From Eubacterium sp. (lineage in GTDB: Bacteria > Bacillota > Clostridia > Lachnospirales > Lachnospiraceae), in the NCBI GenBank assembly GCA_017433615.1, contig JAFRGW010000001.1, forward strand, positions 1 to 42,042: a stretch of DNA of 42,042 nt, given 5' to 3'. Below the pieces are notes generated by a model. The model searched no databases. It was not told where the DNA came from and saw only the letters and a list, made by a program, of their open reading frames with translations. The position numbers and the translations under genes were made by a program. Below, in pieces: positions 1 to 42,042 of this stretch (its first letter is position 1; each line of letters opens with the position of its first letter).

Positions 1-1
1 C

Positions 2-172
2 AAGATCACGATCTGGGCGAAGAAGGCAAATCAGGTAGTTGTCAAGAAGAAAGCGTTTAAGTATCTCAACAAGAAGTCGGTCATCAGAGTGAAGAAGATG
101 TCGAAGAAGCAGTTCAAGAAGCTGAGAAAGAAACTGAAAAAGGCCGGATTCAAAGGTAAGATTAAACGCTGA
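2..172 (+). CDS. C-terminus of a lysine-rich, possibly surface, protein (partial)
   Basis: Frame 2 is open from the window edge to TGA at 170-172 and gives 56 residues, about 40% of them lysine or arginine (for example VVVKKKAFKYLNKK and KKLRKKLKKAGFKGKIKR). The start lies outside the window. A basic tail of this kind, with a KKLKKAG-type ending, is often seen at the end of leucine-rich-repeat (BspA-like) or Ig-like surface proteins of Lachnospiraceae. That assignment is inference from style, because no full repeat is visible. An intrinsic terminator follows 36 bases after the stop, which supports this as a genuine gene end. Confidence 0.6.
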   Translation, partial: KITIWAKKANQVVVKKKAFKYLNKKSVIRVKKMSKKQFKKLRKKLKKAGFKGKIKR

Positions 173-208
173 GTTATTGAAACACGGAAACCATCACAAA
201 CAGAAAGG

Positions 209-249
209 CGGCAGCCGGATCCCTCTTGGGGACCGGCTGCCGTTTTCGT
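209..249 (+). terminator. Intrinsic terminator
   Basis: A perfect 10-bp stem, CGGCAGCCGG (209-218) with CCGGCTGCCG (233-242), is followed by TTTTCGTTT. It closes the lysine-rich gene and isolates it from the next promoter. Confidence 0.9.
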
Positions 250-263
250 TTGTATCCTGTAAA

Positions 264-292
264 TTGATTTCCTGCGTCTTGTACCGTATAAT
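264..292 (+). promoter_or_regulatory. Sigma-A type promoter of the MBL gene
   Basis: TTGATT at 264-269 and a perfect TATAAT at 287-292 are separated by 17 bases. Transcription should start near 299, about 50 bases before the ATG at 351. Confidence 0.8.
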
Positions 293-350
293 ATGTTAGA
301 GAACAGACAGAAACAGGCAGGCACACATTTTCAGCAGCGAGGATTGATTT

Positions 351-1961
351 ATGAAACTTACATTTCTTGGTGCCACACATGAAGTTACCGGCAGCTGTTA
401 TTATATAGAGGCAGCCGGGTTCCGTTTTCTGGTGGATTATGGTATGGAGCAGGGAAATGACTGCTTTGAGAACCAGCCGATTCCGGTTCCGCCGTCTGAT
501 CTGGACTTTATGCTGCTGACGCATGCACATATCGATCACTCTGGTCTGATCCCGAAACTGTTTGCGGAGGGATTCCGCGGAGATATTTACGCGACAGAAG
601 CGACGGCTGATCTGTGCAGCATCATGCTCCGCGACAGCGCGCATATACAGGAATTCGAGGCGGAGTGGCGCAACCGCAAGGGCAAGCGTCAGGGAAAGGA
701 AGAATACGTGCCGCTGTATACGATGGCAGATGCACTGGAAGCTGTGACGCATCTGCGCGGCGAACCCTATAACATGAATATCAAGGTGCGCGACGGTATT
801 CGCGCGCGGTTTGTAGATGCAGGTCACCTGCTGGGCTCTGCAAGTATTGAACTGTGGCTGAAAGAAGGAGATGTCGAAAAGAAGCTGGTATTTTCCGGCG
901 ACATCGGAAACACAGACCAGCCGCTGATTAATGATCCGACCTATCTGAAGGAAGCGGATTATGTGATTATGGAATCGACTTACGGTGACCGCTCCCACGG
1001 GGAAGAGAAGCCCGACTATGTCGGTGAACTGGCCCGGGTCATTCAGCGAACCTTTGACCGCGGCGGCAACGTGGTTATTCCTTCCTTTGCAGTCGGCAGA
1101 ACGCAGGAGATGCTGTATTTTATCCGGCTGATCAAGGAACAGAAGCTGATCCACGGACATGATAATTTCACAGTCCATATCGACAGCCCGCTTGCCATTG
1201 AGGCCACCACGATTTTTGATAAACATTATATGGACTGCTTCGATGAAGACGCGCGGAAGCTTGTGGAGAAGGGAATCAATCCGATCCGGTTCCCGGGGCT
1301 GAAGATTGCGATTACTTCAGAGGACTCCAGATCAATCAATGAAGATGACAGACCGAAAGTAATCATCTCAGCCAGCGGCATGTGCGATGCAGGCCGCATC
1401 AAGCATCATCTGAAACACAATCTGTGGCGGAAGGACAGCACGATTCTCTTTGTCGGCTATCAGGCCACAGGAACGATGGGCCGTGCCCTGCTCGAAGGCG
1501 CGAAAGAGGTGAAGCTGTTCGGCGAGCAGATCGCGGTTGCGGCAGAGATCACATCCCTGCCGGGACTGAGCGGACATGCAGACAATGCCGGGCTGATGAA
1601 GTGGGCTTCATCCTTCTCGGAAAACCCGCCGCAGCATGTATTTGTGACACACGGCGAAGACACCGTGACGGAGTTTTTCGCAGAGCGCCTCAGAAATGAG
1701 CTGGGCTATCAGGCCGATGCACCTTATTCCGGCTGGATTCTGAATCTGGAAACCGATGAATTTGAAGCAATGCCGGCAGGCGTCCGCGTTGCGAAGCCGA
1801 TGAAGGCAGCAGCAAGGAAAGCACAGTCTGTATTTGAGCGGCTGTGGGCGGCAGGTCAGCGCCTGCTGACAGTAATCCGCCACAACGAAGGCGGTGCCAA
1901 TAAGGATCTTGCAAGATTTGCAGATCAGATTAATTCGCTGTGTGACAAGTGGGACCGGTAG
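351..1961 (+). CDS. MBL-fold / beta-CASP RNA-processing exonuclease-like protein
   Basis: 536 residues, the usual size for bacterial CPSF/YSH1-like metallo-beta-lactamase proteins. The N-terminal MBL domain has the zinc motif HAHIDH at residues 58-63, followed by the histidine of GHLLGSA and the aspartate of FSGDIGN. The beta-CASP insert follows, with ESTYGDRSH and the VIPSFAVGRTQE block. The C-terminal part returns to the MBL/RMMBL fold with LSGHADN and VFVTHGE. Proteins of this group are predicted two-metal RNA exo- or endonucleases in the cytoplasm; the exact substrate cannot be read from sequence. The start is ATG 351, preceded by a GCGAGGA site. The gene has its own promoter. Its stop is followed after one base by a copy of the dispersed hairpin repeat. 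Confidence 0.88.
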   Translation: MKLTFLGATHEVTGSCYYIEAAGFRFLVDYGMEQGNDCFENQPIPVPPSDLDFMLLTHAHIDHSGLIPKLFAEGFRGDIYATEATADLCSIMLRDSAHIQEFEAEWRNRKGKRQGKEEYVPLYTMADALEAVTHLRGEPYNMNIKVRDGIRARFVDAGHLLGSASIELWLKEGDVEKKLVFSGDIGNTDQPLINDPTYLKEADYVIMESTYGDRSHGEEKPDYVGELARVIQRTFDRGGNVVIPSFAVGRTQEMLYFIRLIKEQKLIHGHDNFTVHIDSPLAIEATTIFDKHYMDCFDEDARKLVEKGINPIRFPGLKIAITSEDSRSINEDDRPKVIISASGMCDAGRIKHHLKHNLWRKDSTILFVGYQATGTMGRALLEGAKEVKLFGEQIAVAAEITSLPGLSGHADNAGLMKWASSFSENPPQHVFVTHGEDTVTEFFAERLRNELGYQADAPYSGWILNLETDEFEAMPAGVRVAKPMKAAARKAQSVFERLWAAGQRLLTVIRHNEGGANKDLARFADQINSLCDKWDR

Positions 1962-1962
1962 A

Positions 1963-2112
1963 GGAGACAAGGGACGGTTCTCTGTCTCCGAAAACAATAG
2001 AATCATCCGGAGCAGGATACATTTTCCACGCAGCTCAGGTGGAATTCGCTGCTTTGGAAAGTGTATCCTGCTTTGATGTTGTGGAAGAGACAGAGAACCG
2101 TCCCCTGTCTCC
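1963..2112. repeat. Inverted-pair repeat element, copy A
   Basis: Two 27-base arms face each other, at 1963-1989 and about 2086-2112. Each arm is itself a hairpin (GGAGACAG / CTGTCTCC type stem around a GGGACGGTTC loop). Between them a 17-base inverted repeat (2012-2028 with 2055-2071, 16 of 17 matching, GCAGGATAC.../...GTATCCTGC) encloses a loop with GCAGCTCAGG. The copy fills the space between the MBL gene and mtnN and contains no ORF of its own. The layout resembles REPIN-type non-autonomous elements mobilised by Y1/RAYT transposases. That link is inference, since no transposase is present here. Confidence 0.85.
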
Positions 2113-2143
2113 TTGTTGACGCAGATAAAGAAAGAGGAGAAAA

Positions 2144-2860
2144 ATGTTCAATTTGGTTGGAATTATCGGCGCGATGGAAGAGGAAGTGGCTGCGCTGAAA
2201 AGTGAGATGGAGCAGGTAGAGACACGGGAAAAGGCCGGCATGGTGTTTCTGAAGGGTAAGCTGTGCGGCAGGGACGTGGTTGTGGTGCGGTCCGGGATTG
2301 CCAAAGTGAATGCCGGTATCTGTACGCAGATTCTGGTGGATGACTATCACGTGGATGCAGTCATCAATACAGGGATTGCCGGCAGTCTCCAGAATACGAT
2401 CGAGATCGGTGACATCGTGGTGTCGACGGATGCGCTGCAGTATGATGTGCATGTGGAGGCGTTCGGCTATGCGCCGGGACAGATCCCGCGGATGGATACG
2501 CTGGCATTTCCGGCGGATGAACGTCTGATCGCGCTTGCAGAAAAGGTCTGCAGAGAGGTTAATTCGGAGATCGGCGTGCACCGCGGGCGCGTCGTTTCAG
2601 GCGACTGTTTCGTTTCTGATAAGGCCGTAAAAGCGGAGTTGAAGGAAGTACACCAGGGAAGCTGTGCGGAGATGGAGGGTGCTGCGATTGCGCAGGCCGC
2701 GTATCTGAACGGAATCCCGTATGTGATTCTCCGCGCAATTTCTGACAAAGCAGATGACAGTGCAACTGTAGATTATGATACATTTGAGAAAATGGCGATC
2801 CGGCACTGTGTGAATCTGGTGCGGGGAATGATCACACAGATGCAGCGGGAGGTTTTCTGA
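2144..2860 (+). CDS. mtnN: 5'-methylthioadenosine/S-adenosylhomocysteine nucleosidase
   Basis: 238 residues, close to the family norm of about 230. The enzyme hydrolyses MTA and SAH to adenine plus the thioribose sugar, clearing inhibitors of methylation and feeding methionine salvage; it also yields S-ribosylhomocysteine. Family landmarks are present: GIIGAMEEEV at the N-terminus with the catalytic-pocket glutamate, VNTGIAGS-type loop (INTGIAGSL), AEMEGAAIAQ with the substrate-binding glutamate, and AISDKADD with the general-acid aspartate. The start is ATG 2144, preceded by AAAGAGGAG. No clear promoter lies between repeat copy A and the gene, so it may be transcribed through the repeat from the MBL promoter. 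Confidence 0.95.
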   Translation: MFNLVGIIGAMEEEVAALKSEMEQVETREKAGMVFLKGKLCGRDVVVVRSGIAKVNAGICTQILVDDYHVDAVINTGIAGSLQNTIEIGDIVVSTDALQYDVHVEAFGYAPGQIPRMDTLAFPADERLIALAEKVCREVNSEIGVHRGRVVSGDCFVSDKAVKAELKEVHQGSCAEMEGAAIAQAAYLNGIPYVILRAISDKADDSATVDYDTFEKMAIRHCVNLVRGMITQMQREVF

Positions 2861-2869
2861 TACAGATGA

Positions 2870-3154
2870 TCAGTTAGCCGGATAGAAAAAATCTTCTTCC
2901 AGAATCGAGATTTCCAGAAAATCAAAATCAATTGTTTCAATAAAGCTGTCCTGTTTGAACTGCGTTTTCTTATGGCGCTGAAACTGCGTGATATTGGCGT
3001 CCAGCCAGATCGGCCGGGACAGATCAAACTGATAACAGATCTCATTGAGGGCATCCAGCACTTTGTGTGTGCGGGTGTCCTCTTTTTCATTCTCAATGAC
3101 AACATCGCGCAGGGTGCGGCCATCTTTTACAATTTTTCCCCAGAGTCGGAACAT
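2870..3154 (-). CDS. Small conserved hypothetical protein
   Basis: 94 residues beginning MFRLWGKIVKDGR. This start is chosen because AAGGAGG lies 7 bases upstream; a longer in-frame ORF to 3253 has no such site. The product is acidic, with a charged IENEKEDTRTHKVLDALNEICYQ region and an acidic aromatic end (FIETIDFDFLEISILEEDFF). There is no signal peptide, membrane segment or catalytic motif. The gene is convergent with mtnN (9 bases between stops) and divergent from the aconitase-like gene. I do not recognise a functional family; similar short proteins appear to be conserved in Lachnospiraceae, from memory only. Confidence 0.75.
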   Translation of the reverse strand: MFRLWGKIVKDGRTLRDVVIENEKEDTRTHKVLDALNEICYQFDLSRPIWLDANITQFQRHKKTQFKQDSFIETIDFDFLEISILEEDFFYPAN

Positions 3155-3276
3155 GAGAACCTCCTTACGCCCGTTGCAGTCTGGCAGCGGTTCCGTGCGT
3201 CTGCAGTGGTGTCGTGCGTCCGGCGTGAAAGACTGCCTTTTATGCATAAACACACGAATATTTGCCCGCTCTTTAC

Positions 3277-3306
3277 TTGCAAGAGTCAGGCCCGATGCAT
3301 TATACT
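3277..3306 (+). promoter_or_regulatory. Probable promoter of the aconitase-like gene
   Basis: TTGCAA at 3277-3282 and TATACT at 3301-3306 have an 18-base spacer, about 90 bases before the chosen start codon. Confidence 0.5.
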
Positions 3307-3395
3307 GTTACAGGTGGTTTGAAGTATAAAAAATAAATGCTGCATTTACTATATAAGATTTTCGGTAAAGATGCAAAGTGAAAGGAGTTTGGCAG

Positions 3396-5723
3396 ATGAT
3401 TAAGTTACATGAGCAGGGTGCTTATCTGGTCGGCGGACAGACCATTATTCCGGCAGACGCAGAAGCATCTGCGAAACTGCAGGCTACAGCCGGCAAAGCG
3501 GTCAGCCCGGCAGAAGCAAAGAAGGAGACAATTGCCTGGGGAATTCTGGAAGCTCACAATACTTCCGGCAATATGGAGCAGCTGCAGATTAAATTCGACA
3601 AGCTGACATCGCACGACATCACATTTGTCGGTATCATTCAGACGGCACGCGCCTCGGGACTGGAGAAGTTCCCGATTCCGTATGTCCTGACCAACTGTCA
3701 CAATTCCCTCTGTGCAGTCGGCGGCACAATCAATGAAGACGATCACATGTTCGGACTGTCCTGCGCGAAGCGTTATGGCGGTGTCTATGTACCGCCGCAT
3801 CAGGCCGTGATCCATCAGTTTGCCCGTGAGATGCTGGCAGGCGGCGGGCGCATGATCCTCGGTTCAGATTCCCACACCCGCTATGGCGCGCTGGGGACTA
3901 TGGCCATGGGTGAGGGCGGACCGGAACTGGTCAAGCAGCTGCTGGAGCGCACCTATGATATCGCAATGCCGGGTGTTGTCGGCGTATACCTGACAGGTGC
4001 ACCGATACCGGGCGTCGGTCCGCAGGACGTTGCATTGGCACTGATCAAGGCGGTATTTGACAACGGTTATGTCAAAAACAAAGTCATGGAGTTTGTCGGC
4101 CCGGGCGTCGCTTCTCTGAGCACAGACTTCCGCATCGGCGTGGATGTCATGACAACTGAGACCACATGTCTGTCCTCCATCTGGCGCACAGATGACGAGG
4201 TGAAGAAATTCTACGAAGAACACGGACGCGTGGACGAATACAAAGAACTGAATCCGGGTGAGATTGCATATTACGACGGCATGATCGAGATTGATCTTTC
4301 TGAAATCCGTCCGATGATTGCAATGCCGTTCCATCCGAGTAATGCCTATACGATTGAAGAAGTAAATGCAAACCTGATGGATATTCTGGATGATGTCGAG
4401 AAGCGCGCACAGGTGTCGCTGGACGGCAAAATCCCGTACTCACTGAAGGACAAAGTGCATGACGGAAAACTGCTGGTAGACCAGGGCATCATTGCCGGAT
4501 GTGCAGGCGGCGGATTTGAGAACATCTGTGATGCGGCGGATATCCTGCGCGGACATTTCATCGGCGCAGACGATTTCACCATGAGTGTCTATCCGGCCAG
4601 CACCCCGATCTACATGGAACTGGCGAAAAATGGCGTTCTGGCAGATCTGATCCGCACCGGAACCGTCGTCAAGACAGCATTCTGCGGACCGTGCTTCGGC
4701 GCGGGCGACACACCGGCGAACAACGCATTTTCCATCAGACATTCCACACGAAACTTCCCGAACCGCGAAGGTTCCAAGATTCAGGAAGGTCAGATTTCTT
4801 CGGTCGCACTGATGGATGCCCGCTCGATTGCGGCAACCGCGGTTAACCAGGGATTCCTGACACCGGCAACAGAATATGCGGGTGAATACAGAAGACCGGT
4901 TTATCATTTTGACAAAGAAATCTACGCAAACCGCGTATTCGACAGCCACGGTGAGGCAGATCCTTCTGTAGAGGTAAAGTTCGGCCCGAATATCAAGGAC
5001 TGGCCGGAGATGGCGAAACTTCCGGAAAATATGATCCTGAAAGTCGTTTCTGAGATTCATGATCCGGTTACCACAACCGATGAACTGATTCCGTCGGGTG
5101 AGACATCCTCCTACCGCTCCAATCCGCTGCGTCTGTCAGAATTTGCGCTTTCCAGAAAGGATCCGGCATATGTCGGCCGTGCAAAAGAAGTGCAGAAGGC
5201 ACAGCGTGCCATCGAGGCAGGTGAGGCGCCGGAAGATGCACTCCCGGAGATCGTCAATGTTCTTGATGCACTGGAGAGAGAATTCCCGGATCTGCAGGAT
5301 GATATTGAAAAAATTGCATCCGGCGCAGCAGACGGGACAGAAGGTGTTCTCGGTGTCGGCTCAACAATCTTTGCCGTAAAACCGGGCGACGGCTCTGCGC
5401 GTGAGCAGGCAGCTTCCTGCCAGAAGGTGCTCGGCGGCTGGGCCAACATTGCCAATGAATATGCGACGAAGCGCTACCGCTCCAATCTGATCAACTGGGG
5501 CATGCTTCCGTTCCTGATCCCGGAAGGGGATCTGCCGTTTGCAAACGGAGATTATCTCTTCGTTCCGGGCATCCGCGCAGCTGTGGAGAACAAAACGGAA
5601 GAAATTACGGCTTACCGGGTCGGCGAAGAGATGAAGGCATTTACTATGCGTCTGGGAGATCTGACGGACGACGAGAGAGAGATCATCACAAAGGGATGTC
5701 TGATTAATTATTACAGAGGATAA
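3396..5723 (+). CDS. Aconitase-family hydratase (aconitate hydratase-like, [4Fe-4S])
   Basis: 775 residues from ATG 3396, which has AAAGGAG 8 bases upstream; an in-frame GTG at 3378 overlaps that site and is less likely. Aconitase-superfamily features are the GSDSHTRYG block and three probable cluster cysteines: Cys369 in GCAGGG, and Cys430 and Cys433 in [13 protein letters not shown] marks the substrate loop. The C-terminal half holds the swivelling domain. The sequence looks closer to the YbhJ-like branch than to AcnA or AcnB. The reaction is probably hydration/dehydration of a tricarboxylic acid such as citrate/isocitrate, but the substrate is not proven by sequence. It stands alone, with no citrate synthase or isocitrate dehydrogenase beside it. 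Confidence 0.85.
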
Positions 5724-5753
5724 GAAACTTTTCGTCTGAGATGGAATAGAAGT

Positions 5754-5790
5754 GGGCTGCCGCATGAAGTGTCTTCATGCGACAGCTCAA
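5754..5790 (+). terminator. Hairpin after the aconitase-like gene, weak terminator
   Basis: CGCATGAAG and CTTCATGCG form a 9-bp stem around TGT, extended by GCTG/CAGC across a bulge (5756-5786). The following AATTTATGG is a poor U-tract, so termination may be inefficient. Confidence 0.45.
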
Positions 5791-5909
5791 TTTATGGAAA
5801 AAATCAGAAACGCATGAAGTTTTGACGCAGCTGTGGTTTTCAATTCCGGGAACTTGTGAAATGTACGGAAAATGTACAAAAATTCGCATGTGTTTTTGGA
5901 AAAATGTAG

Positions 5910-5938
5910 ATGACAAATCACTCAAAAAGTGGTATTAT
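5910..5938 (+). promoter_or_regulatory. Promoter of the NlpC/P60-3D gene
   Basis: ATGACA at 5910-5915 and TATTAT at 5933-5938 have a 17-base spacer. The predicted leader is about 65 bases, too short for a c-di-AMP riboswitch of the type that often precedes wall hydrolases. Confidence 0.6.
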
Positions 5939-6008
5939 GACTACGGAATTGTTACAAAAAGTTAATATTTGGGGATATTAATTATTTAACCGAGGTTAAG
6001 AATAGAAG

Positions 6009-8483
6009 ATGAAACGACAGGAATGGAAAAAATGGATGGCAGGTCTTCTGACAGCCGGGATGCTGGTTGCACAGCCAATGGTATCTTTTGCAGATACGGC
6101 AGCTGATGCAGCAGTGAAGTCTGCTTCTTCCGGTGAGACAGGCAAAGAGAATTCAGGGGAGACGCCTGTGGATCCGGAACCGACAGGGACACCGGAGCCG
6201 ACGGCAGATCCGGAACCGACAGGGACACCGGAGCCGACAGTGTCGCCGGAACCGACAGGGACACCGGAGCCGACAGTGTCGCCGGAACCAACAGGGACAC
6301 CGGATGTGACACCTTCTCCGACGGCCGAACCGGCACCAACGGCTGCGCCGTCGCAGGAAGAAGCCATCATCATAGAAGAGACAACAACCGAAGAGCCGGA
6401 GAAGGAAGAAGAGACGGAAGAGGAGAAAGAAGAAAAATCCACCAATGAACAGCTGGTGGCAGGACAGCAGATTGTTCACGCGCCGGTGATCATAGATAAT
6501 TTCCGTTTCTGGACTGTCAACCGGAAATACGCCTTTGCCAAGGAGAAAGATACAGCCATTCTTGAAGAGATGGATGATGAGGCTGAGGTAATCGGAACAC
6601 TTCCTGAGGATGGACTTTGCTATGTCCTGAAAGATCATGCAGAGGAAGGACCGGGAGTCGACGAGAATCCTTCAGGAATGGGTGAAGAGCAGGCAGAAGA
6701 CGCGGAAGATGCAGCTGAGGCAGAGCAGGAGACAGAAGTCACGGTTGATACGACCGGAGAAACCTGGCTGTATGTTGAGTCGAACGGAGTCCGTGGATTT
6801 GTAAAGGACGAAGATCTTTACTCCGGCAGACGTGCACAGGAGATTCTGGCAGACCATCTGGAGCATAAGAAGGATCCGGTCACAGGTGATCTGGTCACCA
6901 TGCTTGCATCTGATGTGCCGCTTGCAGAAGAGAAGGTTAAACCGGAAGAGAATGATGCATTTACCTGGATGCGTGCAACTGCAGAGAAGACTGTGATCCA
7001 GAAGGATTACGCCATCTCCAATGACCGGGTGAGCATCCGTGAGGAGAAAGATGCGGAAAGCCGCGCGATCGGTGTGCTTCCCAAAGGCGCAATCTGTTAC
7101 ATCGTTGCAGACCGTGACAGTGAATGGGTCTATGTTGAGTCCGGTGATGTGCGCGGATTTGTTAAAAATGAATATCTCGAAAAGGATGAAACATCCTATC
7201 TGGAAGATACGCTTGAAGAAGAGCAGCTTGAAGGCATCAGAGCCAGTGAACTGACATCAGCGGGATCCGACGAATCTGCAGATGATGCGGACAGCGAGAT
7301 GGAGATCGAGCTGATCACCAGTGACGGGAAGAATGTCCGTGCAGGGAAAACGCCTGCCGGTGCACAGAATGTCACGGAAGACAACGACGGAAACAGCAGT
7401 TCAGATGCTTCAGAAACGAGCCTGAAAGCAGAGGCGGATGATGACAGACCGGCTTCCGACCTGGACCTGCAGGAAGAAAACGGAGTCACACAGAAAACTG
7501 CCGGAAACAGTCCGGAATCTTCTGATGAGACAGCAGATGACGCGGATCCGGATGCTGACAGCGCAGACGGAGATGAGAATGCAGCTGATGCAGAGGAAGA
7601 AGATCCGCTCGCAGAGATCGATCAGGAAAAATATCCTGTTTATTACGAGGTAATTGAGAAGGGCGAGGACAGCTTCGATACAGCGGAGCAGAACATTGAG
7701 CCGGATGAAAACAGCGCACTCTATTATACCCGTACGTCCCCGTTCCCCGGAACACCGGGCGGCAAGGTGCGTGAGTCTCTGATCGCCTACGCCTCTGAAT
7801 TTGTCGGCAACCCGTATGTCTGGGGCGGAACCAGTCTGACCAGCGGTGCGGACTGCTCCGGATTCGTCCAGAGCATCTATGCACAGTACGGATACAGTCT
7901 GCCGCGTACGTCCGGGGAGCAGTCACAGTATGGCATGCAGATTCCTGTCGAAGAGGCAGAACCTGGTGATCTGATCTTCTACGCAGAAGATGGTGTGGTC
8001 TACCACGTTGTTATCTATGCGGGAGACGGCGAGACGATCGAAGCAATGAACGAGAGTCACGGCATCACATTCGGACATGTCCTGTCTTCGGATGCAGTCT
8101 GGGCTACCCGCGTCCTGGAAGATACACGCGATGAACTTGTGGATTTCAGTGCAGATATCGGCGCACAGAATGCGACGAAGGAAATGTACGGAAAAGATCT
8201 CGGTGAATTCCGGATCACCTACTACTGCCCGTGTGAAGAATGCAACGGCGTCTATGCAGGACATTCCGCGACAGGTGCGCCGCTGATTCAGGGCCGCACA
8301 ATCGCAGTTGACCCGTCACTCATTCCTTACGGAACCAAAGTTATCATAGGCGGTCACGTCTTTACGGCAGAAGATTGCGGCGGCGCAATCAAAGGCAAAC
8401 GCATTGATGTCTTCGTCAATGAACACGCAATGTGTGATGCCCTCGGCGTCAGCAGCGCACATGTCTATCTCACAAATGAATAA
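6009..8483 (+). CDS. Secreted SH3 - NlpC/P60 - 3D domain cell-wall hydrolase
   Basis: 824 residues. A signal peptide is visible (KRQEWKKWMAGLLTAGMLV, cleavage near SFA). Then follow a proline/glutamate/threonine stalk of about four 12-residue repeats (PEPTGTPEPT), an acidic linker, two bacterial SH3-like domains (about 175-277 and 336-395, both ending VESxxVRGFVKxE), and a long Asp/Glu/Ser-rich spacer. An NlpC/P60 domain follows with Cys616 (GADCSGF) and His666 (VVYHVVIYAG). The C-terminal 3D domain (about 731-824) has ITYYCPC, AVDPSLIPYGT and AEDCGGAIKGKRID. NlpC/P60 domains cut gamma-D-Glu-diamino acid bonds in peptidoglycan stem peptides; 3D domains resemble MltA/Rpf C-termini and suggest glycan cleavage. 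One chain may therefore cut both peptide and glycan. Start ATG 6009 has only a weak upstream GAGG. Confidence 0.9.
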   Translation: MKRQEWKKWMAGLLTAGMLVAQPMVSFADTAADAAVKSASSGETGKENSGETPVDPEPTGTPEPTADPEPTGTPEPTVSPEPTGTPEPTVSPEPTGTPDVTPSPTAEPAPTAAPSQEEAIIIEETTTEEPEKEEETEEEKEEKSTNEQLVAGQQIVHAPVIIDNFRFWTVNRKYAFAKEKDTAILEEMDDEAEVIGTLPEDGLCYVLKDHAEEGPGVDENPSGMGEEQAEDAEDAAEAEQETEVTVDTTGETWLYVESNGVRGFVKDEDLYSGRRAQEILADHLEHKKDPVTGDLVTMLASDVPLAEEKVKPEENDAFTWMRATAEKTVIQKDYAISNDRVSIREEKDAESRAIGVLPKGAICYIVADRDSEWVYVESGDVRGFVKNEYLEKDETSYLEDTLEEEQLEGIRASELTSAGSDESADDADSEMEIELITSDGKNVRAGKTPAGAQNVTEDNDGNSSSDASETSLKAEADDDRPASDLDLQEENGVTQKTAGNSPESSDETADDADPDADSADGDENAADAEEEDPLAEIDQEKYPVYYEVIEKGEDSFDTAEQNIEPDENSALYYTRTSPFPGTPGGKVRESLIAYASEFVGNPYVWGGTSLTSGADCSGFVQSIYAQYGYSLPRTSGEQSQYGMQIPVEEAEPGDLIFYAEDGVVYHVVIYAGDGETIEAMNESHGITFGHVLSSDAVWATRVLEDTRDELVDFSADIGAQNATKEMYGKDLGEFRITYYCPCEECNGVYAGHSATGAPLIQGRTIAVDPSLIPYGTKVIIGGHVFTAEDCGGAIKGKRIDVFVNEHAMCDALGVSSAHVYLTNE
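6171..6314 (+). repeat. 36-bp coding tandem repeat (PEPT stalk)
   Basis: Four 36-bp units at 6171, 6207, 6243 and 6279 encode DPEPTGTPEPTx-type 12-mers. The units differ by few bases, so copy number probably varies between strains. Confidence 0.85.
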
Positions 8484-8486
8484 ACA

Positions 8487-8520
8487 AAAACAGGAGACAT
8501 TATCGTCTCCTGTTTTTTAT
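8487..8520 (+). terminator. Intrinsic terminator
   Basis: ACAGGAGAC (8490-8498) pairs with GTCTCCTGT (8505-8513) around ATTATC, followed by TTTTTT. It ends the NlpC/P60-3D transcript. Confidence 0.92.
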
Positions 8521-8593
8521 TATACTTATGAATGGCGCAGCCATTATTCTGGAAAGACATCCGCAGTGCTGGTTCAATCAATAAAATCCAGCT

Positions 8594-9883
8594 TTACGCC
8601 ATCTCTTTATAAAGCTTTTCTGCACTTACCAGCTTCACGCACAGTGTGAACAGCTTTGCCGCAATTTCCAGATCACTCTTGGAAGGATAAGTCGGCGCAA
8701 TCCGGATGTTGGTGTCCCACGGATCCTTTCCATATGGCCAGGTGGCGCCTGCCTTTGTCATAACGACGCCGGCTTTCTTCGCGCGGCTGACGACTTTTTT
8801 CGCACAGCCCGGCAGCGTGTCAAAACCGATGAAGTAGCCGCCGTTCGGCTTCGTCCAGGTTGCAATTCCAAGCCCGCCGAGATTTTCTTCCAGAATCTGC
8901 TCGACCATCTCAAATTTCGGCCGGATGACATCCGCATGCTTTTTCATGTGTTCTACAATGCCGTGGATGTCTTCAAAGAACCGGACATGACGCAGCTGGT
9001 TTACCTTGTCGTGACCGATGGTCTGAATCTTCATCTGCGCCATAATATCCTTCATGTTGTTCGGGGAGGTCGCAAGGGATGCAATACCGCTGCCCGGGAA
9101 GGTGATCTTGGAAGTTGATGCAAATTTGTAGACAAGATCCGGATTGCCGGCCCGCTTGCACTCTGCAAGAATCTCGATCAGATGGTCCTGATGCGTGTCA
9201 TACAGGTGATGCATGCCGTAGGCATTGTCCCAGAAAATACGGAAATCATTTGCTGCAGGTTCCAGCCGCGCGAAACGGCGGACGGTTTCATCGGAGTAGG
9301 AGTAGCCCTGCGGGTTGGAATACTTTGGTACGCACCAGATTCCCTTGATCGTTTCATCTTCGCGGACCATGCGCTCGACAGTGTCCATGTCCGGGCCTTC
9401 CGGTGTCATTGCAACCGGAATCATTTCAATGCCGAAATATTCGGTGATCGCAAAATGACGGTCATATCCCGGAGAAGGGCACAGGAATTTCACGCGGTCC
9501 AGTTTGCACCAGGGAGTATTTCCCATGATGCCGTGGGTAAAGGCGCGGGAAACAGTATCGTACATGACATTCAGGGAAGAGTTTCCGTAGATGATGATGT
9601 CGTCAGGATTATTCTCCATCATGTCGCCGAGCAGTACCTTTGCCTCCGGAATACCGGTCAGTGTGCCGTAGTTGCGGCAGTCGGTTCCGTCCTCGCAGTA
9701 CAGGTCCGCAGATGAATAAAGTGCATCCATGATGCCCATGGAGAGATCCAGCTGTTCTTTACACGGTTTGCCGCGGCTCATGTCCAGAGAAAGACCGAGC
9801 GCCTGATAGTCGCTGTATTCTTTCTTCAGTTCCTTGATTAAGACTTCCAGTTCGTCTTTGGTTAATTCAGCATATGGCTTCAT
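8594..9883 (-). CDS. PLP-dependent aminotransferase (type Ic aspartate aminotransferase-like)
   Basis: 429 residues. The fold-type I aminotransferase signature is clear: GTDCRNYGTLTGIPEAK, YGNSSLNVMYD, a WCVPKYSNPQG substrate loop, WDNAY with the pyridine-ring aspartate, and STSKITFPG with the Schiff-base Lys259. MSRGKPCKEQ and the overall spacing fit the MocR-like/type Ic aspartate aminotransferase family, which transfers the amino group between aspartate and 2-oxoglutarate. The donor is inferred from the family. The start is the ATG at 9881-9883 with GAGGT 7 bases upstream; an earlier ATG two codons upstream is too close to that site. The frame stays open far upstream but that extension lacks family sequence. 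The gene is divergent from larB. Confidence 0.88.
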   Translation of the reverse strand: MKPYAELTKDELEVLIKELKKEYSDYQALGLSLDMSRGKPCKEQLDLSMGIMDALYSSADLYCEDGTDCRNYGTLTGIPEAKVLLGDMMENNPDDIIIYGNSSLNVMYDTVSRAFTHGIMGNTPWCKLDRVKFLCPSPGYDRHFAITEYFGIEMIPVAMTPEGPDMDTVERMVREDETIKGIWCVPKYSNPQGYSYSDETVRRFARLEPAANDFRIFWDNAYGMHHLYDTHQDHLIEILAECKRAGNPDLVYKFASTSKITFPGSGIASLATSPNNMKDIMAQMKIQTIGHDKVNQLRHVRFFEDIHGIVEHMKKHADVIRPKFEMVEQILEENLGGLGIATWTKPNGGYFIGFDTLPGCAKKVVSRAKKAGVVMTKAGATWPYGKDPWDTNIRIAPTYPSKSDLEIAAKLFTLCVKLVSAEKLYKEMA

Positions 9884-9962
9884 AGTCATTACCTCGTATG
9901 ATATCTTATTATTGTGCTGCTGATCTTTACAGGTTTCTCTGTGTCCGGATTTTCTGCCTAAT

Positions 9963-9992
9963 ACTGTACCACAGAACAGGGGAAAGATGCAA
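9963..9992 (-). promoter_or_regulatory. Probable promoter of the aminotransferase gene
   Basis: On the minus strand TTGCAT (9987-9992) and TACAGT (9963-9968) are 18 bases apart, about 80 bases before the start codon. Confidence 0.45.
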
Positions 9993-10022
9993 ACACTGTA
10001 GTGTAGCAAAATCATATACGTA

Positions 10023-10031
10023 TGGTATAAT
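10023..10031 (+). promoter_or_regulatory. Extended -10 promoter for larB
   Basis: TGG directly precedes a perfect TATAAT (10026-10031), forming an extended -10 element; the -35 region (about 10003-10008) is poor. Transcription would begin just ahead of the 28-bp repeats. Confidence 0.55.
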
Positions 10032-10117
10032 CCTATATTGAAAGGGCTGGGCGTACCTGCATATTTAAAAAGAAACGGGTATTCCTGCATATATGAAAAG
10101 GGCCGGGTATTCCTGTA
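10032..10117. repeat. 28-bp tandem repeat in the larB leader
   Basis: Units begin at 10048, 10076 and 10104, with a partial unit before (TATTGAAAGGGC) and a truncated one at the end. The core is GGGTATTCCTGCATAT then AAAAGGG. The period is not a multiple of three, so it is not a protein repeat. Confidence 0.75.
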
Positions 10118-10165
10118 CAGCGCAGAACGGTCCGGACGGCAGAAAATTATTCCGGAGAGATAAGA

Positions 10166-10921
10166 ATGGACACAAGAGAAATATTGAGACAATTCAAAGA
10201 GGGCATGATTACGATCGAAGAGGCGGAGGCACAATTTGCCCGGAAGCCGATTGAAGATCTGGGGTATGCAAAGCTGGATACACACCGGCAGATCCGCTCG
10301 GGATTTCCCGAGGTGGTTTACTGCAGCGGCAAGCCGGACGAATATATCGTTTCTATTTTCCGGAAACTGTATGAGAAAAATGGCGAAGTCATGGGAACCC
10401 GGGCGACGCCGCATCAGTATGAGCTGGTGAAGGCGGGACTGCCGGACATTCAGTATGATACTGTTTCGAAAATCCTGTATCTCGAACCGGAGGGAAAACC
10501 CCGGATCGGCAGCGTGGCGGTCTGCACAGCAGGAACGGCTGATATTCCTGTGGCGGAAGAAGCGGCAAAGACGGCAGAATTCTTCGGGGCAGATGTAGAC
10601 CGTATTTTCGATGTTGGTGTCAGCGGACTGCACAGGCTTCTGGCGCACGCAGAAGAAATTCAGACTGCAAATGTCGTCGTTGCGGTTGCCGGGATGGAAG
10701 GAGCGCTTGCCAGTGTCATCGGCGGTCTGGTACGCAATCCGGTCATTGCCGTGCCGACATCCGTGGGCTACGGGGCAAGCATGCATGGCCTTTCGGCTCT
10801 GCTGACTATGATCAATTCCTGCGCGAATGGTGTGGCAGTGGTTAACATTGACAACGGATATGGTGCCGGGTATATGGCGGCACAGATCAACCGTCTGGCG
10901 GCAGAAAGAGAGCTGGACTAA
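10166..10921 (+). CDS. larB: Nickel-pincer cofactor biosynthesis protein LarB
   Basis: 251 residues, full length. LarB carboxylates the pyridinium ring of nicotinic acid adenine dinucleotide and hydrolyses the product to start synthesis of the nickel-pincer nucleotide. The C-terminal two thirds is an AIR-carboxylase-like (PurE-like) domain with VCTAGTADIPVAEEA, DVGVSGLHRLL, GMEGALASVIGGLV and AVPTSVGYGAS. The N-terminal helical part starts MDTREILRQFKEG. ATG 10166 has CGGAGAG 6 bases upstream. larC follows 107 bases downstream on the same strand, as expected for a lar cluster. larE and larA are not in the window. Confidence 0.93.
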   Translation: MDTREILRQFKEGMITIEEAEAQFARKPIEDLGYAKLDTHRQIRSGFPEVVYCSGKPDEYIVSIFRKLYEKNGEVMGTRATPHQYELVKAGLPDIQYDTVSKILYLEPEGKPRIGSVAVCTAGTADIPVAEEAAKTAEFFGADVDRIFDVGVSGLHRLLAHAEEIQTANVVVAVAGMEGALASVIGGLVRNPVIAVPTSVGYGASMHGLSALLTMINSCANGVAVVNIDNGYGAGYMAAQINRLAAERELD

Positions 10922-11028
10922 ACAGAGCTATGTTTTTATTCTGGATGCAGCGGCTGGCTGGTTCTGCAATGACCGGAGCAGAACGAAGACATCACGACTA
11001 AATACGAAAAGAAAATGGTAGATAACAT

Positions 11029-12483
11029 ATGACAGATTCAAATAAGAAAAAAATCCTGTATCTGGACTGTGCTTCCGGCATCAGCGGAGATATGTTTGCC
11101 GCGGCCATGCTGGATCTCGGTGCGGACAAAGCGGTTCTGCAGCACGCGCTGGACAGTATCCCGGCAGGCGGATTCCGTACAGAAATCTCCCGTGTAAAGA
11201 AACAGGCAGTCGACTGCTGCGACTTCAGAGTTGTGCTGGATGCAGCTCTGGAAAATCATGACGATGATATGGAATACTTGTTCGGGGAAGATTATGACGC
11301 AGACAGTTCTCACCACGGACACGGCCATCATCACAGCCATGCGCACGATGATCACAGCCATACGCACGCAGAACATGAGCACGTGCATGATGGCCACAGC
11401 CACCACCATGCGGAGCATGACCATGACCACGGAAATCATGACCACAGCGCTCACACCCACACGCATCATGGAGACCATGTACACCGCAATCTGCAGGATG
11501 TGCGGGATATCCTTGCCACAGTGGAGATGACAGAGCCGGCGCGTACGCTTGCTGACAAAATCTTTGTGATTCTCGCAAAGGCAGAGGCGAAAGCGCACGG
11601 CGCAACCGTGGACAACGTGCATTTCCATGAAGTCGGTGCGGTTGATTCGATTGTAGATATTGTGACCGCTGCGGTGTGTTTTGACAATCTTGGTGTCGAT
11701 GGAGTATATGTATCCCCGCTCTTTGAGGGATCTGGTACAATTCGCTGTGCACATGGTCTGCTTCCGATTCCGGTGCCTGCTGTCGCAAACATCATGGCGG
11801 ACAGTACCCTGCAGATGACAATTCATCCTGAAGTACACGGCGAATTCATTACACCGACCGGAGCAGCCATTGCGGCGGCAGTCAGCACAGAAAAGAAACT
11901 GCCGGACGTATTTGCTGTTAAAGGTGTGGGACTCGGTGCAGGCAAACGGGATTATGCGCGGAGCAATTATCTGCGCGCAATGCTGCTGGAAGTGCCGGAC
12001 AGTATGAAGGAATCGCAGAATGCTCCGGATGATGCCGGAACAGAGCATATTTACAAACTCGAAACAGACATTGATGACTGCACCGGAGAAGTACTCGGGT
12101 ATCTGTTGGAACGCCTGATGGAGGCCGGCGCCAGAGATGCACATTATCTGCCGGTATATATGAAGAAAAACAGACCTGCCTGGCAGCTGCAGGTAATCTG
12201 TACGGAAGATAAGATCAGGGCTATGGAGGAACTGATCTTCACAGAATCCACCAGCATTGGAATCCGCCGGATCCGGATGGAGCGGACTGCGCTGCAGCGC
12301 GAAATCTGTGAAATTGAGACACCCTGCGGACCTGCCCGGGTGAAAATCTGCAGATTTCACGGGACAGAAAAATATTATCCCGAGTATGAAAGTGCAGCCG
12401 CACTGGCGCGGGATACAGGCCGTCCGCTCGCGGAGATATTCCATATGATCCGCGAAACGGCGCAGAAACGGAAAGGTTGGTAA
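11029..12483 (+). CDS. larC: Nickel insertion protein LarC (single full-length chain)
   Basis: 484 residues. LarC is the CTP-dependent nickel-inserting cyclometallase that completes the nickel-pincer cofactor. N-terminal LYLDCASGISGDMFAAAMLDLGAD is the family hallmark. A histidine-rich stretch at about residues 94-153 carries roughly 29 histidines in 60 residues and probably binds or stores nickel. VDNVHFHEVGAVDSIVDIV and ETDIDDCTGEVLGYLLERLMEAGARD follow. In Lactobacillus plantarum LarC is made from larC1/larC2 by programmed frameshifting; here one continuous frame encodes both halves. The Shine-Dalgarno sequence ahead of ATG 11029 is weak. A strong terminator follows. Confidence 0.93.
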   Translation: MTDSNKKKILYLDCASGISGDMFAAAMLDLGADKAVLQHALDSIPAGGFRTEISRVKKQAVDCCDFRVVLDAALENHDDDMEYLFGEDYDADSSHHGHGHHHSHAHDDHSHTHAEHEHVHDGHSHHHAEHDHDHGNHDHSAHTHTHHGDHVHRNLQDVRDILATVEMTEPARTLADKIFVILAKAEAKAHGATVDNVHFHEVGAVDSIVDIVTAAVCFDNLGVDGVYVSPLFEGSGTIRCAHGLLPIPVPAVANIMADSTLQMTIHPEVHGEFITPTGAAIAAAVSTEKKLPDVFAVKGVGLGAGKRDYARSNYLRAMLLEVPDSMKESQNAPDDAGTEHIYKLETDIDDCTGEVLGYLLERLMEAGARDAHYLPVYMKKNRPAWQLQVICTEDKIRAMEELIFTESTSIGIRRIRMERTALQREICEIETPCGPARVKICRFHGTEKYYPEYESAAALARDTGRPLAEIFHMIRETAQKRKGW

Positions 12484-12540
12484 ATTGCGATCTCTGATCG
12501 CGCGAGATGCGCCTCAATTGAATTGAATATCGAAAGACAA

Positions 12541-12574
12541 AAAAAGAAACTTCCGCAGGGAAGTTTCTTTTTTT
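12541..12574. terminator. Bidirectional intrinsic terminator
   Basis: AAAGAAACTTCC (12543-12554) pairs perfectly with GGAAGTTTCTTT (12559-12570) around GCAG, with A-tract before and T-tract after. It can serve larC on the plus strand and the Uma2 gene on the minus strand. Confidence 0.92.
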
Positions 12575-12739
12575 AGGAAGGAGAACCCGATCTAAATCGG
12601 TATATGAAAAAGAAAAACAATGTTTTCGGTTCTGTCTCATTTGATGTTCTTAGTATAAAAATGAATTATGCACGCAGAATGGAAAAAATGTTAACAAAAT
12701 GAAAACGATCTTCAAATAGTTTGTGACCTCATTTCTGTA

Positions 12740-13555
12740 TCAAATATAAGGCTGAATCTTTTGTCTGATTCTGTGATAATCCACACGGCACGCCCCTTCT
12801 GAAATACGGACAGGGATCGTATCTGAAAATGTATACTTTACCGGATACGTACCTGCTTCGAAATGATAGACCAGAATCTCGAGATTATGCGGATCTACAA
12901 CCCAGTATTCCCGCACACCCGCAAGACGGTATTTGTTCAGTTTACGAATCAGGTCATGCACGCGGCCGGACGGAGAAAGAACTTCGACGACAAAGCCGGG
13001 CGCACCCTCAATCCGCTTTTTTGTAATCTGCCTGCTATCACATACGATAAAAAGATCCGGCTGCAGGATCGTCCACTGATCCATGTCAAGGCGGACATCA
13101 CAGGGAGCAATGAACAGTTCACACGCCGGATGCTTCTCGACACATGATGCAAGCTGCAGGCCGAGCTGCACCAGAATCATCTGGTGGATTGGCTGTGGCG
13201 CGCTCATATCGAAGATGTATCCGTCGATGAGCTCCGCGCGTCTGTCATCCGGAAGTGCATAATAATCCTCTGTGGTGTACGGCCCGCGGGCTGGCCCGCC
13301 ATAGGCAGGGATCCCTTCCCGGACAGCAGCAGGCAGCGGAAACGTATGCTGCAGATCACTGCCGCATAAGCTGCATTTAGCTGCGGCGTTGTCCAGTACG
13401 GCCTCCAGTTTTTGCAGGGTTTTCGGATCCGGTGTTTTTTGTATCCCCGAAAAAATATCCAGTATGGTTTGAAGCGGAATACCCGTTTGTCTTGCGAATT
13501 CTTCTTCCGGCAATAAAAGCGATTCTTTATTTATTATTAATTCTTTTAATGTCAT
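12740..13555 (-). CDS. HTH - Uma2 fusion (PD-(D/E)xK endonuclease-fold protein)
   Basis: 271 residues. The first 55 or so (LKELIINKESLLLPEEEFARQTGIPLQTILDIFSG) look like a degenerate Xre-type helix-turn-helix. A CSLCGSD pair follows, then a Uma2 (DUF820) domain from about residue 92 to 265. The nuclease core is recognisable in ILQPDLFIVCD (Asp), GFVVEVLSPSG (Glu), REYWVVDP and the LNKY lysine. Uma2 proteins share the restriction-endonuclease fold, but their function is mostly unknown. ATG 13555 has GGAAGGAG 8 bases upstream. The gene is divergent from the kinase operon. The HTH may act on the dyad between the two promoters; this is inference. Confidence 0.82.
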   Translation of the reverse strand: MTLKELIINKESLLLPEEEFARQTGIPLQTILDIFSGIQKTPDPKTLQKLEAVLDNAAAKCSLCGSDLQHTFPLPAAVREGIPAYGGPARGPYTTEDYYALPDDRRAELIDGYIFDMSAPQPIHQMILVQLGLQLASCVEKHPACELFIAPCDVRLDMDQWTILQPDLFIVCDSRQITKKRIEGAPGFVVEVLSPSGRVHDLIRKLNKYRLAGVREYWVVDPHNLEILVYHFEAGTYPVKYTFSDTIPVRISEGACRVDYHRIRQKIQPYI

Positions 13556-13581
13556 GATAGCATCTCCTTCCCTGTGTAGTT

Positions 13582-13610
13582 ACCATAACACACATCCAAA
13601 GGTTAGTCAA
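13582..13610 (-). promoter_or_regulatory. Promoter of the HTH-Uma2 gene
   Basis: On the minus strand TTGACT (13605-13610) and TATGGT (13582-13587) are separated by 17 bases. Confidence 0.6.
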
Positions 13611-13634
13611 TAGGAACCAATGGTTTGATTCCTA
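13611..13634. promoter_or_regulatory. Dyad between divergent promoters, candidate operator
   Basis: TAGGAA (13611-13616) and TTCCTA (13629-13634) form an inverted repeat around an imperfect CCAATGG centre. It sits between the -35 boxes of the Uma2 and kinase promoters, a natural place for a shared operator. Confidence 0.45.
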
Positions 13635-13642
13635 ATAAATGA

Positions 13643-13671
13643 TTGACATAAATCTAAAATAAACATATAAT
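13643..13671 (+). promoter_or_regulatory. Consensus promoter of the kinase operon
   Basis: A perfect TTGACA (13643-13648) and a perfect TATAAT (13666-13671) with a 17-base spacer: a fully consensus sigma-A promoter, so basal expression should be strong unless repressed. Confidence 0.88.
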
Positions 13672-13731
13672 AGTTTTCATAATACGTATACATAAAACGA
13701 TGATGTGGTGTGAAAACGGAGCTTGGAAAGA

Positions 13732-15666
13732 ATGAAGGCAGGAAGTATTGCGGGAAAGCGATATCAAATCATCAGGGAAATCGGTTCCGGCGGGATGTCA
13801 GTTGTGTATCTGGCCAGAGATCTGACACTGAAGCAGGAATGGGCCGTGAAAGTGGTCAGAAAGGGTGTGACGCCGCAGGAGATCTGGAAGGAGAGACAGC
13901 TTCTCTCAGAAGCAATGTTGATGAAGCGTCTGGATCATCCGGGTTTTCCGCGCATTGTGGATCTGTTTGAGGAAAATGAATGTACCTGCATCGTGATGGA
14001 CTATATTGAGGGAGAAACGCTGGATGTAATATTGAATCGGGACGGCCCCTGTACGGAAAGACAGGTGACGGCCTGGGCACGTCAGCTGTGTGACATACTG
14101 ATTTATCTGCATACAATGGAACGTCCGGTATTTTACTGCGACCTGAAACCGTCCAATATTATCTGTGCACGCACAGGCCGTTTGTACCTGATCGACTTTG
14201 GAATTGCAGCGCAGGAGAAGATGGAGGGGGGTATTCACGGCTTCGCAGCATCGAGGAAGGTGGACGGCGGAACGCCCGGCTGTGCGGCATCGGGGAAGGT
14301 GGACGGCGGAACACCCGGCTGTGCAGCATCGGGGAAGGTGGACGGCGGAACGCCCGGCTGTGCAGCATCGGGGAAGGTGGACGGCGGAACACCCGGCTTC
14401 GCGGCACCGGAACAGCTGCGGAATGGAATCTGCGATGCGCGGACAGATATTTATTCTCTGGGAATGACCATCTATACACTGCTTACCGGCCTGGATCCGC
14501 GCAGTCCGGCATTTCATAAAATGAACAGAGAGGAAGTTCTGCAGTTTCCGCAGTCAGATGTATATTGCAGCGCAGGCATACAGGAGATTGTCCGGAGATG
14601 CACCTGCAGAAATCCGAAGGAACGCTACCGGAACGGAAGGGAATTGATGCGGGATCTGCTGCAGCCGGTGCGGCCCGCTGCCCTGAAGCGGCGCAGAGAT
14701 ATGCGGCGCAGGATCTTGTCGGCCGCAGTGATTATATCTGTGCTGCTGCTTTCAGCTGCAGCAATTTTTCAGCGTGCGGTCCGTGAATTTACGGAGGAAG
14801 AAATCTATGCGGCAAAGCTGGATCCGGCAGCAACACAGGGAGCAGAAGAGAAGGAACGTTCTTATCTGGAAGCTATCGATCTTCAGCCGGACAGCAGCGA
14901 TGGCTTTCTGCGGCTTTTGGGTTTATATGAGACGGAGATGGATTTCAAAGACCGGGAGAGCAGACAGCTTCTTCTGCAGTTTCATCAGTGCAGAACGGCT
15001 TTGTCGGCAGATCCGGATATGTGGAATGAGATACTGTGCCGAATCGGAAAACTGTATTTCTTCCGGTTTCAGGGGGGAGACGGGAGTGTCCGTGAACGGA
15101 TCCTCCGCGCGGAACCGTTTTTTGCAGAATGGAACCCGGAAAATGAGAAGGAGAAAGAGAAAGAAACAGATTCCGCCGCGGGAACGAATCAGAACGAGGA
15201 TGCTGAATCGTCTGGAAGTAACGCCGTGCCTGTATCAGACGCGGAATGCCTCCGGGAAATCTGCAGTTTCTATAAAGGGTATGTATCCGCTTCGACAAAC
15301 ATGGAGGAGCCGGGGCAGGATACGCTGCGGAGTATGCTGCAGGCAGTCAGCAGTCTCCTCGTTGTTCTGGACCACTATCACGAAGAAGATCGGACGGCTG
15401 TTCAGCTGACGATCCTGCGGGAAATGGCAGAAATATTGAATGTGTGGCGCTATGCGTTCTTTGCGGCAGGTGTGGAAGAACAGGAAATGCTGGAGTTAAT
15501 GAATCAAATCATTAACAAAGTGGATGCAGCAGAGACACTGCGGGCAGATTTGCTGGAAGAAAAGCAGAAACTGGAAGTAGACTGTGAAGTGTTTACAGAG
15601 CAGATTCGACTCACATGGGAACAGACGGATGAAACAGCCGGAGGGAACCCGGGGATGCAGCAGTGA
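13732..15666 (+). CDS. Transmembrane Hanks-type Ser/Thr protein kinase with expanded activation loop
   Basis: 644 residues from ATG 13732; a TTG three codons earlier lies too near the CGGAG site. The kinase domain has the glycine loop GSGGMSVVY (18-26), Lys40 in AVKVV, YCD in place of HRD with catalytic Asp137 (YCDLKPSNI), DFG at 155-157, APEQ at 225-228, and DIYSLGMTIYTLLTG. All catalytic residues are present. Between DFG and APE sits a 13-residue repeat, making the activation segment about 73 residues against the usual 25-35. A transmembrane helix follows at about 327-349 (RRRILSAAVIISVLLLSAAAIF), then about 290 residues of helical, probably extracellular sensor domain. The gene is co-transcribed with the Ig-like protein 39 bases downstream. 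Confidence 0.92.
   Translation: MKAGSIAGKRYQIIREIGSGGMSVVYLARDLTLKQEWAVKVVRKGVTPQEIWKERQLLSEAMLMKRLDHPGFPRIVDLFEENECTCIVMDYIEGETLDVILNRDGPCTERQVTAWARQLCDILIYLHTMERPVFYCDLKPSNIICARTGRLYLIDFGIAAQEKMEGGIHGFAASRKVDGGTPGCAASGKVDGGTPGCAASGKVDGGTPGCAASGKVDGGTPGFAAPEQLRNGICDARTDIYSLGMTIYTLLTGLDPRSPAFHKMNREEVLQFPQSDVYCSAGIQEIVRRCTCRNPKERYRNGRELMRDLLQPVRPAALKRRRDMRRRILSAAVIISVLLLSAAAIFQRAVREFTEEEIYAAKLDPAATQGAEEKERSYLEAIDLQPDSSDGFLRLLGLYETEMDFKDRESRQLLLQFHQCRTALSADPDMWNEILCRIGKLYFFRFQGGDGSVRERILRAEPFFAEWNPENEKEKEKETDSAAGTNQNEDAESSGSNAVPVSDAECLREICSFYKGYVSASTNMEEPGQDTLRSMLQAVSSLLVVLDHYHEEDRTAVQLTILREMAEILNVWRYAFFAAGVEEQEMLELMNQIINKVDAAETLRADLLEEKQKLEVDCEVFTEQIRLTWEQTDETAGGNPGMQQ
14260..14415 (+). repeat. 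39-bp coding tandem repeat in the kinase activation loop
   Basis: Four units begin at 14260, 14299, 14338 and 14377, nearly identical in DNA. Three encode VDGGTPGCAASGK; the last encodes VDGGTPGFAAPEQ, the genuine P+1 loop and APE motif. A diverged fifth unit (GIHGFAASRK) precedes them. The expansion therefore grew from the kinase's own GTPGFAAPEQ segment. Confidence 0.95.
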
Positions 15667-15705
15667 TTTGGGAAGCGTGATTATAAAACAGAAAGGGGGT
15701 AACCT

Positions 15706-18510
15706 GTGAGGGGAAGGAAGAAGCACAAGTTCGCCGCGCAGCTCGCGCGCGATTGGGGACCGCGATTTACAAATAAATACATATGGGCGGCAGGCCTGAT
15801 GGTCCTGATGTTTCTGGCGATGGGCTTTTTGACGGCGGCCGGAAAGAAGGAACATGAAGAGCAAAAGGATACCGGAAAGGTGCGTGAGACAGCAGTTCTG
15901 ATTCAGCCGCTGCAGGAAACTTCCCGGCGCGATGCGGAAGGCAATGCACTCTATCAGGCGGAAGAAGTGGAAATCCGGCTGACGGCTGTGTCAGAGGAGG
16001 GAATTCATGCCATCAGGTGGGAACTGGAAACAGATGAGAAGAAAGAACATTTGCTGGAACTGCCGGTTTATGTTCTGCCGGAGCCGGAACCGGAACCAAC
16101 ACCTGTGACGACACCGGATCCAGCGTCAACACCACAGATAACGCAGGTTCCGGAGGAGACACCAGAACCGCAGACAGTGTCAACATCGGAGTCGGCGCTC
16201 ACACCAACGTCTGAGTCTGTTCCAGAATCGACCTCCGCACCGACATCGGAACCCACTGCTGAATCGACCTCCGCACCGACATCGGAACCCACTGCAGAAC
16301 CGACCTCCGCACCGACACCGGCGCCCACTGCAGAACCGACCTCCGCACCGACACCGGCGCCCACTGCAGAGCCGACACCCACATCAACACCTGCCCCGCA
16401 GGGGGAAGCGCCGCCGGAGCCCGGCGACACCATCAGCGGCTGGACAGTTCAGAAAGTGGACGGCGTACTGGTCACAGAGATGACCCGGATTGTACGGGTC
16501 AGGAAAGAAATGAACGGCATCGTAATACGGATGCAGATGACGGATCGGAAGGGTAACAGTACGAAAAAAGAGGTGTACCGTTTCAGTATCGACCGGACAG
16601 CACCGGAAGTTCGTGTGCATTTTCGGGAAAATCATCCGGTGAATGGCATTTTCTTCAATGAAAGCCGGACTGCGGAAATAACTGTCAGAGACCAGAACTT
16701 CGATCCGGAGCAGGTGTCATTTGAAGCGGTACGTGACGGGGTTTCAGAATCCTTCGGGAATGTCGCATGGGAGAGCGGGAAATCTGCAGAGATCCATAAG
16801 GCAGTGATCAGGTTTTATGAAGAGGGAGTATATGATTTTACTGTCCGGGCGGCGGACCGGGCGGGGCTGGTCAGCGAAGGACCGGAATATTCACAGGAAA
16901 CGGTTGTTCCGCAGCATTTTGTTGTGGATCGCACGGCACCTGAAATCCGGGTTTCGTATGATAATAACAATGCAAAAAACAATCTGTATTTTTCTGCACC
17001 GAGAACGGCGCATGTGACCATAACAGAACGCAATTTTGACGCAGGAAACGTGTGGATCAGCACCGGAGCGGCAAATGTCACACCACTTTGGAAATCAGAT
17101 GGATACGTACACACAGCGGAGATCCCATTTTCGGACGACGGCAGTTATGTATTATCTGTTCAGGCGGCGGACCGCGCGGGAAATATGTCAGATAGATTTT
17201 CAGCCGGCGGGGCGGCGGCCCCCGGAAGATTTGTGATTGACCGGGTGATTGACCGGCTGAAAATCACAGGCGTAAAGGATGGCGTATATTATCGCGGAGA
17301 CATAAATCTGAAGATTGCAGCAGTGGATCAGAACTATGCTTCCTGCAGCGTCCGGCTGTTTTGCACCCGGATGGATGAGAAGGAGCGCGATGTGACGGCG
17401 GAGGTTTTCGGGAGTATCAAAGAAACGAAGCAGGGCTGGACGGGCAGCGGGCGGATCCGGGCAGCTGCGCCGGACAGAGACGGCCTGTATGAACTGCGTG
17501 TTATATTGAGGGACCTGGCCGGAAATGAAAAAACAGAAAACGTGTCTTTCGTAGTGAATCGTCACGGCTCTGTATACCAGTATGATTCCCGTCTGAAGGC
17601 GCTGCAGGGTACCTGCGTAAAACAAATATCACAGCCCCTGGTTATCACGGAGTACAATCCAGGTCCGCTGCAGGGAGAAGGAAAAATTGAAGTAACCAGA
17701 GACGGCAGGCCGCTAAAGGAAATACAGGCAGAGATTCAGAGCGGCAGGCTGAAAAAGGGAAAGACAGCCGGGGCAGGCTGGTATCAGTACCGGTATCTGC
17801 TGCGCCCTGAAACATTTCTGCAGGAGGGCACCTACCGGATCGGAATTACCGGACGGGACAAGGCAGGCAATCTGCTGGCGACAGGAAGAGATCCGGAAGG
17901 ACAGATTGTATTTTCTGTTGACCGGACTGCACCGGTGCTGGATCAGTTTTACATCGAAAGGATTCTGACGGACGGAAAGGCAGTTTTATATATGGAAATC
18001 TTTGATGCAATCGGACTGGCGCGTGTCAATATCCGCCAGGGGCAGGAGGTACTGCTGGAACGTGACAGCTTTCCGGATATTTTCCGGCTGCAGACAGAAC
18101 TCTCGGTCTCACTGACAGAGAAAGATCCACTCCGGATTGTCATGCGCGACCGCGCGGGAAACATCGGAATCGAACAGGTCAGACCGGAGGAGTTCCTGAC
18201 GGACAGAGATACTTCTGTGATGGAGGAGGTTCAGGCTGAAGCGGGTCAGGGGAGTAGTCCGGAGCAGCCGGAAGAAGTGACGGAGGCAGACAGAATATCA
18301 GATACAGGAAGTGCCGGCATCGGCCGGACAGCGGCTGATACTGGCGGGAATCCAGTCACAGGCAGTCATTCGAATGCAGACGGGAAAAGGACAGAGCAGG
18401 CAGCAGCAGACCGCCGGATGGATTTCCGGTATGGCTGGCTTTGTATTCTGGTGTCCGTGACGATTTTTGCATTTAGAGTGCTTATAAAAAGGCACAGCAT
18501 ATCTCCTTGA
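15706..18510 (+). CDS. Membrane-anchored Ig-like protein with proline-rich stalk
   Basis: 934 residues from GTG 15706, with AAAGGGGGT 6 bases upstream. A basic N-terminus leads into a transmembrane segment (about 24-46, KYIWAAGLMVLMFLAMGFLTAA). A Pro/Thr/Glu/Ser stalk (about 125-235) contains TSAPTSEPTAE 12-mers. Then come several bacterial Ig-like beta domains, each opening with a VDRTAPE-type motif (FSIDRTAPEVRV, FVVDRTAPEIRV, FSVDRTAPVLDQ) and holding AADRAGN. A second transmembrane segment lies at the extreme C-terminus (WLCILVSVTIFAFRVLI). Both ends are thus in or at the membrane, with the Ig region outside. No enzyme motif is seen. It follows the kinase in one operon, so it is a plausible substrate, ligand sensor or partner; this is inference. 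Confidence 0.82.
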   Translation: MRGRKKHKFAAQLARDWGPRFTNKYIWAAGLMVLMFLAMGFLTAAGKKEHEEQKDTGKVRETAVLIQPLQETSRRDAEGNALYQAEEVEIRLTAVSEEGIHAIRWELETDEKKEHLLELPVYVLPEPEPEPTPVTTPDPASTPQITQVPEETPEPQTVSTSESALTPTSESVPESTSAPTSEPTAESTSAPTSEPTAEPTSAPTPAPTAEPTSAPTPAPTAEPTPTSTPAPQGEAPPEPGDTISGWTVQKVDGVLVTEMTRIVRVRKEMNGIVIRMQMTDRKGNSTKKEVYRFSIDRTAPEVRVHFRENHPVNGIFFNESRTAEITVRDQNFDPEQVSFEAVRDGVSESFGNVAWESGKSAEIHKAVIRFYEEGVYDFTVRAADRAGLVSEGPEYSQETVVPQHFVVDRTAPEIRVSYDNNNAKNNLYFSAPRTAHVTITERNFDAGNVWISTGAANVTPLWKSDGYVHTAEIPFSDDGSYVLSVQAADRAGNMSDRFSAGGAAAPGRFVIDRVIDRLKITGVKDGVYYRGDINLKIAAVDQNYASCSVRLFCTRMDEKERDVTAEVFGSIKETKQGWTGSGRIRAAAPDRDGLYELRVILRDLAGNEKTENVSFVVNRHGSVYQYDSRLKALQGTCVKQISQPLVITEYNPGPLQGEGKIEVTRDGRPLKEIQAEIQSGRLKKGKTAGAGWYQYRYLLRPETFLQEGTYRIGITGRDKAGNLLATGRDPEGQIVFSVDRTAPVLDQFYIERILTDGKAVLYMEIFDAIGLARVNIRQGQEVLLERDSFPDIFRLQTELSVSLTEKDPLRIVMRDRAGNIGIEQVRPEEFLTDRDTSVMEEVQAEAGQGSSPEQPEEVTEADRISDTGSAGIGRTAADTGGNPVTGSHSNADGKRTEQAAADRRMDFRYGWLCILVSVTIFAFRVLIKRHSISP
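16231..16374 (+). repeat. 36-bp coding tandem repeat (Pro/Thr stalk)
   Basis: Four 36-bp units at 16231, 16267, 16303 and 16339 encode TSAPTSEPTAES/P and TSAPTPAPTAEP. They are probably length-variable between strains. Confidence 0.85.
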
Positions 18511-18535
18511 CGTGTACACGTAAAACGGGTATAGT
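18507..18535 (+). promoter_or_regulatory. higBA promoter with overlapping palindromic operator
   Basis: TTGACG (18507-18512) and TATAGT (18530-18535) have a 17-base spacer. A perfect palindrome CGTGTACACG (18511-18520) overlaps the -35 box, the expected place for HigA autorepression. Confidence 0.7.
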
Positions 18536-18536
18536 T

Positions 18537-18642
18537 ATGATAATCAAGTTTGCAGATAAAGAAACAGAACGTATTTATTACCAGGAATTTTCCAGAAAAC
18601 TACCACAAAATTTCACAGGTCGAGATTGTTGATTATCATTGA
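18537..18642 (+). pseudogene. higB: higB toxin remnant with internal deletion
   Basis: From ATG 18537 the frame reads MIIKFADKETERIYYQEFSRKLPQN, matching the N-terminus of HigB/RelE-family killer proteins. After 31 codons it stops at 18630-18632. In another frame, 18619-18642 reads VEIVDYH then TGA, the typical C-terminal end of the same family. The roughly 60 middle codons, which carry the RNase fold and active site, are missing, and the junction shifts frame. The ATG lies almost on the -10 box, so the leader may also be partly deleted. The product cannot be an active toxin. Confidence 0.78.
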
Positions 18643-18653
18643 GGTGAAATTGT

Positions 18654-18956
18654 ATGCCAAATTATATCAGTACCCCTGGAATTGGTGAGATCCTGTGGGA
18701 AGAGTTTATGGCTCCTGCGGGAATATCCGCGTACAGGCTTGCAAAGGAAATCGGTGTTCCTGTGTCCAGAATTCAGGAACTGTTACATGAACGCAGAAAA
18801 ATAACCATAGATACCTCTCTGCGCCTGGGAAAGTATTTCGGCGTTTCAGAGAACTACTTTCTGAATATACAGAATGATATAGATATACGACGGGAAAAAG
18901 AACGAATAAGAGAGGAACTGGACCGGATCAGGCCTGCAGCATCCCTTAAAACTTGA
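18654..18956 (+). CDS. higA: HigA-family antitoxin, DNA-binding
   Basis: 100 residues with an Xre-type HTH: PGIGEILWEEFMAPAGISAYRLAKEIGVPVSRIQELLHERRKI, then DTSLRLGKYFGVSENYFLNIQ. This is the standard HigA addiction-module antitoxin size and ending. The antitoxin binds HigB and represses the operon promoter. ATG 18654 has GAGGTG 7 bases upstream, 11 bases after the higB remnant. Promoter palindrome and antitoxin are intact while the toxin is destroyed, so this is an orphaned antitoxin that can still repress itself. Confidence 0.92.
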   Translation: MPNYISTPGIGEILWEEFMAPAGISAYRLAKEIGVPVSRIQELLHERRKITIDTSLRLGKYFGVSENYFLNIQNDIDIRREKERIREELDRIRPAASLKT

Positions 18957-18980
18957 CAAATAACGGTATTCTGCTATCAT
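18953..18980 (+). promoter_or_regulatory. Promoter of the acyl carrier protein gene
   Basis: A perfect TTGACA (18953-18958), whose TGA is also the higA stop codon, and TATCAT (18975-18980) are separated by 16 bases. Confidence 0.65.
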
Positions 18981-19088
18981 GAATTCGTTGCATGTTTATG
19001 CAGAAAACAAAAATCTTTGTGCCCTGCATCTGATCCGGAAAAATAATACAGAAGCGGCGTAAAGATGCGTGATAGTAAGGAGAATAAA

Positions 19089-19316
19089 ATGGAATTAGAA
19101 AGATTGCAGGCAATCGTTGCTGAATTGCTGGATATTGATGCAGATAAGATCACACCGGATGCATCCTTCAAAGATGATCTTGGAGCGGATTCGATTGACC
19201 TGGTCGAGCTGCACATGGCACTGGAAGATGAGACCGGTCTCACAATTCCGGATGAAAAGCTGATGGAGTTCAAGACGGTTCAGGATGTTCTGGATTATAT
19301 CAAAGAGAACGCATAA
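19089..19316 (+). CDS. acpP: Acyl carrier protein
   Basis: 75 residues from ATG 19089, chosen because TAAGGAG lies 7 bases upstream; an in-frame ATG at 19065 has none. The 4'-phosphopantetheine attachment site is Ser35 in LGADSIDLVEL. The remaining helices (ITPDASFKDDLG, DETGLTIPDEKLMEFKTVQDVLDYI) match the canonical fatty-acid ACP. It is not in a fab cluster: its neighbours are higA and hypF. It may be the housekeeping ACP or a second copy; the sequence alone does not decide. Confidence 0.93.
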   Translation: MELERLQAIVAELLDIDADKITPDASFKDDLGADSIDLVELHMALEDETGLTIPDEKLMEFKTVQDVLDYIKENA

Positions 19317-19339
19317 ATTAAAGTAAAGAAGAGTTGCAG

Positions 19340-22060
19340 ATGACAGATGTGACAGCTTACAGAATTCGTGTATATGGCATTGTACAGGGGGTTGGGTTCC
19401 GGCCTTTTACTGCACGGCTTGCGCGAAAATGCGGCATCACCGGAACCGTCTGCAACAAAGGATCCTTTGTAGAAATCACAGCAGAGGGCACGGCGGCGCA
19501 GACAGACGCTTTTTTGCGCGGTTTGAAAGAGGATGCACCTTCCCGGTCTGTGATTCTGAAAATGGATAAAGAAGAAATATCGCCTGCCGGCGAAGCGTCA
19601 TTTCGCATTTTGCGAAGTGAAGAGCGCCGGGGCGATATTTTTGTGTCTCCGGATATTGCGACTTGCAAACAGTGTGAAAAGGAACTGTTTGATCCGGAGA
19701 ACCGCCGCTATCTGCATCCGTTTATTAATTGTACAGCCTGCGGACCGCGCGTGACGATTCTGGACAGGATGCCGTATGATCGTGTGCGCACCAGTATGGG
19801 CGTTTTTCCGATGTGCGGGATCTGTGAGACAGAATATACCAGTCCGGGCAATCGAAGATATCATGCACAGCCGGTCTGCTGCAATGACTGTGGACCGGAA
19901 CTGTATGTGTTGTGGGAGCGGGATGGTTCCGGGAGACCGGGAATTTCCGGCGGACAGCCTGAATCTGTACAGGTATCCGGGAAAATTTCAGGCGCAGAGG
20001 CGCTGCTTCGTACACGTGAAATCATCCGCAGCGGCGGGATCGCGGCGGTCAAGGGAATCGGCGGGTATCATTTATGTGCGGATGCATCAAACTCCGACAC
20101 AGTAGAGCGGCTGCGCAAATTGAAAAACCGTCCGTTTAAACCGTTTGCAGTAATGATGCGGGATCTGGATACGGTCAGGCGAACGTGTATTGTCACAGAG
20201 GAACAGGAGGCGGTTCTGGACGGCCCGAACAAGCCGATCCTGCTGTTGCGGCGCCTGGATCAGAGGGATGAGGCGTTTGCTGAGGAGGTTCCTGTCGGGG
20301 ATGTGCTGCCTGCCGGGGAGCTTCCTGTCGGGGACAAGACAGAACGCGGCAGCACCGGTCTCACCAACGACAGGGACAGCCGGGTGAATAAAGCAGAACA
20401 GGCTGTGTGTGAGGGTGTTGCTCCGGACAACCCGTACCTGGGCGTCATGCTGCCCTATGCGCCGGTGCAGATGCTTCTGTTCTCTTATCCGGACGGAAAG
20501 AAAATGCCGGATGCGCTGATCATGACCAGCGGAAATGCCAAGGACACGCCGATCTGCATGAATGATGAAGAGGCAATGCAGTTCCTGACGCCGCTGTGCG
20601 ATATCATCCTGTCCAATAACAGGGCAATCCGCCTGCGGGCAGATGATTCGGTCATGAACTGGTTTGCGGGAGAACCCTATATGATCCGGCGGTCCAGAGG
20701 ATACGCGCCGCTTCCTGTGCTTGTCCCGGAAGAACAGACCGGCATAAAAGACAGAATGAATGACAGAATGAATGAATCCACAGGTGTTCGAAAAGTGCTC
20801 GGCATTGGCGGCGAACTCAAAAATGCGTTCTGTCTTGCCAAAGGGGAATTGTTTTATCTCTCCCCCTATATCGGAAATCTGACAGATGTACGCGGGCGGG
20901 AAGCACTGGAAAAAGCTGTAAAACGGATGGAGGAACTTCTGGAGATCAGACCGGATTCGATTGTCTGTGATCTGCATCCGCGCTACCTTTCCGCTGCAGC
21001 CGCGCGGAAAATGGGAGCTGCAAGAGGGATTCCGGTGATTCCGCTGCAGCATCACTACGCACATGTGCTTTCCTGCATGGCGGAAAATCGTTATGCCGCG
21101 CCGGTGATCGGCATCGCATTTGACGGGACAGGTTATGGGACTGACGGGACCGTCTGGGGCGGTGAGTTCCTCATTGCAGATCGAAAAGAATTCCGGCGGG
21201 CGGGCAGTCTGGAGCCGTTCACACAGACCGGCGGAGATCTGGCACCGCGGGAAGGCTGGCGCACGGCAGCCGCGCTGCTAGATGGAAGCGAAGGTAAAAA
21301 ACTGGCGGAAGCGCTTGGCGTTTGCAGTACAGCAGAATATGATCTGGTACAGACCATGATCCGTCAGAATATCAATGCTGTCACATCAACGAGTGCCGGC
21401 CGGGTATTTGACGCGGCGAGCGCGGTGCTTGGCCTGCGCAGAACATCATCCAGTGAAGGTGAGGCCTCTATGGTGCTGCAGTTTGCGGCGGAGGCATATT
21501 GTGAGACCTTCAGAACTGCCGTCAGGAACAACAAAGAAACAGAAGGTAAACGCAGCGGAATGCATCAGCGAAATGACGAGGATACATGCAATTCCGTGCC
21601 GCGCGCAGAACTGGCGGAAACCGCGCAGAAAATTGAGATTGAACGCAGTGGATCAGTCCCCCTTCTTGCGCGCGCAGAGCGTCAGGCGGCGGGATTTGAA
21701 GAAATATCTGCAGGGACAGACGGTGAAACGGTATTCCGTCTGCCGGTCCGCTGGCTGCTCAGAGCTCTGGCAGAGCGGAAATGCACAAATAGTGAAGAAA
21801 CCGGCCGCCTTGCTTATGAATTCCACGCGGCAATGGCAGAGCTGATCTGCCGCGGGGCAGAGATCTGCCGGAGACAGACCGGCCTGAGAACCGTGGCCCT
21901 GACCGGAGGTGTCATGCAGAATACGTTACTGTTAGGCCTGCTGACAGAGAATCTGGAGGCAGGAGGATTTCAGGTGCTGCGGCATCATATGGTGCCGGCG
22001 AATGACGGAGGAATTGCACTGGGACAGGCATATTATTTGCCTGAGAAAATCGACTTTTGA
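19340..22060 (+). CDS. hypF: Carbamoyltransferase HypF
   Basis: 906 residues from ATG 19340 with AAGAAGAG upstream; an in-frame TTG at 19334 is less likely. HypF makes the thiocarbamoylate on HypE used to build the cyanide ligands of [NiFe]-hydrogenase. Domains in order: an acylphosphatase-like domain (GIVQGVGFRPF, residues 13-23); two zinc fingers from Cys109 (CKQC, CTACGPR, CGIC, CCNDCG); a YrdC-like Sua5 domain (GGIAAVKGIGGYHLC, KNRPFKPFAVMMRD, LGVMLPYAPVQ, MTSGNAKDTPI); and a Kae1-like domain (GGELKNAFCL, QHHYAHVLSCMAEN, IAFDGTGYGTDGTVWGGE, LTGGVMQN). Low-complexity inserts lie near residues 313-365 and 725-800, the latter rich in Glu/Arg. No other hyp or hydrogenase gene is in the window. 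Confidence 0.93.
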   Translation: MTDVTAYRIRVYGIVQGVGFRPFTARLARKCGITGTVCNKGSFVEITAEGTAAQTDAFLRGLKEDAPSRSVILKMDKEEISPAGEASFRILRSEERRGDIFVSPDIATCKQCEKELFDPENRRYLHPFINCTACGPRVTILDRMPYDRVRTSMGVFPMCGICETEYTSPGNRRYHAQPVCCNDCGPELYVLWERDGSGRPGISGGQPESVQVSGKISGAEALLRTREIIRSGGIAAVKGIGGYHLCADASNSDTVERLRKLKNRPFKPFAVMMRDLDTVRRTCIVTEEQEAVLDGPNKPILLLRRLDQRDEAFAEEVPVGDVLPAGELPVGDKTERGSTGLTNDRDSRVNKAEQAVCEGVAPDNPYLGVMLPYAPVQMLLFSYPDGKKMPDALIMTSGNAKDTPICMNDEEAMQFLTPLCDIILSNNRAIRLRADDSVMNWFAGEPYMIRRSRGYAPLPVLVPEEQTGIKDRMNDRMNESTGVRKVLGIGGELKNAFCLAKGELFYLSPYIGNLTDVRGREALEKAVKRMEELLEIRPDSIVCDLHPRYLSAAAARKMGAARGIPVIPLQHHYAHVLSCMAENRYAAPVIGIAFDGTGYGTDGTVWGGEFLIADRKEFRRAGSLEPFTQTGGDLAPREGWRTAAALLDGSEGKKLAEALGVCSTAEYDLVQTMIRQNINAVTSTSAGRVFDAASAVLGLRRTSSSEGEASMVLQFAAEAYCETFRTAVRNNKETEGKRSGMHQRNDEDTCNSVPRAELAETAQKIEIERSGSVPLLARAERQAAGFEEISAGTDGETVFRLPVRWLLRALAERKCTNSEETGRLAYEFHAAMAELICRGAEICRRQTGLRTVALTGGVMQNTLLLGLLTENLEAGGFQVLRHHMVPANDGGIALGQAYYLPEKIDF

Positions 22061-22065
22061 TACAA

Positions 22066-22105
22066 TATCCACCGCCTATAGAGGCGGGGGACTCCCTCTA
22101 TCTGA
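22066..22105. other. Short GC-rich hairpin of unknown origin
   Basis: CCGCCT and AGGCGG pair around ATAG just after hypF, followed by GGGGACTCCCTC. There is no T-run, so it is not an obvious terminator. It recalls the hairpin ends of IS200/IS605-type elements, but nothing else of such an element is present. Confidence 0.3.
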
Positions 22106-22130
22106 GTTGAATTGCATAAATGATCATGAA

Positions 22131-22175
22131 AAAACTCCGGTGTGACAGAAACTGTCACGAACCGGAGTTCTTTTC
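22131..22175 (+). terminator. Intrinsic terminator after hypF
   Basis: AACTCCGGT (22133-22141) pairs with ACCGGAGTT (22161-22169), with an inner GTGACA/TGTCAC stem, then CTTTT. The A-run ahead also lets it act on the minus strand, after mtlD. Confidence 0.85.
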
Positions 22176-22285
22176 AGTGCAGCGGCGGCACTTCTTTTGC
22201 GGATCCATTGGAATGTGCCGCATTTTTCAGGTTAAGGTGCCGGAAGCACCTGGCGAAACTATCGAATAAAATCACACGCTGTGCT

Positions 22286-23440
22286 TTACACCAGCGTCAA
22301 TGCGCGGTACACATCCAGAATGCGTGTAAAGAGCGGGTGATCCGGTGTGAGACCGGTGTACTGCTCAAGCGCTGCTTCTGCGCCGTCAGCTTTGATCTTT
22401 GCCATCAGCTCGGCACTCTGTTCGTCTTCCGGATTGTCATAGTGCAGCGCAGCCGCTATACCGAAGATCATGTGGTCGACCGGAAGACCGTAATTATAAG
22501 CGGTCATCAGCGGCTTATTCAGGCGGTCGGAAGCTGAAATCTTGCGGATCGGCTCACGGCCGACACGTTTGACTTCATCCTGCAGATGCGGGTTCTGGAA
22601 CCGGCGGAAAATTCGCTCGACGTATGCGTGGTGTGTCTCCGGATCAAAATCAAATTCTTTGATCAGTCCTTCGCCGCTCTCGCGCATCGCTTCGTGCACG
22701 ATGGTTCCGATTGCCTCGTCCTGAATGCTTTCAATGATCGTGTTATAACCCTTCAGGCTGCCCAGATAAGCCGTAATTGCGTGGCCGCTGTTCAGCGTGA
22801 ACAGCTTGCGCTCCAGGCATGCCATCAGATTATCGACAAAGGTCATTCCCGGAATATCCGGGAGATCGCCCTTCCATGCAGAACGCTCGACATCCCACTC
22901 ATAATACTCCTCAACAGCAGAGTCGAGAATATTGTCAAATGCAGGCTTCGGAGCGATTCTGTCCACTGCACAGTCGGCAAATCCGACATACTTTTCTGCA
23001 TAGGCTGTTTCTTCTTCATTCAGAAGCGGCATAACGTTGTCTTTCAGCATGGACGTCACACGAATGCCGTTTTCGCAGCAGACGATGTTGAGGATATCCT
23101 CACTGCCGGCTGCCTTTCTTGCTTTAATTCCCTCTGCGATCGTCGGAGCAATCCGCGGGATAATCATCGCACCGACAGCGGTTGTGATCAGGTCGCAGCC
23201 TGCAATCGCCGGCACGATTTCTTCGTTTTTGTTGGAGTATACTGCATCAATGTCATTGATCGTAAATTCATAACTGTTCTGATCCATGACATGCACGGTG
23301 TAGCATTTCTGTTCCTTCATCGCCTCAATAATCGGCTCTGCCACATCCGCAAAGGTTACATGCCAGCCTGCCTGGCCAAGAAGTGCACCAATAAAGCCGC
23401 GGCCGATATTGCCGGCGCCAAACATAACTGCCTGTTTCAT
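22286..23440 (-). CDS. mtlD: Mannitol-1-phosphate 5-dehydrogenase
   Basis: 384 residues, the family's usual length. It oxidises mannitol 1-phosphate to fructose 6-phosphate with NAD+. The N-terminal Rossmann motif is FGAGNIGRGFIG (residues 6-17). The C-terminal mannitol-dehydrogenase domain has ERKLFTLNSGHAITAYLG with the catalytic lysine and histidine, and IGTIVHEAMRE. The start is the ATG at 23438-23440 with AAGGAGGA just upstream; the frame is open further but the extension is non-family sequence within the repeat element. It is the last gene of the mtl operon, separated from mtlA by repeat copy B. Confidence 0.95.
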   Translation of the reverse strand: MKQAVMFGAGNIGRGFIGALLGQAGWHVTFADVAEPIIEAMKEQKCYTVHVMDQNSYEFTINDIDAVYSNKNEEIVPAIAGCDLITTAVGAMIIPRIAPTIAEGIKARKAAGSEDILNIVCCENGIRVTSMLKDNVMPLLNEEETAYAEKYVGFADCAVDRIAPKPAFDNILDSAVEEYYEWDVERSAWKGDLPDIPGMTFVDNLMACLERKLFTLNSGHAITAYLGSLKGYNTIIESIQDEAIGTIVHEAMRESGEGLIKEFDFDPETHHAYVERIFRRFQNPHLQDEVKRVGREPIRKISASDRLNKPLMTAYNYGLPVDHMIFGIAAALHYDNPEDEQSAELMAKIKADGAEAALEQYTGLTPDHPLFTRILDVYRALTLV

Positions 23441-23457
23441 AGTTCCTCCTTCTTGAA

Positions 23458-23611
23458 GAGTCAATGAGTGAGTCATTGGGGACGTTTCTCCTTTGACTCG
23501 CTTTCCCGTGTGTTCGTAACAGGATGCATTTCCTAAGCGGCGAATTTTACCTGAGCTGCGTGGAAATTGCATCCTGTTTCGGAAGGAGACAGAGAACCGT
23601 CCCCTGTCTCT
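23458..23611. repeat. Inverted-pair repeat element, copy B
   Basis: The right arm (23585-23611) is a standard GGAGACAG...CTGTCTC hairpin. The left arm (about 23458-23499) keeps the GGGGACG(T)TTCTC loop but has a different stem, GAGTCAA/TTGACTC. The inner inverted repeat is AACAGGATGCA.../...TGCATCCTGTT (from about 23518 to 23579). Its loop, with ACCTGAGCTGCGT, is the reverse complement of the copy A loop, so B is the same element in the opposite orientation. It lies between mtlA and mtlD and begins directly at the mtlA stop codon. Confidence 0.82.
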
Positions 23612-25495
23612 TTATGACAGTGTCTCCAGAATCCAGTTCACATCGTCAGTTGTCTTCATCTTCTCAAGGACTTCTTCATCCTCAAGTGCCTCGGCGATCT
23701 TGCCGAGCAGTTCCAGATGTTCGTCGCCGATGCCTGCGATACCGATGACAAGCTGTGCTTTTTCATCGCCGAAATCAACGCCGTCCGGATACTGTGTGAG
23801 AACGATACCGGTTTTCTTGACGGTGCCTTTTGCTTCGGTTGTGCCGTGCGGAATAGCAAGGCCCATGCCCATATAAGTTGAAACAATCTTTTCACGGTCG
23901 AGCATAGCGTCGACATATGACGGCTCGACACAGCCCTGTGCGACAAGCATTTCACCTGCTTTGCGGATTGCATCTTCCTTAGAAACAGGAGCAAGTTTCA
24001 GACTGATGCTGTTCTTGTCAAATACCGGCTTTGCTTTCGGTGCTGCATTTTCGGCTGCGTCTTCTGCTGCAGGAGCTGCCTTTGCAGGTGCGTCCAGTGT
24101 TGTGAGCTGAATGTAGAGCGCATCCAGTGCCGGATCAGCAAGGAAGTTTTCAATGGTAACCAGCTGTGCATTCGGCGCTGACTTTCTCGCACGCTCCTGG
24201 AGCGTGCTCTGGACGACAGCGATATCGCAGTCTGCCGGGATGTTGTCGACAGAGGTATTCTTGACAATAAGATCCGGACGGTTGCCTTTTACGCGGTTTC
24301 TGAACTTTGTCGCGCCCATTGCGGAGGATCCCATGCCCGCATCGCATGCGAAGATGACTTTCTTTACGGAAGCGGCATCTTTCTTTACACCGTCAGAAAT
24401 AGCTGCGACAGTCTGTCCCTTGGACTCTGCCTTCATGTCTTTCATCTGCTGCTGTGCTTCTTCCAGACCGCCCTTTGCGCTGCCCATGCGGACGATCGGT
24501 GAGCAGATCAGGAAAGAGATTGCAGTTGCGATGATAACGCCGAGGATGATCAGGAAAATCTTGTTCTTCGGTGCCATGGAAAGGAATGCAATGATGGATC
24601 CCGGAGAAGCCGGTCCCTTCAGTCCGCAGCCTGTGATGGTGAACCAGAAGATGGCAACGATATTACCAACGATCGGTCCGATAATAACTGCCGGGTTCAT
24701 CAGGATATACGGGAAATAGATTTCGTGGATACCGCCGAACAGGTGAATGATGATTGCGCCCGGTGCGGAGTCTTTTGTCATTTTGTCCTTGCAGAATGCC
24801 CAGTAAGCAAGCAGTACGCCGAGTCCCGGACCCGGGTTTGCCTCGAGCATGTACATGATGGACTGGCCTGTAGCCTTTGCCTGCTCTGCGCCGATCGGTG
24901 TGAAGATACCGTGGTTGATGGCGTTGTTCAGGAAGAGCACCTTGGCCGGCTCAATGAAGATAGCAGAGAGCGGCAGCAGGTGATGGTTGACCAGTACGTC
25001 GATTGCTGCGGTCAGGATTGCCAGAAGTGCAGCCATCAGCGGTCCGATCAGATAGTAGCCGATGATCGCGACCAGCATACCCAGGATACCGACGGAGAAG
25101 TTGTTGATCAGCATCTCAAATCCGGCCGGCATACGGTCTTCCATAAACTGGTCGAATTTCTTGATGATCCAGCCTGCGAACGGGCCGATCAGCATGGCGC
25201 CCATCAGCATCGGCTGTCCGTCTGTGCCGCCGACACCTGCGATACAGCCCATAACGGAGATGGCGCCCATCAGGAAGCCGCGGTCGCCGCCGACCAGACG
25301 TCCGCCTGAACCTGCGATCAGGATCGGAAGCAGATAAGTCAGCATGTACGGCTGAATAGAAGCGAGACCTTCATTCGGAAGCCAGCCGTCCGGAATGAAG
25401 AGTGCAGTGATAAAGCCCCATGCGATGAATGCGCCGATGTTCGGCATGACCATTGCAGAAAGGAATTTACCAAATCTCTGTACACCTTGTTTCAT
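23612..25495 (-). CDS. mtlA: Mannitol PTS permease, fused IICBA
   Basis: 627 residues, the size of the one-chain E. coli-type MtlA. The enzyme imports mannitol and phosphorylates it to mannitol 1-phosphate using HPr-phosphate. Residues 1-340 are the membrane IIC domain (VMPNIGAFIAWGFITALF, LFGGIHEIYFPYILM with the GIHE motif). IIB holds the phospho-Cys384 in FACDAGMGSSAMGA. A short Ala/Pro linker (APAKAAPAAEDAAENAAPKAK) leads to IIA with the phospho-His550 in GLAIPHGTTE. The start is the ATG at 25493-25495 with GAGGGAGGG 8 bases upstream. The gene lies between the DeoR-type regulator and mtlD on the same strand. Confidence 0.96.
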   Translation of the reverse strand: MKQGVQRFGKFLSAMVMPNIGAFIAWGFITALFIPDGWLPNEGLASIQPYMLTYLLPILIAGSGGRLVGGDRGFLMGAISVMGCIAGVGGTDGQPMLMGAMLIGPFAGWIIKKFDQFMEDRMPAGFEMLINNFSVGILGMLVAIIGYYLIGPLMAALLAILTAAIDVLVNHHLLPLSAIFIEPAKVLFLNNAINHGIFTPIGAEQAKATGQSIMYMLEANPGPGLGVLLAYWAFCKDKMTKDSAPGAIIIHLFGGIHEIYFPYILMNPAVIIGPIVGNIVAIFWFTITGCGLKGPASPGSIIAFLSMAPKNKIFLIILGVIIATAISFLICSPIVRMGSAKGGLEEAQQQMKDMKAESKGQTVAAISDGVKKDAASVKKVIFACDAGMGSSAMGATKFRNRVKGNRPDLIVKNTSVDNIPADCDIAVVQSTLQERARKSAPNAQLVTIENFLADPALDALYIQLTTLDAPAKAAPAAEDAAENAAPKAKPVFDKNSISLKLAPVSKEDAIRKAGEMLVAQGCVEPSYVDAMLDREKIVSTYMGMGLAIPHGTTEAKGTVKKTGIVLTQYPDGVDFGDEKAQLVIGIAGIGDEHLELLGKIAEALEDEEVLEKMKTTDDVNWILETLS

Positions 25496-25536
25496 GAAAT
25501 AAACCCTCCCTCATAAAATAGAATGGTGTGTTGTGT

Positions 25537-25677
25537 GTGCAGGAATGAACCTGCGCGTGCTGTGGTTGACGGACTGCGTGCAGGAATGAACCTGCGTGTG
25601 CTGTGGTTGACGGACTGCGTGCAGGAATGAACCTGCGTGTGCTGTGGTTGACGGATTGTGTGCAGGAATGAGCCTGC
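25537..25677 (-). repeat. 41-bp hairpin-bearing tandem repeat in the mtlA leader
   Basis: Units start at 25537, 25578, 25619 and 25660 (the last truncated to 18 bases). Each contains GCAGG and CCTGC around a 6-base AATGAA or AATGAG loop, so the mtlA leader RNA can form four small hairpins in a row. The period is not a multiple of three, so it is not coding. It fills most of the gap between the regulator stop (25690) and the mtlA ribosome binding site. Confidence 0.88.
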
Positions 25678-25689
25678 ATCTGCGTATAT

Positions 25690-26451
25690 TTACAGGAGTT
25701 CGACCCCTGCTTCCGCACATTCCCGGACAAAAGTTTCCGGAAGATCTCCATTGGAGATCACCATATCTACATCTTTCAGGGTGCAGATGGAAAAAGTACT
25801 GTTCCAGCCGATCTTGGAAGTATCCAGCAGAATAACCGTTTTCTCGGAACGCCGCATGGCTGTCTGCTTCAGAATTGCTTCTTCAGATGCGCCGCAGCTG
25901 AATCCGAATTCGCTGCTGTAGCAGGTTACGCCGATAAAGGCGATGTCAAAGTTAATCTGCTGCAGACGGCTGATGCTCTCGGCGCCGCTGACACTGACGC
26001 TGTAACGGTTAATGCGTCCGCCGGGCAGATAAACTTCTGCGCGTTCCAGCCTTGCCAGTTCCATTGCGCAGCTGATACCGGATGTAAAAATAATGTGCTT
26101 CTGATCCGGCATGAGCTTCGCAAGTGCAGTAGCTGTACTTCCTGAATCAAGATAAATGGTTGTGTTCGGGGCGATCAGCTGAACGGCTTTCTCTGCGATT
26201 GTCTGTTTTGCTGCACTGTTCCGGACAACACGCTGCCCGTAATAATCATCCGTTCCAATGACTACTTCAACGGATTTTGCACCGCCGTGAATCCTGACAA
26301 TCTGCTTGGCGTTGTCAAGTGCCTTCAGATCCGTGCGCAGGGTCATCTCGGAAACCTGTGGAAACGCCTCTTTCAGTTCCGCAAACCGGACCTTTCCTTT
26401 TTGATTGATCAACTGAACGATTGCATCTCTTCGTTGTTCCATTGTCTCCAT
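25690..26451 (-). CDS. DeoR/GlpR-family transcriptional regulator of the mannitol operon
   Basis: 253 residues from the ATG at 26449-26451, which has GAGGTGG upstream; a GTG at 26463 overlaps that site. The N-terminal winged HTH is MEQRRDAIVQLINQKGKVRFAELKEAFPQVSEMTLRTDLKAL...IVRIHGGAK. The C-terminal DeoR sugar-phosphate sensor has ERAVQLIAPNTTIYLDSGSTATAL-like sequence (AEKAVQLIAP, IYLDSGSTATAL), TSGISCAMEL, YLPGGRINR and DIAFIGVTCYS. It is first in the operon ahead of mtlA and mtlD, so it most likely controls that operon in response to a mannitol-derived phosphate. This differs from the PRD-type MtlR regulator of many Firmicutes. Confidence 0.92.
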   Translation of the reverse strand: METMEQRRDAIVQLINQKGKVRFAELKEAFPQVSEMTLRTDLKALDNAKQIVRIHGGAKSVEVVIGTDDYYGQRVVRNSAAKQTIAEKAVQLIAPNTTIYLDSGSTATALAKLMPDQKHIIFTSGISCAMELARLERAEVYLPGGRINRYSVSVSGAESISRLQQINFDIAFIGVTCYSSEFGFSCGASEEAILKQTAMRRSEKTVILLDTSKIGWNSTFSICTLKDVDMVISNGDLPETFVRECAEAGVELL

Positions 26452-26519
26452 AGGCCACCTCACATGTTGTTTTTAATTTAACAATGTTGACTTTTGAAAT
26501 GATGTTTCGGTTCAAAATC

Positions 26520-26548
26520 ATCATATCTCAAAACGAGGGGCAGTGCAA
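26520..26548 (-). promoter_or_regulatory. Promoter of the mtl operon
   Basis: On the minus strand TTGCAC (26543-26548) and TATGAT (26520-26525) have a 17-base spacer, about 70 bases before the regulator's ATG. Confidence 0.65.
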
Positions 26549-26569
26549 GAAGATGATTGAATTAATAAT

Positions 26570-26718
26570 TTCGAAGCAAAAGCTTATGCTGTTAATATAA
26601 CAGAGATCAATCGGGATTTCAACTGTTGAAACAAAAGTTTATAGATTGTATCGTAATTAATACAATTTCGAGTAGACACTGGAAATCAGGAAGATAACTT
26701 TCAAAACAAAAGCGAAAG
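26570..26718. promoter_or_regulatory. Three related CAAAAG boxes, candidate DeoR operators
   Basis: TTCGAAGCAAAAGCTTA (26570-26586), GTTGAAACAAAAGTTTA (26625-26641) and TTCAAAACAAAAGCGAA (26700-26716) share the core GAARCAAAAGYKWA. They flank the upstream side of the mtl promoter, and DeoR-family operators are often A/T-rich with CAAAA cores. An ATTGTAT/ATACAAT inverted repeat lies between the last two (26645-26666). Regulatory function is inference. Confidence 0.45.
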
Positions 26719-26772
26719 GCAGGGGGTATGGACCGGTCATCGGATAAGGTTCGGTGACAACAGAAAGGTTCG

Positions 26773-26801
26773 TTGACAGAGGTAAAACGCGCCGCTATAA
26801 T
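26773..26801 (+). promoter_or_regulatory. Consensus promoter of the GH25 gene
   Basis: Perfect TTGACA (26773-26778) and perfect TATAAT (26796-26801), 17 bases apart, about 65 bases before ATG 26868. Confidence 0.88.
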
Positions 26802-26867
26802 GAGGCAGTCAACACAGTGGAGCGGAGACATCGCAATTGCATGTGTTGAAAACGAAAGGACGTCGTT

Positions 26868-27617
26868 ATGGCAAAAACGAATAAACGGCATATACCGCGC
26901 CGGCTGCGCATTTTTTTCATATTTGCCGTGATTCTGTCTGCGCTTGCAATTTTAATGAAGACACAGGTGATCCGGATCAATCAGTTCTTTATTAAAGATG
27001 GAAGCGTAGTAGGAGCAGACATTGCCAGATATCAGGGCGATGTAAATATGGAGAAGCTCAGCGGAGAGGGAATACAGTTTCTTTATATTAAGGCGACAGA
27101 GGGAAGCTCTCATACAGACATCCGGTTTGAAGAAAATATGCAGAAGGCCAGGGAGGCCGGGATGCCCGCCGGCGCCTATCATTTCTTCTCCATGGACAGC
27201 AGCGGAGCGAAACAGGCGCAGCATTATATCGAGACGGTCGGAGATTTGAACGGATGCCTCTGTCCGGCAGTAGACGTAGAATTTTACGGAGATAAACAAG
27301 ACAACCCGCCGCCCGCGGAAAGCGTACGGGCGGAATTACATGCGTTCCTTGCCACATTGGAAGAAGAATACCATGTAAAACCTGTGATTTACTGCGGCCG
27401 GGCAATTCTGGACGCATATATTGACGATACATTTGATGACTATCCATTCTGGATCCGCAGCGTCTATGCACCGGTCCGGTTTGCCACCGGACACAAATGG
27501 ACCATCTGGCAGTACACAGATCACGGCCGCCTCGAAGGCTACAGTGGCATCGAGACACACATTGATCTCGATGTCCTCCATCCCGATACGGAACTGGATG
27601 ATCTGATTGTGCAATGA
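26868..27617 (+). CDS. GH25 lysozyme, membrane-anchored or secreted
   Basis: 249 residues. A basic start and an uncleaved-looking hydrophobic helix (RIFFIFAVILSALAIL, residues 14-29) precede a GH25 muramidase domain from about residue 47. Catalytic-site residues are visible: Asp51 in GADIARYQGDV, and Asp136 and Glu138 in PAVDVEFYGD. Other family blocks are FLYIKATEG, AGAYHFFS and WTIWQYTDHG. GH25 enzymes cleave the MurNAc-GlcNAc bond of peptidoglycan. Missing choline or SH3 repeats suggest a cell-bound remodelling enzyme rather than a phage endolysin. ATG 26868 has AAAGGA 8 bases upstream. A short hydrophilic tail ends at LDDLIVQ. Confidence 0.93.
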   Translation: MAKTNKRHIPRRLRIFFIFAVILSALAILMKTQVIRINQFFIKDGSVVGADIARYQGDVNMEKLSGEGIQFLYIKATEGSSHTDIRFEENMQKAREAGMPAGAYHFFSMDSSGAKQAQHYIETVGDLNGCLCPAVDVEFYGDKQDNPPPAESVRAELHAFLATLEEEYHVKPVIYCGRAILDAYIDDTFDDYPFWIRSVYAPVRFATGHKWTIWQYTDHGRLEGYSGIETHIDLDVLHPDTELDDLIVQ

Positions 27618-27704
27618 CGCGGTTGTCCCGATTTAGTTGCATGATATATTCTGGAGGGGACATCCGCAAATAAACAATCAGAAAAATTGCAAACTTAACC
27701 GAAA

Positions 27705-27784
27705 CCCCTGCACATCCCCTGCACATTTTTTTCGATATAGTAAAATCACAAAGAAAACAGTGAAGCACTTAAATACACTTCACT
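27705..27784. promoter_or_regulatory. Repeats upstream of the phosphoribosyltransferase-like gene
   Basis: An 11-base direct repeat CCCCTGCACAT (27705-27715 and 27716-27726) lies just before a TATAGT (27736-27741). An inverted repeat AGTGAAG/CTTCACT follows (27759-27765, 27778-27784). Together these look like regulatory DNA, but no clean -35 box is seen. Confidence 0.35.
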
Positions 27785-27825
27785 TCACCTATCGATATAC
27801 CGCAGGCCGGGGAAAGGAACAGATG

Positions 27826-28482
27826 ATGGAAGCGCTTGAGAACAGAATGATACAGTTTACATCACAGAAATTCGGCGGAATGCTTACATTAAACGCAATT
27901 CCGGGCCACTTTGTAACAAGCCACTCCCATGTCAATTTCTTTATTGATCTGACCATGCTGAAGGCAAGTGTGGATGACTGCGAGAAATGTGCACACATGA
28001 TGGCAAGTCAGTATCACAGTCTGGAGTCTGTTGACACAGTCGTCTGCCTGGACGGAACCGGTATCATCGGCACATTCCTCGGAAGAGAACTGCAGCGGAT
28101 CAATGCTTCCGAAGACAGAAAGCCTGTCTATGTTATCTGCCCCGAGTGTGCGGCAAACGGCGAAATGTTCTTCCGCGACAATGTGGAATCCATCGTCCGC
28201 GGCAAAAACATCGTGCTTTTGATGGCGACGATTTCCACCGGAACCAGCATCACCCGCGGCATGGAGTGCATCCAGTATTATGGCGGCAACCTGCTGAACG
28301 TATTTACAGTGTTCAGTGCGATCGATCAGAAGGACGGCGTTCCGATTTCCACCATCTTTACAAGAGATGACATTCCGGGATATGCTTCCTACCTGCGTGA
28401 ACAGTGCCCGTACTGCAAGAATCATACACCGATCGACGCACTGGTTTCCTCTTACGGATATTCAAGATTTACCAATCAGTAA
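27826..28482 (+). CDS. Phosphoribosyltransferase-like protein (orotate PRT-like fold)
   Basis: 218 residues from ATG 27826, with AAAGGA 7 bases upstream; the adjacent ATG at 27823 is an alternative. The chain looks like an orotate-phosphoribosyltransferase-type Rossmann domain: VVCLDGTGIIGTFLGRELQR, KPVYVICPEC, and IVLLMATISTGTSITRGMECIQYYGG. In true PRTases the PRPP loop has two acidic residues before TTG/STG; here they are replaced by Met-Ala (LLMATISTG). Two CxxC pairs, CPEC and CPYC, could bind zinc. It may be a binding or regulatory protein rather than an enzyme. No pyr or pur gene is adjacent. A terminator lies about 110 bases downstream. Confidence 0.75.
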   Translation: MEALENRMIQFTSQKFGGMLTLNAIPGHFVTSHSHVNFFIDLTMLKASVDDCEKCAHMMASQYHSLESVDTVVCLDGTGIIGTFLGRELQRINASEDRKPVYVICPECAANGEMFFRDNVESIVRGKNIVLLMATISTGTSITRGMECIQYYGGNLLNVFTVFSAIDQKDGVPISTIFTRDDIPGYASYLREQCPYCKNHTPIDALVSSYGYSRFTNQ

Positions 28483-28589
28483 GAAACACGGATAGGAATC
28501 CGGTTCTAATATCAAATGTGCGTTACAGATTTCTGATTAAACAGATCTCTGATAATGATAAATTTTCCATAACTCTACCTTCTTATACC

Positions 28590-28634
28590 TACCATGAAAA
28601 AGGGCTTCCGCTTGCGGAGGCTTTTTTTCATGGT
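28590..28634. terminator. Bidirectional intrinsic terminator
   Basis: GCTTCCGC/GCGGAGGC form a GC stem inside an outer ACCATGAAAAA/TTTTTTTCATGGT stem, with A- and T-tracts on either side. Confidence 0.88.
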
Positions 28635-28999
28635 TAAATATGCGGGCGTGTGAGATGTGCATTATTTTGAAGGTGCTGCTGTGCGTGTTTTTTTGGGAAA
28701 AATAAAGAATTACAAGGAGTCCTTAAATACGCTTGCCGACACTTTGAAATGGACCTTAGTGGTACTGTAATCCTGTCTTAAAAATGATGAAATTATGCAT
28801 CTGAGAATTTGCAAAGTTATGCAGAAACAGGGATGATCAAACACAGGGGAATAATTGTAAACTATACACATAAGGCAATCTATATGTAATTGCGAATACG
28901 TGAATATGACAACAAAAGAGAATGGCGATCATTCAGCAACTGTAAATGTTTACTTTAAAAATGCCTTGGCACTTGACAGGAAAGGAAAGGTAATTTGTG
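28635..28999. other. AT-rich intergenic region upstream of pyruvate carboxylase
   Basis: There is no convincing ORF, RNA gene or strong promoter in this stretch. Around 28733-28790 the sequence GACACTTTGAAATGGACC, followed by ATCCTGTCTTAAAAATG, resembles inverted-repeat ends of insertion sequences and may be a worn remnant. TTGACA at 28974-28979 has no matching -10. The promoter of the carboxylase is therefore not identified. Confidence 0.4.
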
Positions 29000-31900
29000 A
29001 TGGCACAGAGAGAGTTTAAACGTGTGCTCGCGGCAAACCGCGGTGAGATTGCAATCCGTATTTTTCGGGCCTGCTTTGACCTGGGACTGCGGACCGTCGC
29101 GATGTATTCTGAGGAGGATACCAACAGTCACTTCCGGACACATGCTGACGAAGCTTATCTGATCGGCGTCAATAAGACACCGGTCGGTGCGTATCTGGAC
29201 ATTCCGGAGATTATTAATCTGGCGAAAAAGCGTGACATCGACGCGATTCATCCCGGTTACGGATTTTTATCTGAAAATGCAGAGTTTGCAAAAGCCTGCG
29301 AAGATGCGGGCATCGCATTTGTCGGACCGCCCAGCGAGATTCTGGCAAAGATGGGCGACAAGCTGAGCGCGAAGGAAATCGCGATCGCAGCAGACGTTCC
29401 GGTTATTCCGGGCTGCAAAGAGCCGCTTAAAGATGCGGATGAAGCAGTTGCAATGGCAGAGTCCTTCGGCTTCCCGGTCATCCTGAAAGCTGCAGCAGGC
29501 GGCGGCGGACGCGGCATGCGCCGGTGCGATACCGTTGAGGAAGTAAGAGCGGCTTTCGATCTGGTACAAGGCGAAGCAATTAAGGCATTCGGCTGTGGCG
29601 ATATTTTCATGGAGAAATTCCTGGTTGAGCCGAAACACATCGAGGTACAGGTGCTGGCTGACAAATATGGCAACTGCTACCATATCGGCGAGCGTGACTG
29701 CTCCCTGCAGCGCCGCTATCAGAAGGTTGTAGAGTTTGCGCCGGCGTTCTCCGTGCCGAAGGAAATCCGCGAGAAAATCTGTGCCGATGCCGTTAAAATT
29801 GCAAAATCTGTCGGCTATGTCAATGCCGGAACGCTGGAGTTCCTGGTAGACAAGAGTGGCTCTTATTATTTCATCGAAATGAATCCGCGTATTCAGGTTG
29901 AGCACACCGTCACGGAGATGGTCAGTGGCATCGATCTGGTCCGCGCGCAGATTCTGATCGCAGAGGGACGTCCGTTAAGTGATCCGGAGATCGGCCTGAC
30001 CTGTCAGGAAGATGTCCAGATCCGCGGTTATGCGATCCAGTGCCGTGTCACGACTGAAGATCCGGCCAACAACTTTGCACCGGACAACGGCAAGATCACA
30101 GCATACCGCACAGGCGGAGGCTTCGGCGTCCGTTTCGACGGCGGCAATGCGGGAACCGGCACGGTGATTTCTCCGTACTACGATTCTCTGCTGGTCAAGG
30201 TTACCTGCCATGACACCACATTTGCGGGCGTCTGCAGAAAAGCACTCCGCGCGATCAACGAGGTCCGTATCCGCGGTGTCAAGACCAATATTCCGTTTGT
30301 TACCAATATTCTGAGCCATCCGACCTTCCTGGAAGGAAAGTGCCATACCAAGTTCATCGATGACACGCCGGAACTGTTTGATATCGTCGGTTCCCGCGAC
30401 CGTGCGACCCGCGTATTGAACTACATCGGCTGCATCGCGGTCAACCGTCCGGATCCGGATCCGCGCATGTATGAGAAGCCGCGCTTCCCGGAAGGCTCCG
30501 GCAATCCGAAGCCGGGTCTCAAGCAGCTGCTTGACGAGAAGGGACCGAAGGCACTGAGCCAGTGGGTCCTGGATCAGAAGAAACTGCTCATCACCGATAC
30601 AACCATGCGTGACGCGCACCAGTCTCTGCTGTCCACCCGTATGCGTACCCGTGATATGGTCAAGGGTGCGGACGGAACGGCTGATATTCTGGCAGACTGC
30701 TTCTCACTGGAAATGTGGGGCGGCGCGACCTTCGACGTCGCATACCGTTTCCTGCATGAGTCTCCGTGGGAGCGTCTTGACCTGCTCCGCGAGAAGATCC
30801 CGAACATTCCGTTCCAGATGCTGCTGCGCGGCGCCAATGCGGTCGGCTATGCAAACTATCCGGACAACGTCGTCCGTGAATTTATCAAACAGAGTGCACT
30901 CGGCGGGATCGATATTTTCCGTGTATTCGACTCGCTGAACTGGATCCCGGGCATGAGCGTCGCGATCGACGAAGTCCTGAACCAGGGAAAATTCTGTGAA
31001 GGAACGATCTGCTACACCGGTGACATTCTGGACAAGACCAGAACACGCTACACACTGGACTACTACGTCAATATGGCGAAGGAACTTGAGAAGATGGGCG
31101 TCCACTCCATCGCGATCAAGGATATGTCCGGCCTTCTGAAGCCGTATGCGGCAAAGGAACTGGTACATGCCCTGAAACAGGAAATCGGCCTGCCGATTCA
31201 TCTGCACACCCATGACACCACCAGCAACCAGGTCGCAACACTCCTGATGGCAGCAGAAGAGGGTGTCGATATCGTCGATACAGCGATTGCATCCATGTCC
31301 AGCCTGACATCCCAGCCGTCCATGAATGCAGTTGTATCCGCCCTGGCAGGCGGCGAGCGCGACACAGGCCTTTCCCTTGACGGTCTGCAGAAGCTGACCG
31401 ATTACTGGGCAGATATCAGACTGCGTTACAAGAACTTCGACCACGGTCTGAAGACACCGGTCACCGATATTTATAAATATGAGATTCCGGGCGGACAGTA
31501 CACCAACCTCGAGCCGCAGGTCGTATCCCTCGGCCTTGGCAGCCGCTTCCAGGAAGTCAAGGAAATGTACAAGACCGTCAACGACATGCTGGGTGATCTG
31601 GTCAAGGTTACGCCGTCTTCCAAGATGGTCGGCGACCTGGCAATTTTCATGGTCCAGAATGACCTGACACCGGAAAACATCGTTGCACGCGGTGAATCTC
31701 TGGCATTCCCGGATTCTGTTGTATCCTACTTCAAGGGCATGATGGGCCAGCCGGCGAATGGATTCCCGGAGGACCTTCAGCGTGTTGTCCTGAAGGGAGA
31801 GAAGCCGATCACCTGCCGTCCGGGCGAACTGCTGGAGCCGATGGATTTCGATGCAGTAAAACGTCAGATCGAGCCGCACCATCCAAATCCGGATATGCGG

Positions 31901-32431
31901 GACGTCATTTCCTACTGCCTGTATCCGAAGGTTATGGAAGACTACTGGCGTTATGAGAAAGAATACGGCTATCTGATGCGTATGGGATCACACGTCTTCT
32001 TCTACGGCCTGCAGCCGGGTGAGACGAACCAGATCAACATCGAAGACGGTAAGACGCTGGTCATCAAATACCTCGGCCTCGGCGACCATAACGATGACGG
32101 TACCCGCCAGGTTATCTTTGAGCTGAACGGTACCCGCCGCGAAGTCACCGTTCCGGACTTCAACGCAGAGAACACTTCTACAGTTGTGACCATGGCAGAT
32201 CCGGATGACGAGACCCAGATCGGTGCGTCCATCCCGGGAATGATGACCAAGATCTACGTCAAGCCGGGCGACAAGGTAGAAGAAAACCAGATCATCGCAG
32301 TCATCGAGGCGATGAAGATGGAGACCTCTGTCGTATCCCGCATCAACGGTACGGTTGAGAAAGTGCTGGTCGAAGAAAACAGCAACGTCAAGGCCGGCGA
32401 GCTGCTCATGACGGTCACGGCGGAAGAATAA
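29000..32431 (+). CDS. pyc: Pyruvate carboxylase
   Basis: 1143 residues, full length for the single-chain enzyme. It makes oxaloacetate from pyruvate, bicarbonate and ATP, the anaplerotic entry to the reductive TCA branch and aspartate. The biotin carboxylase domain (1-450) has RVLAANRGEIAIRIFRAC, HPGYGFLSENAEFA, the AAGGGGRGMR ATP loop, GERDCSLQRRYQK and EMNPRIQVEHTVTE. The carboxyltransferase domain (from about 530) begins LITDTTMRDAHQSLLSTRMRT. The C-terminal BCCP domain has biotinyl Lys1106 in EAMKMET. ATG 29000 has AAAGGAAAGG 9 bases upstream; GTG 28997 is an alternative. The enzyme's product could feed the window's aminotransferase. Single gene, ended by a terminator. Confidence 0.97.
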   Translation: MAQREFKRVLAANRGEIAIRIFRACFDLGLRTVAMYSEEDTNSHFRTHADEAYLIGVNKTPVGAYLDIPEIINLAKKRDIDAIHPGYGFLSENAEFAKACEDAGIAFVGPPSEILAKMGDKLSAKEIAIAADVPVIPGCKEPLKDADEAVAMAESFGFPVILKAAAGGGGRGMRRCDTVEEVRAAFDLVQGEAIKAFGCGDIFMEKFLVEPKHIEVQVLADKYGNCYHIGERDCSLQRRYQKVVEFAPAFSVPKEIREKICADAVKIAKSVGYVNAGTLEFLVDKSGSYYFIEMNPRIQVEHTVTEMVSGIDLVRAQILIAEGRPLSDPEIGLTCQEDVQIRGYAIQCRVTTEDPANNFAPDNGKITAYRTGGGFGVRFDGGNAGTGTVISPYYDSLLVKVTCHDTTFAGVCRKALRAINEVRIRGVKTNIPFVTNILSHPTFLEGKCHTKFIDDTPELFDIVGSRDRATRVLNYIGCIAVNRPDPDPRMYEKPRFPEGSGNPKPGLKQLLDEKGPKALSQWVLDQKKLLITDTTMRDAHQSLLSTRMRTRDMVKGADGTADILADCFSLEMWGGATFDVAYRFLHESPWERLDLLREKIPNIPFQMLLRGANAVGYANYPDNVVREFIKQSALGGIDIFRVFDSLNWIPGMSVAIDEVLNQGKFCEGTICYTGDILDKTRTRYTLDYYVNMAKELEKMGVHSIAIKDMSGLLKPYAAKELVHALKQEIGLPIHLHTHDTTSNQVATLLMAAEEGVDIVDTAIASMSSLTSQPSMNAVVSALAGGERDTGLSLDGLQKLTDYWADIRLRYKNFDHGLKTPVTDIYKYEIPGGQYTNLEPQVVSLGLGSRFQEVKEMYKTVNDMLGDLVKVTPSSKMVGDLAIFMVQNDLTPENIVARGESLAFPDSVVSYFKGMMGQPANGFPEDLQRVVLKGEKPITCRPGELLEPMDFDAVKRQIEPHHPNPDMRDVISYCLYPKVMEDYWRYEKEYGYLMRMGSHVFFYGLQPGETNQINIEDGKTLVIKYLGLGDHNDDGTRQVIFELNGTRREVTVPDFNAENTSTVVTMADPDDETQIGASIPGMMTKIYVKPGDKVEENQIIAVIEAMKMETSVVSRINGTVEKVLVEENSNVKAGELLMTVTAEE

Positions 32432-32470
32432 AGAAAAAGCAATATCAGAATTTTGTCGATAAGATAATGT

Positions 32471-32525
32471 AAGGCTGCTGTATCTGGCATGTTGAAATGC
32501 TGCGGTCAGCAGCCTTGCTTTTTGT
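32471..32525 (+). terminator. Intrinsic terminator after pyc
   Basis: AAGGCTGCTG (32471-32480) pairs with CAGCAGCCTT (32507-32516), followed by GCTTTTT. Confidence 0.85.
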
Positions 32526-32619
32526 GTAAGGAGAAAATACACATATTTGCGCTAAATACAATGTGGTGAAGAAGCAGTCTCGCGCGTAAGCCCTCTGATT
32601 TTGAAGTGACCGGGAAAAC

Positions 32620-32648
32620 TTGCACAAGTGTGCACAAACGAATATAAT
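32620..32648 (+). promoter_or_regulatory. Promoter with palindrome for the ATPase gene
   Basis: TTGCAC (32620-32625) and a perfect TATAAT (32643-32648) are 17 bases apart. The spacer and -35 box form the palindrome TTGCACAAGTGTGCACAA-like dyad (TTGTGCA arms). Downstream, CACAATA and TAAACAAG motifs recur (about 32661-32710). Both suggest protein binding. Confidence 0.7.
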
Positions 32649-32733
32649 ATAAACAAAAATACACAATAGTAAACAAGGAAACACATAATAAACAAGCGTG
32701 CACAATAATATATATTTTATCGGAGGGGTATAC

Positions 32734-33795
32734 ATGATTCAAAATCCATTTACCTATTCATTTGGCATTAAACCGAAAGAATATATTCGCAATCCTCAGG
32801 CAGATATTATTCTGGATAACTTTTCATACCGGGATCCGACGGAGCGTGCCTATATGATTACCGGGATCAGAGGCGCCGGAAAAACGGTAATGCTGGCGGA
32901 TATATCCGAAAAGATTGAAGAAAGAGATGACTGGATCGTTGTGGATTTGAATCCATCGCGTGATCTGCTGCAGTCGCTGGCAGCACAATTATATGAACTG
33001 CCGTTTATGAAACGTTTTTTTGTCGATGCTAAAATTGATCTTTCGCTTTTTGGTTTTGGTGTTTCGGTTGAAAAGGGAACCGACATTTTTGATATTGAGT
33101 CTGCGATCGAGAAATTGATTGAAGCGGTTCAGAAAGAAGAAAAAAAACTTCTTGTTACGATTGATGAAGCGGCTCCTAATAAGGATATGCAGGTGTTTTG
33201 TCTTACGTTTCAGCGTCTGATTAGAAAAAGGCTGCCGGTCTATATGCTGCTGACTGGTCTTTACCATAATATTCATAATTTGAAAAATATGGATGGCTGC
33301 ACATTTCTGCAGCGTGTGCCGTTCATAGTGCTCGAGCCACTGGATATCAGCGCGATTACTGTACGGTATAAGCGTATATTCAGTCTGTCGAAAGAGGAGG
33401 CCGTCGTACTCGCAAGACTGACAAAAGGGTATGCATTTGCTTTCCAGGTACTTGGGAAATTGTATTTCGATAAGGCGGGAACGGAACCGATGGAGGAAAT
33501 ACTGTTTGAGTATGAAAGTGAGCTGATAACATATTCCTATAATAAGATATGGTCCGGGCTTTCAGAGAAAGATAAAGTAGTTGTAAAAGGGATGGCTTAT
33601 TTGTGCAAGGATGGCCCGGTGGAACGAAAGGAACTTATGGAAAAGACCGGTTTTTCTTCTGCGATGATGAACCGCTATCAGGCGCGCCTGCGGGAAAAGG
33701 GAATCCTAGACACATCGGGAGCAGGACATGGGAAATATGCATTTATTCTGCCAAGATTTCAAAATTTTGTGCTGGATTACCATGCAGATGACTGA
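32734..33795 (+). CDS. P-loop ATPase with C-terminal winged-helix-like region
   Basis: 353 residues from ATG 32734, with CGGAGGGG 7 bases upstream. The Walker A motif is GIRGAGKT with Lys50, and Walker B is LLVTIDEAA with Asp144 and Glu145. LLTGLYHNI, at the sensor-1 position, and FQRVPF-like LQRVPFIVLEPL follow. The C-terminal 100 residues (LSEKDKVVVKGMAYLCKDGPVERKELMEKTGFSSAMMNRYQARLREKGIL) resemble a winged helix. The layout matches the archaeal-type/MNS-STAND ATPases often annotated only as ATP-binding proteins. Function is unknown. It has its own promoter and no evident partner gene. Lower G+C than pyc next to it hints at separate history. Confidence 0.8.
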   Translation: MIQNPFTYSFGIKPKEYIRNPQADIILDNFSYRDPTERAYMITGIRGAGKTVMLADISEKIEERDDWIVVDLNPSRDLLQSLAAQLYELPFMKRFFVDAKIDLSLFGFGVSVEKGTDIFDIESAIEKLIEAVQKEEKKLLVTIDEAAPNKDMQVFCLTFQRLIRKRLPVYMLLTGLYHNIHNLKNMDGCTFLQRVPFIVLEPLDISAITVRYKRIFSLSKEEAVVLARLTKGYAFAFQVLGKLYFDKAGTEPMEEILFEYESELITYSYNKIWSGLSEKDKVVVKGMAYLCKDGPVERKELMEKTGFSSAMMNRYQARLREKGILDTSGAGHGKYAFILPRFQNFVLDYHADD

Positions 33796-33909
33796 TCAAA
33801 AGGATCTATGTAAGATCGGAATGTGGAAATCTGAAAATGACAGATTAATTGATTAAAGCTTCAGACGATGTGATAATGAACGGTTTTATGGAAAAGGAGT
33901 CTCACGCAG

Positions 33910-35004
33910 ATGAATGGTTTGGAATTGGCAAAGAAATATTATGAAACGGCCGGCGCATCTGCACTGCAGGAAGCATTCCCGGAGTTATTTCCCCGCATGG
34001 CAGTCGGGCTTGCGGGAGAGGGATCCGAGTGCTTTGGATTTGATGACGAGATCTCCCGCGACCACGACTGGGGCGCGGCATTCTGCATCTGGCTGGATCG
34101 GGATGATTATGAGAAATATGGTGCAGCAGTGCAGCAGGTTTACAACAGTCTGCCGGCGGAGATCGACGGGTATCCACGCCGCGTCAGCAGCAGCACGGCA
34201 CAGGGCCGCGACGGCGTCCTGTGTATACAGGACTGGTACCGGAAATATACCGGGTGCCCGGAAGGACCGCAGACGTTGGCGGAGTGGCGGCGCGTGCCGG
34301 AGGCATTTCTGGCAACCGCAGTGAACGGGGAGATATTTCACGATCCGTCCGGAAAGTTTACTGCGATCCGGGAGCATCTGCAGTCTTATTATCCGGAAGA
34401 TGTCCGCATTAAAAAAATTGCCGCGCGGGCGGCAGCGATGGCGCAGGCAGGACAATACAATTTTGGAAGATGTGTTCAGCGCGGAGAGTATCTTGCTGCA
34501 GAACTGGCAAAAGTAGAGTTCCTGAAAGCGGCGCTCTCAATGGTCCACCTGCTGAACAAAAAATATGCGCCATTTTACAAGTGGATGGCTCGCAGCGCGA
34601 AACAGATGGAAAAACTGCCCCGTGCGGCATCTATGCTGGAGCAGCTGAGCCTGCTGCAGCCGGCCGGGGAAGACGGGGCGGCAGCGGTGAATCTGATCGA
34701 ACGGATCTGTGCGCTGGTCACGGGCGAGCTGAAGCGCCAGGGACTGCTTATAAGGCACGACAGTGCGCAGGTTACACCTGAAGGCGATCTGCGGCTGACA
34801 CTGGGGGCTTTCGGACAGAGTGGAGCGGGAGAAGCTTCGGGTACGGGCATGCCGGCCGGCAGCGAAGCCCGGCCGGGAAACGGAGCAGAAACATCCGGAA
34901 CGGGTGAACCGGAATATTCGTCCTTCCTGCTGGATCTCTGCCCGCTCATCATGCAGCAGATCGAAGATCCGTACCTGCGGAATTCCAGTTTTATGCAGGA
35001 ATAG
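33910..35004 (+). CDS. DUF4037 domain protein, nucleotidyltransferase-like
   Basis: 364 residues. N-terminal MAVGLAGEGSECFGFDDEISRDHDWGAAFCIWL carries a Gly-Ser and Asp-x-Asp pattern like the metal site of polymerase-beta-type nucleotidyltransferases, which is where DUF4037 is thought to belong. A helical middle follows (AARAAAMAQAGQYNFGRCVQRGEYLAAELAKVEFLKAALSMV in segments), then a variable low-complexity insert (about residues 302-335, Gly/Ala/Glu-rich), then a short conserved end. Substrate is unknown. ATG 33910 has AAAAGGAG 10 bases upstream. A repeat-arm hairpin with TTTTT begins at the base after the stop. Confidence 0.82.
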   Translation: MNGLELAKKYYETAGASALQEAFPELFPRMAVGLAGEGSECFGFDDEISRDHDWGAAFCIWLDRDDYEKYGAAVQQVYNSLPAEIDGYPRRVSSSTAQGRDGVLCIQDWYRKYTGCPEGPQTLAEWRRVPEAFLATAVNGEIFHDPSGKFTAIREHLQSYYPEDVRIKKIAARAAAMAQAGQYNFGRCVQRGEYLAAELAKVEFLKAALSMVHLLNKKYAPFYKWMARSAKQMEKLPRAASMLEQLSLLQPAGEDGAAAVNLIERICALVTGELKRQGLLIRHDSAQVTPEGDLRLTLGAFGQSGAGEASGTGMPAGSEARPGNGAETSGTGEPEYSSFLLDLCPLIMQQIEDPYLRNSSFMQE

Positions 35005-35036
35005 GGAGACAGGGGACGGTTCTCTGTCTCCTTTTT
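35005..35036 (+). terminator. Repeat arm acting as terminator of the DUF4037 gene
   Basis: The left arm of copy C is an 8-bp GC-rich hairpin followed by TTTTT, which meets the criteria of an intrinsic terminator immediately after the stop codon. Confidence 0.65.
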
Positions 35037-35231
35037 GCCATTCTCATTGCTGATATCCGTAACAGGCTGCAATTTCCCAAATAGATAATTCTGCCTGGTT
35101 TGCATGGAAATTTCAGTCTGCCACGTGCGTGAAGAACATGGATCTATGTTTCTCTGCGCAGATAGAATTTGAAGCGAGACAGCTATCTATATTTGTGGTA
35201 TCAGGGAGACAGAGAACCGTCCCCTGTCTCC
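35005..35231. repeat. Inverted-pair repeat element, copy C
   Basis: Arms at 35005-35031 and 35205-35231 are standard GGAGACAG/CTGTCTCC hairpins facing each other. The inner hairpin is diverged but still related: AACAGGCTGCAATTTCC (about 35060-35076) against GGAAATTTCAGTCTG (about 35105-35119). The left arm starts directly after the DUF4037 stop codon. The right arm lies inside the 3' end of the YbaK-family gene. The longer spacer (about 70 extra bases) suggests a later insertion or drift. Confidence 0.8.
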
Positions 35232-35689
35232 TTGCAGACATCAATCCATCCGACGAAATCGCACGCCTGTTCCAGCTCGGCAATCGTGAGCCGGACAGCG
35301 CTGTGATCAGTTCCGGCGGCCGGATAGACTGTTTCATGCAGCTTCAGGCTTTCATCCAGATAGACCTGAACATTTTCATTAACCCCGAACGGACACACAC
35401 CGCCGATGTCATGTCCGATCAATGTTTCGACCTGATCAGCAGGAATCATCTTCGCTTTACAGTGAAAGTGCTTCCTGTATTTTTTGTTGTCAATCCGCGC
35501 CATGCCTTCTGCGAGAATCAGGACAGGCTGATCTCCCTGCAGAAAAGACAGGGTCTTCGCGATCATGCCCGGTTCACAGCCGAGTGCCTCTGCAGCTTCT
35601 GCGACGGTGGCGCTGCTGTGCTCCGGAATGATTATGTGGTCTGCGAATCCTCTGCTTTCTAAAAAAGTGCGGGCACGATTCAGTGACAT
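35201..35689 (-). CDS. YbaK/EbsC-family aminoacyl-tRNA deacylase-like protein
   Basis: 162 residues from the ATG at 35687-35689, with AAGGAGG upstream; an ATG 15 bases earlier overlaps that site. The family fold is clear: EHSSATVAEAAEALGCEPGMIAKTLSF, AEGMARIDNKKYRKHF, IGHDIGGVCPFGVNENVQVYLDESL, and VGWIDVCK near the end. Such proteins hydrolyse mischarged tRNA (for example Cys- or Ala-tRNA-Pro). The last ten residues, KETGDGSLSP, are encoded by the right arm of repeat copy C, and the stop TGA lies just outside it. The natural C-terminus has therefore been replaced or extended, probably without harm because the tail follows the fold. Confidence 0.9.
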   Translation of the reverse strand: MSLNRARTFLESRGFADHIIIPEHSSATVAEAAEALGCEPGMIAKTLSFLQGDQPVLILAEGMARIDNKKYRKHFHCKAKMIPADQVETLIGHDIGGVCPFGVNENVQVYLDESLKLHETVYPAAGTDHSAVRLTIAELEQACDFVGWIDVCKETGDGSLSP

Positions 35690-35912
35690 AGAGGCCTCCT
35701 TCATCTCTTTTTATTCATGATTTGTGATTGTCCAGGATATTGATTAGAATATCACAGAGTATCATAAAGATTCAACGTAGTAGATGGAGAGCTTTTGCTG
35801 TATTTAGATAAATGCGGGAAAACGCAATAATCTAAAATTGACGGACAAAAAGAGATTTGATATTTTAGAAGTATGAGGGATTATGCAAAAATCTAAAACG
35901 GGAGACCGGGCT

Positions 35913-37205
35913 ATGAAAATTATCAGTAGACCTAAATACATGAACAAACTGATCTCAAAAATGAATAATGGGATGATTAAAGTGATTACGGGTGTCAGAC
36001 GATGTGGTAAATCATTTTTGCTGTTTGAATTGTTCTATAACTATCTTTTGGAGCAAGGTATTGCTGATGACTGTATCATAAAGATCGCTTTAGATGATGT
36101 AGAGAATGAAGCTTTGCTTGAACCGCAAGCCTTGTCGGAATATATATCATGGCGCACATCCGATAAAACAAAAACGTACTATGTTCTCCTTGATGAGATT
36201 CAGTTTACAATTACACGGGACGAATTGAAAAACAAGGATTCCTATGTCAGATTATATGGCGTTCTAAATGGGCTTCTGCATAAAAGAAATGTTGATGTTT
36301 ATGTAACAGGGAGCAATTCCAAACTCCTGTCTACGGATGTCATGACAGAATTCAGGGGCAGGGGAGACCAGATTCATATCGCGCCGCTTGCTTTTTCTGA
36401 GTACTATCCTGCGCATGGAGGAACAAAAGATGAAGCCTGGAATGAATATCTTCTCTATGGAGGTATGCCGTATATACTGAACCTTCAGGATGAGGAGGAA
36501 AAAGTAAAGTATCTTTTGACACTTCATAATGAGATCTATTTAAAAGACATTTCTGAGCGTTATGGTATATCAAACAGTTCGGGGATGGAGGATCTGCAAA
36601 AGGTGCTTGCATCGGCTGTCAACTCCCTGACAAATCCGCAAAAGATAGCAGATACATTTAAAAGCAGCGGGATGAAGGGAATATCGGCGCCGACGATCAA
36701 AGATTATATTGGTTATTTGCAGGATGCACACCTGATTCGAAAGGCTGAGCGCTATAATGTGAAAGGAAGAAAGTATATCAGCACGCCCGCAAAGTATTAT
36801 TACACAGATCTGGGATTAAGAAATGCATTACTGGGCTTTCGGCAGTTTGAAAAAACACATCTTATGGAAAATGTAATCTACAATGAATTAGTATACAGAG
36901 GGTTTTCTGTAGATGTGGGAGTTGTAGAGATCAATGCAACGGAAAATGGTAAAAATACCCGCAAACAGCTTGAAGTTGATTTTGTTGCAAATCTCGGGAA
37001 CAGAAGATATTATGTTCAATCTGCTTACGCGATTCCAGATAATGAAAAAATGGAACAGGAACAGGCATCTCTGGTACATATTCCAGATTCTTTTAAAAAA
37101 ATAATTGTTGTTGAATCTGGTATACCACTTTGGAGAAACGAACAGGGAATAACCATTATGAATATATACGATTTTCTGCTAGACGAAAACAGTCTTGATA
37201 AGTGA
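35913..37205 (+). CDS. AAA ATPase with DUF4143 C-terminal domain
   Basis: 430 residues from ATG 35913 (GGGAGA 8 bases upstream); an in-frame ATG at 35883 is possible. MKIISRPKYMNKLISKM is the usual family beginning. Walker A is GVRRCGKS with Lys33, Walker B YYVLLDEIQF, and VYVTGSNSKLLS is sensor 1. EFRGRGDQIHIAPLAFSEYY and the long YGGMPYIL region follow. The C-terminal DUF4143 domain holds KQLEVDFVANLGNRRYYVQ, a nuclease-fold remnant (PD-(D/E)xK-like). These proteins are common in anaerobes and variably present between strains; their role is unknown. The gene is A/T-richer than its neighbours, which fits horizontal acquisition. Confidence 0.9.
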   Translation: MKIISRPKYMNKLISKMNNGMIKVITGVRRCGKSFLLFELFYNYLLEQGIADDCIIKIALDDVENEALLEPQALSEYISWRTSDKTKTYYVLLDEIQFTITRDELKNKDSYVRLYGVLNGLLHKRNVDVYVTGSNSKLLSTDVMTEFRGRGDQIHIAPLAFSEYYPAHGGTKDEAWNEYLLYGGMPYILNLQDEEEKVKYLLTLHNEIYLKDISERYGISNSSGMEDLQKVLASAVNSLTNPQKIADTFKSSGMKGISAPTIKDYIGYLQDAHLIRKAERYNVKGRKYISTPAKYYYTDLGLRNALLGFRQFEKTHLMENVIYNELVYRGFSVDVGVVEINATENGKNTRKQLEVDFVANLGNRRYYVQSAYAIPDNEKMEQEQASLVHIPDSFKKIIVVESGIPLWRNEQGITIMNIYDFLLDENSLDK

Positions 37206-37252
37206 ATGCTTATACTGAAAAAATCCACTGAAATTGTAAAGAGGCAAACACT

Positions 37253-38482
37253 ATGAAACAGGAAAATCTGGAAAAAATCATATGGCTCCGGCACGATCTG
37301 CACCGCTATCCGGAATTATCATTCCAGGAGACTGAGACAATGGAACGGCTCCGGGGTTTTCTTGCGGCATATGCGCCTTCATTTGAGATTCATTTGCGGG
37401 ATGGGTGGTTTTATGTAGTGAAAAAAAGTATGAATCCAGATGCAGGAAGTATCGCGTTTCGTGCAGATATGGACGCGCTGCCCATGAATGAAGGAAAGGT
37501 ATGCACTGCAGATGGTTTTCCGGCCGCGTGGGCATCAGAAAAACCGGGCGTCTCTCACAAATGTGGCCACGACGGCCACTGTGCAGCACTATGCGGGCTG
37601 GCGATGGAACTGGATCGGATAGAACTCCGGCGGACAGTCTATTTGATTTTCCAGCCTGCGGAGGAAACCGGTGCCGGCGGGAAGCGATGCGCGGAGCTGA
37701 TCCAGGAAACGGGAATCGGTGAAGTTTACGCGTTTCATAATCTGAGCGGCTATCCGGAGGGAGTGATTGTGTATCGAAGAGGACTTACACAACCCGCCTC
37801 TGAGGGGCTGGAAATCCGGTTTACCGGAAAACAGAGTCATGCAAGTGCGCCGGAAGACGGCCGGAATCCTGCCGAAGTGGTGGCAGCGGTGGTGCTCTAT
37901 GCGGGAGAAATAGCGGGAGCAGGCCAGGCGCAGACCGGAATCCAAACGCAGTCGCAGAACGAAACCCGGGCCGGGTCAGAACAGCAGCCTTCTTTGGAAA
38001 GAGAGAACAGCCTGCATACAGCATCCATGAAACTATGCACAATCACGGGCGTTCAGGTAGGAACCGGTGATTTCGGGATTTCGCCCGGAGAAGGGTCTGT
38101 CCGGATGACGCTGCGCGCGGAAATCGAAGAAGAGATGCTGGAGATGGAGCAGAAGCTTTTACAATTTGCCGGAGAACAGGCTGATCGTTACGGACTGCAG
38201 ATTTCACATCAGATCTTTGATTACTTTCCGGAGACCAGGAACAGTGACGCAGGACTTGACCGGGTACTGGCGGCGGCAGCGGAACTGCAGCTGCAGACGA
38301 GAGAGATGCCTGAACTCTGGCGTGCTTCGGAAGACTTCGGGTGGTATCTGAAGAAATGTCCAGGTGCGATGTTCTATGTCGGGAGCGGCGTGGGCTGGCC
38401 GGCCCTGCACACGAAAGAATATGATTTCAATGACAGAATTCTGGAGACAGCAGTGGATCTGTTTCTGGAACTGGCAAAGTAA
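37253..38482 (+). CDS. M20-family amidohydrolase / metallopeptidase
   Basis: 409 residues. Metal-binding blocks of M20D amidohydrolases are present: RHDLHRYPELSFQE, AFRADMDALPM, HKCGHDGHCAALCGLA with HxxDxH-like spacing, and FQPAEETGAGGK with the catalytic glutamate. The lid domain follows GLEIRFTGKQSHASAPEDGRNPAE, and the last ligand histidine is in GWPALHTKEYDFND. A Gln/Glu-rich insert in the lid (AGQAQTGIQTQSQNETRAGSEQQPS region) is unusual. Family members cut N-acyl or indole-acyl amino acids or aminobenzoyl-glutamate; which one is not decidable here. ATG 37253 has AAGAGG 8 bases upstream, 47 bases after the ATPase stop. Confidence 0.9.
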   Translation: MKQENLEKIIWLRHDLHRYPELSFQETETMERLRGFLAAYAPSFEIHLRDGWFYVVKKSMNPDAGSIAFRADMDALPMNEGKVCTADGFPAAWASEKPGVSHKCGHDGHCAALCGLAMELDRIELRRTVYLIFQPAEETGAGGKRCAELIQETGIGEVYAFHNLSGYPEGVIVYRRGLTQPASEGLEIRFTGKQSHASAPEDGRNPAEVVAAVVLYAGEIAGAGQAQTGIQTQSQNETRAGSEQQPSLERENSLHTASMKLCTITGVQVGTGDFGISPGEGSVRMTLRAEIEEEMLEMEQKLLQFAGEQADRYGLQISHQIFDYFPETRNSDAGLDRVLAAAAELQLQTREMPELWRASEDFGWYLKKCPGAMFYVGSGVGWPALHTKEYDFNDRILETAVDLFLELAK

Positions 38483-38506
38483 TATTTTACCGGGACAGAA
38501 TATGCG

Positions 38507-38562
38507 GAAATGAGATTTCCGGGATGAAATTTCAGGAATGTGATTTTTGGGATGTGCTGCAG
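38507..38562. repeat. Degenerate 14-bp tandem repeat
   Basis: Four imperfect units with the pattern RGATGWRATTTYNG (38507, 38522, 38536, 38550) fill part of the gap between the amidohydrolase and the helicase gene. No function is evident. Confidence 0.4.
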
Positions 38563-38645
38563 ATCTGTACAGATGTCCGTTGTTCATGATTCAGTATCAG
38601 GTTCCGCACGACATGACCTGAAAGGGTAGATAAAGGAAAAGAAAT

Positions 38646-40571
38646 ATGATCGTATATGAGGGTGTGAAATCATCATTTTTGCAGAGTGTAGAATACGATG
38701 AGATCGCGATTGAAATTGAGCAGAATATTCTCGAAAAGATGGGCAGACATACGCCGAAAAGTGAGTTTCGCTCCTGGGAAAATTCACTGACGTATATGTA
38801 TAAGGTCCTGAACGATACACAGATACCCGATGATGCCGGTATTGCGATCGAGTACAATATTCCGCAGACATCGAAACGGGTGGATTTTCTGATTTCGGGA
38901 TACAACGCGCAGGAAAAGGAAGGTGTCGCGATCGTTGAACTGAAGCAATGGGAAACGATTAAGCCTGTAGAAAGCGTGGATGCGCTGGTCGAAACCTTTA
39001 CAGGCGGCGCAAACCGGACAGTGGTGCATCCTTCCTATCAGGCCTGGTCCTACGCGCAGCTGATCCGCGATTACAATGCGGTCGTGCAGGATGATGAAAT
39101 CTCGCTGAATCCCTGTGTCTGCATGCACAATTATATCCGGCACGAGAGCGACCCGATTGATCTGGAGCGATATGCCCCATATTATGAGGAAGCGCCGGTC
39201 TTTACAAAAGGACAGCTTGCCTCATTAAGGGATTTCATCCGCAAAATTGTTGTCAAAGGAGATAACAAAGAAATTTTGTATCGAATTGAAAAGGGGAAAA
39301 TCCGGCCGTCCAAAAGTCTGCAGAATGCGATTGCCTCGATGCTGAAGGGAAACCGTGAATTCATCATGATTGATGAGCAGAAGGTTGCATATGAGAATAT
39401 TCTCCGGCTCTCGGAACAATGCCAGAAGGATTTCAAAAAGCGGACGGTGATCGTGAGGGGCGGCCCGGGAACAGGGAAATCCGTCATTGCAGTCAATCTT
39501 CTCGCGGAGCTGACACAGCGGGACCAGCTGGTGCAGTATGTCTCCAAAAACAGTGCGCCGCGCGATGTCTATAAGCAGAAGCTCAAGGGTACCATCAAGG
39601 TTTCCAGCATCGACAATATGTTTAAAGGCTCCGGGACATTTACGGAGACAGGGTGCAACATGATTCACACCCTTCTGGTGGATGAGGCGCACCGGCTGAA
39701 TGAAAAATCCGGTATGTTTCACAACAAGGGTGAGAATCAGATTAAAGAGATCATTCATTCCACGTTCTGCAGTGTATTTTTCATCGATGAATCCCAGCGC
39801 GTGACGATGGATGACATCGGATCAGTCGAAGAAATTAAAAAATGGGCAGACGCGGAAGGTTCCATCGTCTGCGAAATGGAGTTGCTGTCGCAGTTCCGGT
39901 GCAATGGATCAGACGGATACCTCGCGTGGCTGGACCATACACTTGGTATTCGCGACACGGCCAATTACGACCTGGAAGGAATTGATTTTGACATCCGCGT
40001 ACTGGATACGCCGCAGGAAGTCAGAAGCCTGATCATCGAAAAAAATAAGGCGGCCAACCGTGCGCGCATGCTTGCGGGGTACTGTTGGGAGTGGGACAAA
40101 AAACAGGCAAACAATACCGATTATCATGATATCAGGATCGGTGATTTCGAGATGAGCTGGAATCTGAACGGCGGCGCCCCGTTTGCAGTCAGTGAAACTT
40201 CCGTCAATGAAATCGGCTGCATTCATACCTCACAGGGCCTGGAATTTGACTATGTCGGCGTCATCATAGGAGATGACCTGCGCTATGAGAACGGATCGGT
40301 CGTAACAGATTTTACGAAGCGTGCCAGAACGGACCAGTCGCTTAAAGGGATCAAGAAACTGTACAAAGAAGCCCCGGAGAAGGCAGAAGCGCGTGCGGAC
40401 GAGATTATCCGGAATACCTACCGCACGCTGCTGACACGCGGAATGAAGGGCTGCTATATTTATTGTACAGATAAGGGCCTGCGGGATTATCTGCGGGACC
40501 GGCTGGCTGCGTACGACAGAAGGATTGCCCGGATGAAGAAGGAGTTCATAGCAGAGACAGGAAAAAAATGA
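38646..40571 (+). CDS. PD-(D/E)xK nuclease - DUF2075 (Schlafen-3-like) helicase fusion
   Basis: 641 residues. The N-terminal 230 residues carry a probable restriction-fold nuclease: KRVDFLISGYN (Asp) and VAIVELKQWE (Glu-x-Lys). The DUF2075 superfamily-1-like helicase follows, with Walker A VRGGPGTGKS (Lys278), Walker B LLVDEAHRL (Asp346-Glu347), FFIDESQRVT, a LLSQFRCNGSDGYLAWLD motif, and the late motifs IGCIHTSQGLEFDYVGV and YRTLLTRGMKGCYIY. Such proteins are predicted DNA/RNA processing enzymes and turn up in variable, defence-like settings. ATG 38646 has AAAGGAAAAG upstream. The stop overlaps the acylphosphatase start by ATGA, so the two are translationally coupled. Confidence 0.9.
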   Translation: MIVYEGVKSSFLQSVEYDEIAIEIEQNILEKMGRHTPKSEFRSWENSLTYMYKVLNDTQIPDDAGIAIEYNIPQTSKRVDFLISGYNAQEKEGVAIVELKQWETIKPVESVDALVETFTGGANRTVVHPSYQAWSYAQLIRDYNAVVQDDEISLNPCVCMHNYIRHESDPIDLERYAPYYEEAPVFTKGQLASLRDFIRKIVVKGDNKEILYRIEKGKIRPSKSLQNAIASMLKGNREFIMIDEQKVAYENILRLSEQCQKDFKKRTVIVRGGPGTGKSVIAVNLLAELTQRDQLVQYVSKNSAPRDVYKQKLKGTIKVSSIDNMFKGSGTFTETGCNMIHTLLVDEAHRLNEKSGMFHNKGENQIKEIIHSTFCSVFFIDESQRVTMDDIGSVEEIKKWADAEGSIVCEMELLSQFRCNGSDGYLAWLDHTLGIRDTANYDLEGIDFDIRVLDTPQEVRSLIIEKNKAANRARMLAGYCWEWDKKQANNTDYHDIRIGDFEMSWNLNGGAPFAVSETSVNEIGCIHTSQGLEFDYVGVIIGDDLRYENGSVVTDFTKRARTDQSLKGIKKLYKEAPEKAEARADEIIRNTYRTLLTRGMKGCYIYCTDKGLRDYLRDRLAAYDRRIARMKKEFIAETGKK

Positions 40572-40840
40572 TAAGAAAGCATTTTACATTTTACGGACGC
40601 GTACAGGGCGTCGGATTCCGGTACCGTGCCTGCCGGGCTGCAGAGATGGCAGGATGTACAGGATGGGTTCGCAATGAATATGACGGATCTGTTACAATGG
40701 AAATTCAGGGTACAGAAGAACAGATTGACCTGGTACTTCAGGAGATCAGGCAGTGGAAATATGTTCAAATTGAGCGGATGGATGTGAAACTGATACCGGT
40801 CGATCCGAAGGAAAAGCAGTTTCGTGCCGGCTATATGTAA
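40568..40840 (+). CDS. acyP: Acylphosphatase
   Basis: 90 residues, the family length. It hydrolyses acyl phosphates such as carbamoyl or 1,3-bisphosphoglyceroyl phosphate. The phosphate-binding loop is GRVQGVGFR with Arg18, and the catalytic Asn36 lies in GWVRNEYDGSV. The rest of the fold is complete (VTMEIQGTEEQIDLVLQEI). The start codon overlaps the helicase stop, so translation is coupled; no separate ribosome site is needed. A solo hairpin-repeat arm begins 4 bases after the stop. Confidence 0.94.
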   Translation: MIRKHFTFYGRVQGVGFRYRACRAAEMAGCTGWVRNEYDGSVTMEIQGTEEQIDLVLQEIRQWKYVQIERMDVKLIPVDPKEKQFRAGYM

Positions 40841-40844
40841 GGAA

Positions 40845-40871
40845 GGAGACAGGGGACGGTTCTCTGTCTCC
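40845..40871. repeat. Solo repeat arm D
   Basis: One complete arm (GGAGACAG stem, GGGACGGTTC loop, CTGTCTCC) lies between acyP and the oxidoreductase gene, with no partner arm nearby. Confidence 0.88.
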
Positions 40872-40895
40872 TGTGTGAGAAGAGGCAGGAGAAAT

Positions 40896-41585
40896 ATGGC
40901 GGAAAAACAAATATTGTTCATCGATGCCTGTGCAAGAAAAGAATCCAGGACCAGACGGCTGACAGAATCTGTGTTATCGCATATCGAGGGCAGGGTAACA
41001 CATCTGAAACTCTATGAGAAGGAAATGTTCCCGCTGGATGAAAATGCGATCAACCAGCGGGATGAGTGCGTCGCATGCGGAAGCTGCGAACCGGATCATC
41101 TTTCATTTGCAAAGCAGTTTGCTGCGGCAGATGAGATCCTTATTGCCGCGCCGTACTGGGACTTTTCATTTCCCTCTCTTCTGAAAGTATATCTTGAGAA
41201 CGTGACAGTAAACGGCATTACATTTACTTATACAGAAGCGGGGATTCCGAAGGGATTATGTAAGGCAGGCCGCCTTCTGTATGTCACAACAGCAGGCGGA
41301 CCGATTACGGATGCTTCATTCGGATACGGGTACGTTCAAGCGTTATGCAGCAATCTCTACGGGATTGCGGACACAGAATATCTGTGTGCAGAAAACCTGG
41401 ATATTATCGGAATGGATCCAGATGCGATCCTGCGGGAAGCGGAAGCAGAAGCGGCGCGGCGATTCGGGACGGGTAAAGTCTATAATCATCCTGAATTAAG
41501 CATTACAGAATGCAGCAGGGAAGAAAAAAGCAGGGGGATCATCGTGTTGAACCCGGTGGAACAGTCGTCCACATCAGACACATAA
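40896..41585 (+). CDS. NAD(P)H-dependent flavodoxin-fold oxidoreductase
   Basis: 229 residues from ATG 40896, with CAGGAGA 5 bases upstream; the frame is open through arm D to 40824 but that stretch is repeat sequence. Flavodoxin-like fold blocks are ILFIDACARKESRTRRLTE (phosphate loop), ILIAAPYWDFSFPSLLKVYLENV and LLYVTTAGGP. This is the NQO/azoreductase-like group that reduces quinones, azo or nitro compounds with FMN. An added CVACGSCEPD trio (CxxCxxC) at about residues 53-60 is unusual for the group and might bind metal or an Fe-S cluster. It may be co-transcribed with acyP through arm D. Confidence 0.85.
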   Translation: MAEKQILFIDACARKESRTRRLTESVLSHIEGRVTHLKLYEKEMFPLDENAINQRDECVACGSCEPDHLSFAKQFAAADEILIAAPYWDFSFPSLLKVYLENVTVNGITFTYTEAGIPKGLCKAGRLLYVTTAGGPITDASFGYGYVQALCSNLYGIADTEYLCAENLDIIGMDPDAILREAEAEAARRFGTGKVYNHPELSITECSREEKSRGIIVLNPVEQSSTSDT

Positions 41586-41662
41586 AGTTTCCGGCGGTGG
41601 GGTTTGAATTGATCTTTCCGTGTATTATTATTGAAAAGACGGGAGGGATATCTGACAGTTTC

Positions 41663-41690
41663 GTAGACAGGAGACGATTCCCTGTCTGCA
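41663..41690. repeat. Degenerate repeat arm E
   Basis: AGACAGG (41665-41671) pairs with CCTGTCT (41681-41687) around a loop containing GACGATTC, a worn copy of the GGGACGGTTC loop. It lies in the 316-base gap after the oxidoreductase gene. Confidence 0.6.
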
Positions 41691-41700
41691 ATATATAAAA

Positions 41701-41743
41701 TTGGCATCCGCAAATAAAAGAAACAAGTAAGTGCGGATGCCAA
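41701..41743. other. Perfect 12-bp stem hairpin
   Basis: TTGGCATCCGCA (41701-41712) pairs perfectly with TGCGGATGCCAA (41732-41743) around a 19-base loop. No T-run follows. It could be a structured 3' end or a protein-binding site in the convergent gap. Confidence 0.6.
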
Positions 41744-41785
41744 AACATAAAAGTAAGTCCGAAACACATAGAATACAAAAGAAAC

Positions 41786-41818
41786 AGGAGAGGCATAACG
41801 CCTCTCCCGTTCCTTTTT
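41786..41818. terminator. Probable bidirectional terminator
   Basis: GAGAGGC (41788-41794) pairs with GCCTCTC (41800-41806), followed by CCGTTCCTTTTT. In the other direction CTGTTTCTTTT follows the stem. It separates the convergent oxidoreductase and probable PFOR genes. Confidence 0.7.
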
Positions 41819-41901
41819 GGAGATATATGAGCATTTTGTAAATGGTAACTGGTTAGTTAAATTGTTTGCTTTAGCAGCAAACCGGATTTGACCCGGAAGT
41901 T

Positions 41902-42042
41902 TTACTTCGCCAGATTCTTGTAGGTCTCGAGTCTTGCCTTTGCATCGTTCTCTGCCTTGTTGTAAAGAGCTTCTGCTTTCTCCGGGAAGGAGAGTGCCAG
42001 AGATGCATAACGGTTCTGACCCTTGATGAATGTCTGGAAGCC
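41902..42042 (-). CDS. nifJ: C-terminus of probable pyruvate:ferredoxin (flavodoxin) oxidoreductase (partial)
   Basis: The minus strand is open from the window edge to TAA at 41902-41904 and gives the last 46 residues: FQTFIKGQNRYASLALSFPEKAEALY, then a helical ending in YKNLAK. This pattern (RYxSL...FPEKAExLxxxAExDAKxRxExYKxLA) is that of the extreme C-terminal helix of one-chain PFOR. The enzyme turns pyruvate and CoA into acetyl-CoA, CO2 and reduced ferredoxin, the standard route in clostridia. The start and all cofactor domains are outside the window, so the call rests on the tail only. Confidence 0.65.
   Translation of the reverse strand, partial: GFQTFIKGQNRYASLALSFPEKAEALYNKAENDAKARLETYKNLAK

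Follow-up and report, generated by a model that had tools for sequence, protein, structure and literature searches.

In RD kinases, the arginine of the HRD motif touches the phosphorylated activation loop. Such kinases require phosphorylation of this loop and non-RD kinases are thought not to, as set out in passages of a paper on the plant LRR receptor kinase EFR (PMC8463890). EFR carries a cysteine in place of the HRD arginine and is a non-RD kinase; according to the same passages (PMC8463890), which do not mention a tandem repeat in the loop, phosphorylation of its loop matters in vivo. Non-RD status is therefore no proof of phospho-independence.

A further point of reference is provided by the in-frame VNTRs of bacteria, whose near-identical units are a multiple of three nucleotides long and differ in copy number between related genomes, as do those of the array described below. 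Known bacterial coding VNTRs lie mostly in surface proteins and linkers and, to our knowledge, mostly not in a regulatory segment of an enzyme. A search of the open-access literature turned up no account of tandem repeats within the activation loop of a kinase, which is weak evidence of absence.

Here we describe such a repeat in a Hanks-type Ser/Thr kinase from Eubacterium sp. (Lachnospiraceae), encoded in a stretch of 42,042 nucleotides (positions 1 to 42,042 of the forward strand of contig JAFRGW010000001.1, GCA_017433615.1), which we call the window. The kinase shares its fold and catalytic motifs with kinases of the Stk1/PknB type. Its best match in the PDB is M. tuberculosis PknB by sequence and, in a Foldseek comparison, S. 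aureus Stk1/PknB by fold, followed by M. tuberculosis PknA entries. Against the PASTA kinase model NF033483 it scores 167 bits, below the curated equivalog cut-off of 450, and unlike the PASTA kinases, it ends in a helical domain where they have PASTA repeats, reads YCD at HRD, and carries the repeat in its activation loop. Its architecture is shared by a group of Bacillota kinases whose C-terminal domain is likewise helical (the best 80 of 564 relatives, a few of them from other phyla, e.g., Bifidobacterium), which are 38-45% identical to it in the kinase domain (54 of the 80 aligned) and 27-33% over the full length (32 aligned in full). Enzyme and repeat are both of a familiar type, but the repeat sits at a site where our searches found no other; further cases may exist.

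The kinase gene and its 39-bp array

The kinase is encoded by an open reading frame at 13723-15666 on the forward strand, with a likely ATG start at 13732 and a product of 644 aa. The coding region from this start (13732..15666) comprises a kinase domain (aa 1 to about 310), a helix (aa 316-363), and a C-terminal domain (aa about 371-637). The Pfam profile PF00069 matches the protein at 142.1 bits against a cut-off of 31.7, and the catalytic Lys, Glu, Asp, Asn, and DFG are all present. In alignment A3, which holds 55 sequences, G18, G20, G21, K40, E60, D137, N142, D155-G157, and P226-E227 are invariant. An earlier note on this DNA had declared all catalytic residues intact; this is true of Lys, Glu, Asp, Asn, and DFG but not of HRD, which reads YCD, with Cys136 (14137..14139, forward strand) in place of the arginine in alignments A1 and A3. 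In the models, residues 316-363 form a long single helix with a hydrophobic segment that is presumably transmembrane, and we take the kinase to be placed in the membrane and its C-terminal domain to be TPR-like; no Pfam family above cut-off names this domain, and it has no Pfam TPR match.

The DFG motif lies at 14194..14202 (forward strand; residues 155-157) and APE at 14404-14412 (residues 225-227), 73 residues from one to the other inclusive, in agreement with the earlier note. Between them, four extra 13-residue units, one degenerate and three identical, precede the canonical P+1 loop and APE, KVDGGTPGFAAPEQ, which lies at 14374..14415. All units lie on the forward strand. The degenerate unit 0, KMEGGIHGFAASR, occupies 14218..14256 and is 69-74% identical in DNA to units 1-4. 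Units 1, 2, and 3, each KVDGGTPGCAASG, were delimited by TRF and unit comparison at 14257..14295, 14296..14334, and 14335..14373, and differ from one another at synonymous third positions only. The canonical unit consists of KVDGGTPGFAAPE followed by Q, and its G219, T220, A224, P226, E227, and Q228 are invariant in alignment A3. The proposal of the earlier note that the units copy the P+1/APE segment is supported. The note had counted the three near-identical units correctly and missed the degenerate fourth, just before the point where it began the repeat; likewise, the change from Phe to Cys that it ascribed to each extra copy is found in three of the four, the degenerate first unit having kept its Phe.

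TRF reported a 39-bp period with 4.1 copies and 93% matches over 14238-14398. Shifted by 39 bases, the most self-similar stretch of 117 bases agrees with itself at 93%, whereas 2,000 codon shuffles of this gene gave 51% at most; for any lag from 9 to 120, the maximum in 200 codon shuffles of the kinase gene was 48%. Neighbouring units share exact runs at the 39-base lag, 26 and 38 bases long, the longer one reaching into the canonical unit. The array is thus a coding minisatellite whose 39-bp period keeps the frame. In the rest of the genome, no more than two matches to the array region were found, both short and weak (17 and 26 bases; E 0.147 and 0.51), and this rules out a dispersed element.

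The kinase domain was modeled with AlphaFold2 using 54 relatives (mean pLDDT 81). Residues 164-215, which hold the extra units, are the sole segment longer than two residues in which pLDDT falls under 50, and confidence climbs through the canonical unit, from a mean of 58 at 211-220 to about 92 at 221-230. A full-length model (pTM 0.50) has pLDDT below 50 at 162-194, at 196-216, and in three short segments closer to the C-terminus; in it, residues 316-363 form the long helix and the C-terminal domain is helical throughout. From these models the extra units are likely to be disordered, although low pLDDT is no proof of disorder because the stretch has no aligned homologues.

Copy number and loop length among relatives

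Five genomes of the genus were compared, one per species. Three of them carry syntenic orthologues, with the same gene order, larB-larC-kinase-Ig-like protein-hypF-mtlD, in the window, in a sister species (G001), and in a third species (G003); larB, larC, hypF, and mtlD are the names that we assign to these proteins from our own reading, and the Ig-like gene was recognized with Pfam. In alignment A2, the kinases of the sister and third species are 78% and 61% identical to the window kinase, respectively. The number of extra units is four in the window, two in the sister species, and zero in the third species. The loop of the sister species, KIQGGTAGREVPG, KVQGGTAGREVPE, KVHGGTAGYAAPEQ, holds its two extra units at the same site in wording unlike that of the window, and the loop of the third species, IATAGAVREKVRAGTPGYAAPEQ, has none. 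Loop lengths follow the unit: 67 residues in the window (15 + 4 × 13), 41 in the sister species (15 + 2 × 13), and 19 in the third species. The repeat is therefore real and not the assembly artefact that the earlier note had allowed for, since the sister genome, assembled independently, carries a version of its own.

The remaining two genomes, G002 and G004, have a distant kinase after larC (tblastn identity 32% and 28%) with a 22-residue loop and the HRD arginine. These two kinases (L015 and L018), in the same place after larC, have DFN for DFG and P+1 residues of the APPE type. A gene that we take to be Uma2-like lies between larC and the kinase in the window (12740-13555, reverse strand) and in the sister species (6742-7557 of L034); tblastn found no match to it in the stretches L035, L036, and L037.

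Pairwise identity among units 1-3 of the window is 95-97%, and that between these units and the canonical one is 82-85%; the extra units of the sister species, two in number, share 87% identity, and extra units from different species share 49-67%. Over codons 1-8, identity to each gene's own canonical unit is 96-100% for window units 1-3 and 71% for the degenerate unit, and 96% (g1) and 83% (g0) in the sister species; over codons 9-13, it is 60-67% for window units 1-3 and 53% in the sister species. The pattern looks like homogenisation of the array with the final copy forced to keep APE. The motif K-V/I-x-GGT-x-G is retained in five of the six extra units of the two species, the other unit residues differing; the degenerate window unit 0 lacks its Thr. 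Since the units of the sister species carry Arg where those of the window have Cys, redox control by the loop cysteines, which the earlier note suggested, is ruled out as a conserved feature. Between the window and the sister species, a simple Nei-Gojobori count gave dN/dS values of 0.09 for the N-lobe, 0.21 for the C-lobe, and 0.23 for the rest. The kinase codons are under purifying selection, and with such low values the gene is not decaying.

Loop length was then set against a wider sample. A contig scan with the window protein alone as query found no relative, and an alignment-based scan gave at least 564 confirmed stretches, of which the best 80 were used as relatives. In these best 80 of 564, YRD and a loop of 21-26 residues were present in 80 of 80 and a loop of exactly 22 residues in 74, with the qualification that the scan patterns included Y[RC]D and GTxGYAAPE, so kinases without both motifs are under-sampled. 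The window kinase has neither the YRD nor a loop of that length. Twenty-five of the 28 loci L006-L033 could be parsed, L023, L026, and L033 standing outside the count. Among the 22 parsed first, 21 loops had 19-24 residues, and three further loci had 21-23; the loop of L031 is 24 residues long by eye, the pattern having returned 105 by overrunning its SPEQ. In this kinase family, the length of the activation segment is constrained.

The window loop was also used as a query against a sample of 397 family genomes that did not include the sister genome. It matched 49 of the 397 at E <= 0.1, and outside its own locus all matches were weak, the best having an E of 6.7e-5 (L052). Apart from the third species, known separately, the matches opened and counted were the 29 loci L052-L080: 28 lacked any kinase motif and the remaining one, L075, encodes a kinase whose loop has 18 residues, so that no second repeat-bearing kinase was found among the 29 loci opened. 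A fixed insert shared across genera, which the earlier note had considered as well, was seen neither in the best 80 of 564 relatives nor in the loci opened from the 397 family genomes.

Further repeats occur in the surroundings of the kinase gene. Coding repeats of 36 bp at 6168-6304 and 16223-16376 lie in Pro/Thr-rich stretches of a protein that we take to be NlpC/P60-like and of the Ig-like gene adjoining the kinase, respectively; in the sister and third species, these two genes also contain arrays, some with other periods. A 41-bp repeat (3.4 copies, 25537-25677), each unit of which holds an inverted repeat GCAGG...CCTGC, lies between two genes that we read as PTS transporter-like (23612-25495) and DeoR-type regulator-like (25690-26463), and related arrays are found at 18891-19001 of L034, where the locus end cuts it, and at 18337-18416 of L035. 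A repeated operator is a possible identity for the 41-bp array.

The HRD arginine and the loop Asp-Thr motif

Among the 11 sequences of alignment A1, the HRD arginine is replaced by Cys in two, exactly the two repeat-bearing kinases of the window and the sister species, a replacement that the window kinase has in common with the plant kinase EFR (PMC8463890). The arginine is present in the repeat-free kinase of the third species and in 80 of the best 80 of 564 relatives. An Asp-Thr motif in the loop before LGT, the Thr of which is presumably a phosphosite, is absent from the kinases of the window, the sister species, and the third species, and present in the other eight sequences of A1; among the relatives, it occurs in 73 of the 76 loops counted. 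With no arginine before the catalytic Asp and no family loop Thr, the window kinase does not resemble an RD kinase, and by sequence (YCD, no Arg in the HxD position) it is a non-RD kinase.

A pattern search of the 397 family genomes found three Tyr-Cys-Asp kinases, that of the window included. Across all searches, eight kinases other than the repeat-bearing ones lack the HRD arginine, and their loops have an ordinary length of 18-23 residues: L161 and L163 (YCD), L014 (FCD), L019 (YKD), L021 (HQD), L027 (HSD), and L032 and L075 (YLD). They weaken the idea that loss of the HRD arginine brings the insert, and the loss may therefore permit the insert but does not cause it. Non-RD kinases are apparently not rare in the sampled genomes (L075 of G341, L032, L021, L019, and L027).

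Origin and role of the insert

We favour the reading, to which we give a probability of about 0.52, that a coding minisatellite has been growing within an activation loop no longer under phospho-control, where the insert is tolerated and the last copy keeps working. In this course of events, a 13-codon unit with the P+1 threonine motif would have been duplicated in tandem in the ancestor of the two sister species; one ancestral duplication is more parsimonious, though not proven, than two independent ones in the same 39-bp phase. The array would then have expanded and been homogenised separately, presumably by slippage, to reach two extra units in the sister species and four in the window. The last copy alone would serve as the working P+1 loop and APE anchor, and the earlier copies, freed of that constraint, would hang out as a loop that is probably flexible in solution. 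The Asp-Thr motif would have been lost first, as it is missing from the repeat-free third species too, and the HRD arginine would have changed to cysteine; as the cysteine and the repeat occur in the same two species, either the Cys change or the first duplication may have come first. The association of the two comes from one clade and hence represents one evolutionary event. The insert would have been tolerated because the lineage had left phospho-control of its activation loop, and the window kinase is presumably independent of phosphorylation. It most likely remains active, and it would be either constitutive or controlled through the membrane and the helical domain; the long loop would do no more than restrict the access of substrates. 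The GGT kept in five of six extra units counts against this explanation, since the units could be phosphorylated.

The same GGT retention, in two species whose units otherwise differ, together with the purifying selection on the kinase, speaks for an unlikely alternative in which the extra units are decoy P+1 loops or multi-site autophosphorylation substrates: their repeated GGT motifs would compete with substrate or become phosphorylated, so that output depends on how many units there are. The retention could also result from homogenisation with the canonical unit, however, and the degenerate first unit has no Thr, the arginine that reads a phosphorylated loop is a Cys, and the models place the units nowhere confidently. 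The tuning of loop autophosphorylation put forward in the earlier note has become less likely than a loop without a role in phospho-control, because the HRD arginine has turned into Cys and the Asp-Thr motif is lost. That the copies of the P+1 loop act as internal pseudosubstrates, their slippage-set number fixing the output after phospho-control was dropped, we regard as improbable. We are just as doubtful of a contingency locus, at which slippage of near-identical 39-bp units would vary copy number within the population and alter output without a frameshift: the exact runs between neighbouring units, the variation in copy number between species, and the further arrays nearby all suit it, but the frame and the last unit survive any change in copy number, so there is no on/off switch.

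Considerably more weight attaches, at somewhat less than even odds, to near-neutral repeat noise, an insert without effect that persists as the genus makes and tolerates minisatellites. It overlaps our preferred explanation, which adds the release from phospho-control. In all three species, two genes near the kinase carry arrays in their Pro/Thr-rich parts and an intergenic stretch holds another, which favours such noise as the source of the insert and not necessarily as the whole story; moreover, there are non-RD kinases with ordinary loops, so the insert does not follow from the cysteine. The eight counter-examples lowered our probability for the preferred explanation from 0.58 and slightly raised that for repeat noise. 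Against repeat noise, the neighbouring coding arrays sit in what we take to be extracellular linkers, whereas the activation loop is constrained in length (21-26 residues in 80 of the best 80 of 564 relatives). An assembly artefact or a decaying pseudogene is extremely improbable. The window assembly is fragmented (173 contigs), but the units differ synonymously and the independently assembled sister genome has a differently worded array; with dN/dS low, this rules out an artefact, and the intact frames and the same low dN/dS speak against decay.

A minisatellite expanding in a loop released from phospho-control thus remains the explanation that we prefer. The natural series of zero, two, and four extra copies at one site, coupled with the loss of the arginine that reads a phosphorylated loop, is a ready experiment. 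It bears on the invasion of a regulatory element of an enzyme by repeats, and on how much activation loop a kinase needs once phosphorylation is no longer its switch.
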